Shown here: piece by piece, positions 1-64,000 of the stretch | How positions within the stretch are numbered: the first letter of the stretch is position 1 | How the letters are laid out: every line of letters begins with the position of its first letter | Assembly (NCBI RefSeq): GCF_003634935.1 | Contig: NZ_RBXO01000001.1 | Span: 4,241,501-4,305,500, forward strand | Direction of reading: 5' to 3' | DNA: 64,000 nucleotides | Source: Saccharothrix australiensis | GTDB lineage: Bacteria; Actinomycetota; Actinomycetes; Mycobacteriales; Pseudonocardiaceae | Notes under the pieces: model-generated | What the model was told of the DNA's origin: nothing | What the model saw: the letters and a program-made list of their open reading frames with translations, nothing else | Databases searched by the model: none | Translations under genes and position numbers: made by a program

Positions 1-887
1 TGGAATCGTGCCCGGAGTGCTCGGCGGCCGTGTCGCCGCAGGACCGCTTCTGCGAGCGGTGCGGCCGGAACCTGAGGGTGCGGCGCACGCCCGTGGGCGG
101 GCCGGGGGCGGCGGAGCGGGACCGGGTGGAGTTCGTGCTGCCGGGGCTGGCCGGGGTGAGCGACCGGGGCAGGCGGCGGCGGCGCAACGAGGACTCGATG
201 GCGTTCGGGCGGGTGCGCGGGCGCGGCGTGGCGGCGGTGGTGTGCGACGGGGTGGCGTCGTCGGAGCGGGCCGAGGAGGCGTCGCAGGTGGCCGTGGACA
301 CGGCGCTGGACGTGCTGCTGACCGCCGTGCGGTCGGGCGCCGACCCGGAGGAGGCGACCGGCGCCGCGGCGCTGTCGGCGGACGCGGCGGTGGGCAGGCT
401 GGCGCGGGCGGGCGCGGAGGAGGTCGCGCCGTCCTGCACGTTCGTGTCGGCGCTGGTCACCGACGAGGCCGCCACGGTCGGCTGGGTGGGCGACTCGCGG
501 GCCTACCTGGTGGGCGGGTCGGGTGCGGCGCGGTTGACCACGGACGACACGTGGGCGGCGCAGCTGGTGGCCGAGGGTGTGCTGACCGAGGCGGAGGCGC
601 TGACCGACCGGCGGGCGCACGTGCTGTCGCGGTGGCTGGGCGCGGACTCGGCGCTGGACGCGCCGCAGGCGGTGACCTTCCGGGTCGAGACGCCGGGGCT
701 GCTGGTGCTGTGCAGCGACGGCTTGTGGAACTACGTGCCCGAGCCGGAGGACCTGTTCGCGGTCGTGCCGCAGGGGGTCACGCCGGTGGAGGTGGCGCGG
801 GAGCTGGTCGAGGTCGCGCTGGAGGCGGGCGGGCACGACAACATCACGGTCGTCGTCATCCAGCTGCGCGGCGGGCAGGGCGCTTGA
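1..887 (+). CDS. PP2C-family Ser/Thr protein phosphatase with N-terminal zinc ribbon (5' partial)
   Basis: The open frame is already running at the left edge (first full codon at base 3), so the true start lies upstream; a GTG at 30 is inside the zinc ribbon and is probably not the start. The visible N-terminus carries two CxxC pairs (CPEC and CERC), a small zinc ribbon. The PP2C metallophosphatase domain follows: SDRGRRRRRNEDS, CDGVASS, GWVGDSRAYL, CSDGLWNYV and GHDNITVVV supply the Asp residues that bind two metal ions. Such enzymes dephosphorylate Ser/Thr in the cytoplasm and usually act opposite Hanks-type kinases; the partner kinase is presumably left of the window. No membrane segment is visible. 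Confidence 0.9.
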   Translation, partial: ESCPECSAAVSPQDRFCERCGRNLRVRRTPVGGPGAAERDRVEFVLPGLAGVSDRGRRRRRNEDSMAFGRVRGRGVAAVVCDGVASSERAEEASQVAVDTALDVLLTAVRSGADPEEATGAAALSADAAVGRLARAGAEEVAPSCTFVSALVTDEAATVGWVGDSRAYLVGGSGAARLTTDDTWAAQLVAEGVLTEAEALTDRRAHVLSRWLGADSALDAPQAVTFRVETPGLLVLCSDGLWNYVPEPEDLFAVVPQGVTPVEVARELVEVALEAGGHDNITVVVIQLRGGQGA

Positions 888-1297
888 GCCCGACTCGCGC
901 GGCGTCCGGTCGCGGTGCGTCCGCGGCCCCTGCGTGGTGGTCCGTTGCGCCGAGAGGCGAAGGGTGTCGGCGCCGCCGGGGACGCTGCGCGGAACGACCA
1001 CCCCGTCGCCTGCGCACGAACCCGCGGCCGTGTCCCCTGCCGTGCGACCGGGAGCCCGCGGAGCCCCCGCGAACCGCGCACTGACCACCGACGGCCGGGT
1101 CCGTGCCCACCGGTGCCGCGGCGCGTGCCGGCACCGGTGCACCCCCGGGCACGACCTCCGCCCGATCGGGCAATACCGCGCGCACGGGGTCGCGCGCGGG
1201 TGCGTGGAACTGGTGACCTGCGGCGAGCGGGTGGCGCACCGGGTGGTGCCCGCCCGGCCGGCGTGCCGCACCGGAGACGATACGGAGACCACACGAC
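888..1297. other. gene-free stretch with one hairpin
   Basis: I see no supportable gene in these 410 bases; the open frames present lack recognisable domains or consistent codon use. An 11-bp inverted repeat (1108-1118 with 1129-1139, CACCGGTGCCG and its complement, 10-nt loop) could be a terminator, but it lies about 220 nt past the phosphatase stop. The 3' end must contain the promoter of the MarR gene at 1298. Confidence 0.4.
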
Positions 1298-1786
1298 ATG
1301 CGTTCCACGGATTCCGACGAGGCGCGGTCGCGTCACCGCGCGGTGCGCGGCATCAAGGAGTCGCTGCGCGAGCTGCGCAGCCAGCTGTCGATGTACAACC
1401 ACCAGGTCGGCGCCCGGCTGGAGCTGCGCGACGTCGACCTGGACTGCCTGGAGATCGTGCTGGAGCACGGGCCGCTGACGCCGACGGCGCTGGCCCGGCG
1501 CACCGGTCTCCACCCGGCGACGATGACCGGCATCCTCGACCGCCTCCAGCGCGGCGGCTGGGTGGTGCGCGAGCGCGACGCCGAGGGCACCGACCGGCGC
1601 GCGGTGCTGGTCCGGGCGTTGCAGGACCGCAACGCGGAGCTGGCCCGCCTGCGCGCGGGGATGAGCACGGCGCTGGACGACCTGCTGGGCGGGTACGACG
1701 ACGAGGAGCTGGCGCTGCTGACCGACTTCCTGCGACGCACCACCGAGGCGGGCCGGGCGGCCACCGAGGACCTCGCGCGGGGCTGA
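1298..1786 (+). CDS. MarR-family transcriptional regulator
   Basis: 162-residue winged-helix protein of usual MarR size. An N-terminal dimerisation helix is followed by the DNA-recognition part (LTPTALARRTGLHPATMTGILDRLQRGGWV, about residues 60-90), then the wing with a charged DAEGTDRRAV turn. The C-terminal helices (DDEELALLTDFLRRTTEAG) complete the dimer interface. ATG at 1298 is preceded by GGAGA. It is probably a ligand-responsive repressor of unknown target; no efflux or catabolic gene lies immediately next to it. A second, unrelated-looking MarR gene follows on the same strand after a hairpin, so the two are probably separate transcription units. Confidence 0.9.
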   Translation: MRSTDSDEARSRHRAVRGIKESLRELRSQLSMYNHQVGARLELRDVDLDCLEIVLEHGPLTPTALARRTGLHPATMTGILDRLQRGGWVVRERDAEGTDRRAVLVRALQDRNAELARLRAGMSTALDDLLGGYDDEELALLTDFLRRTTEAGRAATEDLARG

Positions 1787-1812
1787 GACCGACGGGGCGA
1801 ATCCCGCGGAAA

Positions 1813-1858
1813 CGTCCCCCGCGACGGCGGCGCGTTGGAGCATGGCACGCGGGGGACG
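1813..1858 (+). terminator. hairpin after first MarR gene
   Basis: An 11-bp perfect inverted repeat (CGTCCCCCGCG at 1813-1823, complement at 1848-1858) begins 27 nt after the stop. There is no T-tract, as is usual for high-GC actinobacterial terminators. Confidence 0.45.
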
Positions 1859-1916
1859 CGGGGGCGCCGGGGGAACGGGCCCGCGTCGAAGGACCGGTGC
1901 ACGGGGAGGGGTATCG

Positions 1917-2402
1917 ATGGGTGACGAGGTCGACGCGGTGTTGGCGCAGTGGCGGGTGGAGCGGCCCGACGTGGACGCCTCGCCGGTCGCCGTGCTGGGG
2001 CGGGTCACGCGGCTGGCCCGGCTGGTGGAGCGGGAGTTGCGGGACTTCCTGGCGCGCTTCGGCCTGGAGCCGGGCGAGTTCGAGGTGCTGACGGCGCTGC
2101 GGCGCGCGGGCGGCGCGCACGGGCTGACCGCGGGCGCGTTCCGGAACTCGGCGCTGGTGACGGCGGGCGCGATCACCAACCGCATCGACCGCATGGCGGC
2201 CAAGGAGCTGGTCCGGCGGGTGCCGGACGGGACGGACCGGCGGGTGGTGCGGGTGCGGTTGACCGACACCGGCCGGGCGCTGGTGGACGCGCTGCTGGCC
2301 GAGCACATGGCGCGGTACGCGCGGCTGCTGGAACCGCTGGACCAAGCGACGCGGGAGGTGGTCGCCGACGCGCTGCGGGTGCTGCTGGAGCGGTGCGAGT
2401 AG
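1917..2402 (+). CDS. MarR-family transcriptional regulator
   Basis: 161 residues from ATG 1917, chosen because the purine-rich GGGGAGGGG sits just upstream; the frame is open further 5' but without another good start. The fold is MarR: long N-terminal helix (VLGRVTRLARLVERELRDFLARFGL), the EFEVLTALRRAG helix, a recognition helix around NSALVTAGAITNRIDRMAAKELV, the wing DGTDRRVVRVRLTD, and C-terminal dimerisation helices. The GLEPGEFEVLTALRR arrangement is typical of the subgroup that senses aromatic or drug-like ligands. The target is not evident from its neighbours; hrpA is convergent. Confidence 0.9.
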   Translation: MGDEVDAVLAQWRVERPDVDASPVAVLGRVTRLARLVERELRDFLARFGLEPGEFEVLTALRRAGGAHGLTAGAFRNSALVTAGAITNRIDRMAAKELVRRVPDGTDRRVVRVRLTDTGRALVDALLAEHMARYARLLEPLDQATREVVADALRVLLERCE

Positions 2403-2425
2403 CCGCCCGCGACGGCCCGCGGCAC

Positions 2426-2461
2426 CTGGCGGAGCGCGGAGGACCGGCCGCGCTCCGCCAG
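2426..2461. terminator. bidirectional terminator between MarR gene and hrpA
   Basis: A 13-bp perfect stem (CTGGCGGAGCGCG, 2426-2438, pairing with 2449-2461) with a 10-nt loop sits between two convergent genes, 24 nt past one stop and 88 nt past the other. Confidence 0.7.
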
Positions 2462-2548
2462 ATGGCGCGGGCGCGGACGAGTCGGGTGGCGGTCGCGCCC
2501 CGGTGGCTCGCGATCCGGTGATGCCGTCGGGTCGGGAACCGGCCGGGG

Positions 2549-5500
2549 TCAGCGCGGCACGGCGTCGAGTGCCTTGAACACGCGCTTGTCGGACACGGTG
2601 TAGCGGGTGGGGATGGTCTGCGCGAAGTAGCTCAGCCGCAGCTCCTCGATCATCCAGCGCACCTCGTCCAGCTCGGGGTGCGGCTCGTCGGCGGGCAGCC
2701 GGGCGCGCAGCTCGCGGTACTCGGCGTCGACCTCGTGGACGCGGTCCATCCAGTCCCGGTCGCGGTCCACGTTCTCGGTGAGCTTGTCCAGGCGGCGGGA
2801 GATGCCCTGGAGGTAGCGGTGGATGTCCGACAGCCGCGACGCCCCCGCGGCGGTGACGAAGTCCTTGTGCACCAGGCCCGCGAGCTGGGCGCGGACGTCG
2901 GCCAGCGACTCGTCGTACACCGCGCCCCGGATGCGGCCCAGGCGCAGTTCCGCGTCCTGGGCGGCGTCGAGCACGTTGCGGACCTCGCGGACGACGTCGA
3001 ACACCGTCTCGCCGAGGTACTTGCGCACGTAGTCGACCAGCCGGGTGAAGCCCTTGGCGGTCCAGGCCGGTCCGCCCGCGGAGTCCACGAGGTGGTCGAC
3101 GGCCGCCGCGATGCAGTCGGCGAGCAGCGCCGCGACGCCGCCGTGCGGGTTGCGGGTCAGGGTGAGCTTCTCGGCGTTGGACAGGCCGCGCTGGAGCAGC
3201 TTGACCGGTGACGGCACGGTGAGCAGCAGCAGGCGGCGGGTGCCGCGCTTCATCGCCGCCGCCTGCCTGCCTGGGGTGTCCAGGATCTCGACGGCGACGC
3301 TGTCGCCCTTGTCCACCAGGGCCGGGTAGGCGGTGACGACGATTCCCGAGCGCCTGCGCTCGACGGTCTTGGGCAGGTCGCCGACGTCCCACGTGGTCAG
3401 GCCGGTGCGGGCCAGGTTCGACGCGGCGGCGGCGAGGGTCTCCCGCAGCTGCCCGCGCAGCTGCTGCTTGAGGGCGGCGAGGTCCTTGCCCCTGGCCAGT
3501 TCGCGGTCCTGCTCGTCGACGACCTCGAAGGTCAGCTTGAGGTGCTGGGGCACCTGGTCGAGCTGCCACTGCTCGCGCGGCACGACGACGCCGGTCAGCG
3601 CGCGCAGCTCGCGCTCCAGGGCGGGCAGCAGCGGCTCGTCCGGGTCGATGCGGGACAGCGCCGCCGCGGCCACGTCCGGCACCGGGACGAAGTTGCGGCG
3701 CACGGGTTTGGGCAGCGACCGGATCAGCGCGACCACCAGGTCCGTGCGCAGGCCGGGCACCTGCCAGGACAGGGCGTCGTCGGGCACCGAGGTGAGCGCG
3801 GGCAGCGGCAGCCGCACGGTGACGCCGTCCACGGCCGCGCCGGGTTCGAAGCGGTAGGTCAGCGGCAGGTCCAGGCCGCTGCGCACCATCCGGTCGGGGT
3901 AGGCGTCGGGGCTGACGTCGGCCCGGTCGTTGACCAGCATCGACTTGTCGAAGGTGAGCAGGTCCGGCTGGGTGTGGCGGGTCTTCTTCCACCACGTGTC
4001 GAAGTGCCGCGCGGACACGACGTCCGGGCCGACGCGCTGGTCGTAGAACTCGAAGAGGGTGTCGTCGTCGACCACGATGTCGCGCCGCCGCGCCCGGTTC
4101 TCCAGCTCGGCGACCTCGTCGAGCAGCGCGCGGTTGTGGTGGAAGAACCTGTGGTGGGTGGTCCACTCCCCCTGCACGAGGGCGTGGCGGATGAACAGCT
4201 CGCGCGACAGCCCCGGGTCGATCGACCCGTAGTTCACCTTGCGGGCGGTGACGATCGGCACGCCGTAGAGGGTGACCTTCTCCAGGGCCACGACCGCGCC
4301 CCGCTTGGCCTCCCAGTGCGGTTCGCTGTAGGTGCGCTTGACGATGTGCCCGGCGAGCCGCTCGGCCCACTCGGGCTCGATGCGGGCCACGATCCGGCCC
4401 CACAGCCGGGAGGTCTCCACCAGCTCGGCGGCCATCACCCACTGCGGCGGTTTGCGGAACAGCGCGGAGCCGGGGAAGATCGCGAACTTCGCGTTGCGGG
4501 CACCCAGGTACTCGGTGGCCTGCCGCTTGCCGGGTTCGCGCTTGACGACGTCCTTGACGCCGATGTGCGACAGCAGCCCGGACAGCAGCGAGACGTGCAC
4601 CGCGCGCGGCTCGGCGTCCTGCTCGTTGACGTGCACGCCGAGGGTCTTGGCGACCTGCCGCAGCTGGGTGTAGATGTCCTGCCACTCCCGCACCCGCAGG
4701 TAGTTCAGGAACTCGGCGCGGCACAGCCGGCGGAACTGGTTGGACGACAGCTCCTTCTGCTGCTCGCGCAGGTACCGCCACAGGTTGAGGTAGGCCAGGA
4801 AGTCCGAGTCGGGGTCGGCGAACCGGGCGTGCCGCTCGTCGGCGGCCTGCTGCTTGTCCGACGGCCGTTCGCGCGGGTCCTGGATGGACAGCGCGGCGGC
4901 GATGACCATGACCTCGCGGACGCAGCCGTTGCGGTCGGCCTCGATCACCATGCGGGCCAGCCGCGGGTCGACCGGAAGCTGGGCGAGCTTGCGGCCCAGC
5001 GGCGTCAGCTTCTGCTCGCCGGGCACGATCGCGCCCAGCTCCTGCAGCAGCTGCACGCCGTCGGCGATGTTGCGCGCCTCGGGCGGGTCGATGAACGGGA
5101 ACGCCGCGATGTCGCCCAGGCCGATCGCGGTCATCTGCAGGATGACCGAGGCGAGGTTGGTGCGCAGGATCTCCGGGTCGGTGAACTCCGGGCGCGCGTC
5201 GAAGGAGTCCTCGGTGTAGAGGCGGACGCAGATGCCCTCCGAGACGCGGCCGCAGCGGCCCTTGCGCTGGTTCGCCGACGCCTGCGAGATCGGCTCGATG
5301 GGCAGCCGCTGCACCTTCAGGCGGTTGCTGTAGCGGGAGATGCGGGCGGTGCCGGGGTCGACCACGTACTTGATGCCGGGCACGGTCAGCGACGTCTCGG
5401 CGACGTTGGTGGCCAGCACCACCCGGCGGCCCCGGTGCGGCTGGAACACGCGGTGCTGCTCGCCGAACGACAGCCGCGCGTACAGCGGCAGGATCTCGGT

Positions 5501-6451
5501 GTCCGGCAGCGCCAGCGCGGCCAGCGCGTCGGCGGTGTCGCGGATCTCGCGCTCGCCGGACAGGAACACCAGCACGTCGCCGGGCCCCTCCGCCTGCAGC
5601 TCGCGCACCGCGTCGCACACCGCCTGCGTCTGGTCGCGGTCGGGGTCGGCGTCCGGGTCGTCGGGGTCCACCACCGGCCGGTAGCGCACCTCGACCGGGT
5701 AGGTGCGGCCGGAGACCTCGATGATCGGCGCGTCGCCGAAGTGCCGGGAGAACCGCTCCGGGTCGATGGTGGCGGAGGTGATGACGAGCTTGAGGTCCGG
5801 CCGCCGGGGCAGCAGCTGCTTGAGGTAGCCGAGCAGGAAGTCGACGTTGAGGCTGCGCTCGTGGGCCTCGTCGATGATGATCGTGTCGTAGCGCGACAGC
5901 ATCCGGTCGGTCTGGATCTCGGCCAGCAGGATGCCGTCGGTCATGAGCTTGACCAGCGTGTCGTCGCCGGACTGGTCGGTGAAGCGCACCTTGTAGCCCA
6001 CGGCCGCCCCCAGCGGCGTGCCCAGCTCCTGGGCGACGCGCTCGGCGACCGTGCGGGCGGCCAGCCGGCGGGGCTGGGTGTGGCCGATCTGGCCCAGCAC
6101 GCCGCGCCCCAGCTCCAGGCAGATCTTGGGCAGCTGGGTGGTCTTGCCCGACCCGGTCTCGCCGGCGACGATCACCACCTGGTGGTCGCGGATGAGCGCG
6201 GCGATGTCGTCCTTGCGGGCGCTCACCGGCAGTTCACCCGGATAGGTGATCTTCGGCACGGCTTCCCGGCGCAGCGCGACGCGCAGCTCCGCGCGTTCGA
6301 CGTCGGCGGCGATCTCGGCGAGGACCGCCTCGCGGGCGTCGCCGTCGCGGACCTTGCGCGCCCCGTCGAGCCTGCGGCGCAACCGCCGCTGGTCCCCGGT
6401 CATCAGGTCGGACAGGCGTCGGTTCAGGTCGGAGTGCGCGGTGGTGTTCAT
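2549..6451 (-). CDS. hrpA: ATP-dependent RNA helicase HrpA (DEAH box)
   Basis: 1300 residues, the full HrpA length. Near residue 97 is the Walker A motif GETGSGKTTQLPK, followed by the DEAH box (IIIDEAHERSLN), motif III (TSATID), and helicase C motifs ATNVAETSLTVPG and QRKGRCGRVSEG. HA2 and OB-fold regions follow, then the long C-terminal extension (DUF3418 type, ending with LRLSYFAQTIPTRYTVSDKRVFKALD) found in bacterial HrpA. It is a cytoplasmic 3'-5' RNA helicase; in E. coli HrpA acts in mRNA processing and in clearing collided ribosomes. ATG 6451 is the first start. It appears monocistronic, with terminator hairpins on both sides. Confidence 0.97.
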   Translation of the reverse strand: MNTTAHSDLNRRLSDLMTGDQRRLRRRLDGARKVRDGDAREAVLAEIAADVERAELRVALRREAVPKITYPGELPVSARKDDIAALIRDHQVVIVAGETGSGKTTQLPKICLELGRGVLGQIGHTQPRRLAARTVAERVAQELGTPLGAAVGYKVRFTDQSGDDTLVKLMTDGILLAEIQTDRMLSRYDTIIIDEAHERSLNVDFLLGYLKQLLPRRPDLKLVITSATIDPERFSRHFGDAPIIEVSGRTYPVEVRYRPVVDPDDPDADPDRDQTQAVCDAVRELQAEGPGDVLVFLSGEREIRDTADALAALALPDTEILPLYARLSFGEQHRVFQPHRGRRVVLATNVAETSLTVPGIKYVVDPGTARISRYSNRLKVQRLPIEPISQASANQRKGRCGRVSEGICVRLYTEDSFDARPEFTDPEILRTNLASVILQMTAIGLGDIAAFPFIDPPEARNIADGVQLLQELGAIVPGEQKLTPLGRKLAQLPVDPRLARMVIEADRNGCVREVMVIAAALSIQDPRERPSDKQQAADERHARFADPDSDFLAYLNLWRYLREQQKELSSNQFRRLCRAEFLNYLRVREWQDIYTQLRQVAKTLGVHVNEQDAEPRAVHVSLLSGLLSHIGVKDVVKREPGKRQATEYLGARNAKFAIFPGSALFRKPPQWVMAAELVETSRLWGRIVARIEPEWAERLAGHIVKRTYSEPHWEAKRGAVVALEKVTLYGVPIVTARKVNYGSIDPGLSRELFIRHALVQGEWTTHHRFFHHNRALLDEVAELENRARRRDIVVDDDTLFEFYDQRVGPDVVSARHFDTWWKKTRHTQPDLLTFDKSMLVNDRADVSPDAYPDRMVRSGLDLPLTYRFEPGAAVDGVTVRLPLPALTSVPDDALSWQVPGLRTDLVVALIRSLPKPVRRNFVPVPDVAAAALSRIDPDEPLLPALERELRALTGVVVPREQWQLDQVPQHLKLTFEVVDEQDRELARGKDLAALKQQLRGQLRETLAAAASNLARTGLTTWDVGDLPKTVERRRSGIVVTAYPALVDKGDSVAVEILDTPGRQAAAMKRGTRRLLLLTVPSPVKLLQRGLSNAEKLTLTRNPHGGVAALLADCIAAAVDHLVDSAGGPAWTAKGFTRLVDYVRKYLGETVFDVVREVRNVLDAAQDAELRLGRIRGAVYDESLADVRAQLAGLVHKDFVTAAGASRLSDIHRYLQGISRRLDKLTENVDRDRDWMDRVHEVDAEYRELRARLPADEPHPELDEVRWMIEELRLSYFAQTIPTRYTVSDKRVFKALDAVPR

Positions 6452-6497
6452 GCTGCGATCAGGATAGTGGTGCGCTCCGGACGGGGCCGCCGATTAT

Positions 6498-6535
6498 CGG
6501 CCGTGCGGCGGGACGCGTGTCCCACCGCACGGCCG
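6498..6535 (-). terminator. hairpin terminator after PEP-mutase-like gene
   Basis: A long stem, CGGCCGTGCGG (6498-6508) with CCGCACGGCCG (6525-6535), continues inward as GGGAC/GTCCC after one mismatch around a GCGT loop. It begins 25 nt past the stop at 6561 and separates that operon from hrpA. Confidence 0.7.
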
Positions 6536-6560
6536 GCCCGGCGGCCCGGCGTGAACCGGG

Positions 6561-7322
6561 TCACGCGGTGAACGGCGAACGCCCGTCGCGGATGCCGGTG
6601 ACCAGCTCGGTGAGGTGCGCCAGCAGCAGCCGGTGCAGGCCGGGGCCGAAGCTGACCCGCGCCGCGCCCAGCCTGCCCAGCTCGGCGGGCGTCGGCTGAC
6701 CCGGCCCGTGCCCGAGGTTGACCGGGCCGCCCACCGCGCGGCAGAACTCCCGCGCCGAGCCCGCCGGCAGGAAGATCGGGTAGACGCAGTCCGCGCCCGC
6801 GGCCAGGTAGGCGCGGGCCCGCGCCACGCCCTCGTCGAACGAGCGGCTGCCGTGCAGGAACACGTCCACCCGCGCGTTGATCACCAGGTCCGGGTCGGCG
6901 GCGCGCACCGCGCCCAGGAACTCCACCTGCTCCTCCTGACCCACCAGCCGCTGCGTGGCCGGGTCGGAGTCCTCCAGGTTGCAGCCCACCGCGCCCGCCT
7001 CGGCCAGGCGGGCGGCGACCTCCGCGGGCGGCAGCCCGTAGCCGCGCTCCACGTCCGCGGTCACCGGCACGTCGACCGCGCGGGCCACCCGCGCGACGGC
7101 GGCGAACACCTCGTCGGCGGGCGCGTCCTCGCCGTCGAGGTGGCCCAGGGCCGGCGCGACCGCCGCGCTGGCCGTCGCCACGGCCGGGAACACCCCCGCC
7201 ACCACCCGCGCCGACGCGGCGTCCCACACGTTGGGCAGCACCAGCGGGTCGCCCGGCACGTGCAGGGCGCGCAGCGCGGCGGCCCCGGCCTTCCCGGCCC
7301 CGGACTTCCCGGCGCTGCTCAC
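6561..7322 (-). CDS. isocitrate lyase/PEP mutase superfamily protein
   Basis: 253 residues from the GTG at 7322, whose GTGA overlaps the stop of the upstream gene, so the two are translationally coupled. The TIM-barrel family signature is present: LPNVWDAASARVV near the N-terminus, VTADVERGYG (metal-binding Asp and Glu), VGCNLEDS, LVINARVDVFL, then a GPVNLGHGPGQPTPAELGRLGAARVSFGP end typical of the 2-methylisocitrate lyase/PEP-mutase branch. The canonical isocitrate-lyase KKCGH loop is absent, so the exact C-C or C-P bond reaction cannot be named. It pairs with an AhpD-like protein and is divergent from a MocR regulator that may control both. Confidence 0.85.
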   Translation of the reverse strand: MSSAGKSGAGKAGAAALRALHVPGDPLVLPNVWDAASARVVAGVFPAVATASAAVAPALGHLDGEDAPADEVFAAVARVARAVDVPVTADVERGYGLPPAEVAARLAEAGAVGCNLEDSDPATQRLVGQEEQVEFLGAVRAADPDLVINARVDVFLHGSRSFDEGVARARAYLAAGADCVYPIFLPAGSAREFCRAVGGPVNLGHGPGQPTPAELGRLGAARVSFGPGLHRLLLAHLTELVTGIRDGRSPFTA

Positions 7323-7756
7323 GAGACCTCCCAGGCGTGCGTCGTGGCGACCACCCGGTTCCACGTGTTGATGGTGGCGACCACCCACAGCAGCTCGGCC
7401 AGCTCCCGCTCCTCGAAGTGCCGCCGGGCCTCCTCGACCACGCCCTCGGGCACCCCGTCGGACAACCGCGTCACGGCCTCGGCCAGCGCCAGCGCGGCCC
7501 GCTCCCGGTCGGTGAACACCGGCGCCTCCCGCCACACCGCCAGCAGGTCGAGCCGCTGCTGCCGCTCACCCGCCTCGCGGGCCTTGCCCAGGTGCAGGTC
7601 GACGCAGTACGCGCAGCCGTTGACCTGCGAGGCGCGGACCTTCACCAGCTCCACCAGCCCGAGGTCCAGGGTGGTGGCGCGCGCCGCCTGCTCCAGCGCG
7701 CTCATCGCCCGCAGCGTGTCCGGCGTCAGCTCCGCCACCGGCAGTCGAATCGTCAT
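7319..7756 (-). CDS. carboxymuconolactone decarboxylase/AhpD-like family protein
   Basis: 145 residues from ATG 7756 with GGGTGGTG upstream; in-frame GTG codons at 7765 and 7762 would add three residues. The core AhpD motif is visible: VKVRASQVNGCAYCVDLH, with a redox CxxC pair and downstream His, then a helical segment (LALAEAVTRLSDG) and LLWVVATINTWNRV. Homologues (YfaU/AhpD-like) are small helical thiol peroxidase-like proteins. The 3' end overlaps the PEP-mutase-like gene. The promoter faces the MocR gene across 47 nt containing an operator-like repeat. Confidence 0.88.
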   Translation of the reverse strand: MTIRLPVAELTPDTLRAMSALEQAARATTLDLGLVELVKVRASQVNGCAYCVDLHLGKAREAGERQQRLDLLAVWREAPVFTDRERAALALAEAVTRLSDGVPEGVVEEARRHFEERELAELLWVVATINTWNRVVATTHAWEVS

Positions 7757-7773
7757 GATCACCACCCTAGGAA

Positions 7774-7795
7774 CACCTTGGCACCTTGCTAAGGT
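7774..7795. promoter_or_regulatory. candidate MocR operator in divergent promoter
   Basis: Two direct copies of CACCTTG (7774-7780 and 7782-7788) are followed by AAGGT (7791-7795), so the second copy also forms the palindrome ACCTT-GCT-AAGGT. PdxR/MocR-type regulators typically bind direct plus inverted repeats in the gap to a divergent target, as here. AAGG also serves as the apparent ribosome-binding site of the MocR gene, so binding could block its own translation-initiation region. Confidence 0.5.
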
Positions 7796-7803
7796 CCAAT
7801 GCC

Positions 7804-9159
7804 GTGTCGCGAACCTGGGCCACTTCGGGGGTGGACCTGCACCTGGAGCTCGACCCGACGACCGGCCGCCGCGCCGCCCTGGAACACGCCCTGCGCGACG
7901 CCATCCGCGCCGGCCGCCTCGCCCCGGACACCCGCCTGCCCGCCACCCGGCGGCTCGCCGTCGACCTCGGCCTCGCCCGCAACACCGTCGCCGCCGCCTA
8001 CGACCAGCTCGTCGCCGAGGGCTACCTCACCGCGCGCCGAGGCGCCGGCACCCGCGTCGCACCGCTCGCCCGGCCGCGCCCCGGCGCCACCGCCACCGGA
8101 GCCGACGGGCCACCACCCCGCCACGACCTGCGGCCCGGCAGCCCCGACGGCACCGCCTTCCCCACCGCCGCCTGGCTGCGCTCGGCCCGCCGCGCGCTGA
8201 CCGCCGCACCCGCCGGCGCGTTCGGCTACACCGACCCGCGCGGCCGCGCCGAACTGCGCCACGCCCTGGCCGACCACCTCGGCCGCACCCGCGGCGTGCA
8301 GGCCGACCCCGCCCGCATCGTCGTCACCACCGGCTACGCGCAGGGCCTGGCGCTGCTCGCGGACGTGCTCGACGGGCCCATCGCCCTGGAAGACCCCGGC
8401 CTGCCGTTCCACCGCGAGATCGTGCGCCGCGCCGGCCGACCCGTCGTCCCGCTGCCCGTCGACGCCGACGGCGCGCACGCCTTCCCCGCCGACGTGGCCG
8501 CCGCCGTCGTCACACCCGCCCACCAGTTCCCCACCGGCGTCACCCTGCACCCCGCCCGCCGGCACGCCCTGGTCGACTGGGCCCGCGCCACCGGCGCCGT
8601 CGTCGTCGAGGACGACTACGACGGCGAGTACCGCTACGACCGGCAGCCCGTCGGCGCGCTCCAGGGCACCGCGCCCGACCACGTCGTCTACGCGGGCAGC
8701 GTCTCCAAGACCCTCGGCCCCGGCGTCCGCCTCGGCTGGCTGGTCCTGCCGCCCCACCTGCTCGACCCGGTCGTCGACGCCAAGCGCCACGCCGACCGCC
8801 AGACCGAGACGCCGGGCCAGCTCACCCTCGCCGACCTCATCACCAGCCACGCCTACGACCGGCACATCCGCGCCGGCCGCCTGCGCTACCGCCGCCGCCG
8901 CGACCAACTCCTGCACGCCCTGCGCCACCACACCGCGCACGGCGTGTCCGCCGGCCTGCACGCCCTGGTCCACCACCCCGACGAGGACGCCGCCGTCGCC
9001 GCCGCCACCGCGCGCGGCCTCGCCCTCGGCCGGCTGCGCGACCACTGGCACCACCCCGACCCCGCCGCGCCGCAGGGCCTGATCATCGGCTACGGCACCC
9101 CCGCCGAACACGCCTACCGCCCCGCCCTGCGCGCCCTCGCCGACGTCCTCGGAACCTGA
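7804..9159 (+). CDS. MocR/PdxR-type regulator (GntR HTH fused to aminotransferase domain)
   Basis: About 451 residues from GTG 7804, eight nt after AAGGT. The N-terminal GntR winged helix (RAALEHALRDAIRAGRLAPDTRLPATRRLAVDLGLARNTVAAAYDQLVAEGYL, residues about 15-70) is joined by a short linker to a fold-type I PLP aminotransferase-like domain. In that domain FGYTDPRG, VTTGYAQGL, EDDYDGEYRYD and YAGSVSKTLGPGVRLGW are visible; the Lys of SVSKTLGPG is the PLP-binding lysine. MocR proteins sense PLP or amino-compound adducts and commonly control a divergent gene. The likely targets are the AhpD-like/PEP-mutase pair. Confidence 0.93.
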   Translation: MSRTWATSGVDLHLELDPTTGRRAALEHALRDAIRAGRLAPDTRLPATRRLAVDLGLARNTVAAAYDQLVAEGYLTARRGAGTRVAPLARPRPGATATGADGPPPRHDLRPGSPDGTAFPTAAWLRSARRALTAAPAGAFGYTDPRGRAELRHALADHLGRTRGVQADPARIVVTTGYAQGLALLADVLDGPIALEDPGLPFHREIVRRAGRPVVPLPVDADGAHAFPADVAAAVVTPAHQFPTGVTLHPARRHALVDWARATGAVVVEDDYDGEYRYDRQPVGALQGTAPDHVVYAGSVSKTLGPGVRLGWLVLPPHLLDPVVDAKRHADRQTETPGQLTLADLITSHAYDRHIRAGRLRYRRRRDQLLHALRHHTAHGVSAGLHALVHHPDEDAAVAAATARGLALGRLRDHWHHPDPAAPQGLIIGYGTPAEHAYRPALRALADVLGT

Positions 9160-9416
9160 CCGGGCGGACCGGCGGCCACGACGGGCGACCACCGCCTCCC
9201 GGAAGGCCCGAGGGGCCGCGCCCCGGCACGGCGGCGTCGCGATCACCCCGGGGGCGCACGTGCCGGGCAGCCACCACGCGAACGCGCACCCCGACCCGGT
9301 CCCGACCGGACGCGCCACCGCACAAACCCGCCGTTCGGCGGATACCGAACCGGGCGCGGACTGGTGAGGTGGATGCTGCGATGCGTCGGGGGGACACATC
9401 GAGGGGGAGATCGAGC

Positions 9417-10391
9417 TTGTTCCGACCCGTGCCGGTGCCCGCGCTCCCGCCCAGCACCGCACTGGCCGACCTGGCCATGACCGCGCACGACCACGCCTGG
9501 CTCGCCGGCACCACCGGCGTGTTCACCAGCAGGCCCTCCGCGCCCCTGGTCCTGCGCTGGACCGGCGACGCCTGGACCGAGGAGCACCTGCCCCGCCTGC
9601 CCGCCGCCGCCAGCCTCGCCGGCATCTCCGCCGCCGCGCCCGACGACGTCTGGGCCGTCGGCAACAGCGCCGGCCGCCCGCTCGTCCTGCACTACGACGG
9701 CCACCGCTGGCGCACCGTGCCCACCCCCGCCATCCCCTGGGCCAAGGCCGTCGCCGCCGTCGCACCCGACGACGTCCACGTCGTCGGCACCGGCAGCGAC
9801 ACCCTCCACTGGGACGGGCGGCGCTGGACGCGCACCACCGCCCTCACCTCACCCCGCGAAACCCTCCACACCGTCACCGCCACCGCGCCCCACGACGTGT
9901 GGGCGGGCGGCGGCGGCGTCGCCGGCGCGGGACCCGCCGGCTACGAGTACCCCGTCCTCGTCCACTACGACGGCACCGGCTGGAGCGACCTGCCCGGACC
10001 CCGCCTCGACCACGGCCACGTCGCCCGCCTCGCCGCCGCCGCGCCGGACGACCTGTGGCTCGGCCACCGCCACGGCGCCGACGGCCTGCACGTCCACCGC
10101 TTCGACGGCCGGCGCTGGCACGCCGTACCACCGCCCGCCGACGCCGAACGGCTCAGCGTCCACGGCGTCGCCGCCGGCTGGACCTGGGGCGTGCGCGCCA
10201 CCCGCCGCAGCTTCGAGACCCGCGCCGCCTACCACCGCTGGACCGGCGACGACTGGGCCGCCGTGCCCCTGCCCGACGACGTCGCCCGCGCCTCCGCCTC
10301 CCACGTCGGCCTCGCCACCGACGGCCGCACCACCTGGGCCTACCTCAAGACCGCGACCGGCGTGCGCGTCCTGCGCCATACTGCGTCGTGA
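9417..10391 (+). CDS. beta-propeller protein with repeated APDDVWAVG-type blades
   Basis: 324 residues from TTG 9417, chosen for the strong GAGGGGGAG seven nt upstream; an in-frame ATG at 9381 is the alternative. At least four or five blade-like repeats share the pattern APxDVWxVG...HxDGxxW: APDDVWAVGNS...HYDGHRW, APDDVHVVGTG...HWDGRRW, APHDVWAGGGG...HYDGTGW, APDDLWLGHR...RFDGRRW and YHRWTGDDW. No signal peptide or membrane segment is seen, so it is probably cytoplasmic. The function is unknown. Its stop overlaps the start of an MBL-fold hydrolase (GTGA), suggesting the two work together. Confidence 0.8.
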   Translation: MFRPVPVPALPPSTALADLAMTAHDHAWLAGTTGVFTSRPSAPLVLRWTGDAWTEEHLPRLPAAASLAGISAAAPDDVWAVGNSAGRPLVLHYDGHRWRTVPTPAIPWAKAVAAVAPDDVHVVGTGSDTLHWDGRRWTRTTALTSPRETLHTVTATAPHDVWAGGGGVAGAGPAGYEYPVLVHYDGTGWSDLPGPRLDHGHVARLAAAAPDDLWLGHRHGADGLHVHRFDGRRWHAVPPPADAERLSVHGVAAGWTWGVRATRRSFETRAAYHRWTGDDWAAVPLPDDVARASASHVGLATDGRTTWAYLKTATGVRVLRHTAS

Positions 10392-11110
10392 CCTTCCGCC
10401 TCACCGTCCTCGGCACCGCCACCCCCTACCCGCGCCCCGACCAGCCCTGCTCCGGCTACCTGCTGCGCACCGCCACCACCACCGTCTGGGTCGACGCGGG
10501 CCCCGGCACCCTCGCCGCCCTCCAGCGCCACACCCGCCCCGACCGCCTCGACGCCGTGTGGATCTCCCACACCCACGCCGACCACACCGCCGACCTGACG
10601 GCCGCCTACTACGCCCTGCTGTTCGCCGACCAGCACCCGACCCGGCCCCTGCCGCTGCTCGGACCGCCCGGCCTCGCCGACCGCCTGGAGGCGTTCCTCG
10701 CGAGTGCCGGGCCCAACCCGGCCTCCGCCGCGTTCGACGTCCGCGAACTCCACGACGGCCACCGCACCGGGATCGGCGACATCACCCTGACCAGCCGGGC
10801 CGTCGACCACGGCCTGCCCGCGTTCGGCCTGCGCGCCACCCACGGCGACGCCACCTTCGCTTACTCCGGCGACACCGGGCCCTGCCCGGCGCTGGACGAC
10901 CTCGCCGCCGACGCCGACCTCTTCCTCTGCGAGGCCGACGGCGCCACGCCCACCCCGCACCACTGCACACCCGAGGACGCCGCCTCGGCGGGCCGCGCCG
11001 CCCGCCGGCTCCTGCTGACCCACATCGGCCACACCCTCACCCCGGAACAGGCGGCGGAACGCGCCGGCGCGCCCGCCGCCCACCCGCACGAAACCCACCT
11101 CATCGGGTGA
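10388..11110 (+). CDS. MBL-fold metal-dependent hydrolase
   Basis: 240 residues from the GTG that overlaps the previous stop by 4 nt. The fold is that of the RNase Z/arylsulfatase-like branch: LTVLGTATPYPRPDQPCSGYLL at the N-terminus, the metal-binding HTHADH motif (ISHTHADHTADL, about residue 61), a YSGDTG strand with Asp ligand, and LLLTHIGH near the C-terminus. It should hydrolyse a phosphodiester, sulfate ester or lactone using two Zn ions; the substrate is not deducible. No signal peptide is present. It is convergent with the ArsR gene. Confidence 0.9.
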   Translation: MTFRLTVLGTATPYPRPDQPCSGYLLRTATTTVWVDAGPGTLAALQRHTRPDRLDAVWISHTHADHTADLTAAYYALLFADQHPTRPLPLLGPPGLADRLEAFLASAGPNPASAAFDVRELHDGHRTGIGDITLTSRAVDHGLPAFGLRATHGDATFAYSGDTGPCPALDDLAADADLFLCEADGATPTPHHCTPEDAASAGRAARRLLLTHIGHTLTPEQAAERAGAPAAHPHETHLIG

Positions 11111-11147
11111 CACCCGCGCCACGACGCCCCGCCGGATGCGGCGGGGC

Positions 11148-11498
11148 TCACCGCGCCTCGTGGACCGCTCCCCCGTGGACCCCGCCGGGGTCGGCGACCC
11201 CGATGGCCCGCGTGATGGAGCCGAGCACGCCGGGGAACCGGCGCTCCATGTCCTCCACCCGCAGCTCGTGGGTGCGGTAGCTGCCCTGCGGCGTCACGCG
11301 CAGCACGCCCGCCTCGCGCAGCACCTTCAGGTGGTGCGACAGCGTCGACATGCTCACCGGCACGTCGAACTGCCCGCACACGATCCCGCCGGACCTGGCC
11401 AGCTCGGCCACGATGCGCAGCCGCACCGGGTCGGCGAGCGCGCTCAGCACGCTGGACAGCCGGAGGTCCGCCACGTCCGGGTGGTGTAGGGCCCGCAT
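11148..11498 (-). CDS. ArsR-family transcriptional regulator
   Basis: 116 residues from ATG 11498 (MRALHHPDVADLRLSSVLSAL...); in-frame GTG 11519 and TTG 11525 are alternatives with no better ribosome site. The winged helix is standard: LSALADPVRLRIVAELARSGGIVCGQF, then the recognition helix VSMSTLSHHLKVLREAGVL and wing GSYRTHELR. There is no ELCVCDL metal site; the single Cys in GIVCGQF does not form a known metal-binding set. This places it with the non-metal ArsR branch that represses drug-efflux or oxidoreductase genes. Its own upstream region is AT-rich with a palindrome, suggesting autoregulation; no obvious target is divergent from it. Confidence 0.9.
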   Translation of the reverse strand: MRALHHPDVADLRLSSVLSALADPVRLRIVAELARSGGIVCGQFDVPVSMSTLSHHLKVLREAGVLRVTPQGSYRTHELRVEDMERRFPGVLGSITRAIGVADPGGVHGGAVHEAR

Positions 11499-11919
11499 GT
11501 CCGGGATCGTAGCGGCCACCGTCAATCATGGATTCTGGTATTCACTGAAATGATTAATCAGATCGACGGTCGTGACGCGGGCCGCCACTGGCGCGGGACG
11601 ACGTCGTCGGACTGTGACGCGCAACGCACGACCGGTGGTTAACTGTAAACACACCGCGTCCGCACGGACGCACCCGGACAGCCCTGCGGCGTACGCCGTC
11701 CGTCGGGTGGCCGCAGAGTGTTTCCGTGGTGTTTCCACGTGGTTTGAGCTGCGGTTTTGCCCGATTTGCCGCCCTCGTGCAGTCGGCTGACCTGCACTGC
11801 TGGCCTAAACCCGAAAACCTCTCGGCCCCAAAGAGGGCATTTACGCGTCCGTTCACGCCCATACGATCGGTTCACCTGGTCGACCGCCCCGGCCGATGGC
11901 GTTCCGCCGCCCGACCGGT
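11499..11919. other. gene-free, locally AT-richer region with candidate ArsR operator
   Basis: No gene is supportable here. Immediately upstream of the ArsR gene lies an AT-rich patch (about 11525-11562) with the perfect palindrome TGATTAATCA (11551-11560) next to ATTCACTGAA, a plausible ArsR autoregulatory site. The rest of the stretch, around 11720-11870, has unusually low GC for this genome (TGGTTTGAGC, GCATTTACGC) but no recognisable coding sequence or RNA gene. Confidence 0.35.
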
Positions 11920-11952
11920 GGCCCCCGGACTACCCTGCACTGTCCGGGGGCC
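11920..11952 (-). terminator. terminator of LLM-uppP-phosphatase operon
   Basis: A perfect 11-bp stem, GGCCCCCGGAC (11920-11930) with GTCCGGGGGCC (11942-11952), and an 11-nt loop lies 31 nt past the phosphatase stop at 11983. Confidence 0.75.
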
Positions 11953-11982
11953 ACACGTGAGCCCCGCGGACGCCGGGCGCCG

Positions 11983-12678
11983 TCACACCGCCCCGGTGCT
12001 GCCCCCGACGACCGCGTCCGACGACGGCTCGTCGGTCTTGTCCGGCGGCGGCACGAGGCCGGACAGGTCGCCGCCGTTGTCGTTGACCCGCAGCACGAAC
12101 GGCCGCGTGTGCGTGTACTGCACCACCGACAGCGACGCCGGGTCGACCACGATCCGCTGGAACCCGTCCAGGTGCACGCCCAGCGCGTCGGCCAGCACCG
12201 CCTTGATCACGTCGCCGTGGCTGCACGCCACCCACACCGCGCGCGGCCCGCGCTCCGCGGTGATCCGCGCGTCGTGCGCCCGGATCGCCGCCACCGCCCG
12301 CGCCTGGACGCCCGCCAGGCCCTCGCCGCCGGGGAACACCGCCGCCGACGGGTGCTGCTGCACGACCTGCCACAGCGGCTCGCCCAGCAGGTCCTTGATC
12401 GCCTTGCCGGTCCAGTCGCCGTACTCGACCTCGGCCAGCTCCGGTTCGACCGCGGCCGTCAGGCCGCGCTCGGCCAGCAGCGGCGCGAGGGTCTGCCGGC
12501 AGCGCTCCAGCGGCGAGGTGACCACGGCGTCCACCGGCACGCCCGCCAGCCGCCGCACCAGCCCGTCCGCCTGCTCGACACCCCGTTCCGACAGCCCGAC
12601 GCCGGGCCGGCGACCCGCCAGGACGCCGGCGCCGTTGGCGGTGGAACGGGCGTGTCGGAGCAAGATCACGGTAGCCAC
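11983..12678 (-). CDS. histidine phosphatase superfamily protein (MSMEG_4193-like phosphomutase family)
   Basis: 231 residues from GTG 12678. The N-terminal LLRHARST is the RHG motif carrying the phospho-accepting His; VVTSPLERCRQTLAPLL, YGDWTGK and VACSHGDVIKAVLADALG supply the other catalytic Arg and His. This is the branched phosphoglycerate-mutase-like family found in actinobacteria next to uppP. Here its start lies only 10 nt after the uppP stop, so they are co-transcribed. The substrate is unknown; a hydrolytic role on a phosphorylated small molecule or lipid is likelier than glycolytic mutase activity. Confidence 0.92.
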   Translation of the reverse strand: MATVILLRHARSTANGAGVLAGRRPGVGLSERGVEQADGLVRRLAGVPVDAVVTSPLERCRQTLAPLLAERGLTAAVEPELAEVEYGDWTGKAIKDLLGEPLWQVVQQHPSAAVFPGGEGLAGVQARAVAAIRAHDARITAERGPRAVWVACSHGDVIKAVLADALGVHLDGFQRIVVDPASLSVVQYTHTRPFVLRVNDNGGDLSGLVPPPDKTDEPSSDAVVGGSTGAV

Positions 12679-12688
12679 GGAGCCCAGC

Positions 12689-13513
12689 CTATGTCGGGTT
12701 GATGAGTCCCATCGACAGCAGGCCCATCAGCATGATGCCCAGCAGCAGCCGGTACCACACGAACGCCGAGTAGCTGTGCTTGGACACGTACCGCAGCAGC
12801 CAGGCGATCGTGGCGTACCCGACGGCGAACGCCACGACCGTCGCGACGATCATCTGCGGCACCGACGCGGCGTTGGGCTCGGACCGGTCGAGCACGTCCG
12901 GGATGGAGAAGATGCCCGCGCCGAACACCGCGGGCAGCGCCAGCAGGAACGAGTAGCGCGCGGCGGCGGCCCGGTCCAGGCCGAGGAACAGGCCGGCGGT
13001 GAGCGTGCCGCCCGACCGCGAGACGCCGGGGATCAGCGCCAGCGCCTGCGCCAGGCCCATGCCGACGGCGTCCTTGAGCTGGAGCCGGTCCCGCGCGTGC
13101 TTGGCGATCTGGTCGGCCAGGCCCAGCAGCAGGCCGAACAGCACCAGCACCGTCGCGGTGATCCACAGGTTGCGCAGCGAGCTGCGGATCTCGTCCTTGA
13201 ACGCGTAGCCGAGCACGCTGATCGGGATCGACCCGATGATCACGTACCAGGCCATCCGGTAGTCCTCGGTCTTCCGCGCCGCGGCGCTGAACAGCCCCTT
13301 GAACCACGCGGCGATGAAGTTGCCGATGTCGCGCGCGAAGTAGATCAGGACGGCGAGCTCGGTGCCCAGCTGGATCACGGCGGTGAACGACGCGCCCGCG
13401 TCGTTGCCGAAGAACAGCGTCGAGACGATCCGCACGTGCGCCGACGAGGATATGGGCAGGAATTCCGTCAAGCCTTGGACGAGTCCGAGGACCAGGGCCT
13501 GCAACCAGCTCAA
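12689..13513 (-). CDS. uppP: undecaprenyl-diphosphatase UppP (BacA)
   Basis: 274 residues, standard UppP length. It starts with TTG 13513, seven nt after AGGAG; TTGA overlaps the stop of the upstream LLM gene. The two catalytic signatures are present: [17 protein letters not shown] (residues 13-29, active-site Glu) and [19 protein letters not shown] (catalytic Arg and Ser). About eight hydrophobic helices indicate an integral membrane protein. It dephosphorylates undecaprenyl pyrophosphate to regenerate the lipid carrier for peptidoglycan and glycopolymer synthesis; excess activity gives bacitracin resistance. Confidence 0.97.
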
Positions 13514-14559
13514 CTACCCACTCCTGCCAGATCGAGTGCTTCGGTCGCGGTGCGTAGCGCCGCGATCCCTCGATCCAGATCTTGCAGCATCGGCGAAAGG
13601 GTGAGTGTGGTGACCCCTGCTTCGGCGTAGGCGCGCATCCGTTCGGCGATGCGCTCCTTCGGGCCGAGCAGGGACGTCGAGTCCAGGAAGTCGACCGGCA
13701 GCGCGGCCATCGCGCCTTCGTAGTCCCTCGCCAGGTACCTGTCCTGCACCTCGGCGGCCTCGGCGGCGAAGCCCATGCGCACCGCCAGGTCGTTGTAGAA
13801 GTTCTTCTCCCGGCTGCCCATGCCGCCCACGTACAGCGCGGCGTAGGGGCGCACGTGGTCGGCGCAGGCCCGCCAGTCGTCGCCCACGACCAGCGGGACG
13901 GTGGGCACGACGTCGAACCCGTCGAGCGTGCGACCGGCCTTCTCCCGGCCGCGGCGCAGCGCGTCGAGCGAGGCGGCCGAGTGCTCCGGCGAGAAGAACA
14001 CCCCGAGCCAGCCGTCGGCGATCTCGCCGGTCAGCTCGACGTTGCGCGGCCCGACCGACGCCAGGTAGACCGGGATGTGCTCGCGCACCGGGTGGACGGT
14101 GAGGGTCAGCGCCTTGCCGGGGCCGTCGGGCAGCGGCAGCCGGTAGTGCTCGCCGTCGTAGCGCAGCCGTTCGCGGCGCAGCGCCGCCCGCACCACGTCG
14201 ACGTACTCGCGGGTGCGCGCGAGCGGCTTGTCGAACCGCACGCCGTGCCAGCCCTCGGACACCTGCGGCCCGGACACGCCGAGGCCCAGGCGGAACCGGC
14301 CGCCGGACAGCGTGTCGAGGGTCGCGGCGGTCATCGCCGCCATCGCCGGGGTGCGGGCCGGGATCTGCAGGATCGCGCTGCCGACGTCGACGCGCTCGGT
14401 CTGCGCGGCCACCCAGGCCAGCACCGTCGGCGCGTCGGAGCCGTACGCCTCGGCGGCCCACACCACCGAGTAGCCCAGCCGGTCGGCTTCCCTGGCCAGT
14501 TCGAGGTTCGCGGCGTCGTTGCCCGCGCCCCAGTACCCGAGGTTCAGTCCCAGTCGCAC
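13510..14559 (-). CDS. LLM-class F420-dependent oxidoreductase (Rv3520c-like)
   Basis: 349 residues from GTG 14559 ([42 protein letters not shown]). The luciferase-like TIM barrel is clear: [45 protein letters not shown], then [31 protein letters not shown]. This branch uses coenzyme F420 for hydride transfer to an unknown substrate. It is the first gene of a three-gene operon with uppP and a histidine phosphatase. A similar neighbourhood occurs in other actinobacteria, suggesting a link to polyprenyl-lipid or cell-wall metabolism, though that is inference. Confidence 0.93.
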
Positions 14560-14738
14560 GGAACGCGACCCTACCGGCGGGTAACCCGATGCGCCAGGGC
14601 AGGGGCGCGCCCACCGCCGACCGTGCCACCCCGACCGTGCCACCCCGGACGGGCCGCCGTTCTCGGCCGTCCTACCCGTGCGGGTGAACCCCGCCGGGCT
14701 GCGGGCGACCGCGCGCCACCGCCGAGTGGATCACCCTT

Positions 14739-14752
14739 TAGGCTCCACCGCG
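14739..14752 (+). promoter_or_regulatory. candidate leaderless promoter of aldo/keto reductase
   Basis: A TAGGCT hexamer (14739-14744, fitting TANNNT) ends seven nt before the GTG at 14752, and no ribosome-binding site precedes the start. This is the spacing expected when transcription begins at the start codon. Confidence 0.4.
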
Positions 14753-15717
14753 TGGAACAGCGATACCTCGGCCACAGCGGACTGCGGGTGTCCCGGATGG
14801 GCCTGGGCACGATGACCTGGGGCCGGGACACCGACGCGGACGAGGCCGCGGCGCAACTGCTGGCGTTCACCGAGGCGGGCGGCACGTTCGTCGACACCGC
14901 CGACGTGTACGTGGAGGGCGAGAGCGAGCGCATCCTGGGCGGCCTGCTGGGCGAGGTGGTGCCGCGCGACCAGGTCGTGGTCGCGACGAAGGCGGTGGCG
15001 CGGCGCAACGACGGCCCGTTCGGCGGCGGCGCGTCGCGGGGCGCGCTGCTGTCCGCGCTGGACGGCTCGCTGCGGCGGCTGGGCGTGGAGCACATCGACC
15101 TGTGGCAGCTGCACGCGTGGGACGCGGCGGTGCCGCTGGAGGAGACGCTGTCCGCGCTGGACGCCGCCGTGGCGTCGGGCAAGGTCCGCTACGTCGGGGT
15201 GTCGAACTACTCGGGCTGGCAGCTCGGCACGGCCGCCGCGCTGCCCGGCCACGTCCGGATCGTGTCGACGCAGGTGGAGTACTCGCTGCTGGAGCGCGGC
15301 GTGGAGCGGGAGGTCGCGCCCGCCGCGGCGCACCACGGGATCGGGCTGCTGTCGTGGGCGCCGCTGGGTCGCGGCGTGCTGACCGGCAAGTACCGCAACG
15401 GCACGCCGTCGGACTCGCGGGGCGCGTCGGCGCACTTCGCGGGCTACGTGGAGCAGCACCGCACGGAGCGGGCGGCGCGGATCGTGCAGGCCGTGGCGAC
15501 GGCGGCGGACGGGCTGGGCACGTCGCCGCTGTCGGTGGCGCTGGCGTGGGTGCGCGACCGGCCGGGCGTGGTCGCGCCGATCGTGGGCGCGCGGGACACC
15601 GGTCAGCTGCTGGGCTCGCTGGCCGCCGAGGCCCTGACCCTGCCGCCGGCGATCAGGGCCGCGCTGGACGACGTGAGCGCGGTCGAGTTCGGCTACCCCG
15701 AGCGCCGGCTGGGCTGA
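14752..15717 (+). CDS. aldo/keto reductase family protein
   Basis: 321 residues from GTG 14752, apparently leaderless. The (beta/alpha)8 aldo/keto reductase signatures are present: LGHSGLRVSRMGLGTMTWG, FVDTADVYVEGESERILG (catalytic Asp and Tyr), VVATKAVAR (catalytic Lys), HIDLWQLHAWD (catalytic His), VRYVGVSNYSGWQ and the NADPH-binding VAPIVGARDTGQL. It is an NADPH-dependent cytoplasmic carbonyl reductase of unknown substrate. It is divergent from the LLM-uppP operon and convergent with the metalloprotein gene. Confidence 0.93.
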   Translation: MEQRYLGHSGLRVSRMGLGTMTWGRDTDADEAAAQLLAFTEAGGTFVDTADVYVEGESERILGGLLGEVVPRDQVVVATKAVARRNDGPFGGGASRGALLSALDGSLRRLGVEHIDLWQLHAWDAAVPLEETLSALDAAVASGKVRYVGVSNYSGWQLGTAAALPGHVRIVSTQVEYSLLERGVEREVAPAAAHHGIGLLSWAPLGRGVLTGKYRNGTPSDSRGASAHFAGYVEQHRTERAARIVQAVATAADGLGTSPLSVALAWVRDRPGVVAPIVGARDTGQLLGSLAAEALTLPPAIRAALDDVSAVEFGYPERRLG

Positions 15718-15733
15718 CCCGCCCGCGGGTCGC

Positions 15734-16801
15734 TCAGATCAGCACCTCGTCCACCATGCGGAACCACTCGCGCACGCCGGCGAGCTGGTCCTCCAGCCAG
15801 GTCGCGACGTCGGCGGCGAGGTCGAGCGCGCGGGGCGTGCGCAGCCGGTCGGCCAGGTGCTCGACGAGGCTCTGGATGCGCCGCACGGGCGGCGGGTGGC
15901 TCCCCGCGAACGGCACGGCGAGGCCCAGCTCGTCGGCGAGCCGGTCGGTGACCTCGTGCAGGAACAGCACCAGCAGCAGCGCGCCGACCAGGCACGGTTC
16001 GTGCGCGTCCAGCTCGCGCGGGTTCAGCTCGTCCAGGCTGCGCAGCAGCACCGTGGCCGCGATGCGGTCGGCCTCGTGCTCGCGGGGCCAGCCGACGGAC
16101 CGGGCGTCCAGCGCGCCGACCGGGGTGCGGGTGTCGGTCCAGCGGCGCGAGCCGACCAGGTGGCCCGCGAGGACGTGCCCGAGCTCGTGGGCGATGACGA
16201 ACTGGATGGCGCGGCGCAGCATGAGCCCGACCAGGGCGGTGCGCCGGCCGGACAGCTCGGGCAGTCGGGTGGCCCCGACCGCGCCGTTGCCGTAGAGGTA
16301 GGCGTTGACGGCCTCGGCCAGCGCGTAGGACGCCTGGTCGGGGTCGAGCAGCGGCGGTGCGCCGTACTGGGGCAGCGCCCCGGTCATGATCTTCAGCACG
16401 GCGGCGAGCAGGTCCGGCAGGGCGCTGTTGACCAGCACCAGCACGCCCCGGCCCGGCACGGGCACGCACACCCCGTCCAGCGTGCCGGTGGGGAACACGC
16501 CGGCCAGCACGGGCGTGGTGACCGGCAGGCCGGCCACGCGCGCCAGGTGCAGCACCTCCGGTTGCAGGGCGTCCAGGGTGCGCTGGAGGTCGTGCAGGTG
16601 CCCGGCGTGGTAGGCGGCGGGCCGCAGCCGGACCTCGGCGAGGCGTTCCAGCCGGGTGCGCAGGGGTTCGGCGGCGACCCTGGTCCACGTGTGGTAGCGC
16701 CGGGTGGTGTCGGGTGCGCACGGCGCGGCGGCCAGGTGGTCCACGACGCGCCGGGACCGCAGCAGCTCGACGTGCCGCGCGCGCAACTCCTCGACCGTCA
16801 T
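15734..16801 (-). CDS. putative zinc metallopeptidase (HELGH motif), otherwise unrecognised
   Basis: 355 residues from ATG 16801 with GGGGAGGCG upstream. I do not recognise the full-length family. Residues 200-215 read QFVIAHELGHVLAGHL, an HExxH zinc-binding, general-base motif in a hydrophobic helix; WPREHEADRIAATVLL (about 239-254) provides the downstream Glu expected of gluzincin-type metallopeptidases. No signal peptide or clear membrane anchor is visible, suggesting a cytoplasmic protease, perhaps like ImmA or M48 enzymes cleaving a regulator. It is transcribed alone, divergent from a lipoprotein gene. Confidence 0.7.
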   Translation of the reverse strand: MTVEELRARHVELLRSRRVVDHLAAAPCAPDTTRRYHTWTRVAAEPLRTRLERLAEVRLRPAAYHAGHLHDLQRTLDALQPEVLHLARVAGLPVTTPVLAGVFPTGTLDGVCVPVPGRGVLVLVNSALPDLLAAVLKIMTGALPQYGAPPLLDPDQASYALAEAVNAYLYGNGAVGATRLPELSGRRTALVGLMLRRAIQFVIAHELGHVLAGHLVGSRRWTDTRTPVGALDARSVGWPREHEADRIAATVLLRSLDELNPRELDAHEPCLVGALLLVLFLHEVTDRLADELGLAVPFAGSHPPPVRRIQSLVEHLADRLRTPRALDLAADVATWLEDQLAGVREWFRMVDEVLI

Positions 16802-16977
16802 CCGCGTCGCCTCCCCTTCACCTGGGATGGTCGCGAAAAGACCGGACGCGGTACCGGTGGCGGCCGACTACCACCCTCCCAGACCAACGACAACACCCTC
16901 CCCCCTGCGTGACGATGGTGGTTTCGTGATGGATGCTGGGAGGACGTCTCGCAATCGGGTTAGCTGGAGGTTCGACG

Positions 16978-17967
16978 TTGCGCCGACTGGCCGCGGCAGT
17001 GCTCACCGGTACCGCGTTGCTCTCGGGGTCGCTCTCGGGCTGCTCGGCCGGGGAGGACTCCGGTGACCCGCTCCAGATAGCCACGACGCTGGAGCCGGCC
17101 CGGCCGGCGGTGTCGCCGCCGCAGTCCGGTTCACCCGCCGGCGTGGTCGTGCCGCTGGGCGCGGCCACCGCGGTGGCCGTGGCGGGCGACCGGGTCGCGG
17201 TCGCGGTCGCCGAGCCGCCGTCGGTGCTGCTCTACCCGCTGGACGCGCAGGGCCCGCCGCTGGTGGCGCCGCTGCCGGGGGTGGCGGAGCGGCTGACGGC
17301 GGTGGGCGACGCGCTGGAGGCCCCGGTGCCGGGCAGCGGGGTCGTGGTGACCGTGCGGCCGGACGGGTCGACCGCCGAGCGGAAGGTCGACGGCGGCCCG
17401 GTGGACGTGGCCGTGGCGGCCGGGCGGACGCTGGTGGCGCGCCGCGACGCGCGGCTGGTGGACGTGGGCGACCGGGCCGTGACCGGGGTGTCCAGCCCGG
17501 ACCGGGTGGTGGTGGCGGACGGGCACGCGGTGGTGCTGGACCGGCCGCGCAGCGCGGTGTTCGACGTGGTGGCGGACGACCCGGAGGGGCCTCGGCTGGG
17601 CGCGGGCCTGCGGGCGGGCGACGGCGCGACCTCGATCGTGGCCGACCGGTTCGGGCGCGTGCTGGCGGTGGACACGCGCGGCGGCGAGCTGATGGCGTTC
17701 TCGGTGGCCCCGCTGATCATGCGGCAGCGCTACCCGGTGCCGGGCGCGCCCTACGGGCTGGCCTACGACGAGCGGCGCGACCTGGTGTGGGTCACGCTCA
17801 CGGAGCTGAACCAGGTGGTGGCGTTCGACGTGGCGGGCGGGGAGCCCGTGGAGCGGCACCGGTTCGCCACGGTCGGCCAGCCGGACTCGGTGGCGGTTGA
17901 TCCAGGCAGCGGGCGCGTGTTCGTCGCGTCCGGGAACGGCCAAGGGATGCAGGTGATCGGGACATGA
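16978..17967 (+). CDS. secreted lipoprotein with YncE/NHL-like beta-propeller
   Basis: 329 residues from TTG 16978, seven nt after TGGAGG; an in-frame ATG at 16933 would bury the signal peptide. RR + AAAVLTGTALLSGSLSGC is a lipoprotein signal with lipobox LSGC and lipid-bearing Cys 22. The mature part is all-beta repeats (VVPLGAATAVAVAGDRVAVAV, ATSIVADRFGRVLAVDTRGGELMAF, PYGLAYDERRDLVWVTLTELNQVVAFDVAGGE, PDSVAVDPGSGRVFVASGNG) in the pattern of lactonase/YncE propellers. It should be anchored on the outer face of the membrane. Its stop overlaps a DUF5703 gene (ATGA). The ligand is unknown. Confidence 0.85.
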   Translation: MRRLAAAVLTGTALLSGSLSGCSAGEDSGDPLQIATTLEPARPAVSPPQSGSPAGVVVPLGAATAVAVAGDRVAVAVAEPPSVLLYPLDAQGPPLVAPLPGVAERLTAVGDALEAPVPGSGVVVTVRPDGSTAERKVDGGPVDVAVAAGRTLVARRDARLVDVGDRAVTGVSSPDRVVVADGHAVVLDRPRSAVFDVVADDPEGPRLGAGLRAGDGATSIVADRFGRVLAVDTRGGELMAFSVAPLIMRQRYPVPGAPYGLAYDERRDLVWVTLTELNQVVAFDVAGGEPVERHRFATVGQPDSVAVDPGSGRVFVASGNGQGMQVIGT

Positions 17968-18176
17968 GCGATGGGGTGGTCGACGGGGATTGGGAGTACC
18001 GGCCGCTGCGGCTGCCGGCCGGTGTCTCCCGTCGCACGGCGACGACGCAGCTGACCCTCCACGCCGAGTTCGCGGGCTGGGAGCTGTCGCGGACGCTGCT
18101 GTTCGGCGACGGCTCGCGGAAGGTGTGGTTGCGCCGCAGGCGGACGGCCGCTGCGCTGCCCGGTGTGATCACCTAG
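17964..18176 (+). CDS. DUF5703 family protein
   Basis: 70-residue protein whose start overlaps the lipoprotein stop. It matches the small actinobacterial DUF5703 pattern: WEYRPLRLPAGVSRRTATTQL, then HAEFAGWELSRTLLFGDGSRKVWLRRR. The function is unknown. The Trp/Tyr-rich compact sequence and lack of a signal suggest a small cytoplasmic protein. The coupling to a propeller lipoprotein is the only functional hint. Confidence 0.88.
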   Translation: MSDGVVDGDWEYRPLRLPAGVSRRTATTQLTLHAEFAGWELSRTLLFGDGSRKVWLRRRRTAAALPGVIT

Positions 18177-18198
18177 TTCCGGCTGGTCACACCCCTTG

Positions 18199-18230
18199 CC
18201 ACCACGCCTGTGGTACCACAGGCGTGGTGG
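18199..18230. terminator. 32-bp perfect palindrome, bidirectional terminator
   Basis: CCACCACGCCTGTGGT and its exact complement abut with no loop bases, centred on GGTACC. It lies between two convergent stops (18176 and 18234), only 3 nt from the second. Confidence 0.8.
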
Positions 18231-18233
18231 TGC

Positions 18234-19331
18234 TCAGGCGAGTTCCGCGAACGCGGCCGCGGGGTCGCGGTCGGCGGTGCCCGCGGGCCGCCACCGCCCC
18301 GCGCGGTACCGGTAGGGGTACCAGCGGCCGTCCCGGCCGTAACGCAGCTGCCGGTCGCGCACGGTCCACCGGTTGCGCCAGACCTTCGCGGCGGGCAGTT
18401 CGCCGCCCGCCCAGGCGGCGCGGGCGCGGGCGGCGTCGGCGCCCGCCGGTGTCCAGGCGTCGTCGAGCACCGCCAGCCCGGCCGGTCCGCCCTGCCGCCA
18501 CGCGGCGATCTCGTGGTCGCCCGCGCCGAGCCGGTCGGCGAGCGCGGGGTGCGCGGCGGCCAGCCGGACGCGGTCGGCCCGCTCGTCCAGCGCGGGCAGC
18601 TCGCCGGTGCGCAGCAGCTCCCGCGCCTTGTCCGCCGCGTCGGCGACCAGCAGCGCCAGCACGGCCACGTCCAGGCCGGGCGCGGGGTCGAACTCCGGCG
18701 GCGGCCCCGGTTCGGCGGGCGGCGGGTCCTCGGGCAGCTCGACGGGCGGCCGGGCGTGGGCGTCGGCGGCGAGGACGCCGGTCCTCGGGCGCGCGCCGGC
18801 GACGACCTCGGCCTGCGCCCGCCCGCGCAGCAGGAGCAGCACCCACGGGTCGGCGTCGAGCAGCCAGGACGCCTGGTGGCACAGCGCGGCGGCGTGCCGG
18901 CAGGGCAGTTCCCAGCCGGGGCAGGTGCAGTCCGGGTCGAGGTCGCCGATGCCGGGCAGCAGCCGCACGCCCGCGTCGTCGGCGGCCTCGGCCAGCTCGC
19001 GCGGCACCTCGCCGTCGAACAGGGCGGCGAGGTGGCCGGTCTTGGCGGCGACCTGGTCGAGCAGCCGCCGCCACTCGGCGTCGGTGAACGGCGTGAGCCG
19101 CACGGTCGTCCGGTGGATGTCGTCGGTGTCGTGGACGGCGGCGGACAGCAGCCCCGGGCTGACCGTGATGGTGCCGACCAGCCCGGCGTGGGCGTACTTG
19201 CGGCCCTGCCGCAGCGGCGCCTGGTCCAGGGAGGTGTCCTCCACGGCCTGCAACCAGGCGCGGCCCCACCAGCTGCGGGCGTGGCGGACGCCCTTGCCGA
19301 AGGCCGGGAAGCCCTTGACGCGCTCGGTCAC
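18234..19331 (-). CDS. SWIM zinc finger protein partnered with SNF2 helicase
   Basis: 365 residues from GTG 19331, whose GTGA overlaps the helicase stop; the frame is open far upstream but that part lies inside the helicase gene. Near residue 135 is the SWIM motif CTCPGWELPCRH (Cys135, Cys137, Cys144, His146), a predicted DNA- or protein-binding zinc site. The N-terminal WWGRAWLQAVE and QGRKYAHAGLVGTITVSPG are typical of the bacterial SWIM protein encoded with HepA-like helicases. Pro-rich linkers (about residues 195-220) separate further helical parts. It probably works with the SNF2 ATPase in remodelling or repair of nucleoprotein. Confidence 0.88.
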   Translation of the reverse strand: MTERVKGFPAFGKGVRHARSWWGRAWLQAVEDTSLDQAPLRQGRKYAHAGLVGTITVSPGLLSAAVHDTDDIHRTTVRLTPFTDAEWRRLLDQVAAKTGHLAALFDGEVPRELAEAADDAGVRLLPGIGDLDPDCTCPGWELPCRHAAALCHQASWLLDADPWVLLLLRGRAQAEVVAGARPRTGVLAADAHARPPVELPEDPPPAEPGPPPEFDPAPGLDVAVLALLVADAADKARELLRTGELPALDERADRVRLAAAHPALADRLGAGDHEIAAWRQGGPAGLAVLDDAWTPAGADAARARAAWAGGELPAAKVWRNRWTVRDRQLRYGRDGRWYPYRYRAGRWRPAGTADRDPAAAFAELA

Positions 19332-22072
19332 GTGCCGCTCCTCAGCTCGACCAGGTCGGCCAGTTCGTCGTCGGTCAGCTCGGTGAGCGCGGCCTCGCCG
19401 CGGGTGAGGACGGCGTCGGCGAGGTCGCGCTTGGCGCGCAGCATCCGCGCGATGCGGTCCTCGACGGTCCCCTCGGCGATGAGCCGGTGCACCTGCACCG
19501 GCCGGGTCTGGCCGATGCGGTGGGCGCGGTCGGTGGCCTGGTCCTCCACGGCCGGGTTCCACCAGCGGTCGTAGTGCACGACGTGGTCGGCGCGGGTGAG
19601 GTTGAGGCCGGTGCCGGCGGCCTTGAGGGAGAGCAGGAACACCGGCGCGCCGCCGTCCTGGAAGCGCCGCACCATCTCCTCGCGGGCCGCGACCGGCGTG
19701 CCGCCGTGCAGGAGCTGGGTGGCGACGCCGCGGGCGGACAGGTGCCGGGCGATCAGCCGGGCCATCGCGACGTACTGGGTGAACACCAGCACCGCGCCGC
19801 CCTCGGCGAGGATCGCGTCGAGCAGCTCGTCGAGCAGCTCCAGCTTGCCGGAGCGGCCGGCGAGGACCGGGCCCGCCGCGGTGCCCGATTCGCGGCCCGC
19901 CGCTCCGCCCGATTCGCGGCCCACCGCGGCGAGGTACTGGGCCGGGTGGTTGCACACCTGCTTGAGGGCGGTGAGCAGCTTGACGATCCGGCCGCGACGG
20001 GCCATGCCGTCGGCCTCGGCGACCTCGGCCATGAGTTCGCGGACGACCGCCTCGTACAGGGCGGCCTGCTCGTGGGTGAGCGCCACGGGCCGGTCGGTCT
20101 CGGTCTTGGGCGGCAGCTCGGGCGCGACGCCGGGGTCGGACTTGCGGCGGCGCAGCAGGAACGGCCTGATCAGCGCGGCGAACCGGGCGGCGGCGGCGTG
20201 GTCGCGGTCGACCTCGACGGCCTTGACCCAGCGCGCCTTGAACCGGGGCAGGTCGCCCAGCAGGCCGGGTGTGGTCCAGTCGAGCACGGCCCACAGCTCG
20301 GTGAGGGTGTTCTCCACCGGGGTGCCGGTGAGGGCGACGCGGGCGGTGGCGGGGATGCGGCGCAGCGCCTTGGCGGTGTCGGACGCGGGGTTCTTGACGT
20401 GCTGGGCCTCGTCGGCGACCACCAGGTCCCAGTCGACCTCGGCGAGCCGGTCGGCGTCCAGCCGCATGGTGCCGTAGGTGGTGAGCACGAAGCCCTCGTG
20501 GGCGACCTCGCGGCCGGGGCCGTGGTAGCGGCGGACGGGGACGCCGGGCGCGAACCGCTCGATCTCGCGCTGCCAGTTGCCCAGCAGCGACGCCGGGCAC
20601 ACCACCAGGGTGGGTCCGGCGGCGCGGTGCAGGTGCAGGGCGATCAGGGTGACGGTCTTGCCCAGGCCCATGTCGTCGGCGAGGCAGCCGCCGAGGCCGA
20701 GCGAGGTCATCCGGTCGAGCCAGCGCAGGCCGCGCAGCTGGTAGTCGCGCAGGGTGGCGCGCAGGGCGGGCGGCTGCGCGACGGGTTCGGTGTCGAGCAG
20801 GGCGAGCCTGGCGCGCAGGTCGTCGAGCCAGCCGGTGGCGGCGACCTCGACCTGTTCGCCGTCGACCTCGGTGACGCCGGTCAGGGCCGCGCCGAGGGCG
20901 TCGATGGCGGTGACGGGCTTGAGGTCGCGTTCGCGCGCCTTGCGGGCGAGTTCGGGGTCGACCAGGACCCACCGGTCGCGCAGCCGCACGACCGGGCGGT
21001 GCGCCTCGGCGAGCCGGTCCAGCTCCTCGGGGGTGAGCGGGTCACCGCCCAGCGCGAGCTGCCAGTTCACCGCGGTGAGCGAGCCGGGGCCGAAGAACGC
21101 GGGCCGGTCGCCGGTGTCGCCGAGGACGGCCTTGGCCGACAGGTCGCGCACCAGGTCCTTGGGCCAGTGGACGTCGACGCCCGCCGCGGCGAGCCGCACC
21201 GCGCCGTCGCGCAGCAGGTGCGCCACGTCGGAGTCCAGCAGCGCCACCTCGTCGGGCACGGGCAGGTCGAGCAGCCGCTCCAGCGGCGGGAACGCGCGGG
21301 CGGCGCGGCGGATGCCGACCACGGTGTCGGCCCGTGCCCGGCGGTCGGCGCCCGCCCACAGGTCCGCGGCGTCGACGACGGCGGCCGGGTCGGCGAGGCT
21401 GTGCACCTGGACGACGGCGCGCAGCGACTCCGCGCCCTCGATCCGCAGCGAGATCCGCACGCCCTGGTCGGCCCAGTCGCGCAGGTGCGGCACCCGCTGC
21501 GGCTCGGGCGAGGCGAACGCGGGCGCGCCGGCGGCGTGCACGGCCGCCGCGCCGCGCGGCATGGTGTCGGCGACGGCGTCGAGGAAGGCCCGCAGGTGGG
21601 GTTCGGCGTCCACCAGTTCCAGCGGGTCGCGGCCGGGCAGCGGCACGGCGCGGGCGGTGGCGGGCATGGCGTCGGCCAGCGCGCGGACGCGCCGGGCGTC
21701 GTCGGCGTCCAGCGGCCCGAGCCGCCAGGCGTCGAAGTCGCCGTCGGTGACGGCGGGCCGCACCCGGCCGCGCGCGACCAGGTGCAGGGCCAGCACGACG
21801 GCCGCGCCCCAGAACGCGGCGGCCGGGTCGGCGTGCGCGGCGCGGCGCGCCCTGGACAGCAGCGGCACGGCGTCGCCGATCGGCAGCCGCAGCGCGGCGA
21901 CCTCGTGCGCCGTGCCGTCGGGCCGGGTGACGACGAGCCGGTGCGGTGACCGCTCCGCCGGCAGTTCCGCGCCGTGGAAGGCCACGGTCGACAGCCGCGG
22001 CGGGTCGGCCGGTTCGAAGACGACCGCGCACCGTTCGAGACCTGTGTTCAGCGCTCCCCCTAGGTTACTCAA
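19328..22072 (-). CDS. SNF2-family DEAD/DEAH-box helicase (HepA-like)
   Basis: 914 residues from TTG 22072, which overlaps the PadR stop by 8 nt. A long N-terminal region (to about 430) precedes the two RecA lobes. Walker A DDMGLGKTVTL is near residue 467, DEAQ (VVADEAQHVKNP) near 556, then ALTGTPVENTLTELW, and the C-terminal lobe ends with LSLKAAGTGLNLTRADHVVHYDRWWNPAVEDQATDRAHRIGQ. It is an ATP-dependent double-stranded DNA translocase, possibly acting on stalled RNA polymerase or chromatin. A low-complexity repeat (GRESGGAAGRESGTAAG) is inserted before LAGRSGKLELL. It is coupled to the SWIM gene. Confidence 0.93.
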   Translation of the reverse strand: MSNLGGALNTGLERCAVVFEPADPPRLSTVAFHGAELPAERSPHRLVVTRPDGTAHEVAALRLPIGDAVPLLSRARRAAHADPAAAFWGAAVVLALHLVARGRVRPAVTDGDFDAWRLGPLDADDARRVRALADAMPATARAVPLPGRDPLELVDAEPHLRAFLDAVADTMPRGAAAVHAAGAPAFASPEPQRVPHLRDWADQGVRISLRIEGAESLRAVVQVHSLADPAAVVDAADLWAGADRRARADTVVGIRRAARAFPPLERLLDLPVPDEVALLDSDVAHLLRDGAVRLAAAGVDVHWPKDLVRDLSAKAVLGDTGDRPAFFGPGSLTAVNWQLALGGDPLTPEELDRLAEAHRPVVRLRDRWVLVDPELARKARERDLKPVTAIDALGAALTGVTEVDGEQVEVAATGWLDDLRARLALLDTEPVAQPPALRATLRDYQLRGLRWLDRMTSLGLGGCLADDMGLGKTVTLIALHLHRAAGPTLVVCPASLLGNWQREIERFAPGVPVRRYHGPGREVAHEGFVLTTYGTMRLDADRLAEVDWDLVVADEAQHVKNPASDTAKALRRIPATARVALTGTPVENTLTELWAVLDWTTPGLLGDLPRFKARWVKAVEVDRDHAAAARFAALIRPFLLRRRKSDPGVAPELPPKTETDRPVALTHEQAALYEAVVRELMAEVAEADGMARRGRIVKLLTALKQVCNHPAQYLAAVGRESGGAAGRESGTAAGPVLAGRSGKLELLDELLDAILAEGGAVLVFTQYVAMARLIARHLSARGVATQLLHGGTPVAAREEMVRRFQDGGAPVFLLSLKAAGTGLNLTRADHVVHYDRWWNPAVEDQATDRAHRIGQTRPVQVHRLIAEGTVEDRIARMLRAKRDLADAVLTRGEAALTELTDDELADLVELRSGT

Positions 22073-22646
22073 GTTTGAGTATAACCCAGCTTCCGGGGTC
22101 GCCGGGCGAACCGGGCTCGCCCGCCATCGCGTACGCGCCCGCCTCCAACCGGTCCAGCAGCCCGCGCGTCCACGCCACGCCGCTGTCCGCCGAGTGCTCC
22201 CACAGCCCGAACAGCTCCCGCACGTGCGACGGGTCGTCCCACTCGGCGGCCTGCTTCCGGGCGGCCTCGCGCCTGCCCTCCAGGGCGGCCAGCCGCTCGC
22301 GCAGCAGCGCCACGGCGTCGGCGCGGGCCAGCGACGGCAGCATGGCCAGCCCGGCGGCGAGCGCGTCCGGCCGGGTCTCGGGGCGGCGCAGCGCGTCGCG
22401 CAGCAGCCGCTGGAACTCCCGCTCGCCCTTGGCGGTGAGCGCGTAGTCGGTGCGGGCCGGCGGCACGACCTCGTCGACGAGGCAGCCGTCCCTGGTGAGC
22501 TGCTTGAGCGCGTGGTAGATCGAGCCCCACTTGACGTTGGCCCACTCCCCCGCGCCCCAGGACATCAGGTCGTTGCCGATCAGGTAGCCGTGCGCCCGGC
22601 CGTAGCCGCGCACCATGCCGAGGACCAGCAGCCTCGTCGCCGACAT
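22065..22646 (-). CDS. PadR-family transcriptional regulator
   Basis: 193 residues from ATG 22646 with AGGACAGGA upstream. The PadR winged helix is at residues about 5-80: LLVLGMVRGYGRAHGYLIGNDLMSWGAGEWANVKWGSIYHALKQLTRDGCLVDEVVP, followed by DYALTAKGEREFQRLL. A C-terminal helical dimerisation domain (about 85-180) follows, as in the Vir-type PadR subgroup. Its end overlaps the SNF2 helicase start, so it leads that operon; a PadR repressor heading a helicase operon is uncommon. It is divergent from the HTH_42 gene across 63 nt. Confidence 0.92.
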   Translation of the reverse strand: MSATRLLVLGMVRGYGRAHGYLIGNDLMSWGAGEWANVKWGSIYHALKQLTRDGCLVDEVVPPARTDYALTAKGEREFQRLLRDALRRPETRPDALAAGLAMLPSLARADAVALLRERLAALEGRREAARKQAAEWDDPSHVRELFGLWEHSADSGVAWTRGLLDRLEAGAYAMAGEPGSPGDPGSWVILKLE

Positions 22647-22709
22647 CGTGTTCCTGTCCTGCCGAGAACCGGTTTCCGCGATCAGGGTAGGCCGCGCGAG
22701 GATGGGCCG

Positions 22710-23855
22710 GTGACCCCCGCCGTGATCACCGACGACCAGCGCCGCGCCCGGCTGGGCGCGCGGCACCTCCTCGCCGCGCCCGCCGCGACCCCGGAGGAGG
22801 TCGCCGACGCCGTGGTCGCCCTGCACGCCACGGACCCGGCCACGGTGTTCCTCTCCGCGTTCGCCCGCCTGGCCGAGCCGTCGGTGGCGGCGGTCGAGAC
22901 CGCGCTCTACGAGGACCGGTCGCTGGTGCGGCTGCTGGCCATGCGCCGCACCATGTTCGTCGTCACCGCGAAGTCCGCGCCCGTGGTGGACGCCGCGGCG
23001 GCCCGGCCGATCGCCGTGCGGGAACGCGCCAGGCTGCTGGAGCACCTCGCCGACGGCGTGGGCTGGGACGAGGCGCGGCTGGCCGAGGTCGAGCGGGCGG
23101 TCCTGGCGGCGGTGCGGGCCCGCGGCGAGGCGACGGCGGTCGAGCTGGGCCGGGAGGTCCCGGCGCTGCTGGAGCGGGTCGCGGTGGCCGGCGGCACCGC
23201 GCAGAACGTCGCGAGCCGCGTCCTGCGGGTGCTGGCGGCCGACGGGTGGATCAGCCGGTCCCGGCCGCGCGGCACCTGGACCAGCAGCCAGTACCGGTGG
23301 GCGCCGTCGACGCCGTGGCCGGAGCTGGACGCCGCGCGGGCGCGGGCCGAGCTGGTGCGGCGGTGGCTCGCGGCCTGCGGCCCCGGCACGGAGGCCGACC
23401 TGAAGTGGTGGACCGGCTGGTCGCTCGGCGCGGTGCGCGCGGCGCTGGCCGCCGTCGACGCCGTCGCCGTCCCGCTGGAGGGCGGCGTCGGCCACGTGCT
23501 GCCCGACGACCTGGCCGACGTGCCCGCGCCCGCGCCGTGGGTGGCGCTGCTGCCCGCCCTGGACCCGACGCCGATGGGTTGGCGCGACCGCGACTGGTAC
23601 CTGCCCGCCGCGCTGCGCCCGGCGCTGTTCGACCGCTCGGGCAACGTCGGCCCCACCGTGTGGGCCGACGGCGCGGTGGTCGGCGGGTGGGCGCAGCGCG
23701 CCGACGGCCGCATCGCGTGGCGACCGCTGGTGGACCTCGGCGCGGGGACGAGGGCCGCGGTCGACCGCGCGGCGGAACGGCTGGGCGACCTGCTCGCCGG
23801 CGCACGGGTGGTCCCGAGGTTCCGCACCCCGCTGGAGAAGGAGCTGGTGAAGTGA
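22710..23855 (+). CDS. winged-helix DNA-binding domain protein (HTH_42/YcaQ-AlkZ-like family)
   Basis: 381 residues from GTG 22710, preceded by GAGG. The family layout is recognisable: VVALHATDPATVFLSAFARL near residue 40, LVRLLAMRRTMFVV, SRVLRVLAADGWISRSRPRGTWTSSQYRWAP, TEADLKWWTGW, and LLPALDPTPMGWRDRDWYLP. Relatives AlkZ/AlkX are DNA glycosylases that use a Q-x-Q/D motif; the corresponding position here appears to read HAT, so glycosylase activity is not supported by sequence. A DNA-binding or damage-related role is likely. GTGA overlaps the following acetyltransferase fusion gene. Confidence 0.85.
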   Translation: MTPAVITDDQRRARLGARHLLAAPAATPEEVADAVVALHATDPATVFLSAFARLAEPSVAAVETALYEDRSLVRLLAMRRTMFVVTAKSAPVVDAAAARPIAVRERARLLEHLADGVGWDEARLAEVERAVLAAVRARGEATAVELGREVPALLERVAVAGGTAQNVASRVLRVLAADGWISRSRPRGTWTSSQYRWAPSTPWPELDAARARAELVRRWLAACGPGTEADLKWWTGWSLGAVRAALAAVDAVAVPLEGGVGHVLPDDLADVPAPAPWVALLPALDPTPMGWRDRDWYLPAALRPALFDRSGNVGPTVWADGAVVGGWAQRADGRIAWRPLVDLGAGTRAAVDRAAERLGDLLAGARVVPRFRTPLEKELVK

Positions 23856-24775
23856 TCGCATTGCGCCCGCTGGACGACGCCGGCCTGGAACGGCTGCTGG
23901 CGCTGGCGGTGTCCGACGCGGACCCGTCGGACGTGATGCCGCCCGGCTGGACGCCCGACCGGCCCGACGAGTTCCGCGCCTTCTACCGGGGGCTGGCCGG
24001 CGACGCCTTCGAGATCGTCGACGGCGACCGCGTGGTCGGCATGACCCGCCTCACCCCGGCCGGCGAGACCGGCCTGTGGGTGGCCCGCTCGGCGCGCGGC
24101 GCGGGCGTCGCCACGCAGGCCGTGTCCCGCGTCGTGGAGCAGGCCCTGTGGCGCGGCCTGTCCACCGTGACCGCCGAGACCACCGCGGGCAACGCGCCCG
24201 CGCTGGCCGTGCTCCGGCGGCTGGGCGCGGTGTTCGAGACCGACGGCGACCGGGTGCGCGCGCGGATCGAGGTGCCCGCCGAACCGTCGACCGAGCACGC
24301 CGACCCGGCCCGGCTGGTGCACGAGTACCTCGACTTCTACCGCGACAAGCTGCTGCGCAAGGTCGCCGGCCTGTCCGACGGTGAGCTGCGCGCCTCCCGC
24401 GTGCCGTCCGGCTGGACACCGCTGACCCTGGTCAAGCACCTGGCCTACGTGGAGCTGCGCTGGTTCCGGTACACCTTCGCGGGCGAGGACGTCGAGCACC
24501 CGCGCGGCAACCCGGCGGTCGAGCGCGCCGAGTGGACCGTCGAGGAGGGCGACACCATCGAGCGCGTCCGCGCGTTCTACCTGGAGCAGTGCGCGCGGGC
24601 GCGGGAGATCGCCGCCGCCGCCGACCTCGCCGACCGCGTGGCGCGGTGGCAGCACGAGACGGTGCCGCCGCCCACCCTGGCGTGGGTGCTGTTCCACATG
24701 GTGCAGGAGTACGCCCGGCACGTGGGCCAGCTCGACGTGGTCCGCGAGCTGACCGACGGCGTCACCGGCCCGTAG
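23852..24775 (+). CDS. GNAT acetyltransferase-DinB (DUF664) fusion protein
   Basis: 307 residues from the GTG overlapping the previous stop. Residues 1 to about 140 are a GNAT fold (VVGMTRLTPAGETGLWVARSARGAGVATQAVSRVVEQAL, AETTAGNAPALAVLRRLGAVF) with an R-x-x-G-x-A-type acetyl-CoA loop in ARGAGVAT. Residues about 150-307 are a DinB/DUF664 four-helix bundle: HEYLDFYRDKLLRKVAGLSDGELRASRVPSGWTPLTLVKHLAYVELRWF and VLFHMVQEYARHVGQLDVVREL, where the His residues form the usual metal site of thiol-dependent transferases. Joining both in one chain suggests acetyl-transfer coupled to a mycothiol- or metal-dependent step; this is inference. Confidence 0.88.
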   Translation: MIALRPLDDAGLERLLALAVSDADPSDVMPPGWTPDRPDEFRAFYRGLAGDAFEIVDGDRVVGMTRLTPAGETGLWVARSARGAGVATQAVSRVVEQALWRGLSTVTAETTAGNAPALAVLRRLGAVFETDGDRVRARIEVPAEPSTEHADPARLVHEYLDFYRDKLLRKVAGLSDGELRASRVPSGWTPLTLVKHLAYVELRWFRYTFAGEDVEHPRGNPAVERAEWTVEEGDTIERVRAFYLEQCARAREIAAAADLADRVARWQHETVPPPTLAWVLFHMVQEYARHVGQLDVVRELTDGVTGP

Positions 24776-25550
24776 CGCCGGGCAGGACCCCGACGACCAC
24801 GGTCCCGTCCACCTCGGCCGAGCGCGCCACCGCCGCGGTGAACCCGACGCGCTCGAACGCGGCGAGGGTGTGCGGCGCCTGGCGCTCGCCGGTCTCCACC
24901 AGCAGCGCGCCGCCGGGCGCCAGCCACGCGGGCGCGCCGTCGATCACCCGGCGCTGGACGTCGAGCCCGTCCCGGCCGCCGTCCAGGGCCACCAGCGGCT
25001 CGTGGTCGCGCGCCTCGGGCGGCATCGTGGCGATCGCCGCGGTCGGCACGTAGGGCGCGTTGGCCACCACCACGTCCACCCGCCCGCGCAACGACGCGGG
25101 CAGCGCGGCGTACAGGTCGCCCTCGAACACCCGAGCCGGGTCCAGGTTGCGCCGCGCGCACCGCACGGCCGCCGGGTCCACGTCCGCCGCGTACGGCTCG
25201 ACGCCCGCCGCCGCGGCCAGCGCCGCGCCCACCGCGCCCGTGCCGCAGCACAGGTCCACCACCACCGCGCCCGCGCGCACCAGCGGCAACGCCCGCTCCA
25301 CCAGGAACCCGGTGCGCAGGCGCGGCACGAACACACCGGGGTCGACCGCGATCCGCAGCCCCCGGAACTCCGCCCACCCCAGCACCTGCTCCAGCGGCAG
25401 CCCCGCCACCCGGCGCTCGACCAGCGCGCCCAGCGCCTCGGGCGTGGCCGCCGCCTCGACCAGCAGCGCGGCCTCCTCCTCGGCGAACACGCAGCCCGCG
25501 GCCCTCAGGCGCGCGACGACACCGGGCGACAACGACACATCGACAGCCAA
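24762..25550 (-). CDS. PrmC-related N5-glutamine methyltransferase-like protein
   Basis: 262 residues from TTG 25550, seven nt after GGAAGG; an upstream in-frame GTG at 25565 adds five residues. The N-terminal helical part contains ERRVAGLPLEQVLGWAEFRGLRIAVDPGVFVPR, typical of HemK/PrmC. The SAM motif VVDLCCGTGAVGAAL follows, and the catalytic NPPY motif appears as NAPYVPT. The family methylates glutamine side chains, classically the GGQ motif of release factors; this paralogue (putative, PrmC-related) may act on a different protein. It is convergent with, and overlaps by 14 nt, the GNAT-DinB gene. Confidence 0.88.
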   Translation of the reverse strand: MAVDVSLSPGVVARLRAAGCVFAEEEAALLVEAAATPEALGALVERRVAGLPLEQVLGWAEFRGLRIAVDPGVFVPRLRTGFLVERALPLVRAGAVVVDLCCGTGAVGAALAAAAGVEPYAADVDPAAVRCARRNLDPARVFEGDLYAALPASLRGRVDVVVANAPYVPTAAIATMPPEARDHEPLVALDGGRDGLDVQRRVIDGAPAWLAPGGALLVETGERQAPHTLAAFERVGFTAAVARSAEVDGTVVVGVLPGATGR

Positions 25551-25679
25551 GGGAACGCCTTCCACATCACCGACGCGGGCGCCCCGACGCTCAGCCGGAC
25601 ACCGGCCCGACGGGGGACGGCCCGACGACCACCACCACGGGAACGGGTCCCACCTCCCCCGTTCGACCGAACGAGCAAC

Positions 25680-26474
25680 CTACCCCACCGTCCGGGCGAT
25701 CGTGGCCTCGACGCCGTCCAGCAGCACCCCCAGGCCCACCGCGAAGTTCCACGCGGCGTCGCGCTCCAGGTAGGGCACGCACTCGTCGTCGACCGGCGGC
25801 GGACCCTCCTCCCCCAACCACGTCGACAGCGGGAACCGCTCCGCGAACCGCTCGGAGTACTCCTCCAGCAGCGGCGACCGGGTGAACCACCACTCCTCGT
25901 CGGACATCCCGGTCTCGCGCGCGGCCTGCCGCGCGTCCGCGATCACCGCCGCCATGCCGCGCACGAACTGCGACACCGCGCCGACCACGCCCCGCAGCAC
26001 CGACCGCTCCAGGCCCGTGTCGCGCACGATCCGCAGCAGCGTCTCCAGCATGGTGAACTCGTTGGGCCCCAGCACCGGCCGCGCCTGCGACACCTGCAAC
26101 ACCCACGGGTGCCGCAGGTAGAACGCGCGCAGGTCGTGCGCCCACGCCGTGAGCGCCGACCGCCAGCCGCCCTCCGCCGGGTAGTCGCCGGGCAGCTCGC
26201 CCAGCACCTCGTCGTACATCAGGTCGATCAGCTCGGCCTTGCTCGGCACGTAGGTGTAGAGCGCCATCGCGGTGCGGCCCAGGCGCTCGCCCACCGCCCG
26301 CATCGACAGCGCCGCCATGCCGTGCTCGTCGGCCACCGCGACCGCCGCGGCCACGATCGCGTCGACCGTGAGGCCGGGCCGGGGTCCCGGCCTGGGCTCC
26401 GGCCCCGTCTCGGCGGTGCGCCACAGCAGCGACATGGACCGGCGCGCGTCGCCCTGCCCGGCGTACACCACCAC
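25680..26474 (-). CDS. TetR-family regulator (TetR_C_1 type)
   Basis: 264 residues from GTG 26474, six nt after AAGGAG. The HTH is LTVDAIVAAAVAVADEHGMAALSMRAVGERLGRTAMALYTYVPSKAELIDLMYDEVLGE (residues about 35-90). The C-terminal ligand domain has the tetracycline-repressor-like pattern FYLRHPWVLQVSQARPVLGPNEFTMLETLLRIVRDTGL and VSQFVRGMAAVIADARQAARETGMSDEEWW. Two near-palindromic repeats lie in the 74-nt gap to the divergent UvrA-like gene, so it most likely represses both itself and the resistance gene until a drug binds. Confidence 0.93.
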   Translation of the reverse strand: MVVYAGQGDARRSMSLLWRTAETGPEPRPGPRPGLTVDAIVAAAVAVADEHGMAALSMRAVGERLGRTAMALYTYVPSKAELIDLMYDEVLGELPGDYPAEGGWRSALTAWAHDLRAFYLRHPWVLQVSQARPVLGPNEFTMLETLLRIVRDTGLERSVLRGVVGAVSQFVRGMAAVIADARQAARETGMSDEEWWFTRSPLLEEYSERFAERFPLSTWLGEEGPPPVDDECVPYLERDAAWNFAVGLGVLLDGVEATIARTVG

Positions 26475-26484
26475 TTGCTTCTCC

Positions 26485-26527
26485 TTACGCCATAAACTAA
26501 CCTCATCGCGTACTTTACGCCATAAAC
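26485..26527. promoter_or_regulatory. twin TetR operators between tetR and UvrA-like gene
   Basis: An exact 13-bp direct repeat, TTACGCCATAAAC, occurs at 26485-26497 and 26515-26527, offset by 30 bp (about three helical turns). Each copy is a near palindrome (TTTA-CGCCA-TAAA in the second, CTTA...TAAA in the first). The local AT content is the highest in the region. TANNNT -10 candidates lie between or over the repeats: TACTTT (26511-26516) for the + gene and TAGTTT (complement of 26494-26499) for tetR, so occupancy would block both promoters. Confidence 0.7.
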
Positions 26528-26548
26528 AAAGCAGGGGGAAGCAACACC

Positions 26549-28822
26549 ATGGCAACCGCGGCCGACAGCCACGACGTCATCCAGGTGCGGGGAGCACGCG
26601 AGAACAACCTCAAGGACGTCGACGTCGACATCCCCAAGCGCCGCCTCACCGTGTTCACCGGCGTCTCCGGCTCGGGCAAGTCGTCGCTCGTCTTCGGCAC
26701 CATCGCCGCCGAGTCCCAGCGGCTGATCAACGAGACCTACACCGCGTTCATCCAGTCCTTCATGCCCAGCCTCGGCCGCCCCGACGTCGACGCCCTGCGC
26801 AACCTCAGCGCCGCCATCGTCGTCGACCAGGAGCGCATGGGCGCCAACTCCCGCTCCACCGTCGGCACCGCCACCGACGCGCACACCATGCTGCGCATCC
26901 TGTTCAGCCGCCTCGGCACGCCCCACGTCGGCACCTCCGGCGCGTTCAGCTTCAACCTCCCCGAGGGCATGTGCCCCGAGTGCGAGGGCCTCGGCCGGGT
27001 CTCCACCATCGACATCGACGAACTCGTCGACAAGACCAAGTCCCTCAACGAGGGCGCGATCAAGGTGCCCGGCTTCACCCCCGACAACTGGTACGTCCAG
27101 ACCTACGCCGCCTCCGGCTTCCTCGACCCCGACGCCAAGCTCCGCGACTACACCGAGCAGCAGTGGGCCGACTTCCTCCACAAGGAGACCACCAAGATCA
27201 AGGTCGGCAAGAACAACCTCAGCTACGAGGGCCTCGTGCCCAAGGTGCAGCGGCTCTACCTGTCCAAGGACCGCGAGTCCATGCAGCCCCACATCCGCGC
27301 CTTCGTCGACCGCGCCGTCACCTTCACCACCTGCCCCTCCTGCGGCGGGGCCCGCCTCAACCAGGCCGCCCTGTCCTGCACCATCGACGGCGTCAACATC
27401 GCCGACTGCTCCGCCATGCAGATCAGCGACCTCGCCGACTGGGTCGCCAAGATCCACGACGACTCCGTCGCGCCCATGATCGCCACCCTCAAGGAGACCC
27501 TCGACTCCCTGGTCGAGATCGGCCTGGGCTACCTCAGCCTCGACCGCCAGTCCGCCACCCTGTCCGGCGGCGAGGCCCAGCGCGTCAAGATGGTCCGCCA
27601 CCTCGGCTCCGCGCTCACCGACGTCACCTACGTCTTCGACGAACCCACCGTCGGCCTGCACCCGCACGACATCCAGCGCATGAACGACCTCCTGCTGCGC
27701 CTGCGCGACAAGGGCAACACCGTCCTGGTCGTCGAGCACAAACCCGAGACCATCGAGATCGCCGACCACGTGGTCGACCTCGGCCCCGGCGCGGGCGCCG
27801 CGGGCGGCGAGATCCGCTTCACCGGCACCGTCGCCGAACTCCGCGCCTCCGACACCCTCACCGGACGCCACCTCGACCACCGCGCCCGCCTGCGCGCCGA
27901 GACCCGCACCCCCACCGGGCACCTGTCCATCACCGGCGCGAACCTCCACAACCTCCGCGACGTCAGCGTCGACATCCCCCTCGGCGTGCTCACCGTCGTC
28001 ACCGGCGTCGCCGGCTCCGGCAAGAGCTCCCTCATCCACGGCTCCCTGGGCACCCGCGACGACGTCGTCACCGTCGACCAGTCGCCCATCCGCGGCTCCC
28101 GCCGCAGCAACCCCGCCACCTACACCGGCCTGCTCGACCCCATCCGCACCGCCTTCGCCAAGGCCAACGGCGTCAAGCCCGCCCTGTTCAGCGCCAACTC
28201 CGAAGGCGCCTGCCCCAAGTGCAAGGGCATCGGCCTCGTCTACACCGACCTCGCCATGATGGCCGGCGTCGCCTCCGTCTGCGAGGAGTGCGACGGCAAG
28301 CGGTTCACCCCCGAGGTCCTCACCCACCGCCTGCGCGGCAAGGACATCAGCGAAGTCCTCGGCATGTCCGTCGACCAGGCCCGCGACTTCTTCACCGAGA
28401 AGCAGGCCAAGGCCGTCCTCGACCGCCTCGTCGACGTCGGCCTCGGCTACCTGTCCCTCGGCCAGCCCCTGACCACCCTGTCCGGCGGCGAACGCCAACG
28501 CCTCAAGCTCGCCATCCACATGGCCGAGAAGTCGTCCACCTACATCCTCGACGAACCCACCACCGGCCTGCACCTCGCCGACGTCGACCAGCTGCTGTCG
28601 CTGCTGGACCGCCTCGTCGACGACGGCAACACCGTCATCGTCATCGAGCACCACCAGGCCGTCATGGCCCACGCCGACTGGATCATCGACCTCGGACCCG
28701 GCGCGGGCCACGACGGCGGGCGCGTCGTCTTCACCGGCACCCCCGCCGACCTCGTCGCCCACGGCGACACCCTCACCGCACACCACCTGCGCGACTACGT
28801 CGCCGCCGACCGCGACCGCTGA
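26549..28822 (+). CDS. UvrA-like ABC ATPase (DrrC-type drug resistance/excinuclease subunit A family)
   Basis: 757 residues, shorter than housekeeping UvrA (about 950). Two ABC halves are present: Walker A GVSGSGKSSL near residue 40 and GVAGSGKSSL near 486; signatures LSGGEAQRV near 338 and LSGGERQRL near 644; Walker B FDEPTVGLH and LDEPTTGLH. Four CxxC zinc pairs (CPEC, CPSC, CPKC, CEEC) match UvrA zinc modules, but the UvrB-interaction region is reduced. In drug producers such proteins (DrrC, UvrA2) protect DNA from intercalating drugs. It lies under a divergent TetR and is followed 31 nt later by a siderophore-interacting protein gene. Confidence 0.93.
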   Translation: MATAADSHDVIQVRGARENNLKDVDVDIPKRRLTVFTGVSGSGKSSLVFGTIAAESQRLINETYTAFIQSFMPSLGRPDVDALRNLSAAIVVDQERMGANSRSTVGTATDAHTMLRILFSRLGTPHVGTSGAFSFNLPEGMCPECEGLGRVSTIDIDELVDKTKSLNEGAIKVPGFTPDNWYVQTYAASGFLDPDAKLRDYTEQQWADFLHKETTKIKVGKNNLSYEGLVPKVQRLYLSKDRESMQPHIRAFVDRAVTFTTCPSCGGARLNQAALSCTIDGVNIADCSAMQISDLADWVAKIHDDSVAPMIATLKETLDSLVEIGLGYLSLDRQSATLSGGEAQRVKMVRHLGSALTDVTYVFDEPTVGLHPHDIQRMNDLLLRLRDKGNTVLVVEHKPETIEIADHVVDLGPGAGAAGGEIRFTGTVAELRASDTLTGRHLDHRARLRAETRTPTGHLSITGANLHNLRDVSVDIPLGVLTVVTGVAGSGKSSLIHGSLGTRDDVVTVDQSPIRGSRRSNPATYTGLLDPIRTAFAKANGVKPALFSANSEGACPKCKGIGLVYTDLAMMAGVASVCEECDGKRFTPEVLTHRLRGKDISEVLGMSVDQARDFFTEKQAKAVLDRLVDVGLGYLSLGQPLTTLSGGERQRLKLAIHMAEKSSTYILDEPTTGLHLADVDQLLSLLDRLVDDGNTVIVIEHHQAVMAHADWIIDLGPGAGHDGGRVVFTGTPADLVAHGDTLTAHHLRDYVAADRDR

Positions 28823-28853
28823 CACCCGCCGACCCCGACACCGAGGACCCACC

Positions 28854-29681
28854 GTGCCCCTCCTGCACGTCACCGCCGTCCACCACGTCACACCCGGCGT
28901 GGTGCGCGTCCGCTTCACCGGCGACGGCCTCGACGACTTCCCCACCTGGCCCGACCAGCAGCTCAAACTGCTGTTCCCGCGCGACGGCCACCCCGTGCCC
29001 GACCTGCGCGCCACCCCCGACGACCGGTACGGCATGAGCTGGTACCAGGCGTACCAGGCCATCCCCGAACCCGAACGCCCCTGGATGCGCAGCTATACCG
29101 TCCGCGCGCACCACCCCGACCGGCAGGAGATCGACGTCGACTTCGTGCTGCACCCCGACGCCGGCCCCGCCACCCGCTGGGCCGCGTCCGCCCGACCCGG
29201 CGACACCCTCGGCCGCTACGGGCCGTCCGCCGCCTACCACAAGCCGCTCGGCGACTTCGACTGGCTGCTCCTCGCCGGCGACGAGACCGCCGTGCCCGCC
29301 ATCGCCAGCCACCTCGCCGCACTGCCGCGCGGCGCGCGGGCCGTCGTCCGCGTCGAGGTCCGCGACGCTGCGGAGGAGCAGCCGCTCGACACCGACGCCG
29401 AGGTCGACCTGCGCTGGGTGCACCGGGGCGGCACACCGGCCGGCCGGGGGACGGCCCTGCTCGACGCCGTCCGCGCGACGGAGTTCCCCGCCGGCTCCCC
29501 GGTCGCCTGGCTCGCCGGCGAGGCGGGTGTCGTCCGGTCGCTGCGCAGGCACCTCGTCGACGACCGCGGCCTGGACAAGCGGCGGATCGACTTCACCGGC
29601 TACTGGCGGCTCGCCCTCACCCAGGACGACGCGCCGACCGACGAAGACCTCGCGGAAGCGCAGGAACGCGTCGCGGAGTGA
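28854..29681 (+). CDS. siderophore-interacting protein (SIP, flavin ferric reductase)
   Basis: 275 residues from GTG 28854, preceded by GAGGA. The FAD-binding domain has DQQLKLLFPR and RSYTVRAHHPDRQEIDVDFVLH (the RxYTxR FAD motif), with GPATRWAASARPGDTLGRYGPS. The NAD(P)H-binding SIP domain has FDWLLLAGDETAVPAIASHL and AWLAGEAGVVRSLRRHLVDDRGL, ending in FTGYWRLALTQDD. It should reduce ferric siderophores in the cytoplasm to release iron. The position 31 nt behind a UvrA-like gene suggests co-transcription, an unusual pairing. A strong hairpin follows. Confidence 0.93.
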   Translation: MPLLHVTAVHHVTPGVVRVRFTGDGLDDFPTWPDQQLKLLFPRDGHPVPDLRATPDDRYGMSWYQAYQAIPEPERPWMRSYTVRAHHPDRQEIDVDFVLHPDAGPATRWAASARPGDTLGRYGPSAAYHKPLGDFDWLLLAGDETAVPAIASHLAALPRGARAVVRVEVRDAAEEQPLDTDAEVDLRWVHRGGTPAGRGTALLDAVRATEFPAGSPVAWLAGEAGVVRSLRRHLVDDRGLDKRRIDFTGYWRLALTQDDAPTDEDLAEAQERVAE

Positions 29682-29684
29682 CCG

Positions 29685-29732
29685 GCCGGTCCGGTGGCGG
29701 GCACGGGCGACCGCGCCCGCCACCGGACCGGC
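29685..29732 (+). terminator. terminator after siderophore-interacting protein gene
   Basis: A perfect 18-bp stem (29685-29702 with 29715-29732, starting GCCGGTCCGG) with a 12-nt loop begins 4 nt past the stop. Confidence 0.8.
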
Positions 29733-29882
29733 GCGGCCGAGCGGGGTCGGACATGCTCTCCTTCCGGGAGCACCGGCGCGACCCGAGTCCCTTGATCAGC
29801 AGATCACGCGGCGGGTCGGAGGGGTCTCCCGGCGTTTTTCCTGGTCGGAGGCTGTCGTCGTTCCTGACGTCGACAGGGGTTT

Positions 29883-29910
29883 ATTCCAGTCTGCACTGAA
29901 GCTATGGAAT
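29883..29910. promoter_or_regulatory. AT-rich promoter/operator region upstream of iclR-type gene
   Basis: ATTCCA (29883-29888) and its complement TGGAAT (29905-29910) flank a 16-nt spacer in the only AT-rich patch upstream of the IclR start at 29957. It may be an autoregulatory site or simply the core promoter. Confidence 0.35.
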
Positions 29911-29956
29911 TCATTGATCAGCCGGGTGGAGTAGGTTGGCCGGTCGGGAGGGAGCG

Positions 29957-30715
29957 ATGGCGGGACGATCGACGCAGCCCGGCCGCGGTGTCGTGGCGAA
30001 GGCCCTCGACGTGCTCGACGCGTTCGACGGCGCGAGGGACGGCCTCGCGCTCACCGAGCTGTCCCGGCGCGCCGGCCTGCCGCTGTCCACGACCCGCCGG
30101 CTCGCCGCCGACCTGGTCGAGCACCGGGTGCTCGAACGCCTGCCCGACCGCCGGTACGCCGTCGGGCGGCGGCTGTGGCGGCTCGGGCTGCTGGCCCGCG
30201 TGCAGGGCGACCTGCGCGACGTCGCGCTGCCCTTCCTCCAGGACCTGTACGACGCGACCCGCGAGAACGTGCACCTGGCGGTGCGCGACGGCGACGCCGC
30301 GCTGTACGTCGAGCGCCTGCACGGCCGCACCTCCGTACCGCTGGTCAGCCGGGCGGGCGGCCGGCTGCCGCTGCACGCGACCGGGGTCGGCAAGGTGCTC
30401 CTCGCCCACGCGCCGCAGGACGTGGTGTCGGCGGCCGTGGCCCACGCGACGAAGGCGACGCCCTACACCATCACCGAGCCGGGCCGGCTGCTGCGGGAGC
30501 TGGCCGAGGTGCGGCGGCGCGGGTACGCCCGGACGGTGCAGGAGATGACCCTCGGCACCTGCTCGGTGGCCGTGCCGGTGGTGGACGGCGACGGCGCGGT
30601 CGTGGCGTCCATCGGCGTGGTGACGGCGACCCGCCGGGAGCCGACGCGCCACCTCGCGCCGCTGCGGGTGGCGGCGGGCGGCATCTCCCGCGCGCTGCAC
30701 CACCCCCTGGCCTGA
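29957..30715 (+). CDS. IclR-family transcriptional regulator
   Basis: 252 residues from ATG 29957, with GGGAGGGAG just upstream. The N-terminal winged helix is VVAKALDVLDAFDGARDGLALTELSRRAGLPLSTTRRLAADLVEHRVLERLPDRRYAVG. The GAF-like effector domain contains RENVHLAVRDGDAALYVERLHGRTSVPL, LPLHATGVGKVLLAHAP and the C-terminal CSVAVPVVDGDGAVVASIGVV. IclR members of the PobR/PcaU type activate aromatic-acid catabolism. The next gene on the same strand is pobA, preceded by a 19-bp palindrome, so this is probably its regulator, with 4-hydroxybenzoate or a related acid as effector. Confidence 0.93.
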   Translation: MAGRSTQPGRGVVAKALDVLDAFDGARDGLALTELSRRAGLPLSTTRRLAADLVEHRVLERLPDRRYAVGRRLWRLGLLARVQGDLRDVALPFLQDLYDATRENVHLAVRDGDAALYVERLHGRTSVPLVSRAGGRLPLHATGVGKVLLAHAPQDVVSAAVAHATKATPYTITEPGRLLRELAEVRRRGYARTVQEMTLGTCSVAVPVVDGDGAVVASIGVVTATRREPTRHLAPLRVAAGGISRALHHPLA

Positions 30716-30847
30716 CCCCCACGCGACCGCGTGGGTCCGGGGCCGCCGGCGGCGGCGTCCGCGACCTCCCCGCGCCACCGGTCCGCTCGGGGGCGCCCCC
30801 GGATCACCGCACACCCCGAAGGCGCGTGATCACCGAATCCGCCCGTG

Positions 30848-30866
30848 GCTGCCACTGAGTGGCAGC
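30848..30866. promoter_or_regulatory. 19-bp palindromic operator upstream of pobA
   Basis: GCTGCCACT-G-AGTGGCAGC is a perfect inverted repeat around a single central base, ending 41 nt before the pobA ATG. It is a good candidate for the binding site of the IclR-type regulator encoded immediately upstream. Confidence 0.6.
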
Positions 30867-30907
30867 GTCCGCTATTCCAGCCCGCCCCGCTCCCCCAGGC
30901 TGCTGCC

Positions 30908-32083
30908 ATGCGCACACAGGTCGCCATCGTCGGTGCCGGTCCCGCCGGTTTGCTGCTGTCCCACCTGCTCGCCCTGCGCGGCATCGAGTCCGTCGTCGTG
31001 GAGAGCCGGTCCCGCGCGTACGTCGAGGCCCGCATCCGGGCCGGCGTGCTGGAGCAGGACACGGTGGACCTGCTGGTCGCCGCCGGCCTCGGCGACCGGC
31101 TCGCCGAGCAGGGGCTCCGGCACGACGGCATCCACCTCCAGTGGCCCGGCGAGCGGCACCGCGTCGACTTCCGGGCGCTCACCGGCCGGTCGGTGTGGAT
31201 CTACGGCCAGACCGAGGTCGTGAAGGACCTGCTCGCCGCGCGGGCCGACGCCGTGCACTTCGAGGTGTCGCGGACGGCGCTGCACGACGTCGACACCACA
31301 CGGCCGAAGCTGTCCTTCGTCGCCGCTGACGGCGTCGCGCACGTGGTGGAGGCCGACGTCGTGGTCGGCGCGGACGGGTTCCACGGCGTCAGCCGGCCCA
31401 CCGTCCCCGCGCCGCTGCGCCGCACCTGGGAGCGCGACTACCCCTACGGCTGGCTGGGCGTGCTCGCCGAGGTACCGCCGTCCACCGACGAGCTGATCTA
31501 CGCCTGGCACCCGAACGGGTTCGCCATGCACAGCATGAGGTCGCCCAGCCTGAGCCGGCTCTACCTCCAGGTGGACCGCGGCGAACGCGTCGAGGACTGG
31601 TCGGACGACCGGGTCTGGGACGAGCTGCGCACCCGCCTGGGCCTGGACGGGTGGGCGCTCGCCGACGGGCCGATCCTGGACAAGGGCATCACGCCGATGC
31701 GGAGCTTCGTCAGCACGCCCATGAGGCACGGCCGGCTGTTCCTGGTCGGCGACGCCGCGCACATCGTGCCGCCGACGGGCGCGAAGGGCCTCAACCTCGC
31801 CGTGGCGGACGTCGCCGTGCTCACCGAGGCGTTGGGCGCGTTCTTCGCCGAGGGGCGGGCCGACCTGCTCGACAGCTACGAGGAGCGGGCGTTGCGGCGG
31901 GTCTGGCGGTGCACGCACTTCTCGTGGTGGATGACGTCCATGCTGCACACCTCCGGCGACGACCTGGACCGGCAGTTGCAGCTGGCCCAGCTCCGCTACG
32001 TGTGCTCGTCGGAGGCCGCCGCGACCAGCCTGGCGGAGAACTACGTCGGCCTGCCGCACGAACTCGCCGCGCGCGCGGGCTGA
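30908..32083 (+). CDS. pobA: 4-hydroxybenzoate 3-monooxygenase PobA
   Basis: 391 residues from ATG 30908, the size of characterised p-hydroxybenzoate hydroxylases; longer in-frame starts precede the FAD fold without reason. The order of motifs is diagnostic: VAIVGAGPAGLLLSHLLALRGI (FAD ADP loop), SRAYVEARIRAGVLEQDTVDLL, IYGQTEVVKDLLAAR, VVGADGFHGVSR (DG motif), and GRLFLVGDAAHIVPPTGAKGLNLAVADV. It hydroxylates 4-hydroxybenzoate to protocatechuate using NAD(P)H and O2. No pca ring-cleavage genes are in the window, so the pathway continues elsewhere. Confidence 0.95.
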   Translation: MRTQVAIVGAGPAGLLLSHLLALRGIESVVVESRSRAYVEARIRAGVLEQDTVDLLVAAGLGDRLAEQGLRHDGIHLQWPGERHRVDFRALTGRSVWIYGQTEVVKDLLAARADAVHFEVSRTALHDVDTTRPKLSFVAADGVAHVVEADVVVGADGFHGVSRPTVPAPLRRTWERDYPYGWLGVLAEVPPSTDELIYAWHPNGFAMHSMRSPSLSRLYLQVDRGERVEDWSDDRVWDELRTRLGLDGWALADGPILDKGITPMRSFVSTPMRHGRLFLVGDAAHIVPPTGAKGLNLAVADVAVLTEALGAFFAEGRADLLDSYEERALRRVWRCTHFSWWMTSMLHTSGDDLDRQLQLAQLRYVCSSEAAATSLAENYVGLPHELAARAG

Positions 32084-32141
32084 CCGCTCGGCGGAACCGC
32101 GCCGGGTCCCGCGCGGGACCCGGCGCGGTTCCGCCGAGCGG
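32084..32141. terminator. 58-bp perfect palindrome directly after pobA
   Basis: Both 29-bp halves (32084-32112 and 32113-32141, beginning CCGCTCGGCGG) are exact complements with no spacer. It starts at the first base after the pobA stop codon. It should form a very stable hairpin and terminate pobA, and because it is symmetrical it could also stop transcription from the opposite side. Confidence 0.8.
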
Positions 32142-32247
32142 GGTTCCGGCATGCGGTGGCTACGACATGCGGGTTCCCGGCGGGGCGAAGACGTGCCGAG
32201 CCCGCCCGCCCCCGCCGCGTCCGATCGGCGACGCCGGGCGGGCGGTC

Positions 32248-34608
32248 CTACTCCCCCGCGGCGCGCCCGCCGGGGTCGAGCCGTGTCACCGTGCCGCGCC
32301 CGCCGTCCACCCGGACGCGGTCGCCGGTGCGGATGCGGGTGGTGGCGTTGCCGCAGCCCACGACGGCCGGGATGCCCAGCTCGCGGGCCACGATCGCCGC
32401 GTGGGACAGCGGCGCGCCGACATCGGTCACCACCGCCGCCGCGCGCGGGAACAGCGGGGTCCAGCCGATGTTCGTCACGGTCGTCACCAGGACCTCCCCC
32501 TCCCGCAGGGCCGCGCCGTCCTCGACGGAGAGGAGCACCCGCGCCACGCCCTCGACGACGCCCGCCGCGCCGGGGAAGCCCGCGACCGCGGCGGGCGGCG
32601 GCGCGGCCGAGGCGTCGTGGACGTCCGTCCGCCGGTCCGGGTCCGCCGCCCACGCCTCCGGGTCGAAGCGGCCCCTGATCACCGTCGGGTACGGCGGCAG
32701 CGACCGGTAGCGCTCGTAGGCGCGGCGGCGGGCCGGTATCGCCGCGACCGGCCGCCGGTCGCCGTCGAGCACGGCGAGGGTTTCGGTCAGCGAGAGGAAG
32801 AACACGTCGTGGCCGGTGAGGTCGGCCGCCCGCACGAGGAAGGACCGCAGCACGCCGAACCCGCGCACCATCTCCGACCGGGCGCGCTCCCGGCCCCTGG
32901 TCGACTCGGCGAACGCCGCCAGCCGGCGACCGATCCGCGCCGCCCTCCGGGGGTGCGCGGCCACCAGCCGCCGCCACGCCGCGTCGCGGGCCGCCGCCTG
33001 CCGGGCCAGCAGGTCCTCCGGGTCGGGCCCGTCGGCGGCCGGCAGCCGGTCCAGCCACGCCGGGTCCTCGGCGGGCCTCGGCGCGGACAGCTCGTACTCG
33101 TCGGCGAACCGGTGGCCCCAGTCGCGCAGGTAGGTCTCGCGGTCGAGTTCGCCGCGCCGCAGCCGGGCCAGCGCGAGCACCGGCCCGAGGCTGGCCAGGT
33201 CGCCCGCCGCGCCGTGCGCGCCGGTCAGCAGCGCGGTCGCGTCCTGCTCGCCCACCAGCCGCACCAGCGTCCGCCGCAGCCGGGCGTCCGCGCCGACGAC
33301 GCTGCGCGCGCCCGCGTCGTACACGCGGATGTCGTCGCGCAGCAGGGCGTCCAAGTCCGACTCCCACAGGGCGCGCAGCTCCGCCGGTGTGGTGGCGGCG
33401 GCGATGCGCGCCCGCAGGTGCGCGGCCCGCGCGGGCGCGGCGTCGATCAGGCCGCCGATGCGCTTGGCGTACTCGCGGTTCTGCCGGGCGAACGACGCCA
33501 GCGCGGCGACGGACGCGCGCACGACGGCGAGCCGGGGCATCGGCAGGCCCGGCACCACGACGCCCTCCGGGAGGCGGCCGAACACCCGCTCGGCGAGCCG
33601 CCGCGTCACACCGCCCAGCCCGACGGCCGTGCCGACGGCGAGCGCCGCGCTGAGGTTGAGGTAGAACCGGCCGCCGATGTTGCCCGTCGTGGGGTGCCCG
33701 CCGATCGCGGGCTGCGCGAGCACCTGCGCCGCCGACCAGGTGGCGGGCGTCATCACGCTGGGCACGGCTTCGCCGAGGTTCGCGCACGTCCACAGGTAGT
33801 CGCCGCGCAGGCTGTCGTTCCACACCTCCGCCAGCGCGGTGATCGGGCGGGCCTGGAGGATCGCGAACCGGCCGTCGTGCCGGGCCCACTCGACGTCCAC
33901 CGGCACGCCGTACAGGTCCTGGACGCGGGCGCCCAGCGCGGCGAGTTCGAGCACCTGCCGCTCGTCGAGGACACCGCCACCGGACCGCACGTCGCCGTCG
34001 GACCGCACGACACCGCTGGACACCACGTAGGTGTCGGGTGTGACCTCGCCGGCGACCAGCGCCTCGCCGAGCCCCGGCGCGGCGTTGACCACGATCTCGT
34101 CGCGCGCGCCGGTCACGGGGTCGGCGGTGAACAGCACGCCCGCCGCGTCGGCGGGCACGAGTTCCTGCACCACCACGGCCATCGCCGCGTCGGTGACGCC
34201 GTTGCGGGCGCGGTAGGCCACGGCCCGCTCGGTCCACAGCGACGCCCAGCAGCGCTTCACCGCGTCCAGCACGTCCTCGCCGCGCACGTCCAGGACCGTG
34301 TCGTGCTGGCCCGCGAACGACAGGTCGGGCAGGTCCTCCGCGGTGGCCGAGGAGCGGACCGCCACCGGGCCGTCGGGCAGGGCGGCGAGGATCGCGGAGG
34401 CGATCACCGGCGGCACCGGTCGGGCCGCGAACCCCTCCGGGGTCAGGCCGTCGGCGAAGACCCGGTAGGCGTGCGTGGTGACGTGGAAGCCGCCGGGCAC
34501 GGGCAGCCCCGCGCGCACGAGCGCCGCCAGCGACGCGCCCTTCCCGCCGACCGCGTCGAGGTCGGCCCCGGGGTCGTCCAGCGGCAGCACGAACGCGTCG
34601 GTCCCCAT
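32248..34608 (-). CDS. PEP/pyruvate-binding phosphotransferase, rifampicin phosphotransferase-like
   Basis: 786 residues. The N-terminal ATP-grasp (PPDK_N) domain has GGKGASLAALVRAGLPVPGGFHVT, VAVRSSATAEDLPDLSFAGQHDTVL and VDVEWARHDGRFAILQARPI. A long helical middle region follows. The C-terminal phosphohistidine swivel domain has GAPLSHAAIVARELGIPAVVG, with the catalytic His near residue 733. This three-part order and size fit rifamycin phosphotransferase (Rph) and its relatives rather than PEP synthase, which has an extra C-terminal PEP domain. It may inactivate an antibiotic by phosphorylation; no rifamycin-associated 19-bp element is seen upstream. It follows an EamA exporter gene on the same strand, 105 nt away. 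Confidence 0.8.
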   Translation of the reverse strand: MGTDAFVLPLDDPGADLDAVGGKGASLAALVRAGLPVPGGFHVTTHAYRVFADGLTPEGFAARPVPPVIASAILAALPDGPVAVRSSATAEDLPDLSFAGQHDTVLDVRGEDVLDAVKRCWASLWTERAVAYRARNGVTDAAMAVVVQELVPADAAGVLFTADPVTGARDEIVVNAAPGLGEALVAGEVTPDTYVVSSGVVRSDGDVRSGGGVLDERQVLELAALGARVQDLYGVPVDVEWARHDGRFAILQARPITALAEVWNDSLRGDYLWTCANLGEAVPSVMTPATWSAAQVLAQPAIGGHPTTGNIGGRFYLNLSAALAVGTAVGLGGVTRRLAERVFGRLPEGVVVPGLPMPRLAVVRASVAALASFARQNREYAKRIGGLIDAAPARAAHLRARIAAATTPAELRALWESDLDALLRDDIRVYDAGARSVVGADARLRRTLVRLVGEQDATALLTGAHGAAGDLASLGPVLALARLRRGELDRETYLRDWGHRFADEYELSAPRPAEDPAWLDRLPAADGPDPEDLLARQAAARDAAWRRLVAAHPRRAARIGRRLAAFAESTRGRERARSEMVRGFGVLRSFLVRAADLTGHDVFFLSLTETLAVLDGDRRPVAAIPARRRAYERYRSLPPYPTVIRGRFDPEAWAADPDRRTDVHDASAAPPPAAVAGFPGAAGVVEGVARVLLSVEDGAALREGEVLVTTVTNIGWTPLFPRAAAVVTDVGAPLSHAAIVARELGIPAVVGCGNATTRIRTGDRVRVDGGRGTVTRLDPGGRAAGE

Positions 34609-34713
34609 GTCGCGATCATGGCACGCCGTCCGGTCCGCCGTGGCGGATTCCGTTGTCCCGCACCGGTGCGGCGCGTGACCGCAGCCGACTGGGCTCGGCC
34701 GGGGCCGGCGGGC

Positions 34714-35640
34714 TCAGTCGCGGGCGGGACGGCTGTCGACGCGCTCGGGGACGGCCGGCCGCCGGTTCGCGGGCGTCGGCGTGCGCACGGCCCGCCCGGT
34801 CATCGCCACGCCGAGCAGGACGACCGCCATGCCAACGACGACGCGGGGCGTCAGCGGCTCGTCGAGCACGAGCGCGCCGAGCGCCACCGACACCACCGGC
34901 AGCAGGTAGCCGACCGTGGCGGCGCTCGTCGGCCCTTCGTCCTCGATGATCCGGTAGTTGAGGTAGAACGTGACGCCGGTCCCGAGGGTGCCGAGGACCA
35001 CCACGGCGACCAGCGCGGTGGCGTTCGGGTGGGCGGGCTGCGACGCGGGCAGCGCGAGCGCGCCCAGACCGGTGGCGGTCAGCAGCTGCGCGGCGGAGAT
35101 CGCGATCGGACCGCCGCGGCCGACGAGCGCGCGGCCCATGTAGGCGAACGCGACCGCGTAGCTGGCCGCGGCGGCCAGCAGCGCGACCGCGCCCCAGCTC
35201 AGGAGGCCGTGTTGCCGCCACGGCGCGAAGATCACCAGCACGCCGACGAACCCGAGGACGAGCCCGCCGACCCGGACGGGGGTCAGGCCGCGCTCGGCGC
35301 CCAGCAGCAGGCCGATCAGCAGCGCCCACAGCGGGGTGGTGGCGTTGAGGACGCCGGCGACCCCGGAGTCCACGGTCTGCTCGCCGATGCCGAACAGCAG
35401 GAACGGGAGCGCGTTGCAGAACAGCGCCGCGACGACGAGGCGCGCCCAGGTCGCCCGGTCGCGCGGCAGCCGCTGGCGGTGGACGGCCGCCAGGCCCAGC
35501 AGGACGGCCGCGCCCAGGGCGCAGCGGACCACCGCGATCTGGGCGGGCGTCAGCCCCGTCAGCGCGAGCTTGATCCACAGGAAGCCCGAGCCCCACAGGA
35601 GCGCCAGCACTCCCATCCGCGCCGCTGATCGGGTCGTCAT
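34714..35640 (-). CDS. EamA/DMT-family transporter
   Basis: 308 residues from ATG 35640 (an in-frame GTG at 35649 adds three). Ten hydrophobic helices in two EamA repeats are visible, the first with LALLWGSGFLWIKLALTGLTPAQIAVVRC and GIGEQTVDSGVAGVLNATTPLWALLIGLLLGAER, the second with GTLGTGVTFYLNYRIIEDEGPTSAATVGYLLPVVSVALGALVLDEPLTP. These RhaT/PecM-like proteins export metabolites or drugs across the membrane. The gene lies upstream of the Rph-like gene on the same strand and is preceded by repeated TTAAG elements. Confidence 0.92.
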   Translation of the reverse strand: MTTRSAARMGVLALLWGSGFLWIKLALTGLTPAQIAVVRCALGAAVLLGLAAVHRQRLPRDRATWARLVVAALFCNALPFLLFGIGEQTVDSGVAGVLNATTPLWALLIGLLLGAERGLTPVRVGGLVLGFVGVLVIFAPWRQHGLLSWGAVALLAAAASYAVAFAYMGRALVGRGGPIAISAAQLLTATGLGALALPASQPAHPNATALVAVVVLGTLGTGVTFYLNYRIIEDEGPTSAATVGYLLPVVSVALGALVLDEPLTPRVVVGMAVVLLGVAMTGRAVRTPTPANRRPAVPERVDSRPARD

Positions 35641-35677
35641 GGTGTCCACGGTGCCGCAGGACGGGCTTCAAGAAAAG

Positions 35678-35712
35678 TTAAGACCGGTGGGACCGCGTTA
35701 AGCGCTACTTAA
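35678..35712. promoter_or_regulatory. TTAAG repeats upstream of EamA gene
   Basis: TTAAG occurs at 35678-35682 and 35698-35702 (20 bp apart) and CTTAA at 35708-35712; the last two form TTAAG-N5-CTTAA. The phased half-sites in an AT-rich patch look like a regulator-binding site for the EamA promoter. No regulator gene adjoins. Confidence 0.4.
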
Positions 35713-35819
35713 TGATCGGAAGCCGGCGACTCCGCTTCCCCGCCGGGCGCACCGGGGCCGCGCCCTGACGACCCGGTGCCCACCGGGCGCACCGGGGACG
35801 CTCCGCTCCCCCGCCCACG

Positions 35820-35863
35820 CGCCGGGGAGGCGCGCCGAGTCGTGTCGGCGGGCCTCCCCGGCG
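35820..35863 (-). terminator. terminator after first P450 gene
   Basis: A 12-bp perfect stem, CGCCGGGGAGGC (35820-35831) with 35852-35863, and a 20-nt loop lies 23 nt past the P450 stop at 35887. Confidence 0.65.
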
Positions 35864-35886
35864 GGCGGGCCGGCGTCGCGCGCCGG

Positions 35887-37152
35887 TCAGCGCGTGTGCA
35901 CCATCAGCGAGTCCACGCCGTGCACGATCGACGCCGTCCGGAACGTCGGCCGTTCGTCGGCGAGCCGCAGGTTCGGGAACCGCCGCAGCAGCGCCGGGTA
36001 GGCGGCCCGCAGCTCCATCCGCGCCAGTTCCGCGCCGACGCACCGGTGCGCGCCGTACCCGAACGCCAGGTGCTGCGAGACCTTGCGCGCCGCGTCGAAG
36101 TCGAGCCGGTCCAGGCCCTCCCGGTTCGCGGCGCTCAGCGACACCACGACCACGTCGCCCTCGGCGATCCGCGCGCCGCCGATCTCCAGGTCGTGCTTGG
36201 CGAACCGGGGGAACGCCACCTGCACGACGCTGAGGTGGCGCAGCAGCTCCTCGACCAGCGGCGCGACGGCCTGGTCGTCGTCGCGCATCGCCGACCGCGC
36301 CGCCGGGTCGGTGATCAGGACGATCGCGCCCAGCGCCAGCATGCTCGCGGTGGTGTCGAACCCCCCGGTCAGGACACCGTCGGCCAGGCCGGCCAGCTCC
36401 TCGTCGCCGACCGCGTCGCCGTGCTCGCGGATGATCATGCCGAGCAGGCCGTCACCGGGCGAGCGGCGCTCCTTGCGGACGATCTTCTCCATGTACTTCA
36501 GCGACTCGGAGATCGCGCCCAGCGCCGAGTTCGCGCCGCCGAACAGGTCGAACCGCGCCGCCGCCAGCTCCTGGAACCGGGCGCGGTCCTCGTAGGGCAC
36601 GCCGAGCAGCTCGCAGATCGTCAGCGAGGGGATCGGCAGCGCGAACTCCTTCACCAGGTCCACCGGTCCGTCGACGGCGGCCATCGCGTCCAGGCGCTCG
36701 GTGACGATCTCGTCGATGCGCGGCACCAGGCGCGACATCCGGCGCATGGTGAACTCCGGCGTCAGCAGCTTGCGCAGGCGCGTGTGGTCCGGCGGGTCGG
36801 CGAACCCGAGACCACCGGGGGTCTGCTCGATCCGCCCGACCGCCGCGCCGAGCCGCGCGTAATCATTACTGAACGCTTCTGTGTCGGAAAGCACTTTCCT
36901 CGCCTCGGCCTGGCCCGTGACCAACCACACGCGCACGCCGAACGGCACCGGCAACCGGTGCACCGGGCCGGCCTCGCTCATCCGCCCCAACTCGGCGGCC
37001 GGCACGACCCCATCCCGCTTCAACGGGACCAGCGCACGGTCCGGGAGCAGCGACAACGCCCTCGAACCGATCCTGCCCATGACCCACCGCGTCACCGAAC
37101 GCCGTGCGACCCACGCCACCAATCCGTCGCGCACAGACGCCAGAGTCGCCAT
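35887..37152 (-). CDS. cytochrome P450
   Basis: 421 residues from ATG 37152 with AGAGGGG upstream. P450 landmarks are present: helix C-region PPDHTRLRKLLTPEFTMRRM, the I-helix GGFDTTASMLALG (substituting for the usual AGxDT with FDTT), the K-helix EELLRH (ExxR), and the heme loop FGYGAHRCVGAELARMEL with the axial Cys near residue 370. The acidic-alcohol DT pair for O2 activation is intact. It is a soluble bacterial class I enzyme needing a ferredoxin and reductase; none is adjacent. The substrate is unknown. It is divergent from the riboswitch-controlled operon across about 300 nt. Confidence 0.93.
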   Translation of the reverse strand: MATLASVRDGLVAWVARRSVTRWVMGRIGSRALSLLPDRALVPLKRDGVVPAAELGRMSEAGPVHRLPVPFGVRVWLVTGQAEARKVLSDTEAFSNDYARLGAAVGRIEQTPGGLGFADPPDHTRLRKLLTPEFTMRRMSRLVPRIDEIVTERLDAMAAVDGPVDLVKEFALPIPSLTICELLGVPYEDRARFQELAAARFDLFGGANSALGAISESLKYMEKIVRKERRSPGDGLLGMIIREHGDAVGDEELAGLADGVLTGGFDTTASMLALGAIVLITDPAARSAMRDDDQAVAPLVEELLRHLSVVQVAFPRFAKHDLEIGGARIAEGDVVVVSLSAANREGLDRLDFDAARKVSQHLAFGYGAHRCVGAELARMELRAAYPALLRRFPNLRLADERPTFRTASIVHGVDSLMVHTR

Positions 37153-37240
37153 CCCAACACCCCTCTTCCCCAGGTTGATTCGAACGACGGTAACCGTACG
37201 TACGAGCGAACAGCATCGCGCCACAGGCGGATTGACAGCG

Positions 37241-37451
37241 CGTGGCCGGTGACAGACGATCGGCAATCGCGCATGAAACGGGGGAAGCCGGTCGGAATCC
37301 GGCGCTGACCCGCAACGGTAGGTCCCACGTGGACGAGCCCGAACACCCGCCGTGCGTGCACAGCTCCTGACACCGTCGAGGTCCACGGTGCGGAGTCCGG
37401 GGGAGGTCGGCGACGGCTGTCCGGGGTCCGCGCCCCTCGCGCCCGGAAAGG
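37241..37451 (+). promoter_or_regulatory. cobalamin (B12) riboswitch
   Basis: The conserved cobalamin-aptamer core is readable: GGGGGAAGCCGGT at 37280-37292, AATCCGGCGCTGACCCGCAA at 37296-37315 and CGGTAGG after it, preceded by a GGTGACAG 5' arm and followed by a B12-box-like segment (GAACACCCGCC, 37341-37351). Further downstream CCGGGG (37421-37426) can pair with CCCGG (37442-37446), which abuts the ribosome site GGAAAGG (37445-37451) of the next gene. This suggests translational shut-off when B12 is bound. A TTGACA-N17-GACGAT pair (37232-37260) overlaps the aptamer arm, so the real promoter may lie further upstream. The 5' and 3' limits are approximate. Confidence 0.88.
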
Positions 37452-37458
37452 CCGCACC

Positions 37459-38748
37459 ATGCCGTTGAGACGGACCGCAGCACTCGCACTGTCCGCCCTC
37501 GTCGCAGCGCCGGTCCTCGCCGCCGCGCCCGCCGCCGCCGAGCCCGTCACCACCGAGCCCGTCACCACTCGGGAGCCCGTGGCGGCCGCCGCCGGCTGGC
37601 TGGCCCGGCAACTGGTCGACGGCGAGCGGTTCGAGACCGTCATCGGGACGGACACCTACCCCGACCAGGGCCTGACCATCGACGCGCTGCTCGCGTTCGA
37701 CGCGGCGGGCGTCGCGCAGGACAACGCGCGCAAGGCGCTCGCGTGGCTCGGGAAGCCCGAGGTCATCGGCGGCTACGTCACCGACGACCAGGGCTCCCGG
37801 TACGCCGGCGCGCACGCCAAGCTCGCGCTCGCCGTCCTGGCCCAGGGCGGGGACCCGACGGACTTCGGCGGCGTCGACCTGATCGCCGGGCTGACCGCCC
37901 TGCAGGCACCGTCCGGCCGGTTCACCGACCGGACGACGCCCCCGACCGACTACACCAACAGCTTCACGCAGTCCATCGCGGTGATCGCCCTGGAGCGGCA
38001 CGACGCCGCGCCGGGCGTGGCCGTGGACTTCCTGGCGAACAGCGCCTGCCCGGACGGCGGGTTCCCGCTGAAGTTCGAGCAGCCGACCTGCACGTCGCAG
38101 GTCGACGCCACCGCGATGGCCGTGCAGGCGCTGCTCGCCGCGGGCCGCACCGCCACCGCCACCGAGGGCCTGGACTGGCTGGTGACCCAGCAGGCGGACG
38201 ACGGCGGGTTCCGCGACAACGGGCTGCCCGGCGACCAGGGGACCACGAGCAACGCCAACAGCACCGGGCTGGCCGCGCAGGCGCTGCGCGTGGGCGGGCG
38301 CACCGCCGCCGCGGACCGGGCCGTCGCCCACCTCACCGGCCTCCAGGTCGGGTGCGGCGACGACCGGACGGCGGGCGCGATCGCCTACGACGGCGCCGGC
38401 TTCAAGCCGGGCAACGCCGTCCGCGCCACCACGCAGGCCGTCCTGGGCCTGTCCGGGGTGGGCCTCGCGGAGATCTCCTCGGCGGGCGACAAGCCCGCCG
38501 CGCCCGTGCTCGACTGCACGACCACCACCACGACGACCACGACGACCACCACGACGACGGAAGAGCCCGCTCCGTCCACTTCGGACACCACGCCCGCCGC
38601 GCCGGCCGCCGGCTCCGCCGGTGAGCTGGCCCGCACCGGCGTCGCCACCGGTCCGGCGCTGCTGCTCGGCGTGCTGCTGGTGCTGGCCGGTGCGCTGGCG
38701 ATGGCGTTGGGGCGCAAGCGGTACACGACGGTGAAGGAGGAGCAGTGA
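37459..38748 (+). CDS. secreted prenyltransferase/squalene-oxidase repeat protein with LAxTG wall anchor (transcobalamin alpha-domain-like)
   Basis: 429 residues from ATG 37459, with GGAAAGG upstream and a B12 riboswitch controlling it. Residues 1-28 are a signal peptide ending AAPAAAEP. Residues about 35-355 are tandem helical-pair repeats (AAGWLARQLVDG, TIDALLAFDAAG, AKLALAVLAQGG, TQSIAVIALERH, ATAMAVQALLAAGRT, STGLAAQALRVGGRT) with QW-like turns (QQADDGGF), an alpha/alpha toroid as in terpene cyclases and the B12-binding domain of transcobalamin/intrinsic factor. A run of 14 Thr forms a stalk. The end, ELARTG then a hydrophobic helix and GRKR, is an LAxTG sortase-E sorting signal. It is probably a wall-anchored cobalamin-capture protein. 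Confidence 0.85.
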   Translation: MPLRRTAALALSALVAAPVLAAAPAAAEPVTTEPVTTREPVAAAAGWLARQLVDGERFETVIGTDTYPDQGLTIDALLAFDAAGVAQDNARKALAWLGKPEVIGGYVTDDQGSRYAGAHAKLALAVLAQGGDPTDFGGVDLIAGLTALQAPSGRFTDRTTPPTDYTNSFTQSIAVIALERHDAAPGVAVDFLANSACPDGGFPLKFEQPTCTSQVDATAMAVQALLAAGRTATATEGLDWLVTQQADDGGFRDNGLPGDQGTTSNANSTGLAAQALRVGGRTAAADRAVAHLTGLQVGCGDDRTAGAIAYDGAGFKPGNAVRATTQAVLGLSGVGLAEISSAGDKPAAPVLDCTTTTTTTTTTTTTTEEPAPSTSDTTPAAPAAGSAGELARTGVATGPALLLGVLLVLAGALAMALGRKRYTTVKEEQ

Positions 38749-39185
38749 CGATCCGCAAGCTCTGGTCGGCCCTGGCGGTGCTGGCCGCCACCGGTGGCGC
38801 GCTGGTGGCGGTGTCGCCCGCCGCGCAGGCCGCGCCGTGCCCCGGCACGAGCGGCGTGACCGTGGTGGTCGACTTCACCGCCCTGGGCGGTGCGGTGCAG
38901 ACCGCGTGCGCGCCCGGCGACCCCGCGACCGGTCTCGCGGCGCTGACCGGCGCCGGGTTCAGCTACGCCTTCCTGCCCCGGCAGCCCGGATTCGTGTGCC
39001 GGATCAACGCGCTGCCCAACCCGTGCAACGGCGCCCCGGTGACGGCGTACTGGTCGTACTGGCACGCCCAGCCGGGCGGCACCTGGGCCTACAGCACGTC
39101 CGGCGCGTCCGCCCACGACCCCGCGCCGGGCAGCGTCGAGGGCTGGGCGTTCGGCGCGGGGCAAGCGCCTTCCACCGCACCGTGA
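38745..39185 (+). CDS. small secreted SCO2322-like protein (DUF4430/transcobalamin beta-domain-like)
   Basis: 146 residues; its GTG overlaps the previous stop (GTGA). A signal peptide (residues about 1-30, ending SPAAQAAPC) is followed by one compact domain of about 110 residues: VTVVVDFTALGG, DPATGLAALTGAGFSYAF, GFVCRINALPNP, TAYWSYWHAQPGGTWAYSTSGASAHDPAPGSVEGWAFG. The order (extended strand, G-L-x-x-L helix, G-F/Y-x-x-x-I-N turn, YW strand, closing G-x-V strand) parallels DUF4430, the beta domain of animal transcobalamins; that parallel is my reading, not a database result. It is released extracellularly and likely cooperates with the toroid protein. Confidence 0.8.
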   Translation: MTIRKLWSALAVLAATGGALVAVSPAAQAAPCPGTSGVTVVVDFTALGGAVQTACAPGDPATGLAALTGAGFSYAFLPRQPGFVCRINALPNPCNGAPVTAYWSYWHAQPGGTWAYSTSGASAHDPAPGSVEGWAFGAGQAPSTAP

Positions 39186-40186
39186 CGGCACGTGCGGGAT
39201 CGGCCGCAGCCAGTGGTGCGGCGCCGCCGACCGCAGCCAGTGGTGCGCCGGGGGTGCCTCCCGTCACGAGCGGACCGCCTCGCGCCGCCGGTGTCGGGGG
39301 CGGGCACCGCCGACCGGCCACGACCGGCGGCGAACCGCGCAGGGCGCTCGGCGTCCGGTCGCGCGCCCTGCTGCTGGTGGTTGGGCTGCTGGTGGTTGGG
39401 CTGCTCGCGGCCGGGCCGCTGGTGGCGGGTGCTCCCCTGCCCGCCGCGGCGGCCGCCGAGTGCGCGGGCGTCACCGTGGTGGTGGACTTCGGCGCGGCCG
39501 GCGGCGGCGTGCGGACCGGCTGCGCGCCCGGCGACCCCGCCAGCGGCCTGGCCGCGCTGAGCGCCGCGGGTTTCGGCTACCGGATGGCGCAGCGGTTCGC
39601 GGGCTTCGTGTGCCGCATCGACAACCGGCCCGAGAGCGACCCGTGCGTCAACGCCTCCCCCACCGACGCCTACTGGTCCTACTGGCACGCCCAGCCGGGC
39701 GGGTCCTGGACCTACAGCGACGTGGGCGCGGCGGCCCGCGACCCCGCGCCGGGCAGCGTCGAGGGCTGGGCGTTCGGCGCCGGCGCGCAACCCGCCGCCG
39801 CACCGCCGGCACCACCGCACCGCCCGGAACCACCCCGCGACGAGCCGCCCCGGCAGCCGGGCGGGCCCGCCGATCCCCCGCCACCCGTGCCCACCGGGCG
39901 AGCCGACCCGAACGGACCGCCCACACCACCCACGACGACGACCACGAACTCGGAACCCACCACGACCACCACGACGACGACCGCGACCACGAGCGCCATC
40001 ACCGAGGCGTCCTCGACGGCCGGCACACCCACCACCACTTCCGGTGTCACGCCGTTGGCCGCCGAGCAGCGACCCGACGACACCGGCGGCGGCGCCGTCG
40101 GTCTCCTGGTCGGGCTCGCGCTGATCACCGCGATCGGCGCGCTGGGCTGGTGGACGGTGCGCAAGCGCCGCCAGGCGGGTACGTGA
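39182..40186 (+). CDS. membrane-anchored SCO2322-like protein with Thr/Pro stalk
   Basis: 334 residues; GTG overlaps the preceding stop. An unusually long N-terminal tail of about 60 residues precedes a hydrophobic signal (ALLLVVGLLVVGLLAAGPLVAGAPLPAAAAA). The SCO2322-like domain follows (VTVVVDFGAAGGG, DPASGLAALSAAGFGYRMAQ, GFVCRIDNRP, YWSYWHAQPGGSWTYSDVGA, PGSVEGWAFG), closely matching the previous gene, so the pair arose by duplication. A Pro/Thr-rich stalk (about 215-295) and a final helix (GLLVGLALITAIGALGWW) with RKRR end tether it to the membrane. DDTGGG before the helix resembles a degenerate sorting motif, but no LPxTG/LAxTG is present. Confidence 0.82.
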   Translation: MTARAGSAAASGAAPPTAASGAPGVPPVTSGPPRAAGVGGGHRRPATTGGEPRRALGVRSRALLLVVGLLVVGLLAAGPLVAGAPLPAAAAAECAGVTVVVDFGAAGGGVRTGCAPGDPASGLAALSAAGFGYRMAQRFAGFVCRIDNRPESDPCVNASPTDAYWSYWHAQPGGSWTYSDVGAAARDPAPGSVEGWAFGAGAQPAAAPPAPPHRPEPPRDEPPRQPGGPADPPPPVPTGRADPNGPPTPPTTTTTNSEPTTTTTTTTATTSAITEASSTAGTPTTTSGVTPLAAEQRPDDTGGGAVGLLVGLALITAIGALGWWTVRKRRQAGT

Positions 40187-41247
40187 GCCGCGCGCCGCAC
40201 CCCGGCGCGTGGTGGCTGTGGGCGCTGGCCCTGGCGGCGGTCGCGAGCCGCACCACCAACCCGCTGGTGCTCGGCCTGGTGATCGCCGTCGCCGGGTTCG
40301 TCGCCGTGTCCTGCCGAGCGGACACCCCGTGGGCCGACTCCTACGGGGTGTTCCTCAAGTTCGGGCTCGCGGTGATCGGCATCCGGGTCCTGTTCCACGT
40401 CGTGCTGGGCGGGGTCGGCGGCCCCACCGTGCTGTTCACGCTGCCCGAGGTGCCGCTGCCGGCGTGGGCGCGCGGCATCCGGCTCGGCGGACCGGTCACC
40501 GCCGAGGGCGTCGTCTTCGCGCTCTACCAGGGCCTCCAGCTCGCGACCCTGCTGTGCTGCGTGGGCGCGGCGAACGCGCTGGCCAACGCGAAGCGGCTGC
40601 TCAGGTCGCTGCCCGCCGCGCTCTACGAGGTCAGCGTCGCGGTGGTGGTGGCCATGACCGTCGCGCCGCAGCTCGTGGCGGGCGCGCGGTCGGTGCGCCG
40701 GGCGCGGGCGCTGCGCGGCGAGTCCGTGCGCGGGGTGCGGGCGGTGAAGGTGCTGCTGGTGCCGGTGCTGGAGGACGCGTTCGAGCGGTCGCTGGTGCTG
40801 GCCGCCGCGATGGACTCGCGCGGCTACGGCCGCAACGCCGGCCTGCCCACAGGGACCCGCGTCCTCACCGGCGCGCTCGTCCTGGGCGGCCTGGTCGGCC
40901 TGTGCGTCGGCGCGTACGGGCTGCTCGACGGCAGCGCGCCGCCCGTCGTGGGCACCCCGGTGCTCCTGCTCGGCGCGGCGCTCGCGATCACCGGCCTGTG
41001 GACCGGGTCGCGGCGCGTGCGGCGCAGCCGCTACCGGCCGGACACCTGGGGTGCCCGCGAGGCGCTGATCGTCGGGTCCGGGCTCGTCGCGGCGCTGGCG
41101 ACCTACCTCGCGCCGGCCGCGCTGGGCGGCGCGGCGCTCGTGACCTCCACCGTGCCGCTGGAGGCGCCCGCGCTGCCGCCGCTGCCCGTGCTGGGCCTGC
41201 TGTGCGCGCTCGCGCCCGTGCTGACCGCCGAACGGAAGACACCATGA
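40183..41247 (+). CDS. ECF transporter T component (CbiQ/EcfT family)
   Basis: 354 residues; GTG overlaps the previous stop. Several membrane helices are visible (WWLWALALAAVASRTTNPLVLGLVIAVAGFVAV, FLKFGLAVIGIRVLFHVVL and others). The coupling region carries the EcfT arginine signatures, RARALRGES and AAAMDSRGYGRN, which insert into the ATPases. Pro-rich extracellular segments and a second set of helices (VLTGALVLGGLVGLCVGAYGLL, ALIVGSGLVAALATYLAP) make it longer than typical CbiQ (about 260). It links the ATPases to the substrate-binding S component during import. Confidence 0.9.
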   Translation: MSRAPHPGAWWLWALALAAVASRTTNPLVLGLVIAVAGFVAVSCRADTPWADSYGVFLKFGLAVIGIRVLFHVVLGGVGGPTVLFTLPEVPLPAWARGIRLGGPVTAEGVVFALYQGLQLATLLCCVGAANALANAKRLLRSLPAALYEVSVAVVVAMTVAPQLVAGARSVRRARALRGESVRGVRAVKVLLVPVLEDAFERSLVLAAAMDSRGYGRNAGLPTGTRVLTGALVLGGLVGLCVGAYGLLDGSAPPVVGTPVLLLGAALAITGLWTGSRRVRRSRYRPDTWGAREALIVGSGLVAALATYLAPAALGGAALVTSTVPLEAPALPPLPVLGLLCALAPVLTAERKTP

Positions 41248-42881
41248 TCCGGTTCGAGAACGTCGCCGTCACCTACCCCGGCGCGCCCGGCCCGGCGCTG
41301 TCCGGGGTGGACCTGCACGTGCCCGAGGGCGAGCTGTGCCTGCTCGTCGGCCGCACCGGCGCGGGCAAGTCCACCCTGCTGCGCGCCGTCAACGGGCTGG
41401 TGCCGCACTTCACGGGCGGCACGCTCACCGGCCGCGTCCTCGTCGACGGGCGCGACACCCGCACCCACCCGCCGCGCGAGCTGGCCGACGTGGTCGGCCT
41501 CGTCGCGCAGGACCCGCAGGCCGGGTTCGTCACCGACTCGGTCGAGGACGAGCTGGCCTACTCGATGGAGTCGCTGGGCCTGCCGAACCCGGTGATGCGC
41601 AAGCGCGTCGAGGAGACCCTCGACCTGCTCGGCCTCGCCGACCTGCGCCACCGGCCCCTCGCCACGCTGTCCGGCGGCCAGCAGCAGCGCGTGGCCGTCG
41701 GCGCGGCGCTCACCGCGCACCCCCGCGCGCTGGTGCTGGACGAGCCGACCTCCGCGCTCGACCCCGGCGCGGCGGAGGACGTGCTGGCCGCCCTGCACCG
41801 CCTCGTGCACGACCTGGGCATGACCGTGTTGATCGCCGAGCACCGCCTGGAACGGGTCGCGCAGTACGCCGACCGCGTCGTCTGGCTGCCCGACGGCGGC
41901 CGGCCCGTCGCGGGCGAACCCGGCGAGGTGCTGGCCGAAGCGCCCGTCGCGCCGCCCGTCGTGCGCCTGGGGCGGCTCGCGGGCTGGCGACCCGTCCCGG
42001 TGTCCATCCGCGACGCCCGCCGCCTCGCCGGTCCCCTGCGCGACCGGCTCGGCCCGCCGCCGACCGCCGACCCGACGGCGCGCCACACCCCCGACGGCGC
42101 GGCGACCCACGGCGCGCGCGCACCGGAACTGCTGCGCGCCAAGGGCGTCCGCGTCCGGTACGGCGCGGTCGACGCCCTGCGCGGCGTCGACCTCACCGCG
42201 CACGCGGGCGAGCGGATCGCCGTCATGGGCCGCAACGGCTCCGGCAAGTCCAGCCTGCTGTGGGCGTTGCAGGGCACCGGGAAGCGCTCCGGCGGCGAGG
42301 TCGCCGTCGACGGCGTCGACCCCGCCGCCCTCAAACCCGGACCGCGCCGCCACGCCGTCGGCCTCGTCCCGCAGCAACCCGCCGACCTGCTCTACCTGCA
42401 CACCGTCGGCGGCGAGTGCGCCCAGGCCGACCGCGAGTCCGCCGCACCGCCCGGCACCTGCCGCGCCCTGCTGGACCACCTCGCGCCCGGCGTACCCGAC
42501 CCGCGGCACCCCCGCGACCTCTCCGAGGGCCAACGCCTCGCCCTCGCGCTCGCCGTCGCCCTCACCCCGCGCCCCCGCGTCGTCCTGCTCGACGAACCCA
42601 CCCGCGGCCTCGACTACCCCGCCAAGACCCGCCTCGCCGCGGCGCTGCGGGACCTCGCCGACGACGGGCACGCGATCCTGCTCGCCACCCACGACGTCGA
42701 GTTCGTCGCCGAGTACGCCACCCGCGTCGTCGTGCTCGCCGACGGCGAGACCGTGGCCGACGGGCCCACCGGCGAGGTCGTCACCGCGTCGCCGACGTTC
42801 TCGCCGCAGGTCGCCAAGGTGCTCGCGCCGCTGCCGTGGCTCACCGTCGCCGACGTCACCACCGCCCTGGCCACCCGATGA
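41244..42881 (+). CDS. ECF transporter fused ATPase (EcfA-EcfA')
   Basis: 545 residues; ATGA overlap with ecfT. Two complete ABC domains are fused. The first has GRTGAGKSTLL, QDPQAGFVTDSVEDELAYSMESLGLP (a Q-loop pattern typical of Ecf/CbiO), LSGGQQQRVAVGAAL and VLDEPTSALDP. The second has GRNGSGKSSLLWALQG, VPQQPADLLYLHTV, LSEGQRLALALAVAL (degenerate signature, SEGQ in place of SGGQ) and LLDEPTRGLDYP. A disordered linker (PPPTADPTARHTPDGAATHG) joins them. It powers uptake through EcfT. The asymmetric second signature suggests one weaker ATP site, common in ECF pairs. Confidence 0.93.
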   Translation: MIRFENVAVTYPGAPGPALSGVDLHVPEGELCLLVGRTGAGKSTLLRAVNGLVPHFTGGTLTGRVLVDGRDTRTHPPRELADVVGLVAQDPQAGFVTDSVEDELAYSMESLGLPNPVMRKRVEETLDLLGLADLRHRPLATLSGGQQQRVAVGAALTAHPRALVLDEPTSALDPGAAEDVLAALHRLVHDLGMTVLIAEHRLERVAQYADRVVWLPDGGRPVAGEPGEVLAEAPVAPPVVRLGRLAGWRPVPVSIRDARRLAGPLRDRLGPPPTADPTARHTPDGAATHGARAPELLRAKGVRVRYGAVDALRGVDLTAHAGERIAVMGRNGSGKSSLLWALQGTGKRSGGEVAVDGVDPAALKPGPRRHAVGLVPQQPADLLYLHTVGGECAQADRESAAPPGTCRALLDHLAPGVPDPRHPRDLSEGQRLALALAVALTPRPRVVLLDEPTRGLDYPAKTRLAAALRDLADDGHAILLATHDVEFVAEYATRVVVLADGETVADGPTGEVVTASPTFSPQVAKVLAPLPWLTVADVTTALATR

Positions 42882-43693
42882 CCGCGCCCGCCCGCACCGC
42901 GCCCGCCCGGACCGCGCCCATCCGCATCCGGCCCCGCGCCACCGCCGCCCTCGTCGTCTCCGGCGCGATCGGCCTCGCCGCGTTCACCTGGCCCCTGCTC
43001 GTCACCCCCGACGCCGACCTCGCGCAGGGCACCTCCGCGCCCTGGACGTTCGCGCTGCTCCTGCCGCTCGTGCTGGCCGTGGTGCTCGCCGAGATCAGCG
43101 ACCGCGGCATGGACGCCAAGGCCGTCGCGATGCTCGGCGTGCTGTCCGCCCTCGGCGCGGCGATCCGCCCGCTCGGCGCGGGCACCGCGGGCATCGAGAC
43201 GGTCTTCTTCCTCCTCGTGCTCGGCGGCCGGGTGTTCGGACCGGGCTTCGGGTTCGTGCTCGGCAACACCATGCTGTTCGCCTCCGCGCTGCTCACCGGC
43301 GGCGTCGGGCCGTGGCTGCCCTACCAGATGCTCGGCGCGGCGTGGGTCGCGCTCGGCGCGGGGCTGCTGCCCCCGCTCAAGGGCAAGGCGGAACTCGCCC
43401 TGCTCGCCGCCTACAGCGCGGCGGCGGCACTGGTGTACGGGCTGCTGCTGAACCTGTCGTTCTGGCCGTTCGCGCTCGGCGCGGGCAGCACCGGGCTGTC
43501 GTTCCAACCCGGCGGCCCGCTCGCCGACAACCTCGTCCGGCTGGTGGCGTTCAGCCTCGCCACCTCCCTGGGCTGGGACGTCGGCCGCGCCGTCACCACC
43601 ACCGTCCTGGTGCTGGTCACCGGGCCCGTCCTGCTGCGGACCCTGCGCCGCGCCGCCCGCAAGGCCGCCTTCGACCCCGGCCGGGGCGGGTGA
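42878..43693 (+). CDS. ECF transporter S component (predicted cobalamin/corrinoid specificity)
   Basis: 271 residues; ATGA overlap with the ATPase gene, last of the riboswitch operon. The N-terminal tail repeats ARTAPARTAP, then about six helices: TAALVVSGAIGLAAFTWPLLV, FALLLPLVLAVVLAEI, AVAMLGVLSALGAAIRPLG, FFLLVLGGRVFGPGFGFVLGNTMLFASALLTGG, LALLAAYSAAAALVYGLLLNLSFWPF and VRLVAFSLATSLGWDVGRAVTTTVLVLVTG. The RxxGAGTAGIE loop and GFxLGN motif are typical of the large S-component group that includes vitamin transporters such as CbrT. Riboswitch control is the main reason for assigning a B12-type substrate. Confidence 0.88.
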   Translation: MTAPARTAPARTAPIRIRPRATAALVVSGAIGLAAFTWPLLVTPDADLAQGTSAPWTFALLLPLVLAVVLAEISDRGMDAKAVAMLGVLSALGAAIRPLGAGTAGIETVFFLLVLGGRVFGPGFGFVLGNTMLFASALLTGGVGPWLPYQMLGAAWVALGAGLLPPLKGKAELALLAAYSAAAALVYGLLLNLSFWPFALGAGSTGLSFQPGGPLADNLVRLVAFSLATSLGWDVGRAVTTTVLVLVTGPVLLRTLRRAARKAAFDPGRGG

Positions 43694-43831
43694 CGACGAG
43701 GCTCAGAGCGTGTTTGAACTGGGGTGGTCGGTGGTGGTGCGGGGCCGTGATGCGTCGAGGCGCGGCAGGACGCTGCCGGCTCTCGTGGGCGCCTGCGGCC
43801 GCCACGCCACCGCCGACCACGGCCGGCCCGC

Positions 43832-44164
43832 TCACCGGGGCAGCTCCACCCAGACCACGTCGTCGGCCACCCGCACCGGGTAGGGCCGCAGCGCGCAGCC
43901 GGCCGGGTTGATGCCCTGCCCGCTGCGCACGTCGAACTCCCACAGGTGCCCGCCGCAGGTGAGGGTGTCCCCGTCCAGGTCGCCTTCGTCCAACGGCGTG
44001 CCCTGGTGCGGGCACCGGTTGCGATAGGCGCACACCCGTCCGTCGAGGTTGAGCAGCAACACCTCGTGCCCGGCCAGCTCCAGACCGACCATCTCGCCCT
44101 CCCACAACTCGTCCAGGCGCAGCGCGCTGACCCACTCGCCTCCGGTCTGCCCCCGGGCGCTCAC
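43832..44164 (-). CDS. Rieske [2Fe-2S] ferredoxin, toluene monooxygenase T4moC/TmoC-like
   Basis: 110 residues from GTG 44164, overlapping the stop of the small upstream gene (GTGA). The Rieske ligands are CPH (RNRCPHQGTPLDEGDL) and CGGH (TLTCGGHLWEFDV). Flanking sequence follows T4moC of toluene-4-monooxygenase closely in pattern: LDELWEGEM at the start, VLLLN, GQGINPAGCALRPYPVRV and a final DDVVWV strand. T4moC passes electrons from a reductase to a diiron hydroxylase. No hydroxylase, reductase or effector gene of that system is nearby, so it is an orphan carrier here. It is convergent with the ECF operon. Confidence 0.88.
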   Translation of the reverse strand: MSARGQTGGEWVSALRLDELWEGEMVGLELAGHEVLLLNLDGRVCAYRNRCPHQGTPLDEGDLDGDTLTCGGHLWEFDVRSGQGINPAGCALRPYPVRVADDVVWVELPR

Positions 44165-44301
44165 GAGCCCACCCCCGCTCGCCGCCACAGCGCGGTGCGG
44201 GCGCGCAGGCACTGCTCGGCATTCCCCTCCCCGGGCACCGCGGCCGAGGCGTGGACGACCACGCGGTCGTCCACCGCCTCGATGGACAGGGACAGAGTCA
44301 T
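44161..44301 (-). CDS. small hypothetical protein coupled to Rieske ferredoxin
   Basis: 46 residues from ATG 44301, preceded by GAGGATC; its TGA overlaps the Rieske GTG, and third-position GC is high throughout, so it is likely translated. The sequence (MTLSLSIEAVDDRVVVHAS..., ending RTALWRRAGVGS) matches no family I recognise. It is shorter than T4moB or T4moD subunits; it may be a truncated effector-like remnant or simply the gene that sets up translation of the ferredoxin. Confidence 0.5.
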   Translation of the reverse strand: MTLSLSIEAVDDRVVVHASAAVPGEGNAEQCLRARTALWRRAGVGS

Positions 44302-44581
44302 GGATGATCCTCGCCAACGTCCTGCGGGCCGCACTGGGCGGGCGGCACCACCGCGGCGACCGCCCCTCATGGCTACTGGCTCCGCGACACCGCAACCACC
44401 TCCGCGCCGGGACGCCACCCGTCCGTTGATCCAGTACCAACCCACCGGCCCAGTCCGACAACACGCTGTCACCGGATCTCCCTCCGCGCCGCTCACCACC
44501 GGGTCCTGCGGACTGTGGGGAAGGGGCCGTCAAGGTGTCGCTGATCGTGATCGGTCCTGAATCGAATATCCAGACAGGTAC

Positions 44582-45703
44582 TCAGCGACGGCGCGCCAGC
44601 AGCAGCAACGCCAGGCCCAGCGCCGACAGCACCAGCCCGATCGCGTACGCGCCGCGGTAGCCGATCACCTGCGCCAACCCCAGCAGCGGCCCCGACAGCA
44701 TCGCGCTGACCTTCGCCGTGTTCGTGTACAGCGTGGTCGCGTAACCCGGCCGGTCCGGGGCCAGGTCCTGGAAGTAGGAGATGCCCACGCCCATCACCGC
44801 CGAGATCACCACCGCGTGCAGCGCCTGCGCCGCCGCGACCTGCCACGTGGTCTGCGTCACGAGCATCACCCCGTAGTACGCCAACGCCACCACGCCGCCC
44901 GCCAGCACCAGCCGACGGTGGTCGACCCGCATCGCCAACGCGCCGAAACCCAGCATCAGCGGGATCTCCAGCGCGGCGCACACACCCAGCACCAACCCGG
45001 CGTCCGCGGTCGTGCCGTGCAGCACGTCCGTCACGTACAGCGGCATCGCGAGCACGCCCACCGCCGTCGCGCCCTGCAACAGCACGAACGCGCACGCCGC
45101 CAGCAGCATCTCCCGGCGCGGACCCGCCCGGTCCACCGCCGGCCGCGCCTGCTCCGCGTCCCCGCCCAACTCCGGCAGCAGCGCCACCGTCACCACCGCG
45201 CCCGCCAGGTACACCACGGCCGACACCCCGAACAGCCCGGTGAACCCGCTGAAGTCGATCAGCAGCGCCGCCAGCGGCGGACCGCCCACCCACGACACCG
45301 ACACCATCGTGCGCAGCGTGCTGATCACCAGCGGGGCGCGCGGCGAGCCCGTGCGCTCCAGCGACTGCCGCGCGTAGGCGAACATCTGGGGCATCAGCGA
45401 CGACGCCACCGCCGTCAGCGACAGCGACACCACCAGCAGCAGCCAGTAGTCGCGCAGCACCGCGAACAGCCCGTACGACACCGCGCCCGCCACCGCGCCG
45501 AGCACCATCAGGTTGCGCCGCACGGCACGGGCGTCGGACAGCCGGCCGACCAGCGTGCCGACGACCAGCGCCGCCACCCCGCTCGCGAGCAGGAACGCGC
45601 TGACCGCGACCGGACCGGCGTCCAGCTCCTTGATCAGGAACAGCGACAGGAAGGGACCCACCAGGGCGTAACCCACACCGGTCAACAGGCTCACCGCGAG
45701 CAA
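44582..45703 (-). CDS. MFS transporter, SET (sugar efflux)-like; N-terminus possibly frameshifted
   Basis: 373 residues from TTG 45703. Twelve hydrophobic helices are visible; LLAVSLLTGVGYALVGPFLSLFLIKEL and VGTLVGRLSDARAVRRN (MFS motif A) resemble SetA-type sugar/drug efflux proteins, and PLYVTDVLHGTTADAGLVLGVCAALEIPLMLGFG supports this. The start lacks a good ribosome site and cuts off the natural beginning (RPFLPLLAV). Upstream in another frame, GTG 45756 with AGGA ahead begins VAIVSETPAPHLP, which would read into this frame with one extra base in the G-run at 45718-45721. Either a real frameshift or a base-call error is likely. Confidence 0.85.
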   Translation of the reverse strand: MLAVSLLTGVGYALVGPFLSLFLIKELDAGPVAVSAFLLASGVAALVVGTLVGRLSDARAVRRNLMVLGAVAGAVSYGLFAVLRDYWLLLVVSLSLTAVASSLMPQMFAYARQSLERTGSPRAPLVISTLRTMVSVSWVGGPPLAALLIDFSGFTGLFGVSAVVYLAGAVVTVALLPELGGDAEQARPAVDRAGPRREMLLAACAFVLLQGATAVGVLAMPLYVTDVLHGTTADAGLVLGVCAALEIPLMLGFGALAMRVDHRRLVLAGGVVALAYYGVMLVTQTTWQVAAAQALHAVVISAVMGVGISYFQDLAPDRPGYATTLYTNTAKVSAMLSGPLLGLAQVIGYRGAYAIGLVLSALGLALLLLARRR

Positions 45704-45883
45704 CGGGAGGAATGGCCGGGGAGGTGCGGGGCAGGGGTCTCGCTCACGATGGCCACGCCGTCAATCCTGCTCACCGGGGCTGAGGCGGAGTAAGGAATTT
45801 CCAGCCGGTGGACGGTGAGAGCGATCACAGCCCCCACACCCGCCACTCGTTTGGTTGATCACCCGGTCGGGTAAGGCAGACGG

Positions 45884-46051
45884 GTGAACGACAGGCACCC
45901 CGAGCACGAGATCGACCCGGCGCAGGTGAAGTGGAACGTCCGGCTGGTGGTGGCGCGCCTGCGCGAGCACCTCAACGCCGCGTGCAACCACGGACTCGTG
46001 GAGTCCCTGCGCCGCGATGTCCCCGAGCGGCGGACCGCCGAGGAGAGATAG
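45884..46051 (+). CDS. small hypothetical protein (55 aa)
   Basis: From GTG 45884 to TAG 46051 runs an uninterrupted frame with strongly G/C-biased third positions, consistent with real coding. The sequence begins VNDRHPEHEIDPAQVKWNVR and continues LVVARLREHLNAACNHGLVESLRRDV; it predicts one long amphipathic helix with a highly charged tail. No motif or family is recognised. It stands alone between divergent MFS and convergent methyltransferase genes; the following 80 nt are AT-rich (CTCTTTTTATTCC) and contain the small inverted repeat CCGATC-AAA-GATCGG (46082-46096). Confidence 0.5.
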   Translation: MNDRHPEHEIDPAQVKWNVRLVVARLREHLNAACNHGLVESLRRDVPERRTAEER

Positions 46052-46134
46052 CTCTTTTTATTCCACACTGAAGTCATTATTCCGATCAAAGATCGGAGGC
46101 GCCGGTCCGCCCGCTCGCGCCGACGCCGACGCCG

Positions 46135-47730
46135 TCAGCCGGTCGCGGTGGCCACCAGCACCGCCATGTCCAGTGGCAACGGGCGGACCTCGTCGAGTCG
46201 GAACCCGTTGGCGCACAACAGCTTCCGGTACTCCGACGGGGTCCGCTCCCGCCCGTGGACGTTGTTGACCATCATGTGCACGTCCCACGCCAGCGGAAGC
46301 TGCCCGCCGCGCGACTCCGGGATCGGCCGCTCCACGATCGCCAGCGTCGCGCCCGGCGCGGCGGCCGACCGGACGTTGCGCAGGATCGTCCCGCAGCGCT
46401 CGTCGTCCCAGTCGTGCAGGATCCGCGACAGCAGGTACACCGCGCCGCCGGGCGGCACCGGGTCGCGGAAGAAGTCGCCCGCCACCAGCTCCACCCGCCC
46501 GGCGAGGCCGTGCCCGGCCAGCACCGCCCGCGCCGCGCCGATCACGTGCGGCCGGTCGAACAGCGCGCCGCGCAGCCGGGGCGCGGCCCGCAACACGTAC
46601 GCGAGCAGGTGCCCGTCGCCGCCCGCCACGTCCACCACCGCGCCCTCCGCGGGCAGGTCCAGCGCGCCGGGCACGGCCCGGAGGAACGACGCGCCGGAGG
46701 CCATCGCGCTCTCGAACAGCCGCGCGTCGGCCGGGTGCGCGGCGAAGTGGTCGAACGGGTCCGCGCCGAACACGTGCGTGAACGCCGACTCCCCGGTGCG
46801 CACGGTGTGCTCCAGCGCGCCGAACGACCGGTAGAACAACCCGCCGTACAGCCGGGCCAGGTCCCGCTGCGAGCCGTCCACGTCGCTGCGCAGCAGCGCG
46901 CCCAGGTCGGTCGACGACCACGTGTCGCCGTCGACGGCGAACACGCCGAGGCTGGCCAGGTACCGCAGGACCCGCCGCAGGTTGTCCTCCCGGACACCGG
47001 TCGCGGCGGCCAGCTCGGCGGTCGACTTCGGCCCGTCCGCGAGCAGGTCCGCGACGCCCAGCTCGGCGACCACCGCCAGCGACCGCGTCCGCCACGCGCC
47101 GCTCATCAGGTGCAGCATGTCCCGCCCGGCCTGGTCCGGGCGGCCGAGGTGGCGCAGCAGCAGGGCGTCCCGCCGACCCGGCGCGGCGAGCGCCAGCCGC
47201 CGCCCGCCGCGGAAGTGCAGGACGGTCGCGTCCTCGGACCGGTCGTAGCCGCCGCCGTCGGGCGCGGGGCCCGCCTCGGCCACCGCCTCGTAGACCCCGC
47301 GCAGCACCACGTCGTCGTCGCTGGTCGCGCGGAACACCAGGCGCGGCTCGTCCTCGCACGCCGGCACTACCCCGCGACCGCCGCACACCACCAGCACCAC
47401 CCCGCGCGGCCCGTCGCCCACCACGCCGCGCACCACCCGCACGTCCGGGTCGTCCGGGCCCAACCGCCACGCCGGCCGCTCGCGGGCCACCGGGTCGCGC
47501 GGCGTCACGCCCAGCCGCGCCAGGTCCGCCGCGGCCTGCTCCGCCGACACGCCCGCGACCAGCAGCGCGCCGTGCGCGAACTCCAGGTGCCGCGCCAGGT
47601 CCGTGCCCGGCAGCACCGCGTCCAACGCCTCCCGCGTGCCGGTGGCGCGGATGAAGTCGACGGCGTCCGCGACGCGGCGCACGTCCCGCTCTCCCAGCGC
47701 GAACCGCGGGCCGATCCCCCCTGTGGACAC
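46135..47730 (-). CDS. SAM-dependent O-methyltransferase with extra N-terminal domain
   Basis: 531 residues from GTG 47730 with AAGAAGGG upstream. Residues from about 205 are a plant-type/antibiotic O-methyltransferase (Methyltransf_2): MLHLMSGAWRTRSLAVVAELGVADLLADGPKSTAELAAATG (dimerisation winged helix), then VVDVAGGDGHLLAYVL (SAM loop near 367), LSRILHDWDDERCGTILRNV (catalytic His) and ERPIPE. Normal length for this family is about 340. The additional 200 N-terminal residues (FALGERDVRRVADAVDFIRATGTREALDAVLPGTDLARHLEFAHGALLVAGVS...) are not recognised. A role in tailoring a secondary metabolite is likely. Confidence 0.88.
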   Translation of the reverse strand: MSTGGIGPRFALGERDVRRVADAVDFIRATGTREALDAVLPGTDLARHLEFAHGALLVAGVSAEQAAADLARLGVTPRDPVARERPAWRLGPDDPDVRVVRGVVGDGPRGVVLVVCGGRGVVPACEDEPRLVFRATSDDDVVLRGVYEAVAEAGPAPDGGGYDRSEDATVLHFRGGRRLALAAPGRRDALLLRHLGRPDQAGRDMLHLMSGAWRTRSLAVVAELGVADLLADGPKSTAELAAATGVREDNLRRVLRYLASLGVFAVDGDTWSSTDLGALLRSDVDGSQRDLARLYGGLFYRSFGALEHTVRTGESAFTHVFGADPFDHFAAHPADARLFESAMASGASFLRAVPGALDLPAEGAVVDVAGGDGHLLAYVLRAAPRLRGALFDRPHVIGAARAVLAGHGLAGRVELVAGDFFRDPVPPGGAVYLLSRILHDWDDERCGTILRNVRSAAAPGATLAIVERPIPESRGGQLPLAWDVHMMVNNVHGRERTPSEYRKLLCANGFRLDEVRPLPLDMAVLVATATG

Positions 47731-48045
47731 GGCTGCCCTTCTTCCCCGGTGGTCGGCGCGGGTACCCGTCCGCAGCGGACCGGTGCCCGCGCGGCCAGCG
47801 TACGACCTGCTTCCGCGCCCCAGGGGGCCAATCTCCGGGGCGTCCGCGACACGACCGCGCCGGGCCCGGTGGACGGCCGGCCACGACGCGGCACGGTCGC
47901 GTCACACCCGGGTGGCGGCGCGGCACCGTCGTGACGCGCCCGAGCACAGCCGGCGATGTCCCGTCGTGGCCGCACCGGCGCGCGGCCCGGCCGAACCGCC
48001 ACGGCACGCCCCGCACGCGGACCGCCGCGCCGCGCCCGTCGAGGG

Positions 48046-48178
48046 CCGTCGACCCGCATGACACGCGCGTGCCACCGGGCGGACGGCACCGGACCGCCGT
48101 CCTGTGCCCGTCGACCCGCATGACACGCGCGTGTCATCCGGCGGACAGCGCCGTGCCGGCGCTGACACGCGCCTGCCC
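48046..48178. promoter_or_regulatory. repeated palindromic operator upstream of drrAB-like genes
   Basis: A 26-bp direct repeat occurs at 48046-48071 and 48108-48133, 62 bp apart, and similarity continues beyond it. Each copy contains TGACACGCGCGTG; in the second this completes the perfect 16-bp palindrome TGACACGCGCGTGTCA (48121-48136), in the first it has one mismatch (48059-48074), and a third degraded copy is at 48163-48178. It ends 58 nt before the ABC ATPase start. The multiple copies suggest cooperative repressor or activator binding. The rest of the 47731-48235 gap shows no gene. Confidence 0.6.
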
Positions 48179-48235
48179 GCCCGCTGACACCTCCCCCGCC
48201 GACCCTGGCACCCGACAGCACGAGTGGAGGACACG

Positions 48236-49186
48236 ATGAACTACGCCTTCGAAGCCGAGGGCCTGGTCAAGCGGTACGGCAGGACCACCGCCCTGGCGGG
48301 GGTCGACCTCGCCGCCCGCACGGGCACGGTGCTCGGGGTGCTCGGACCCAACGGAGCCGGCAAGACGACGGCGGTCCGCATCCTCGCCACGCTGCTGCGC
48401 CCCGACGGCGGCCGGGCCGCCGTCGGCGGGCTCGACGTGGTCGAGCACGCCGCCAGGGTGCGCGGCCTGATCGGCTTGACCGGCCAGTACGCGTCGGTGG
48501 ACGAGGACCTCACCGGCACGCAGAACCTGGTGCTGATCGGCAGGCTGCTGGACCTGCGCGCCGCCGAGGCCAGGGCGCGGGCGGCCGAGCTGCTGGCCGA
48601 CTTCGACCTCACCGAGGCGGCGGGGCGGCCCGCCAAGACCTACTCGGGCGGGATGCGGCGGCGGCTCGACCTCGCCGCGAGCCTCGTCGGGCGGCCGGAC
48701 GTGATCTTCCTGGACGAGCCGACCACCGGCCTGGACCCGGCCAAGCGGGACGACATCTGGAACATCGTCCGCTCCCTGGTCGCCGACGGCGTCACGGTCC
48801 TGCTGACCACGCAGTACCTGGAGGAGGCCGACGCGCTGGCCGACGAGATCTCGGTGATCGACCACGGCCGGGTCATCGCCCACGGCACGCCCGCGTCGCT
48901 CAAGGCGGTGGTCGGCGGGCAGACGATCCTGGTCCGGCCCGCCGACCCCGGCCGGCTGGCCGACGCCGCCGCGGTGCTCGCGGCCGTGTCGGGGCACCAG
49001 CCCGAGTCGCCCGGCCGGGGCGTGGTGACCGCGCCGGTGGACGGCGACGCCGCGTTCACCGAGGTGGTGCGGCGGCTGGACGTGCTGGGCATCGGGGTGA
49101 CCGAGCTGTCGCTGCGGCTGCCCAGCCTGGACGAGGTGTTCTTCGCGCTCACCGGGCGCCACACGGGAACGGAGGCCGCGGCATGA
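48236..49186 (+). CDS. DrrA-type ABC exporter ATPase (daunorubicin-resistance family)
   Basis: 316 residues from ATG 48236, five nt after GGAGG. ABC motifs: LGPNGAGKTTAVRILATLL (Walker A), TGQYASVDEDLTGTQNLVLIGRLL (Q-loop of the DrrA group), YSGGMRRRLDLAASLVGRPDVIFLDEPTTGLDP (signature and Walker B), TTQYLEEADALADEI (H-loop region replaced by TTQYL, typical for DrrA). The C-terminal segment LPSLDEVFFALTG is the conserved DrrA assembly motif. Together with the overlapping permease gene it forms a drug exporter, possibly giving self-resistance. Confidence 0.94.
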   Translation: MNYAFEAEGLVKRYGRTTALAGVDLAARTGTVLGVLGPNGAGKTTAVRILATLLRPDGGRAAVGGLDVVEHAARVRGLIGLTGQYASVDEDLTGTQNLVLIGRLLDLRAAEARARAAELLADFDLTEAAGRPAKTYSGGMRRRLDLAASLVGRPDVIFLDEPTTGLDPAKRDDIWNIVRSLVADGVTVLLTTQYLEEADALADEISVIDHGRVIAHGTPASLKAVVGGQTILVRPADPGRLADAAAVLAAVSGHQPESPGRGVVTAPVDGDAAFTEVVRRLDVLGIGVTELSLRLPSLDEVFFALTGRHTGTEAAA

Positions 49187-49989
49187 CGCTCACCGCGGAG
49201 CGGGCGCTGCCCGCGCGGACCACCCGGCGGCCCTTCGGGTTGGCCCGGCACAGCCTGGCGCTGGCCCGGCGCAGCCTGATCAAGACCATGCGGTCGCCCG
49301 AGCAGCTGCTCGACGTGACGCTGCAACCGGTCATCTTCGTGGTGCTGTTCGTGTACCTGCTGGGCGGCGCGGTCGCCGGCTCCACCCACGCGTACCTGCA
49401 GCAGCTGCTGCCCGCGATCATGGTGCAGACCACCATGTTCGGCGGCATGGCGACCGGCGTGAACCTCAACACCGACATCGGCAAGGGGGTGTTCGACCGG
49501 TTCCGGAGCCTGCCGATCGGGCGGTCCGCGCCCCTGGTCGGGTCGGTCCTGGGCGACCTCATCCGGTACGTGGTGGCGGTGGTGTCGCTGCTGGTGTTCG
49601 GCTCCCTGATGGGGTTCCGGGTGGAGACCGGCGCGCTGCCCGCGCTGGCGGGCTGCCTGCTGGCGATCCTGTTCGCGTTCTGCGTGAGCTGGGCGTTCGT
49701 CCTGGTCGGGATGCTGGTGCGGGAACCGGGGGCGGTGCAGGGCATCGCGTTCCTGGCGCTGTTCCCCCTGACCTTCGGCACGAGCATGATCGCGCCCGCC
49801 GACACGCTGCCGTCGTGGCTGCGGGCGTGGGTGGAGGTCAACCCGGTGACGCACGTGATGGACGCGGTGCGCGGGCTGATGGTCGGCGGGCCGGTCGCCG
49901 GTCCCGTGCTGTGGACGCTGGCGTGGTCGGCGCTGTTCGTCGCCGTGTTCGCCCCGCTGGCGGTCCGCGCCTACCGCCGGCGCGCCTGA
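49183..49989 (+). CDS. DrrB-type ABC-2 permease
   Basis: 268 residues, overlapping the ATPase gene by ATGA. ABC-2 family membrane protein with six helices; RSLIKTMRSPEQLLDVTLQPVIFVVLFVYLLGGAV near the N-terminus, FDRFRSLPIGRSAPLVGSVLGDLIRYVV in the first cytoplasmic loop, and MIAPADTLPSWLRAWVEVNPVTHVMDAVRGLMVGG near the C-terminus are characteristic of DrrB. It forms the export channel powered by the neighbouring ATPase. Confidence 0.94.
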   Translation: MTLTAERALPARTTRRPFGLARHSLALARRSLIKTMRSPEQLLDVTLQPVIFVVLFVYLLGGAVAGSTHAYLQQLLPAIMVQTTMFGGMATGVNLNTDIGKGVFDRFRSLPIGRSAPLVGSVLGDLIRYVVAVVSLLVFGSLMGFRVETGALPALAGCLLAILFAFCVSWAFVLVGMLVREPGAVQGIAFLALFPLTFGTSMIAPADTLPSWLRAWVEVNPVTHVMDAVRGLMVGGPVAGPVLWTLAWSALFVAVFAPLAVRAYRRRA

Positions 49990-50005
49990 GCGGCGCGCCT
50001 CGCCG

Positions 50006-50042
50006 GTCGCGCGGCCGGGCAGGGGGAGCCCGGCCGCGCGAC
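50006..50042. terminator. bidirectional terminator between drrB-like and SARP genes
   Basis: A perfect 15-bp stem (GTCGCGCGGCCGGGC, 50006-50020, with 50028-50042) and a 7-nt AGGGGGA loop begins 17 nt past the permease stop, between convergent genes. Confidence 0.75.
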
Positions 50043-50214
50043 ACCTCCGCCGTCGGCGATCGGCACCGCCCGCCACGGCACGCCCGCCCGCACCACCGGT
50101 CACGGCCCGCCCCGCGCGGTCGGCGCCACCGCCGACCACGGCCCCGCTTCCGCCCGACCGCCCGCGACGCGACCGCGTGCCGACCCGACCACCGGCCGCC
50201 TCGGCCCCGAACGC

Positions 50215-53200
50215 CTACACCGCTTCCACGGCCGCGAGCGCCTCGTCGCGGCCCAGCGCCACCCCGGAGGCGTAGGCCAGGTCGAAGGCCGCCGCCCCCA
50301 GGTCGGCTCGGAGGCGTCCGACCAGCCGCACGACGTCCGGTTGCCGGGCGTCCGGCACGCCGCGCAGCCGTTCGGCCGCGCCCAGCAGCCGCGCCGCCCC
50401 CACCGCGTCGCCCTCCCGCGCCCGCGCCGCCGCCGCAGCCACCGCCACCCTGGCCACGACCGGCATGTCCTTGGACGACAGGGCTTCGGCCACGGCCCGC
50501 CGCAGGTGCTCCCCCGCGGGGTCGCCGCGGTCGACCGCCAGGTGGACCAGCGCGCACCGGGTGAGCGCCGCGAACTGCGGCACCAGGAACGGCGAGTCCT
50601 CCAGCACCACCACCGCCGTCGCGTACTGCCGGTCCGCTTCCGCGAGGTCGCCCTCGTGCCGGGCGAGGTCCCCGAGCAGCACCCTGGCGAGCGCGACGCC
50701 CCGCGCGGACCACGGCTGGGGCACCCGCGCCGGCCGGGTCAGCGCCAGGCAGTCCGCCTTCGCCCGCGCCACGTCGCCCTGCTGCACGAGCGCGTTGACC
50801 AGCAGGAGGCGTTCCTGCACGGCCTCCTCGTCCGGGTCGATCTCGCGCAGCAGGCGGATCGACTCGGTCAACGCCTCGACGGCCGGGTCCGGCTCGCCGA
50901 ACAGCAAGTGCACCTCCCCCAGGCCGGTCAGCGCCTGGGACAGGCCGAACCGGTCGCCCACCTCGCGGAAGCCCTCGACGGCGGTCAGCAGGTCGGCGCG
51001 CGCGCCCGCCATCTCGCCGGAGTTCTCGCGCATCGAGCCGCGCACCGTCCACAGCATCGCCCGCGCCCACGGGTCGGGGTGGCCCAGGGCCTCGTCGACG
51101 GCCCGCACCGCCGCGTCGCCCTCGCCCAGGAACAGGCTGACCAGCGGTTGCAGCAGCACCAGCACCGGGTGGTCGCGCGGCGCGGTCGCGGCCAGCGCCC
51201 GCAGCCGACCCACCTGGTCGTCGAGGTTGCGGAAACCGCTCGAAATACCGTCGTTGACCAGCAGGAACGCCGACACCACGTGCCACGCCACGGCGGGTGA
51301 CTCCCCCGGCACGCCCAGCGCCAGCCGCAGCCGGTCGACGGACTCGGACCGGTTGCCGCGCAGCGTCCAGAAGAACGACATCGCGGCGGCGATCCGGACC
51401 GCCGTGTCGGCGTCGCCGCGGTCGGCCGCGAAGTGCAGCGCCGCCAGCACGTTGTCGCGCTCGGCCGCCAGCCGCGCGAGCCACCCGAGCTGGTCGGCGC
51501 CGCGCAGCCGGGGTTCGGCGGTCTCGGCCAGGTCGCGGAAGTACTCGGCGTGGCGGGCCCGTTCGCCGGCGATGCGGCCGGTCTCGGCGAGGCGTTCCAG
51601 CCCGTACTCGCGGATGGTCTCCAGCATCCGGTAGCGACCGCCGTCCACGACGTGCAGCAGCGACTTGTCGACCAGGGCGGTGAGCAGGTCGAGCGCGTCC
51701 GCGCCGACGAGGTGCTCGGCCGCCTCCGGGTCGACGCCCCCGACGAACACGGCGAGGCGTTCGGCGAAGTCGCGCTCGGCCTCGTCCAGCAGGTCCCAGC
51801 TCCACGCCACCACGGCGCGCAGCGTGCGGTGGCGGGGCAGCGCGGTCCGGCTGCCGCCGGTGAGCAGGCGGAACCGGTCGTCCAGGCGGGCCGCCAACTG
51901 CTCGGGCGACAGCGAGCGCAGGCGGGCGGCGGCCAGTTCGATGGCCAGCGGCAGGCCGTCGAGGCGGCGGCAGATCTCGGCCAGCACGGGCGCGTCGTCG
52001 TCGGTGACCGCGAAGTCGGGGCGCACCGCGGTGGCGCGCTCGGCCAGCAGCCGGACGGCCGTGTCGTCGTCCAGCGGCGGCACCGGCACGATCGCCTCGC
52101 CGAACACGCCGAGCGGCTCGCGGCTGGTGGCGAGCACGCGCAGGCGCGGGCACCGGCCCAGCAGGTCGTCGGCCAGCCGGGCGGCGGCGTCGAGCACGTG
52201 CTCGCAGTTGTCCAGCACCACCACGGCGTCCGTGCGGGACAGCGCCTCGACCAGGCGGTCCACGGTGTCCATCCGCGGTGTCGCGTGGTCCGCGGGGCGC
52301 TGCACGCGCACGCCGAGCACACTGAGCGCGCCCAGCACGGCCGTCGCGACGTCGGCCGGGTCGGTGACCGCGGCCAGCTCCACCAGCCACGCGCCGTGCG
52401 GCAGCCGGGCCGCCGCGGTGGTCGCGAGCCTCGTCTTGCCCGCGCCGCCCGGACCGACCAGGGTGACGAGGCGGTGCCTGCCCAGCAGGTCGGCGACCCG
52501 GTCGAGGTCGGCGGCGCGGCCGACGAAGCTGGTCAGCGGCAGCCGCAGGTTGCCCGCGCGCGGCGGTCCGGCCGGTTCGGGCGGCTCGGCGCGCAGGACC
52601 AGCCGGTGTGCCTCGCGCAGTTCCGGTCCGGGGTCCGCGCCCAGCTCGTCGGCCAGCCGGCGGCGGATCTCCTCGTAGGCGGCCAGCGCCTCGGCGGGGC
52701 GGCCGGCCGCGAACAGCGCCCGCAGCAGCAGCGCCTGGAGCCGTTCGCGCAGCGGGTGGCGGGCGGCGAGGTCGGTGAGGTCCGCGACGAGGTGCCGCGC
52801 CGCGCCGCGGGCCAGCTCGGCCTCCGCGGTGTCCTCGAACGCGGACAGCCGGGCCTCGTCCAGGCCCGCGACGTGGCCGACGGCGAACGGGGCGCCCGCC
52901 ACGTCGGCCAGCGCGGGACCGCGCCACAGGTCGAGCGCCTCCCGGCCGAGCCGGGAGGCGGTCGCGGCGTCGCCCGCGGCCAGGGCGCGCCGCGCGGCGC
53001 GGGCGAGGTGGTCGAACCGGTGCGCGTCCACGGCGTCGGCGGGCAGGTCGAGCCGGTAGCCGCCGTGCGCGGAGCGGAGCACGGCCGGGTCGGGCAGGGC
53101 GCGCCGCAACCGCGACACCAGCGACCGGACCGCGCCGACCTCGTCGGCGGGCCGGTCGTCGGGCCACAGCGCGTCGGCGAGCTGGTCCACCGTGACGACG

Positions 53201-53313
53201 CGGCCCGCGCCCAGCGCGAGCCGGATGAGCAACGCGCGCACGCGCGTGCCGCCGATCTCGACCGGTGATCCGCCGGCGGTCACCGCCAGCGGTCCCAACA
53301 CCCCCACCCGCAT
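50215..53313 (-). CDS. AfsR/SARP-family regulator with BTAD, ATPase and TPR domains
   Basis: 1032 residues from ATG 53313. The N-terminal OmpR-like winged helix (VGVLGPLAVTAGGSPVEIGGTRVRALLIRLAL, VTVDQLADALWPDD, VRSLVSRLRRAL) and BTAD helices (about 100-250) define a SARP. An AAA/NB-ARC module follows: LVGPGGAGKTRLATTAAARL near residue 286, VVVLDNCEHVLDAAARL, LRVLATSREPLGVFGE and RLDGLPLAIELAAARLRSL. From about 600 to the end are TPR-like helical repeats. Large SARPs of this kind sense signals, bind ATP and activate antibiotic biosynthesis promoters. It may control neighbouring exporter, methyltransferase or P450 genes. Confidence 0.93.
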   Translation of the reverse strand: MRVGVLGPLAVTAGGSPVEIGGTRVRALLIRLALGAGRVVTVDQLADALWPDDRPADEVGAVRSLVSRLRRALPDPAVLRSAHGGYRLDLPADAVDAHRFDHLARAARRALAAGDAATASRLGREALDLWRGPALADVAGAPFAVGHVAGLDEARLSAFEDTAEAELARGAARHLVADLTDLAARHPLRERLQALLLRALFAAGRPAEALAAYEEIRRRLADELGADPGPELREAHRLVLRAEPPEPAGPPRAGNLRLPLTSFVGRAADLDRVADLLGRHRLVTLVGPGGAGKTRLATTAAARLPHGAWLVELAAVTDPADVATAVLGALSVLGVRVQRPADHATPRMDTVDRLVEALSRTDAVVVLDNCEHVLDAAARLADDLLGRCPRLRVLATSREPLGVFGEAIVPVPPLDDDTAVRLLAERATAVRPDFAVTDDDAPVLAEICRRLDGLPLAIELAAARLRSLSPEQLAARLDDRFRLLTGGSRTALPRHRTLRAVVAWSWDLLDEAERDFAERLAVFVGGVDPEAAEHLVGADALDLLTALVDKSLLHVVDGGRYRMLETIREYGLERLAETGRIAGERARHAEYFRDLAETAEPRLRGADQLGWLARLAAERDNVLAALHFAADRGDADTAVRIAAAMSFFWTLRGNRSESVDRLRLALGVPGESPAVAWHVVSAFLLVNDGISSGFRNLDDQVGRLRALAATAPRDHPVLVLLQPLVSLFLGEGDAAVRAVDEALGHPDPWARAMLWTVRGSMRENSGEMAGARADLLTAVEGFREVGDRFGLSQALTGLGEVHLLFGEPDPAVEALTESIRLLREIDPDEEAVQERLLLVNALVQQGDVARAKADCLALTRPARVPQPWSARGVALARVLLGDLARHEGDLAEADRQYATAVVVLEDSPFLVPQFAALTRCALVHLAVDRGDPAGEHLRRAVAEALSSKDMPVVARVAVAAAAARAREGDAVGAARLLGAAERLRGVPDARQPDVVRLVGRLRADLGAAAFDLAYASGVALGRDEALAAVEAV

Positions 53314-53817
53314 GGCGCAACTCTGCCACGCGGTCGAGCGCCCGCCGACGGGCGGGACCGGACGGGGAGCGCGGCGCGGTATGCGACTCGCGGAATCCGC
53401 GAGTACCAATCAGTAAGTCTCCTTATACATACACCCACCCACCCGATAGCGGCACAGCCGCTTCACCTACAGTGACAACGTGACGGATATCCATCTTTCC
53501 CGACAGTCGCCCGGACTGCGCCGATGACGCGGGGCGGCGAACTGGCGCGGAATGCCTGGGAGCGCTCCCAATGCGGGCGGTAGCATTCGCCCCGGCGGGC
53601 GCAAAAGGTCCACGACGAGGGAAAAGCACCCTCGGCGACCCGCATTATTGCGGTTTGCGGCGGACATCCGACCATTCTGCCCGTAACGATGTAACCGACC
53701 GGGCTAACGAAGCGCCATAGAGCACGATATCCGCGCTATGGGGACCGATTCCACGCCGGCAGTACGACTCGCCCCCATGCCCCCCTCACGCACACCACCA
53801 GCCCCCTGGAGTGCCGG
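53314..53817. other. gene-free divergent control region of SARP and TPR-cNMP genes
   Basis: About 500 bases without a supportable gene; short frames here lack coding bias. It is AT-richer than its surroundings around 53400-53480 (TCTCCTTATACATAC) and 53640-53740. It includes a perfect CebR-type box at 53557-53570, annotated separately. It must hold the promoters of the SARP gene (leftward) and the TPR-cNMP-HTH gene (rightward). Confidence 0.6.
53557..53570. promoter_or_regulatory. perfect CebR-type (LacI-family) operator TGGGAGCGCTCCCA
   Basis: The 14-bp palindrome TGGGAGCGCTCCCA equals the operator recognised in Streptomyces by CebR, the cellobiose/cellotriose-responsive LacI-family repressor. 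It lies in the middle of the divergent control region, 248 nt upstream of the TPR-cNMP-HTH regulator and 244 nt upstream of the SARP. No cellulose-utilisation gene is adjacent. Confidence 0.6.
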
Positions 53818-55731
53818 ATGAACAGCCGAGTGGTCGAGCTCGAATCCGTCCTGTCCCGCCCGGCCCCGGACCGGAGGGAGGCGCGGCACCTGGCGATCGA
53901 GCTCGCCGACACGCTCGACCCCACCACGGTGCGCAGGCACGTCGACCGCCTGCTGCGCTGTGTCACCGCCCTGACCCGGATCGACTCCGCCGACGCGGGC
54001 GAGGAACTGCTCGACGCGATGCTCGACGTCGTCGAGCCGGGCAGCCCCGAGGCGGTCAAGGTGCGCGACCAGCGGGCGCTGATCGCGGTCGCGCGCGGCC
54101 GGTCCGACCTCGTCGGCAGGCACATCGCCACGCCGTGGACGGGCGGGACGGCCGGCCCGATGGCCACCACGCGGGTCGTGCCCGAGGGCGGGAAGTGGTC
54201 GGTCGACGGCCACGTGCCCACCCTCGCCGCCGCGATCGGCGTGGGCGTCGCGCGGGCCCGCGCCGAGCGGCTGCCCGCCGCCGTCGGCGACCGCCCGCCC
54301 GCCGCGCCCGACCTCCTCACCGACCCGGCCGCCGACCCCGACGCGCTGGAGAGCGACCTCAGCCGCAGTGCCGCGGCGCTCGGCGCCGACCACCCGCACA
54401 CCCTCGCGCTGCTGATCAGCCTCCGGTCGGCGCGCTTCCAGATCGCCCGCGACCAGGGCGGGGCCGACCGCGTCGGCGAGGCGCTGGCCGACCTGCGGGA
54501 GGCCACCGACCGCGCGGTCACCGCGCTCGGGCCGCACCACCCGCAGTCCCTCGTCGCCCGCGCGAACCTGGCGTCGGCGGAGTTCGAGCTGGCGCGCGTG
54601 CGGCGGTCCGCCGACCAGGCGCAGCTGGTGCTGCCGAGCCTGCGCGGCGCGGCCGACCTCGCCGTGGCCAAGCTCGGCCCCGACCACCCGCACTCGCTGG
54701 TGGCCCAGTCCAACCTGGCCGCCGCCGAACTGGAGGTCGCCCGTGTCGAGGGCGCGCACGCCCAGGCCAGGCGGGCGCTGGACACCGTGCGCACCGCCGC
54801 GAGCCGCGCCGTCGCCCTGCACGGGACGTCCCACCCGGCCGCCCGGCTGCTCGCCCGGCAGTTGCGGGCCTGCGAGGCGCACGTCGGCGAACCGGGCACC
54901 CGGCGCGCGCTGGAGGACGTGCACGTGCCCGTGGAGGAGGCGGCCCGCCTGCTCGCCCGCTCGCGGCCCGCCATCCCCCTGACCCGCGGCGCCGTGCCCG
55001 GCCGGCCGCCCGTCCGGGTCACCGCGTCGACGCCCGGCGCGCTGGCGACCGACCCGCAGTGGCCCGACCACAGCCTCCTCGGGAGGCTGCGCGACCACAC
55101 CCGGCAGGAGCTGCTCACCGTCGGGACGGTGGTGCGCTACGCCGCCGACCGGGAGCTGATCGAGCAGGACGCGCGCGACACGCACGCGTTCCTGCTGCTC
55201 GACGGCATGGTCAAGGTGCAGGTCACCGACGAGGCAGGCGACACCGCCGTGCTCGCCATCCGGGCCGCGGGCGACCTGGTCGGCGAGATGGCCGCGCTGG
55301 ACCACCGGCCGCGCTCGGCCACCGTCGTCACCTGCGGCGACGTCGTCGCCAAGCTGATCACCAGCGCGGAGCTGACGGCGTTCCTGCACCGGCGCAACGA
55401 CATGTTCGTCGAGCTGATCAGCGTGGTCGACGACCAGCTCCGCTGGGCGAACAAGCGCCGCCGCGACTTCCTGTCGCACACCGCCGCCGAGCGCGTGGCG
55501 CGGGTGCTGGCCGAACTGGTCGGCTCCTACGGCCGCGAGGAGCGCGGCGGCTGGACCCTCGGCATCCCGCTGACCAAGGTCGAGCTGGCGTCGATGGCCG
55601 GGATGAAGCCGCGCACGGCGGAGAAGGCGTTCAGCGACCTGCGCAAGGCGGGCGTGGTGGTCAGCCACTACCGGCGGGACGTGCTGGTGCCGGACCTGGA
55701 GCACCTGCGGAGGTTCGCCCGGATGGAGTGA
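53818..55731 (+). CDS. TPR-cNMP-binding-Crp HTH fusion regulator
   Basis: 637 residues from ATG 53818 with GGAG upstream. The N-terminal 400 residues contain TPR-type repeats of the form ALGxDHPxxLxxxxNLAxAEFELARV (ALGADHPHTLALLISLRSARFQIAR, ALGPHHPQSLVARANLASAEFELAR, KLGPDHPHSLVAQSNLAAAELEVAR). Residues about 430-550 form a cyclic-nucleotide-binding barrel (ELIEQDARDTHAFLLLDGMVKV, AIRAAGDLVGEMAALDHRPRSATV), with the GE and R residues of the phosphate-binding cassette. The C-terminus is a Crp winged helix (LGIPLTKVELASMAGMKPRTAEKAFSDLRKAGVV). It is roughly three times the length of ordinary Crp/Fnr proteins; the TPR part probably receives a protein signal. Confidence 0.88.
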   Translation: MNSRVVELESVLSRPAPDRREARHLAIELADTLDPTTVRRHVDRLLRCVTALTRIDSADAGEELLDAMLDVVEPGSPEAVKVRDQRALIAVARGRSDLVGRHIATPWTGGTAGPMATTRVVPEGGKWSVDGHVPTLAAAIGVGVARARAERLPAAVGDRPPAAPDLLTDPAADPDALESDLSRSAAALGADHPHTLALLISLRSARFQIARDQGGADRVGEALADLREATDRAVTALGPHHPQSLVARANLASAEFELARVRRSADQAQLVLPSLRGAADLAVAKLGPDHPHSLVAQSNLAAAELEVARVEGAHAQARRALDTVRTAASRAVALHGTSHPAARLLARQLRACEAHVGEPGTRRALEDVHVPVEEAARLLARSRPAIPLTRGAVPGRPPVRVTASTPGALATDPQWPDHSLLGRLRDHTRQELLTVGTVVRYAADRELIEQDARDTHAFLLLDGMVKVQVTDEAGDTAVLAIRAAGDLVGEMAALDHRPRSATVVTCGDVVAKLITSAELTAFLHRRNDMFVELISVVDDQLRWANKRRRDFLSHTAAERVARVLAELVGSYGREERGGWTLGIPLTKVELASMAGMKPRTAEKAFSDLRKAGVVVSHYRRDVLVPDLEHLRRFARME

Positions 55732-55747
55732 TCCGGGGCGACGTCCG

Positions 55748-55801
55748 GCCGGTCGGACGGGCGGTGCGCCCCGGTGGGGCGCGGCGGCCGGTCCGACCGG
55801 C
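55748..55801. terminator. bidirectional terminator
   Basis: An outer 11-bp stem (GCCGGTCGGAC, 55748-55758, with 55791-55801) encloses an inner hairpin GCGCCCC-GGT-GGGGCGC (55766-55782). It separates convergent stops at 55731 and 55808. Confidence 0.65.
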
Positions 55802-55807
55802 ACGTGG

Positions 55808-57547
55808 TCACCGGCCGCGCACCAGCCCCGGAATCGGCCCGAAGGTCAGGCACAGGTGCAGCGGGTGCACGCCCCACCGGTCCATCGCGTACATGGCGAG
55901 GATGCCGCCGGTGGCGATCGACTCGGGTGTGGCGGGCCCGTTCATCGACCGCCGTCCCTCCCACAGGGGCAGGTCGGCGGGCGGTGTCGGCGCGGTCTGG
56001 ACCACCGACAGCCGCTCGCCCTCGTACTCCTGCACCACCATCAGCACGTACGGCTCCTCCAACTCGCCCGCGTGCGTGCCGGGTTCGACGGTGACGCACT
56101 CGCCCCGCTCGGCCGCCGCGCCGCTGACCCGGCCGACCCACCGGAACGCTTCGAGCAGCGTGTCCTCGTTCATGCCCGCGCTCGCCTCCTGACCGCTCAC
56201 GCGGGTCAGCCCGGCGATGCCGGCGGCGACCCCGCCGTCGGCGGAGCGGTAGCGGTTGAGCAGGACGACCGAGGACGAGTCCGGGTCGAGCGCGACGAGG
56301 TCGCGGAACCTGGTCTCCGCCAACGGGGTGCGGGCGAGCGTGCCGAGGCCGAGCAGGGCGAGGACCTCGGCGGGGTCGTCCATGCGCCAGAAGGTGCACT
56401 CGTCGCCGACCCACAGCGGGAGGTAGCCGCCGATGGGGATGCCGGGCACGACGGTGGTCAGCGTGGAGCCGACCTGCGGGCCGGGCGGTGGTGCGGCGTG
56501 CGCCGGCGCGTCGGCGGGCGCGTCCGACGCCGTCGGTGCCGCGGGTGTCGTGGTGTGGGCCGGTGGAGCGGCGTGTCCTGGTGCTTCGGCCGGCGGCCCG
56601 GCGGGGTCGGGCGCGGCGTGCGCGGGCGGCCCGGCTTCCGGTGCGGCGTGCGCGGGGGGTGGGGGTTCGGGCGCGGCGTGCGCGGGTGCGGCGTGGGCCG
56701 GTGGAGCGGAGGGCTGCGGCGCGGCGTGGGCGGGTGGCGGGGTGGCCGGCGCCTGCGCGGTGTCGCCGTGCGGAGCGGAGGGCTGCGGCGCGATCCCTTG
56801 GTGGGGAACGGAACCCGGCGGCACGGGGCCGTGGGGAGCGGGGTTCTGGTGGGCGGGGTTCTGGTGGGCGGGGTTCTGGTGGGCGGGCGCGTGGGTACCG
56901 GGGTTGTGGGGACCGAGGTTGTGGGAACCGGGGCCCGGTGGGGCGGGTTGCCGCGGCGCCGGACCGCCGAAGGGCGGCAGGGCCGCGAACCTCGGGTCCA
57001 CGGTCGCCGTCCGGATCACGTGGTGGGCCCAGGCGCGCACCCTGGTCAGCGGGTGGTCGGCGAACTCCGCGTCGTAGCGCGGGTCGTCGCCCGCGTGGAA
57101 CGGCAGGCGACCCTTCACCTGCGGCGCGTACGGGTGGGGCAGCACCCACTTGTCGAAGCCGACGCGGGCCGCCAGGACGGCCTCCCGCACACCCGTGACG
57201 CCGCGTTCCGGGGCCTGGGCCATGAGCACGGCGCTGGAAGCCGCCCTCGGCACCGTGAACGACGCGACGAACACCTGCCCGGTCGGCTGGTTCGGCAGCG
57301 GCAGCTTCAGCACCTGGAACAGCGCGGGCACCCCGCCGAGCAGCAGGGCGTGCGCCTCGATCAGGCAACCGGCCTCGCCGTAGATCACCGCCAGGTCGTG
57401 CCGGAGTCTCGGCAGGTCCTCCAACGGCGCGGGCAGGTCCGGCACCAGGTCGAAGTACTGGAGGCTGACCACGTCCCCGGTGGCGGGGTGCAGCCAGGTG
57501 GACTGGTCCTGTTGCCGGAGGCCGGTGGTGTCGAATGCGATGGGCAC
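55808..57547 (-). CDS. unrecognised protein with Pro/Ala/His-rich repeat linker
   Basis: 579 residues from GTG 57547. I do not recognise it. An N-terminal globular part (about 1-190: MPIAFDTTGLRQQDQSTWLHPATGDVVSL..., ending TVDPRFAALPP) and a C-terminal globular part (about 370-579: GGYLPLWVGDECTFWRMDDPAEVLALL..., ending HLCLTFGPIPGL) are joined by a disordered linker of about 180 residues built from NPAHQ repeats and about ten PAHAAP/PAEAP units. No signal peptide or membrane helix is seen. It begins 9 nt after the CYP170-like P450 stop, so it is co-transcribed. His-rich disordered linkers may bind metal or mediate clustering; this is speculation. Confidence 0.7.
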   Translation of the reverse strand: MPIAFDTTGLRQQDQSTWLHPATGDVVSLQYFDLVPDLPAPLEDLPRLRHDLAVIYGEAGCLIEAHALLLGGVPALFQVLKLPLPNQPTGQVFVASFTVPRAASSAVLMAQAPERGVTGVREAVLAARVGFDKWVLPHPYAPQVKGRLPFHAGDDPRYDAEFADHPLTRVRAWAHHVIRTATVDPRFAALPPFGGPAPRQPAPPGPGSHNLGPHNPGTHAPAHQNPAHQNPAHQNPAPHGPVPPGSVPHQGIAPQPSAPHGDTAQAPATPPPAHAAPQPSAPPAHAAPAHAAPEPPPPAHAAPEAGPPAHAAPDPAGPPAEAPGHAAPPAHTTTPAAPTASDAPADAPAHAAPPPGPQVGSTLTTVVPGIPIGGYLPLWVGDECTFWRMDDPAEVLALLGLGTLARTPLAETRFRDLVALDPDSSSVVLLNRYRSADGGVAAGIAGLTRVSGQEASAGMNEDTLLEAFRWVGRVSGAAAERGECVTVEPGTHAGELEEPYVLMVVQEYEGERLSVVQTAPTPPADLPLWEGRRSMNGPATPESIATGGILAMYAMDRWGVHPLHLCLTFGPIPGLVRGR

Positions 57548-57556
57548 GGAACGACC

Positions 57557-59026
57557 CTATTGGTGCGCCGGCCCGATGTCCGGTCGGTTCACGCGCATCC
57601 GCAGCCGGCGGGGCCGGACCACCGCCGCGACGGCGGGCTGGACGTCGCGTTCGCCGGGCAGGTGCGTGAACCGCCAGCGCGCGACGACGGACGCCAGCGC
57701 CAACGTCGCCTCCACGAGGCTGAACCGGTCGCCGATGCACTTGCGGGCGCCGCTCGCGAACGGCAGGAACGCGCCGCGGGGCGGTGGCGTCCGCAGCGAC
57801 TCGTCCCAGCGGTCGGGGTCGAACCGCTCCGGGTCCTCGAAGAGGTCGGCGCGGTGGTGGATGAGGTAGGGGCTGCAGGCCAGGACGGTGCCCGCCGGGA
57901 GGGGGTGCGGCCCCAGCGTCGTGTCGGCGGTGACCTTGCGGGTCAGCAGCCACGCCGGCGAGTACAGGCGCAGCGTCTCGGTGACGACCCGACCGGTGAG
58001 GCCCAGGCGCGGCAGGTCGTCGTAGGTCGCGGTGCGCCCGCCCAGGACGGTGTCCAGCTCGGCGCGCAGGCGGCGTTCGACGTCCGGGTGCGTGGCGATC
58101 AGGTGCAGCGCCCACGCCAGGGTCGTCGCGGTGGTCTCGCTGCCCGCGAGGTGGAAGGTCATGACCTGGTTGACGACCTCGACGTCGGACAGGGTCCGGT
58201 CGGCTCCGGTGGACTCGCCGTCGTAGGCGGCCAGCAACGCGGACAGCAGGTCGCCCCGGTCACCACCGGCCCCGTCGACGCCGGCCCCGTCGACACCCTC
58301 ACCGGTGCTGCCCCCGACGCCGTCGGCGACTCCCCTGCCACGCGCTTCCGCCCGGCGTTCCCCTTCCGCCCGGCGCGCGGCGACGATCGACTCGATCGTC
58401 GCCCGCATCCGCTCGCTCGCCCGCCGGAACCGGCGGTTGGGCGGGAGCGGCAGCCGGGCGAGGGCGTCCGGCATGAGCATCCTGGGCAGGATGTCGGTGG
58501 CCAGCGTGTCCGCGTCCTGCTGGGACTGCCGCAACCGCGCCGGCGTCAACTGGTCGGAGAACAGCGTGGCGGTCAGCACGTTCGTGGTCAGCATGGTCAT
58601 CTGCGCGGGCACGTCGATGACCTCGCCGTCGTGCCACGCGTCGACCCGCTCGGCGATCTGCTCGGACATGATCCGCCCGTAGGCCGGTAACCGGGCGGGG
58701 TGGAACGCGGGCTGGAGCAGCCGCCGCTGCCTGCGGTGGTCGGCGTGCGGGCAGAACGCCAGGTTGTTGCCCACGATCTCGCGGGCGCGGTCGGTGAACG
58801 GGCCGCCCTTGTCGAACGTCCGGTCGTCCACGAACATCCGGTGCACCAGGTCCGGGTCGCACACCATGATCGCCTTCACCGGGCCGAGCGCGATCCGGAC
58901 GAGGTCGCCCTGCCCGGCCAACGAGGAGAGGAAGCCGACCGGGCCGCGCAGCATCGCCAACGCGTGCCCGACCAGGGGCAGCGCACCACGTGCGACGGGG
59001 ATCGGCGATGCGACCGCATGGACCAC
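57557..59026 (-). CDS. cytochrome P450 (CYP170/terpene-oxidase-like)
   Basis: 489 residues from GTG 59026, with GAGGAG seven nt upstream; the open frame further 5' is not P450-like. Pattern features resemble CYP170A1 (epi-isozizaene/albaflavenone P450): PLVGHALAML near the N-terminus, NNLAFCPHADHRRQRRLLQPAFHPARLPAYGRIM, RLPLPPNRRFRRA, I-helix HLAGSETTATTLAW, K-helix ETLRLYSPAWLLTRK, SPYLIHHRADLFEDPERFDPDRW, and heme loop FLPFASGARKCIGDRFS with axial Cys near 430. A repeated linker (GVDGAGVDGAGGD) sits before the I-helix. No terpene synthase is in the window, so its substrate is open. It is divergent from an MFS gene. Confidence 0.92.
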   Translation of the reverse strand: MVHAVASPIPVARGALPLVGHALAMLRGPVGFLSSLAGQGDLVRIALGPVKAIMVCDPDLVHRMFVDDRTFDKGGPFTDRAREIVGNNLAFCPHADHRRQRRLLQPAFHPARLPAYGRIMSEQIAERVDAWHDGEVIDVPAQMTMLTTNVLTATLFSDQLTPARLRQSQQDADTLATDILPRMLMPDALARLPLPPNRRFRRASERMRATIESIVAARRAEGERRAEARGRGVADGVGGSTGEGVDGAGVDGAGGDRGDLLSALLAAYDGESTGADRTLSDVEVVNQVMTFHLAGSETTATTLAWALHLIATHPDVERRLRAELDTVLGGRTATYDDLPRLGLTGRVVTETLRLYSPAWLLTRKVTADTTLGPHPLPAGTVLACSPYLIHHRADLFEDPERFDPDRWDESLRTPPPRGAFLPFASGARKCIGDRFSLVEATLALASVVARWRFTHLPGERDVQPAVAAVVRPRRLRMRVNRPDIGPAHQ

Positions 59027-59310
59027 GAGCGCTCCTCGGCGAGTGTGCGGGTGTCCCGGTGCCCATGCGGCCCCCGGATGTCGACCGCCGAACCCCGTGC
59101 ACAGCCTCGCAGCACCGCGCCACCGCCCACGACGGCCGTTGGGGTGCGCCGCATCCGCGAAACGAGTGAACGACTTCCACGCCGCGCACCACGCGCCCTG
59201 TGAGCGCCGGCACGCCAGAAGAGCCTGGAATGGCCGGTAAAATCGGTTCAGTCGAACTTCCATCGGTCGCGGTCACTGTCGACACGGGACATGTGACAGG
59301 AGCCCCTCCC

Positions 59311-60501
59311 TTGACGACGACCACCGCCACCGCACCGACCACGCCCACCCACCGGGGCGGCGCCGCCGCGATGAGCGCGCTGGCCCTGGGCGGGTTCGCG
59401 ATCGGCACCACCGAGTTCGCGACGATGGGCTTGCTGCCGCAGGTGGCGGGCACGTTCGACATCTCCATCCCGACCGCGGGCCACGCGATCAGCCTGTACG
59501 CGCTGGGCGTCGTGGTCGGCGCGCCGCTGATCGCGTGCCTGGGCGCGCGGCTGCCGCGCAAGGGCCTGTTGATCGGTCTCACCGTCGCCCTGGCGGTGGG
59601 GAACGGGCTGTCCGCCGCGGCGCCGGACGAGGGCCTGCTGATGATCGCCCGGTTCGTGGCGGGCCTGCCGCACGGCGCGTATTTCGGCATCGCCGCCGTG
59701 GTGGCCGCGGGCCTCGTGCCGCCGGAGCGGCGCGGCACCGCCGTGGCCAGGGTCATGATCGGGCTGACGCTGGCGAACCTCGTCGGCGTGCCGGTCGCGA
59801 CCGCGGCCGGGCAGCGGGTCGGGTGGCGCGCGGCGTACGTCGCGGTGGCGCTGATCGCGGTCGCGACGGCGCTGGCGGTGGCGCGGTGGCTGCCGCGCCG
59901 GCCCGCGCCGGGTGACGCGGGCATGACCGCCGAACTCCGGGCGTTCCGCCGGCCGCAGGTGTGGTTCGCCCTGGTCACCGGCATGGTCGGGTTCGGCGGG
60001 ATGTTCGCCGTCTACTCCTACGTCTCCCCGCTCACCACCGAGGTCGCCGGCCTGCCCGGTGGCGCGGTGCCGTGGGTGCTGGCGGTGTTCGGCCTCGGGA
60101 TGACCCTCGGCGCGGCGGTCGGCGGCCGGTTCGTGGACCGCTCGGTCATGGGCACGGTGTTCGGGGCGCTGGTCTCGGTGACCGTCGTGCTGGCCGTGTT
60201 CGGCCTGACGGCCCGGCTGCCCGCGGCGGCGGTCGGCTCGGTGTTCCTGATCGGGTTCGCGTCGCAGGTCCTGGCGTCCGCGCTCCAGGTGCGGCTGATG
60301 GACGCGTCGCCGGACGCGCCGTCGCTGGCCTCCTCGTCCAACCACTCGGCGCTCAACGTCGCGAACGGCGCGGGCGCGTGGCTGGGCGGCCTGGCGATCG
60401 CCGCCGGGTGGGGTTACGCCGCGACGGCCTGGGTCGGGGTGGGGCTCAGCCTGGCCGGCTTGGCCGTGGCGGGCCTGTCCGTGCTGGTAGAGCGTCGGTG
60501 A
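59311..60501 (+). CDS. MFS transporter (AraJ/NepI-type efflux)
   Basis: 396 residues from TTG 59311, eight nt after AGGAG; a GTG at 59294 is the alternative. Twelve-helix MFS of the drug:H+ antiporter DHA1 group: SALALGGFAIGTTEFATMGLLPQVAGTFDISIPTAGHAISLYALGVVVGAPL, then GARLPRKG (motif A region), FVAGLPHGAYFGIAAVVAAGLVPPERRG (motif C-like antiporter helix), and LANLVGVPVATAAGQRVGWR. Its substrate is probably a drug, sugar or nucleoside. It is divergent from the P450 gene, suggesting export of that enzyme's product, though unproven. A TAAAAT -10-like hexamer lies at 59238-59243. Confidence 0.92.
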   Translation: MTTTTATAPTTPTHRGGAAAMSALALGGFAIGTTEFATMGLLPQVAGTFDISIPTAGHAISLYALGVVVGAPLIACLGARLPRKGLLIGLTVALAVGNGLSAAAPDEGLLMIARFVAGLPHGAYFGIAAVVAAGLVPPERRGTAVARVMIGLTLANLVGVPVATAAGQRVGWRAAYVAVALIAVATALAVARWLPRRPAPGDAGMTAELRAFRRPQVWFALVTGMVGFGGMFAVYSYVSPLTTEVAGLPGGAVPWVLAVFGLGMTLGAAVGGRFVDRSVMGTVFGALVSVTVVLAVFGLTARLPAAAVGSVFLIGFASQVLASALQVRLMDASPDAPSLASSSNHSALNVANGAGAWLGGLAIAAGWGYAATAWVGVGLSLAGLAVAGLSVLVERR

Positions 60502-60506
60502 GGGGA

Positions 60507-60529
60507 GCCGGGAAAAAATCTTGCCCGGC
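60507..60529 (+). terminator. weak hairpin after MFS gene
   Basis: GCCGGG (60507-60512) pairs with CCCGGC (60524-60529) around an AAAAAATCTTG loop, 5 nt past the MFS stop. The stem is short, so termination may be leaky. Confidence 0.35.
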
Positions 60530-60542
60530 CGGGAACAGGAAA

Positions 60543-60563
60543 CTTGAGTCGACCGTTGTCAAG
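60543..60563 (+). promoter_or_regulatory. HAIR element (HspR operator)
   Basis: CTTGAGT-N7-TGTCAAG matches the HspR inverted repeat CTTGAGT-N7-ACTCAAG at 12 of 14 positions with exact spacing. It lies 62 nt upstream of the Hsp20 start, where HspR sites occur in other actinobacteria. Heat or unfolded protein would titrate DnaK from HspR and release repression. Confidence 0.75.
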
Positions 60564-60625
60564 GGTGAGCGGCGGGCGACACCGCCGAACCACCTGACCG
60601 ATTGGTGTGGAAGGAGCCTGTGACG

Positions 60626-61051
60626 ATGTTGATGCGCACCGACCCGTTCCGCGAGCTGGACCGACTCACCCAGCAGTTCTTCGGCGCCAACGGGACGGCG
60701 GCCCGTCCCGCCACCATGCCGATGGACGCGTACCGGAGCGGCGAGGAGTTCGTCGTGCAGTTCGACCTGCCCGGCGTGCCCGCGGAGTCCATCGACCTCG
60801 ACGTGGAGCGCAACGTCCTGACCGTGCGCGCCGAACGTGCCGCCAACGGCGACCACGAGTACCAGGTCGCCGAGCGCCCGCGCGGGCGGTTCAGCAGGCA
60901 GCTGTTCCTGGGTGACGCGCTCGACGCCGACAACATCAAGGCGAGCTACGAGGCGGGCGTGCTGACGCTGCGGATCCCGGTCGCGGAGCGCGCCAAGCCG
61001 CGCAAGATCGCGATCAGCGCCGAGTCCGAGCCCAAGCAGCTCGACGCCTGA
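60626..61051 (+). CDS. small heat shock protein Hsp20
   Basis: 141 residues from ATG 60626, nine nt after AAGGAG (a GTG at 60620 is too close to that site). The alpha-crystallin domain is standard: [84 protein letters not shown], with the conserved A-x-x-x-x-G-V-L-T-L turn. It is a cytoplasmic ATP-independent holdase that binds unfolding proteins for DnaK/ClpB. Control by HspR is indicated by the upstream HAIR element. Confidence 0.95.
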
Positions 61052-61053
61052 CG

Positions 61054-61101
61054 CGCCACGGGGTTGGTCGAGCCCCGACGGGTTCGACCAACCCCGTGGC
61101 G
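61054..61101 (+). terminator. terminator after hsp20
   Basis: A perfect 18-bp stem (61054-61071 with 61084-61101; CGCCACGGGGTTGGTCGA) with a 12-nt loop begins 2 nt past the hsp20 stop. Confidence 0.85.
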
Positions 61102-61194
61102 GCGGGGCGGACCAAGCTCACCGATACCACCCGACAAGCCGCCCGGCCGGGCCGCCGCCTCGCCGGGCGGCTTGTCGGGCAGCGTCGTGGGCCG

Positions 61195-61346
61195 CCGCCT
61201 CGCCGAGCCGCCCATGGAGTGACCGCCTCGCCGAGCCGCCCATGGAGTGACCGCCTCGCCGAGCCGCCCATGGAGTGACCGCCTCGCCGAGCCGCCCATG
61301 GAGTGACCGCCTCGCCGAGCCGCCCATGGAGTGACCGCCTCGCCGA
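61195..61346. repeat. 28-bp tandem repeat (5.4 copies)
   Basis: Five identical, directly abutting units of 28 bp (CCGCCTCGCCGAGCCGCCCA plus TGGAGTGA) occupy 61195-61334, followed by a 12-base partial sixth copy. The unit length is not a multiple of three, so no protein repeat is encoded. There are no spacers. It lies between the hsp20 terminator and an LLM gene and looks like a VNTR generated by slippage. Confidence 0.9.
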
Positions 61347-61605
61347 CCCGGCGTTCGCCGGCCCGGCATCCGCCAGCGACCGACGGACCTCCGCCTCGAC
61401 TCTCAGCTAGGCCGGGCAAAACTGTCCGTACCTCGTGGGAGAATGGTGTCGGGGGCCGGAGGCCACCCACCCTGCAACGCTGACCCTCTGCGGCGCCCAC
61501 CTCCCGCAGCGCTCACCGGCCTGCGGCGCTGCCGGGCACGCGAAGTCCGTGGCCACCCCGCTGTGCTCCCCGTTGCCCCAAGAACCCACAGCGAGCCGGG
61601 AACCC
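61347..61605. other. gene-free stretch
   Basis: Between the tandem repeat and the LLM gene stop I see no coding sequence, RNA gene or clear hairpin; a GAGAAT hexamer near 61439 is not convincing as a promoter because no gene follows it on that strand. Confidence 0.4.
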
Positions 61606-62481
61606 CTAGGACCACGTGTTGATCAGCACGTCGGCCACCCACTCCCCCACCCCCGCCGGATAAGGCGCCGGCAGCCCGAGCACGACGTGCCGGAACCCCG
61701 CGTCGACCGCCTCACCGATCGCGTCCCGCGTGAGCCGGGGCCGGTCGTAGGAGACCGGTAGCTGGATCGAACGGGTCACCGCGGTCGGGTCGCGGCCGAC
61801 GTCGGCGCAGTACCGGTCCAGCAGCGCGCTCCGCCGGGCGGCGTCCGCCACGTCGCCGCCGGGGATGTTCCACAGGTCGGCGTGCTCGGCGGCCACCCGC
61901 AGCGTCGCCGACGAGCGCCCGCCGACCAGGATCGGCGGGTGCGGGCGCTGGACCGGCTTGGGGTTGCCGAACGCCCCGCGGAGCCGCACGTGCTCGCCGT
62001 GGAAGTCGAACGGCTCGTCCTCGGTCCACAGCCGCCGGATCACCGTGCACGCCTCGGCCAGGCGCGCCACCGCCTCGGCGGTGTCGTGGAAGGGCAGGCC
62101 GTGCGCCTCGTACTCGCGCCGCGCCGACGGGTGGCCCGGCCGCGAACCCACGCCGATGCCGAAGTCCAGCCGTCCGCCGGAGACGACGTCGACCGTCGCG
62201 GCGATCTTGGCCAGCACCGCGGGCGGTCGGAAGCGGTTGCTGGTCACGAGCAGGCCGAGGCGCAGTCGCCCGGTCCGCGCCGCGAGGGCCGACAGCAGCG
62301 TCCACCCCTCGTAGGCCGGCCCGTTCGGGTCGCCGCCGATCGGCATCAGGTGGTCGAACAGCCACGCGTGCTCGATCTCCGGGATCGCGTCCGCCTCGCG
62401 CCAGACCCGCAGGACGTCCTCGTAGTGGACCTGCGCGGGCGCGGTCATGATCCCGAAGCCGGGCCGGGTCGGGTGTGGCAT
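61606..62481 (-). CDS. LLM-class F420-dependent oxidoreductase
   Basis: 291 residues from ATG 62481; GGAAAGGAC lies upstream. The barrel shows PGFGIMTAPAQVHYEDVLRVWREADAIPEIEHAWLFDHLMPIGGD, LRLGLLVTSNRFRPPAVLAKIAATVDVVSGGRLDFGIGVGS, then KPVQRPHPPILVGGRSSATLRVAAEHADLWN, the usual F420-binding layout of the TIGR03560-like group. It starts 32 nt after an aldo/keto reductase gene, so the two form an operon, presumably acting on related carbonyl substrates. A TetR regulator is divergent from the pair. Confidence 0.92.
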   Translation of the reverse strand: MPHPTRPGFGIMTAPAQVHYEDVLRVWREADAIPEIEHAWLFDHLMPIGGDPNGPAYEGWTLLSALAARTGRLRLGLLVTSNRFRPPAVLAKIAATVDVVSGGRLDFGIGVGSRPGHPSARREYEAHGLPFHDTAEAVARLAEACTVIRRLWTEDEPFDFHGEHVRLRGAFGNPKPVQRPHPPILVGGRSSATLRVAAEHADLWNIPGGDVADAARRSALLDRYCADVGRDPTAVTRSIQLPVSYDRPRLTRDAIGEAVDAGFRHVVLGLPAPYPAGVGEWVADVLINTWS

Positions 62482-62513
62482 GGGGTCTGTCGTCCTTTCC
62501 AGCGCGGGGCGGG

Positions 62514-63533
62514 TCAGCGACGGCGCAGCGCCGGGTCGAGCAGCGCGGGCGGGGTGTCGTGCTTCTCGTCCGGGGCCAGGTCGACGCCGGGTGCGACGAT
62601 CCCGTCGATCGCGTCGAGCACGTCGGGCGTGAGCACCGTGTCCGCGGCGGCGAGCTGCGAGCGCAGGTGCTCCGGCGTGCGGGGGCCGATGATCGCGCTC
62701 GTCACGGCCGGGTGCGCGGTCACGAACCCGAGCGCGAGCTGGATCAGGGTCAGGCCGGCCTCGGCGGCGACGCCGACCAGCCGCTCGACGGCGTCGAGCT
62801 TGGCCCGGTTGGCGGGCGCGGAGAGGTCGAACCGCCCCGGCATGAACGTCGAGCGGTTGGTGGCGACCTCCCGGCCCCTGCGGACCGCGCCGGACAGCCA
62901 GCCGCCCGCCAACGGGCTCCACACCAGGACGCCGAGCCCGTACTGCTCGGTCACGGGCAGCACGTGGGACTCGACACCGCGCTGGAGGACCGAGTAGCCG
63001 GGCTGCTCGGTGGCGTACCGGCCCAGGTGGTGCTCGCGGGCGGCCCACTGGGCCTGCACGATGCGGTACGCGGGGTACGTCGAGGTGCCGAAGTAGCGGA
63101 TCTTCCCCGCGTTCCGCAGGTCGGTCAACGCCGACAGCGTCTCCTCGTCGTCGGTGGCCGGGTCCCACCGGTGCACCTGGTAGAGGTCGATGTGGTCGAC
63201 GCCGAGCCGGCGCAGGCTGTCCTCCACGGCGGTGAACAGCCAGCGGCGCGAACCGCCCTGGTGGTGGCCGCCGTCCCGCATGGGCAGGCCGGCCTTGGTG
63301 GCGAGCACGACGTCGTCCCGACGGCCGGCGATGGCCTTGCCGACCATCACCTCCGAGTCGCCCGCGCTGTAGTGGTCGGCGGTGTCGACGACGTTGACGC
63401 CGGCTTCGAGCGCGCTGTCGACCAGGGCGGTGACCACGCCCTGGTCGGTCTGCCCGATCCGGCCGAAGTTCATCGCGCCGAGCGAGAGCGCGCCGACCTG
63501 CACTCCGGTCCGACCGAGGGTGCGGTGTCGCAT
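62514..63533 (-). CDS. aldo/keto reductase family protein
   Basis: 339 residues from ATG 63533, with AAGGAGAGGA upstream. Signatures: LGRTGVQVGALSLGAMNFGR, VNVVDTADHYSAGDSEVMVG (catalytic Asp and Tyr), VVLATKAGLPM (Lys), HIDLYQVHRWDP (His), IRYFGTSTYPAYRIV and SAIIGPRTPEHLRSQL for NADPH. It belongs to the Tas/YajO-like group. First gene of an operon with an LLM oxidoreductase; the divergent TetR probably represses it through the repeats at 63614-63655. Confidence 0.93.
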   Translation of the reverse strand: MRHRTLGRTGVQVGALSLGAMNFGRIGQTDQGVVTALVDSALEAGVNVVDTADHYSAGDSEVMVGKAIAGRRDDVVLATKAGLPMRDGGHHQGGSRRWLFTAVEDSLRRLGVDHIDLYQVHRWDPATDDEETLSALTDLRNAGKIRYFGTSTYPAYRIVQAQWAAREHHLGRYATEQPGYSVLQRGVESHVLPVTEQYGLGVLVWSPLAGGWLSGAVRRGREVATNRSTFMPGRFDLSAPANRAKLDAVERLVGVAAEAGLTLIQLALGFVTAHPAVTSAIIGPRTPEHLRSQLAAADTVLTPDVLDAIDGIVAPGVDLAPDEKHDTPPALLDPALRRR

Positions 63534-63613
63534 GACCGTGTTCCTCTCCTTGGCGATCGCGGCGCGGGCGCGCCGCGTGGCCCACCGGTCCGCGCTCTGC
63601 CATGATGAGCAAA

Positions 63614-63655
63614 CGGAACCGTGTCCCGATTCCGACGATACGGAACCATGTCCCG
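63614..63655. promoter_or_regulatory. twin TetR operator-like repeats
   Basis: CGGAACCGTGTCCCG (63614-63628) and CGGAACCATGTCCCG (63641-63655) are direct repeats differing at one base, 27 bp apart; each is itself a near palindrome (GGAAC-N3-GTCCC). They lie in the gap between the AKR operon and the divergent TetR gene. Confidence 0.6.
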
Positions 63656-63693
63656 TTTAGCAAGGCGGTGTCGAGCAGTGGAGGTACGACGCG

Positions 63694-64000
63694 GTGAGTG
63701 AGGAAGACCGGGGCGCGCGGCAGGTGGCGCGCCCCAAGCGGGCCGACGCCCGGCGCAACGAGAAGACCCTGCTCGACGCCGCCGCCGCGATCTTCGTGAC
63801 GTCGGGAGTGGAGGCGCCGGTGCGCGACATCGCGGCCAAGGCCGGTGTCGGGACGGCCACGATCTACCGGCACTTCCCCACCCGGGCGGACCTGATCATC
63901 GCCGTCTACCGGCACCAGGTCGACGCGTGCGCCGAAGCGGGCCCGGACCTGCTGGCGGCAGGCCCCACCCCGCACGCCGCGCTGGGGCGGTGGATCGACC
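63694..64000 (+). CDS. TetR-family regulator (3' partial)
   Basis: From GTG 63694, eight nt after GGAGGT; the window ends 102 codons in. The HTH is RNEKTLLDAAAAIFVTSGVEAPVRDIAAKAGVGTATIYRHFPTRADLIIAVYRH (residues about 20-75), a canonical TetR DNA-binding domain, and the first helices of the ligand domain are present. It is divergent from the aldo/keto reductase-LLM operon and most likely represses it. Confidence 0.9.
   Translation, partial: MSEEDRGARQVARPKRADARRNEKTLLDAAAAIFVTSGVEAPVRDIAAKAGVGTATIYRHFPTRADLIIAVYRHQVDACAEAGPDLLAAGPTPHAALGRWID

Follow-up and report, generated by a model that had tools for sequence, protein, structure and literature searches.

A six-gene operon of the soil actinomycete Saccharothrix australiensis appears to encode a system, repressed through a riboswitch, that takes up cobalamin or related corrinoids with high affinity and in which a split extracellular clamp would serve an ECF importer. 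We put the probability of this reading at roughly 0.78. The operon lies in the window, by which we mean the whole 64,000-nucleotide stretch that was analysed, and its features are as follows.

37230..37368, + strand: cobalamin riboswitch aptamer RF00174 (cmscan, 48.4 bits, gathering cut-off 31.5, E 4.7e-9, model positions 1-189)
37459..38748, + strand: gene 1, 429-aa surface protein with an alpha/alpha toroid, the putative alpha half of a clamp for B12 (AF2, Foldseek, VIA)
38626..38640, + strand: sortase-type motif LARTG at residues 390-394 of the gene 1 product; a TM helix follows (hydropathy)
38745..39185, + strand: gene 2, secreted protein of 146 aa with a single beta domain, folded like the C-terminal domain of transcobalamin (SLBB/beta-grasp; predicted structure)
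39182..40186, + strand: gene 3, 334-aa protein with a further beta domain, a stalk rich in Pro and Thr and a C-terminal TM helix (hydropathy, identity to gene 2)
40183..41247, + strand: gene 4, EcfT (CbiQ-type) transmembrane coupling subunit (PF02361, 34.9 bits, cut-off 25)
41244..42881, + strand: gene 5, EcfA-EcfA' double ATPase in a single chain (two ABC_tran stretches among the matches listed)
42878..43693, + strand: gene 6, EcfS-like substrate-binding membrane subunit (PF12822, sub-threshold, 18.4 against 30.7 bits)

An earlier note on this DNA had claimed that a cobalamin riboswitch precedes six genes joined by 4-nt overlaps, and both points held: the RF00174 match lies upstream of gene 1 on the same strand, and all five junctions are overlaps of GTGA or ATGA. 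It had also proposed that extracellular capture of B12 feeds an ECF importer. This is still the best-supported reading, to which the beta and toroid folds, the riboswitches, co-occurrence and an enrichment in genomes lacking cobN have now been added; the ligand and the transport are predicted. What the note overlooked is that genes 1-3 carry domains of the alpha and beta types found in animal B12 binders.

The operon follows a cobalamin riboswitch, as do most related loci

The aptamer was the sole Rfam match at gathering level when the whole window was scanned with cmscan, and a leader of 90 nt (37369-37458) separates it from the first start codon. The folding energy of the RNA at 37230-37470 was no better than that of shuffles (z 0.43), and no expression platform was resolved within it. 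Among relatives, a same-strand cobalamin-family riboswitch of RF00174, RF01689 (AdoCbl-II) or RF01482 (AdoCbl) was found by Rfam scans to precede one or more toroid or beta genes at 41 of 62 distinct loci (14/20, 10/13, 7/8, 4/11 and 6/12 by scan batch, where L051 repeats L020 and L062 was scanned twice). The remaining 21 loci had no cobalamin riboswitch at gathering level in that place, which counts against the main reading; some of these are clusters truncated by contig ends (L107, L110). At some loci, such as L090, L091, L095 and L097, it is a separate toroid-beta pair that has the riboswitch. The riboswitch closest to the ECF operon of L091 and L097 lies on the opposite strand, which argues against uniform control there.

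Genes 4 to 6 resemble a group I ECF importer

A group I ECF system is recognised by EcfT, two ATPase domains and an S component in one operon. Here EcfT and the ATPases pass their cut-offs, gene 5 also matching cbiO TIGR01166 (238 bits against 211.8) among the NCBIfam matches listed, whereas the S component has only its sub-threshold match. Thus, of the subunits named in the earlier note, EcfT and the fused EcfA pair were confirmed and EcfS was supported below threshold. Judged from its alignment (A5; 25 rows, mean column identity 64%), the EcfS-like protein is a conserved family of its own; a PDB search with the A5 profile gave no match up to E 10, not even CbrT (6FNP). The definition of CbrTUV is reportedly that of Rodionov et al. 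in 2009.

Cobalt importers are often controlled by B12 riboswitches, and the CbiQ-type EcfT and the cbiO match of one ATPase half would also suit a riboswitch-controlled CbiMNQO-type importer of cobalt or another metal. However, no CbiM- or CbiN-type family was among those listed for genes 1-4 and 6, and on this ground we set aside what we regard as a very improbable explanation. Moreover, we know of no role for transcobalamin-type domains in metal uptake.

Gene 1 encodes a toroid predicted to be anchored in the wall

The product of gene 1 has a signal-like N-terminus, a toroid at approximately residues 37-334, a Thr-rich linker and a C-terminal tail in which LARTG is followed by a TM helix and basic residues. 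Its AF2 model (pLDDT 87.5) has the alpha/alpha toroid fold according to both Foldseek and VIA, in agreement with the wall-anchored toroid of the earlier note. The L[AP]xTG motif, TM helix and basic tail, together with two Sortase (PF04203) matches elsewhere in the host genome, are those of a sortase-anchored protein, and anchoring is therefore predicted. Family models fit it less well. Its toroid/prenyltransferase-type Pfam matches were all below cut-off (PF01122, 14.8 against 25 bits; 11 of 34 rows matched this family with E no higher than 1, the best being 0.0015), and it scored 124 bits against the cut-off of 300 for NF053823 (SCO2321_fam).

Foldseek placed squalene-hopene cyclases first and transcobalamin (4zrp) at rank 19, and transcobalamin was absent from the 50 VIA matches listed for the model. 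The toroid thus fits the cyclases better than transcobalamin, and its fold by itself says little. Gene 1 might encode a terpene-cyclase-like enzyme or a generic surface protein, leaving B12 to the ECF part alone. Several observations make this unlikely: the protein combines its signal-like N-terminus with a wall-anchor motif; it lacks a D-x-D-D string, which we take to be the terpene-cyclase motif; toroids are fused to a transcobalamin-type beta domain in P0008 and P0009; EcfS is present in 93 of 96 genomes with a toroid; and the permutation state of the toroid tracks that of the beta domain (see below). The terpene cyclase was set aside on the signal, the anchor, the co-occurrence and the beta-domain fusion.

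Genes 2 and 3 encode beta domains predicted to be of transcobalamin type

The two following proteins had been described as small and secreted or tethered, and hydropathy agrees: gene 2 has no C-terminal TM helix, and gene 3 has one at approximately residues 300-326. Over the domain, the gene 3 protein is 67% identical to that of gene 2, which marks it, from sequence and hydropathy, as a membrane-tethered paralogue. The best matches of the gene 3 domain among named contigs were from Saccharothrix.

The link between the beta domain and transcobalamin rests on structure (Foldseek rank and VIA Z), one relative matching DUF4430 and operon context, because sequence searches of the PDB with the gene 2 protein (P0002), the beta profiles and the beta protein of L056 returned no transcobalamin. 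Against the main reading, no Foldseek match of the beta model reached E 0.001. The model has a short strand (45-48) between a helix (34-40) and a further strand (51-58); the transcobalamin-like SLBB clade is recognised by a beta-hairpin insert after the helix that bears a B12-contacting residue, and PDB entry 5np4 is titled as a stand-alone beta domain binding cyanocobalamin. Pfam DUF4430 matched neither P0002 nor P0003 (genes 2 and 3), and at E up to 10 it matched 2 of 67 rows of the beta alignment A4, which holds 65 of the 67 non-redundant relatives (from 86 matches, 75 distinct) and the two proteins of the window. When four relatives were rescanned, L056, which occupies the same operon slot, passed (28.7 against 23.8 bits) and L062, L116 and L117 gave no match, so that L056 is the sole Pfam DUF4430 support. 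With NCBIfam SCO2322_fam, genes 2 and 3 scored 31.9 and 29.4 bits, below the cut-off of 85.

The components occur together across the class

At E 1e-3 a SCO2321-type match was found in 43 of 60 relatives, weak toroid matches included, and we retrieved the loci of 33 of these genomes. The toroid, beta, EcfT, EcfA and EcfS genes were present in a single locus in 29 of the 33, a figure that includes 22 of 24 genomes of the same genus. Across 246 genomes of the class, EcfS (A5, E 1e-10) and the beta domain (A4, E 1e-3) were each found in 129: both in 125, one without the other in 4 and 4, and neither in 113 (Fisher p 1.9e-59, kinship ignored). In 114 of the 125 they lay within 8 kb on one contig. 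The toroid (A1, E 1e-15) was found in 96 genomes and was missing at this threshold from 36 of the 129 with EcfS, which counts against the main reading.

In two loci the association goes further. Streptomyces sp. CB02056 (L097) and a Kitasatospora sp. (L091) carry single frames of 1044 and 1036 aa, respectively, that contain a beta domain, two toroids (also found by Pfam) and, at the C-terminus, LASTG or LAFTG together with a hydrophobic segment and a basic tail; a second beta gene and EcfT/EcfA lie downstream of the frame. Such fusions make the pairing of toroid and beta domain as one device more than an argument from neighbourhood.

EcfS is commoner in genomes without cobN

The 7.86-Mb host genome has six riboswitch-like sites, one of which, at 30.0 bits, falls below the cut-off. 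Three others besides that of the operon are upstream of CobN, a CobA-CobB cluster and a BtuCDF/F420-0-like ABC set, respectively; CobN and CobA-CobB score above curated cut-offs and the ABC set below. As for the remaining two sites, L057 resembles CbtA by eye, and the first two frames downstream of L060 had no match. From its cobN, cobA and cobB the host probably makes B12 and, with the ABC set also at hand, its need for uptake is not obvious, which weighs against the main reading. The operon would serve salvage when B12 from outside is cheaper than synthesis.

Over the 246 genomes, cobN (TIGR02257, E 1e-100) was found in 125, and EcfS was commoner where it was absent (84/121, against 45/125 with cobN; Fisher p 1.5e-7, kinship ignored). 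These counts bear on the possibility that the same architecture takes up a corrinoid precursor or analogue from the environment, such as cobinamide, pseudo-B12 or another cobamide. The host's synthesis genes could complete a precursor, and the text of PMC5997447 at hand reports that ECF-CbrT of Lactobacillus also takes cobinamide. The 84 genomes without cobN would depend on a complete or almost complete cofactor, with which salvage is nevertheless compatible; we regard a ligand of this kind as possible but rather doubtful.

In a family of small genomes (f40), both the toroid (E 1e-15) and cobN were absent from all 16 genomes with EcfS, and members L108, L109 and L119 have an AdoCbl riboswitch, a beta gene and EcfT/A/S. 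According to the excerpted text of PMC5301498, the acI lineage lacks the B12 pathway and has cobalamin and AdoCbl riboswitches in front of an ECF module. The f40 genomes resemble acI, and from this we infer their identity. If the absence of the toroid is true, the beta piece would be the minimal capture unit.

Toroid and beta domain are probably permuted together

In many lineages the toroid and beta profiles matched in swapped order. A first permutation test called 9 of 10 beta and 3 of 3 toroid frames permuted. A rotation test did so for 26 of 32 beta and 11 of 24 toroid frames, and for none of ten unpermuted control loci with either domain; the toroid misses may reflect extra weak matches within the rotated stretch. 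In a piece-order test, which the controls did not enter, the downstream piece was placed before the main piece and the score compared with those of 100 shuffles of that piece. It exceeded all 100 in 27 of 29 beta and 17 of 22 toroid frames, the failures being beta L108 and L135 and toroid L121, L122, L123, L128 and L137. Excluded beforehand were beta L116, L117 and L136 (native order in the rotation test) and toroid L136 and L110 (cut short where the contig ends) and L108, L109 and L114-L119 (no or weak toroid).

The permuted frames scored 624.5 (L113) but only 179.8 bits (L111) with SCO2321_fam, and 154-230 bits (L108, L113, L114, L115) with SCO2322_fam. They appear to be the true members of these families, which explains why both models fit the window's proteins and their relatives piecewise. 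By profile coverage, 93 class genomes with both domains comprise 41 native for both, 41 half for both, 2 discordant (G196, where the contig is cut, and G238) and 9 unclear, half coverage being a proxy for permutation in genomes whose loci were not fetched. The two states thus seem to go together, as expected for one functional unit; common descent alone could suffice.

A model for capture and import

These results suggest a model whereby low intracellular B12 would relieve the riboswitch and allow expression of the operon. The toroid, held in the wall by its LARTG signal, would form the alpha half, and the beta proteins, one free and one on a membrane-tethered stalk, the other half of a split transcobalamin/intrinsic factor clamp that would enclose B12 on the outer side of the membrane. 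From the tethered beta protein the vitamin would go on to EcfS, and its import would be driven by EcfT and the fused EcfA pair at the expense of ATP. We lean towards a general form of this arrangement in Actinomycetota, in which a wall-fixed toroid and movable beta lids feed a dedicated ECF importer and both pieces have been permuted jointly in SCO2321/SCO2322-type lineages. If so, the joint permutation would document how two faces of one binding site coevolved, and it would be a natural experiment on the workings of a two-domain ligand clamp. Capture of B12 outside the Gram-positive cell is poorly known, though microbes trade B12, and the operon offers named, testable genes for it in Actinomycetota, including small-genome lineages without cobN.

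Comparison with known systems

The earlier note knew of no described mechanism for the combined set. This does not stand, since Burroughs et al. (2007) proposed a kindred system, and the set is not undescribed in kind. As given in the excerpted text of PMC1796856, transcobalamin-like SLBB proteins of Gram-positive bacteria, which often carry a fused toroid and are encoded beside CbiO/CbiQ-like genes, were proposed to scavenge B12, and their hosts usually lack key B12-synthesis enzymes; the clade list there names low-GC Gram-positives, planctomycetes and euryarchaea, and not actinobacteria. The Firmicute proteins described in these portions are like ours in their two domain types, surface location, paralogous SLBB pairs and ECF-type neighbours. 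They differ in that here the genes are separate, a riboswitch was found, DUF4430 misses the window's proteins and the host has B12-synthesis genes. In the open-licence literature searched, we did not find the actinobacterial split form with its riboswitch types, or permuted transcobalamin-type domains, described, nor, by title, anything related on SCO2321-SCO2325; the split form and the joint permutation are new relative to that literature.

SCO2321_fam and SCO2322_fam occupy the same operon slots; their domains are circular permutations of those in the window's proteins and become the same after rotation. A different beta-grasp domain, the UFD of E1 enzymes, is mentioned as circularly permuted in PMC1949818. 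ECF-type import of B12, proposed here, has been demonstrated for ECF-CbrT of Lactobacillus delbrueckii, which in the available part of PMC5997447 uses a shared group II module and has no toroid or beta partner; gene 6 has no sequence match to it (6FNP). BtuG and BtuH with BtuB of Bacteroides likewise capture B12 at the surface for an importer; they are, in the excerpts of PMC12751083, lipoproteins beside an outer-membrane receptor of Gram-negative cells, and the likeness drawn here is one of function. Finally, in human transcobalamin, intrinsic factor and haptocorrin (2bb5, 3kq4, 4kki) the two domains share a chain, whereas here they are on separate chains, in another order and with other anchoring, and the Saccharothrix toroid, whose B12 binding is putative, shows no special closeness to transcobalamin over terpene cyclases. 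The comparison would nonetheless connect the B12 carriers of animals with a surface system that is widespread in bacteria, and so bears on the 2007 proposal (PMC1796856) that these carriers came to animals from bacteria.

Permuted and fused forms of the two domains

By the piece-order test, the window's toroid domain, its beta domain or both are circularly permuted in SCO2321/SCO2322-type proteins, with exceptions, at most of the loci L109-L115, L118, L119, L120-L134 and L137-L139. Two frames, from Streptomyces sp. CB02056 (L097) and a Kitasatospora sp. (L091), each encode a beta domain together with a pair of toroids and carry an anchor of the LAxTG type:

L097:11129-14263, fusion frame
L091:11692-14802, fusion frame

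Their tandem toroid could be a sort of intermediate able to give rise to a permuted toroid.

Riboswitch loci and operon flanks

In genome G181 (1.2 Mb), where an EcfS of the operon's family was not found at E 1e-10, an AdoCbl riboswitch is followed by a beta-domain gene:

L117:6162-6710 (-), beta-domain gene

Two further loci belong to the window's own genome:

L057:5138-6055 (+), membrane protein resembling CbtA, with a small CbtB-like peptide
L061:4790-7610 (-), ABC transporter, BtuC/BtuD/BtuF or F420-0-like

The genome's strongest riboswitch (98.2 bits) sits upstream of the CbtA-resembling protein, for which an NCBIfam scan gave no match. The transporter, downstream of a sub-threshold cobalamin riboswitch (30.0 bits), is a possible second B12 importer.

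By eye, the operon itself is flanked upstream by a divergent cytochrome P450-like gene (35887-37163, -) and downstream by a Rieske-type ferredoxin-like gene (about 43800-44170, -).

Toroids without an anchor

The C-terminal TM is absent in 10 of the 34 toroid rows. Toroid proteins lacking a C-terminal anchor include:

L037, L039 and L041
L044:1882-2913
L053:11413-12453

Some of these adjoin an unanchored beta protein or stand away from an ECF operon. They are perhaps freely secreted B12 carriers, similar to haptocorrin.
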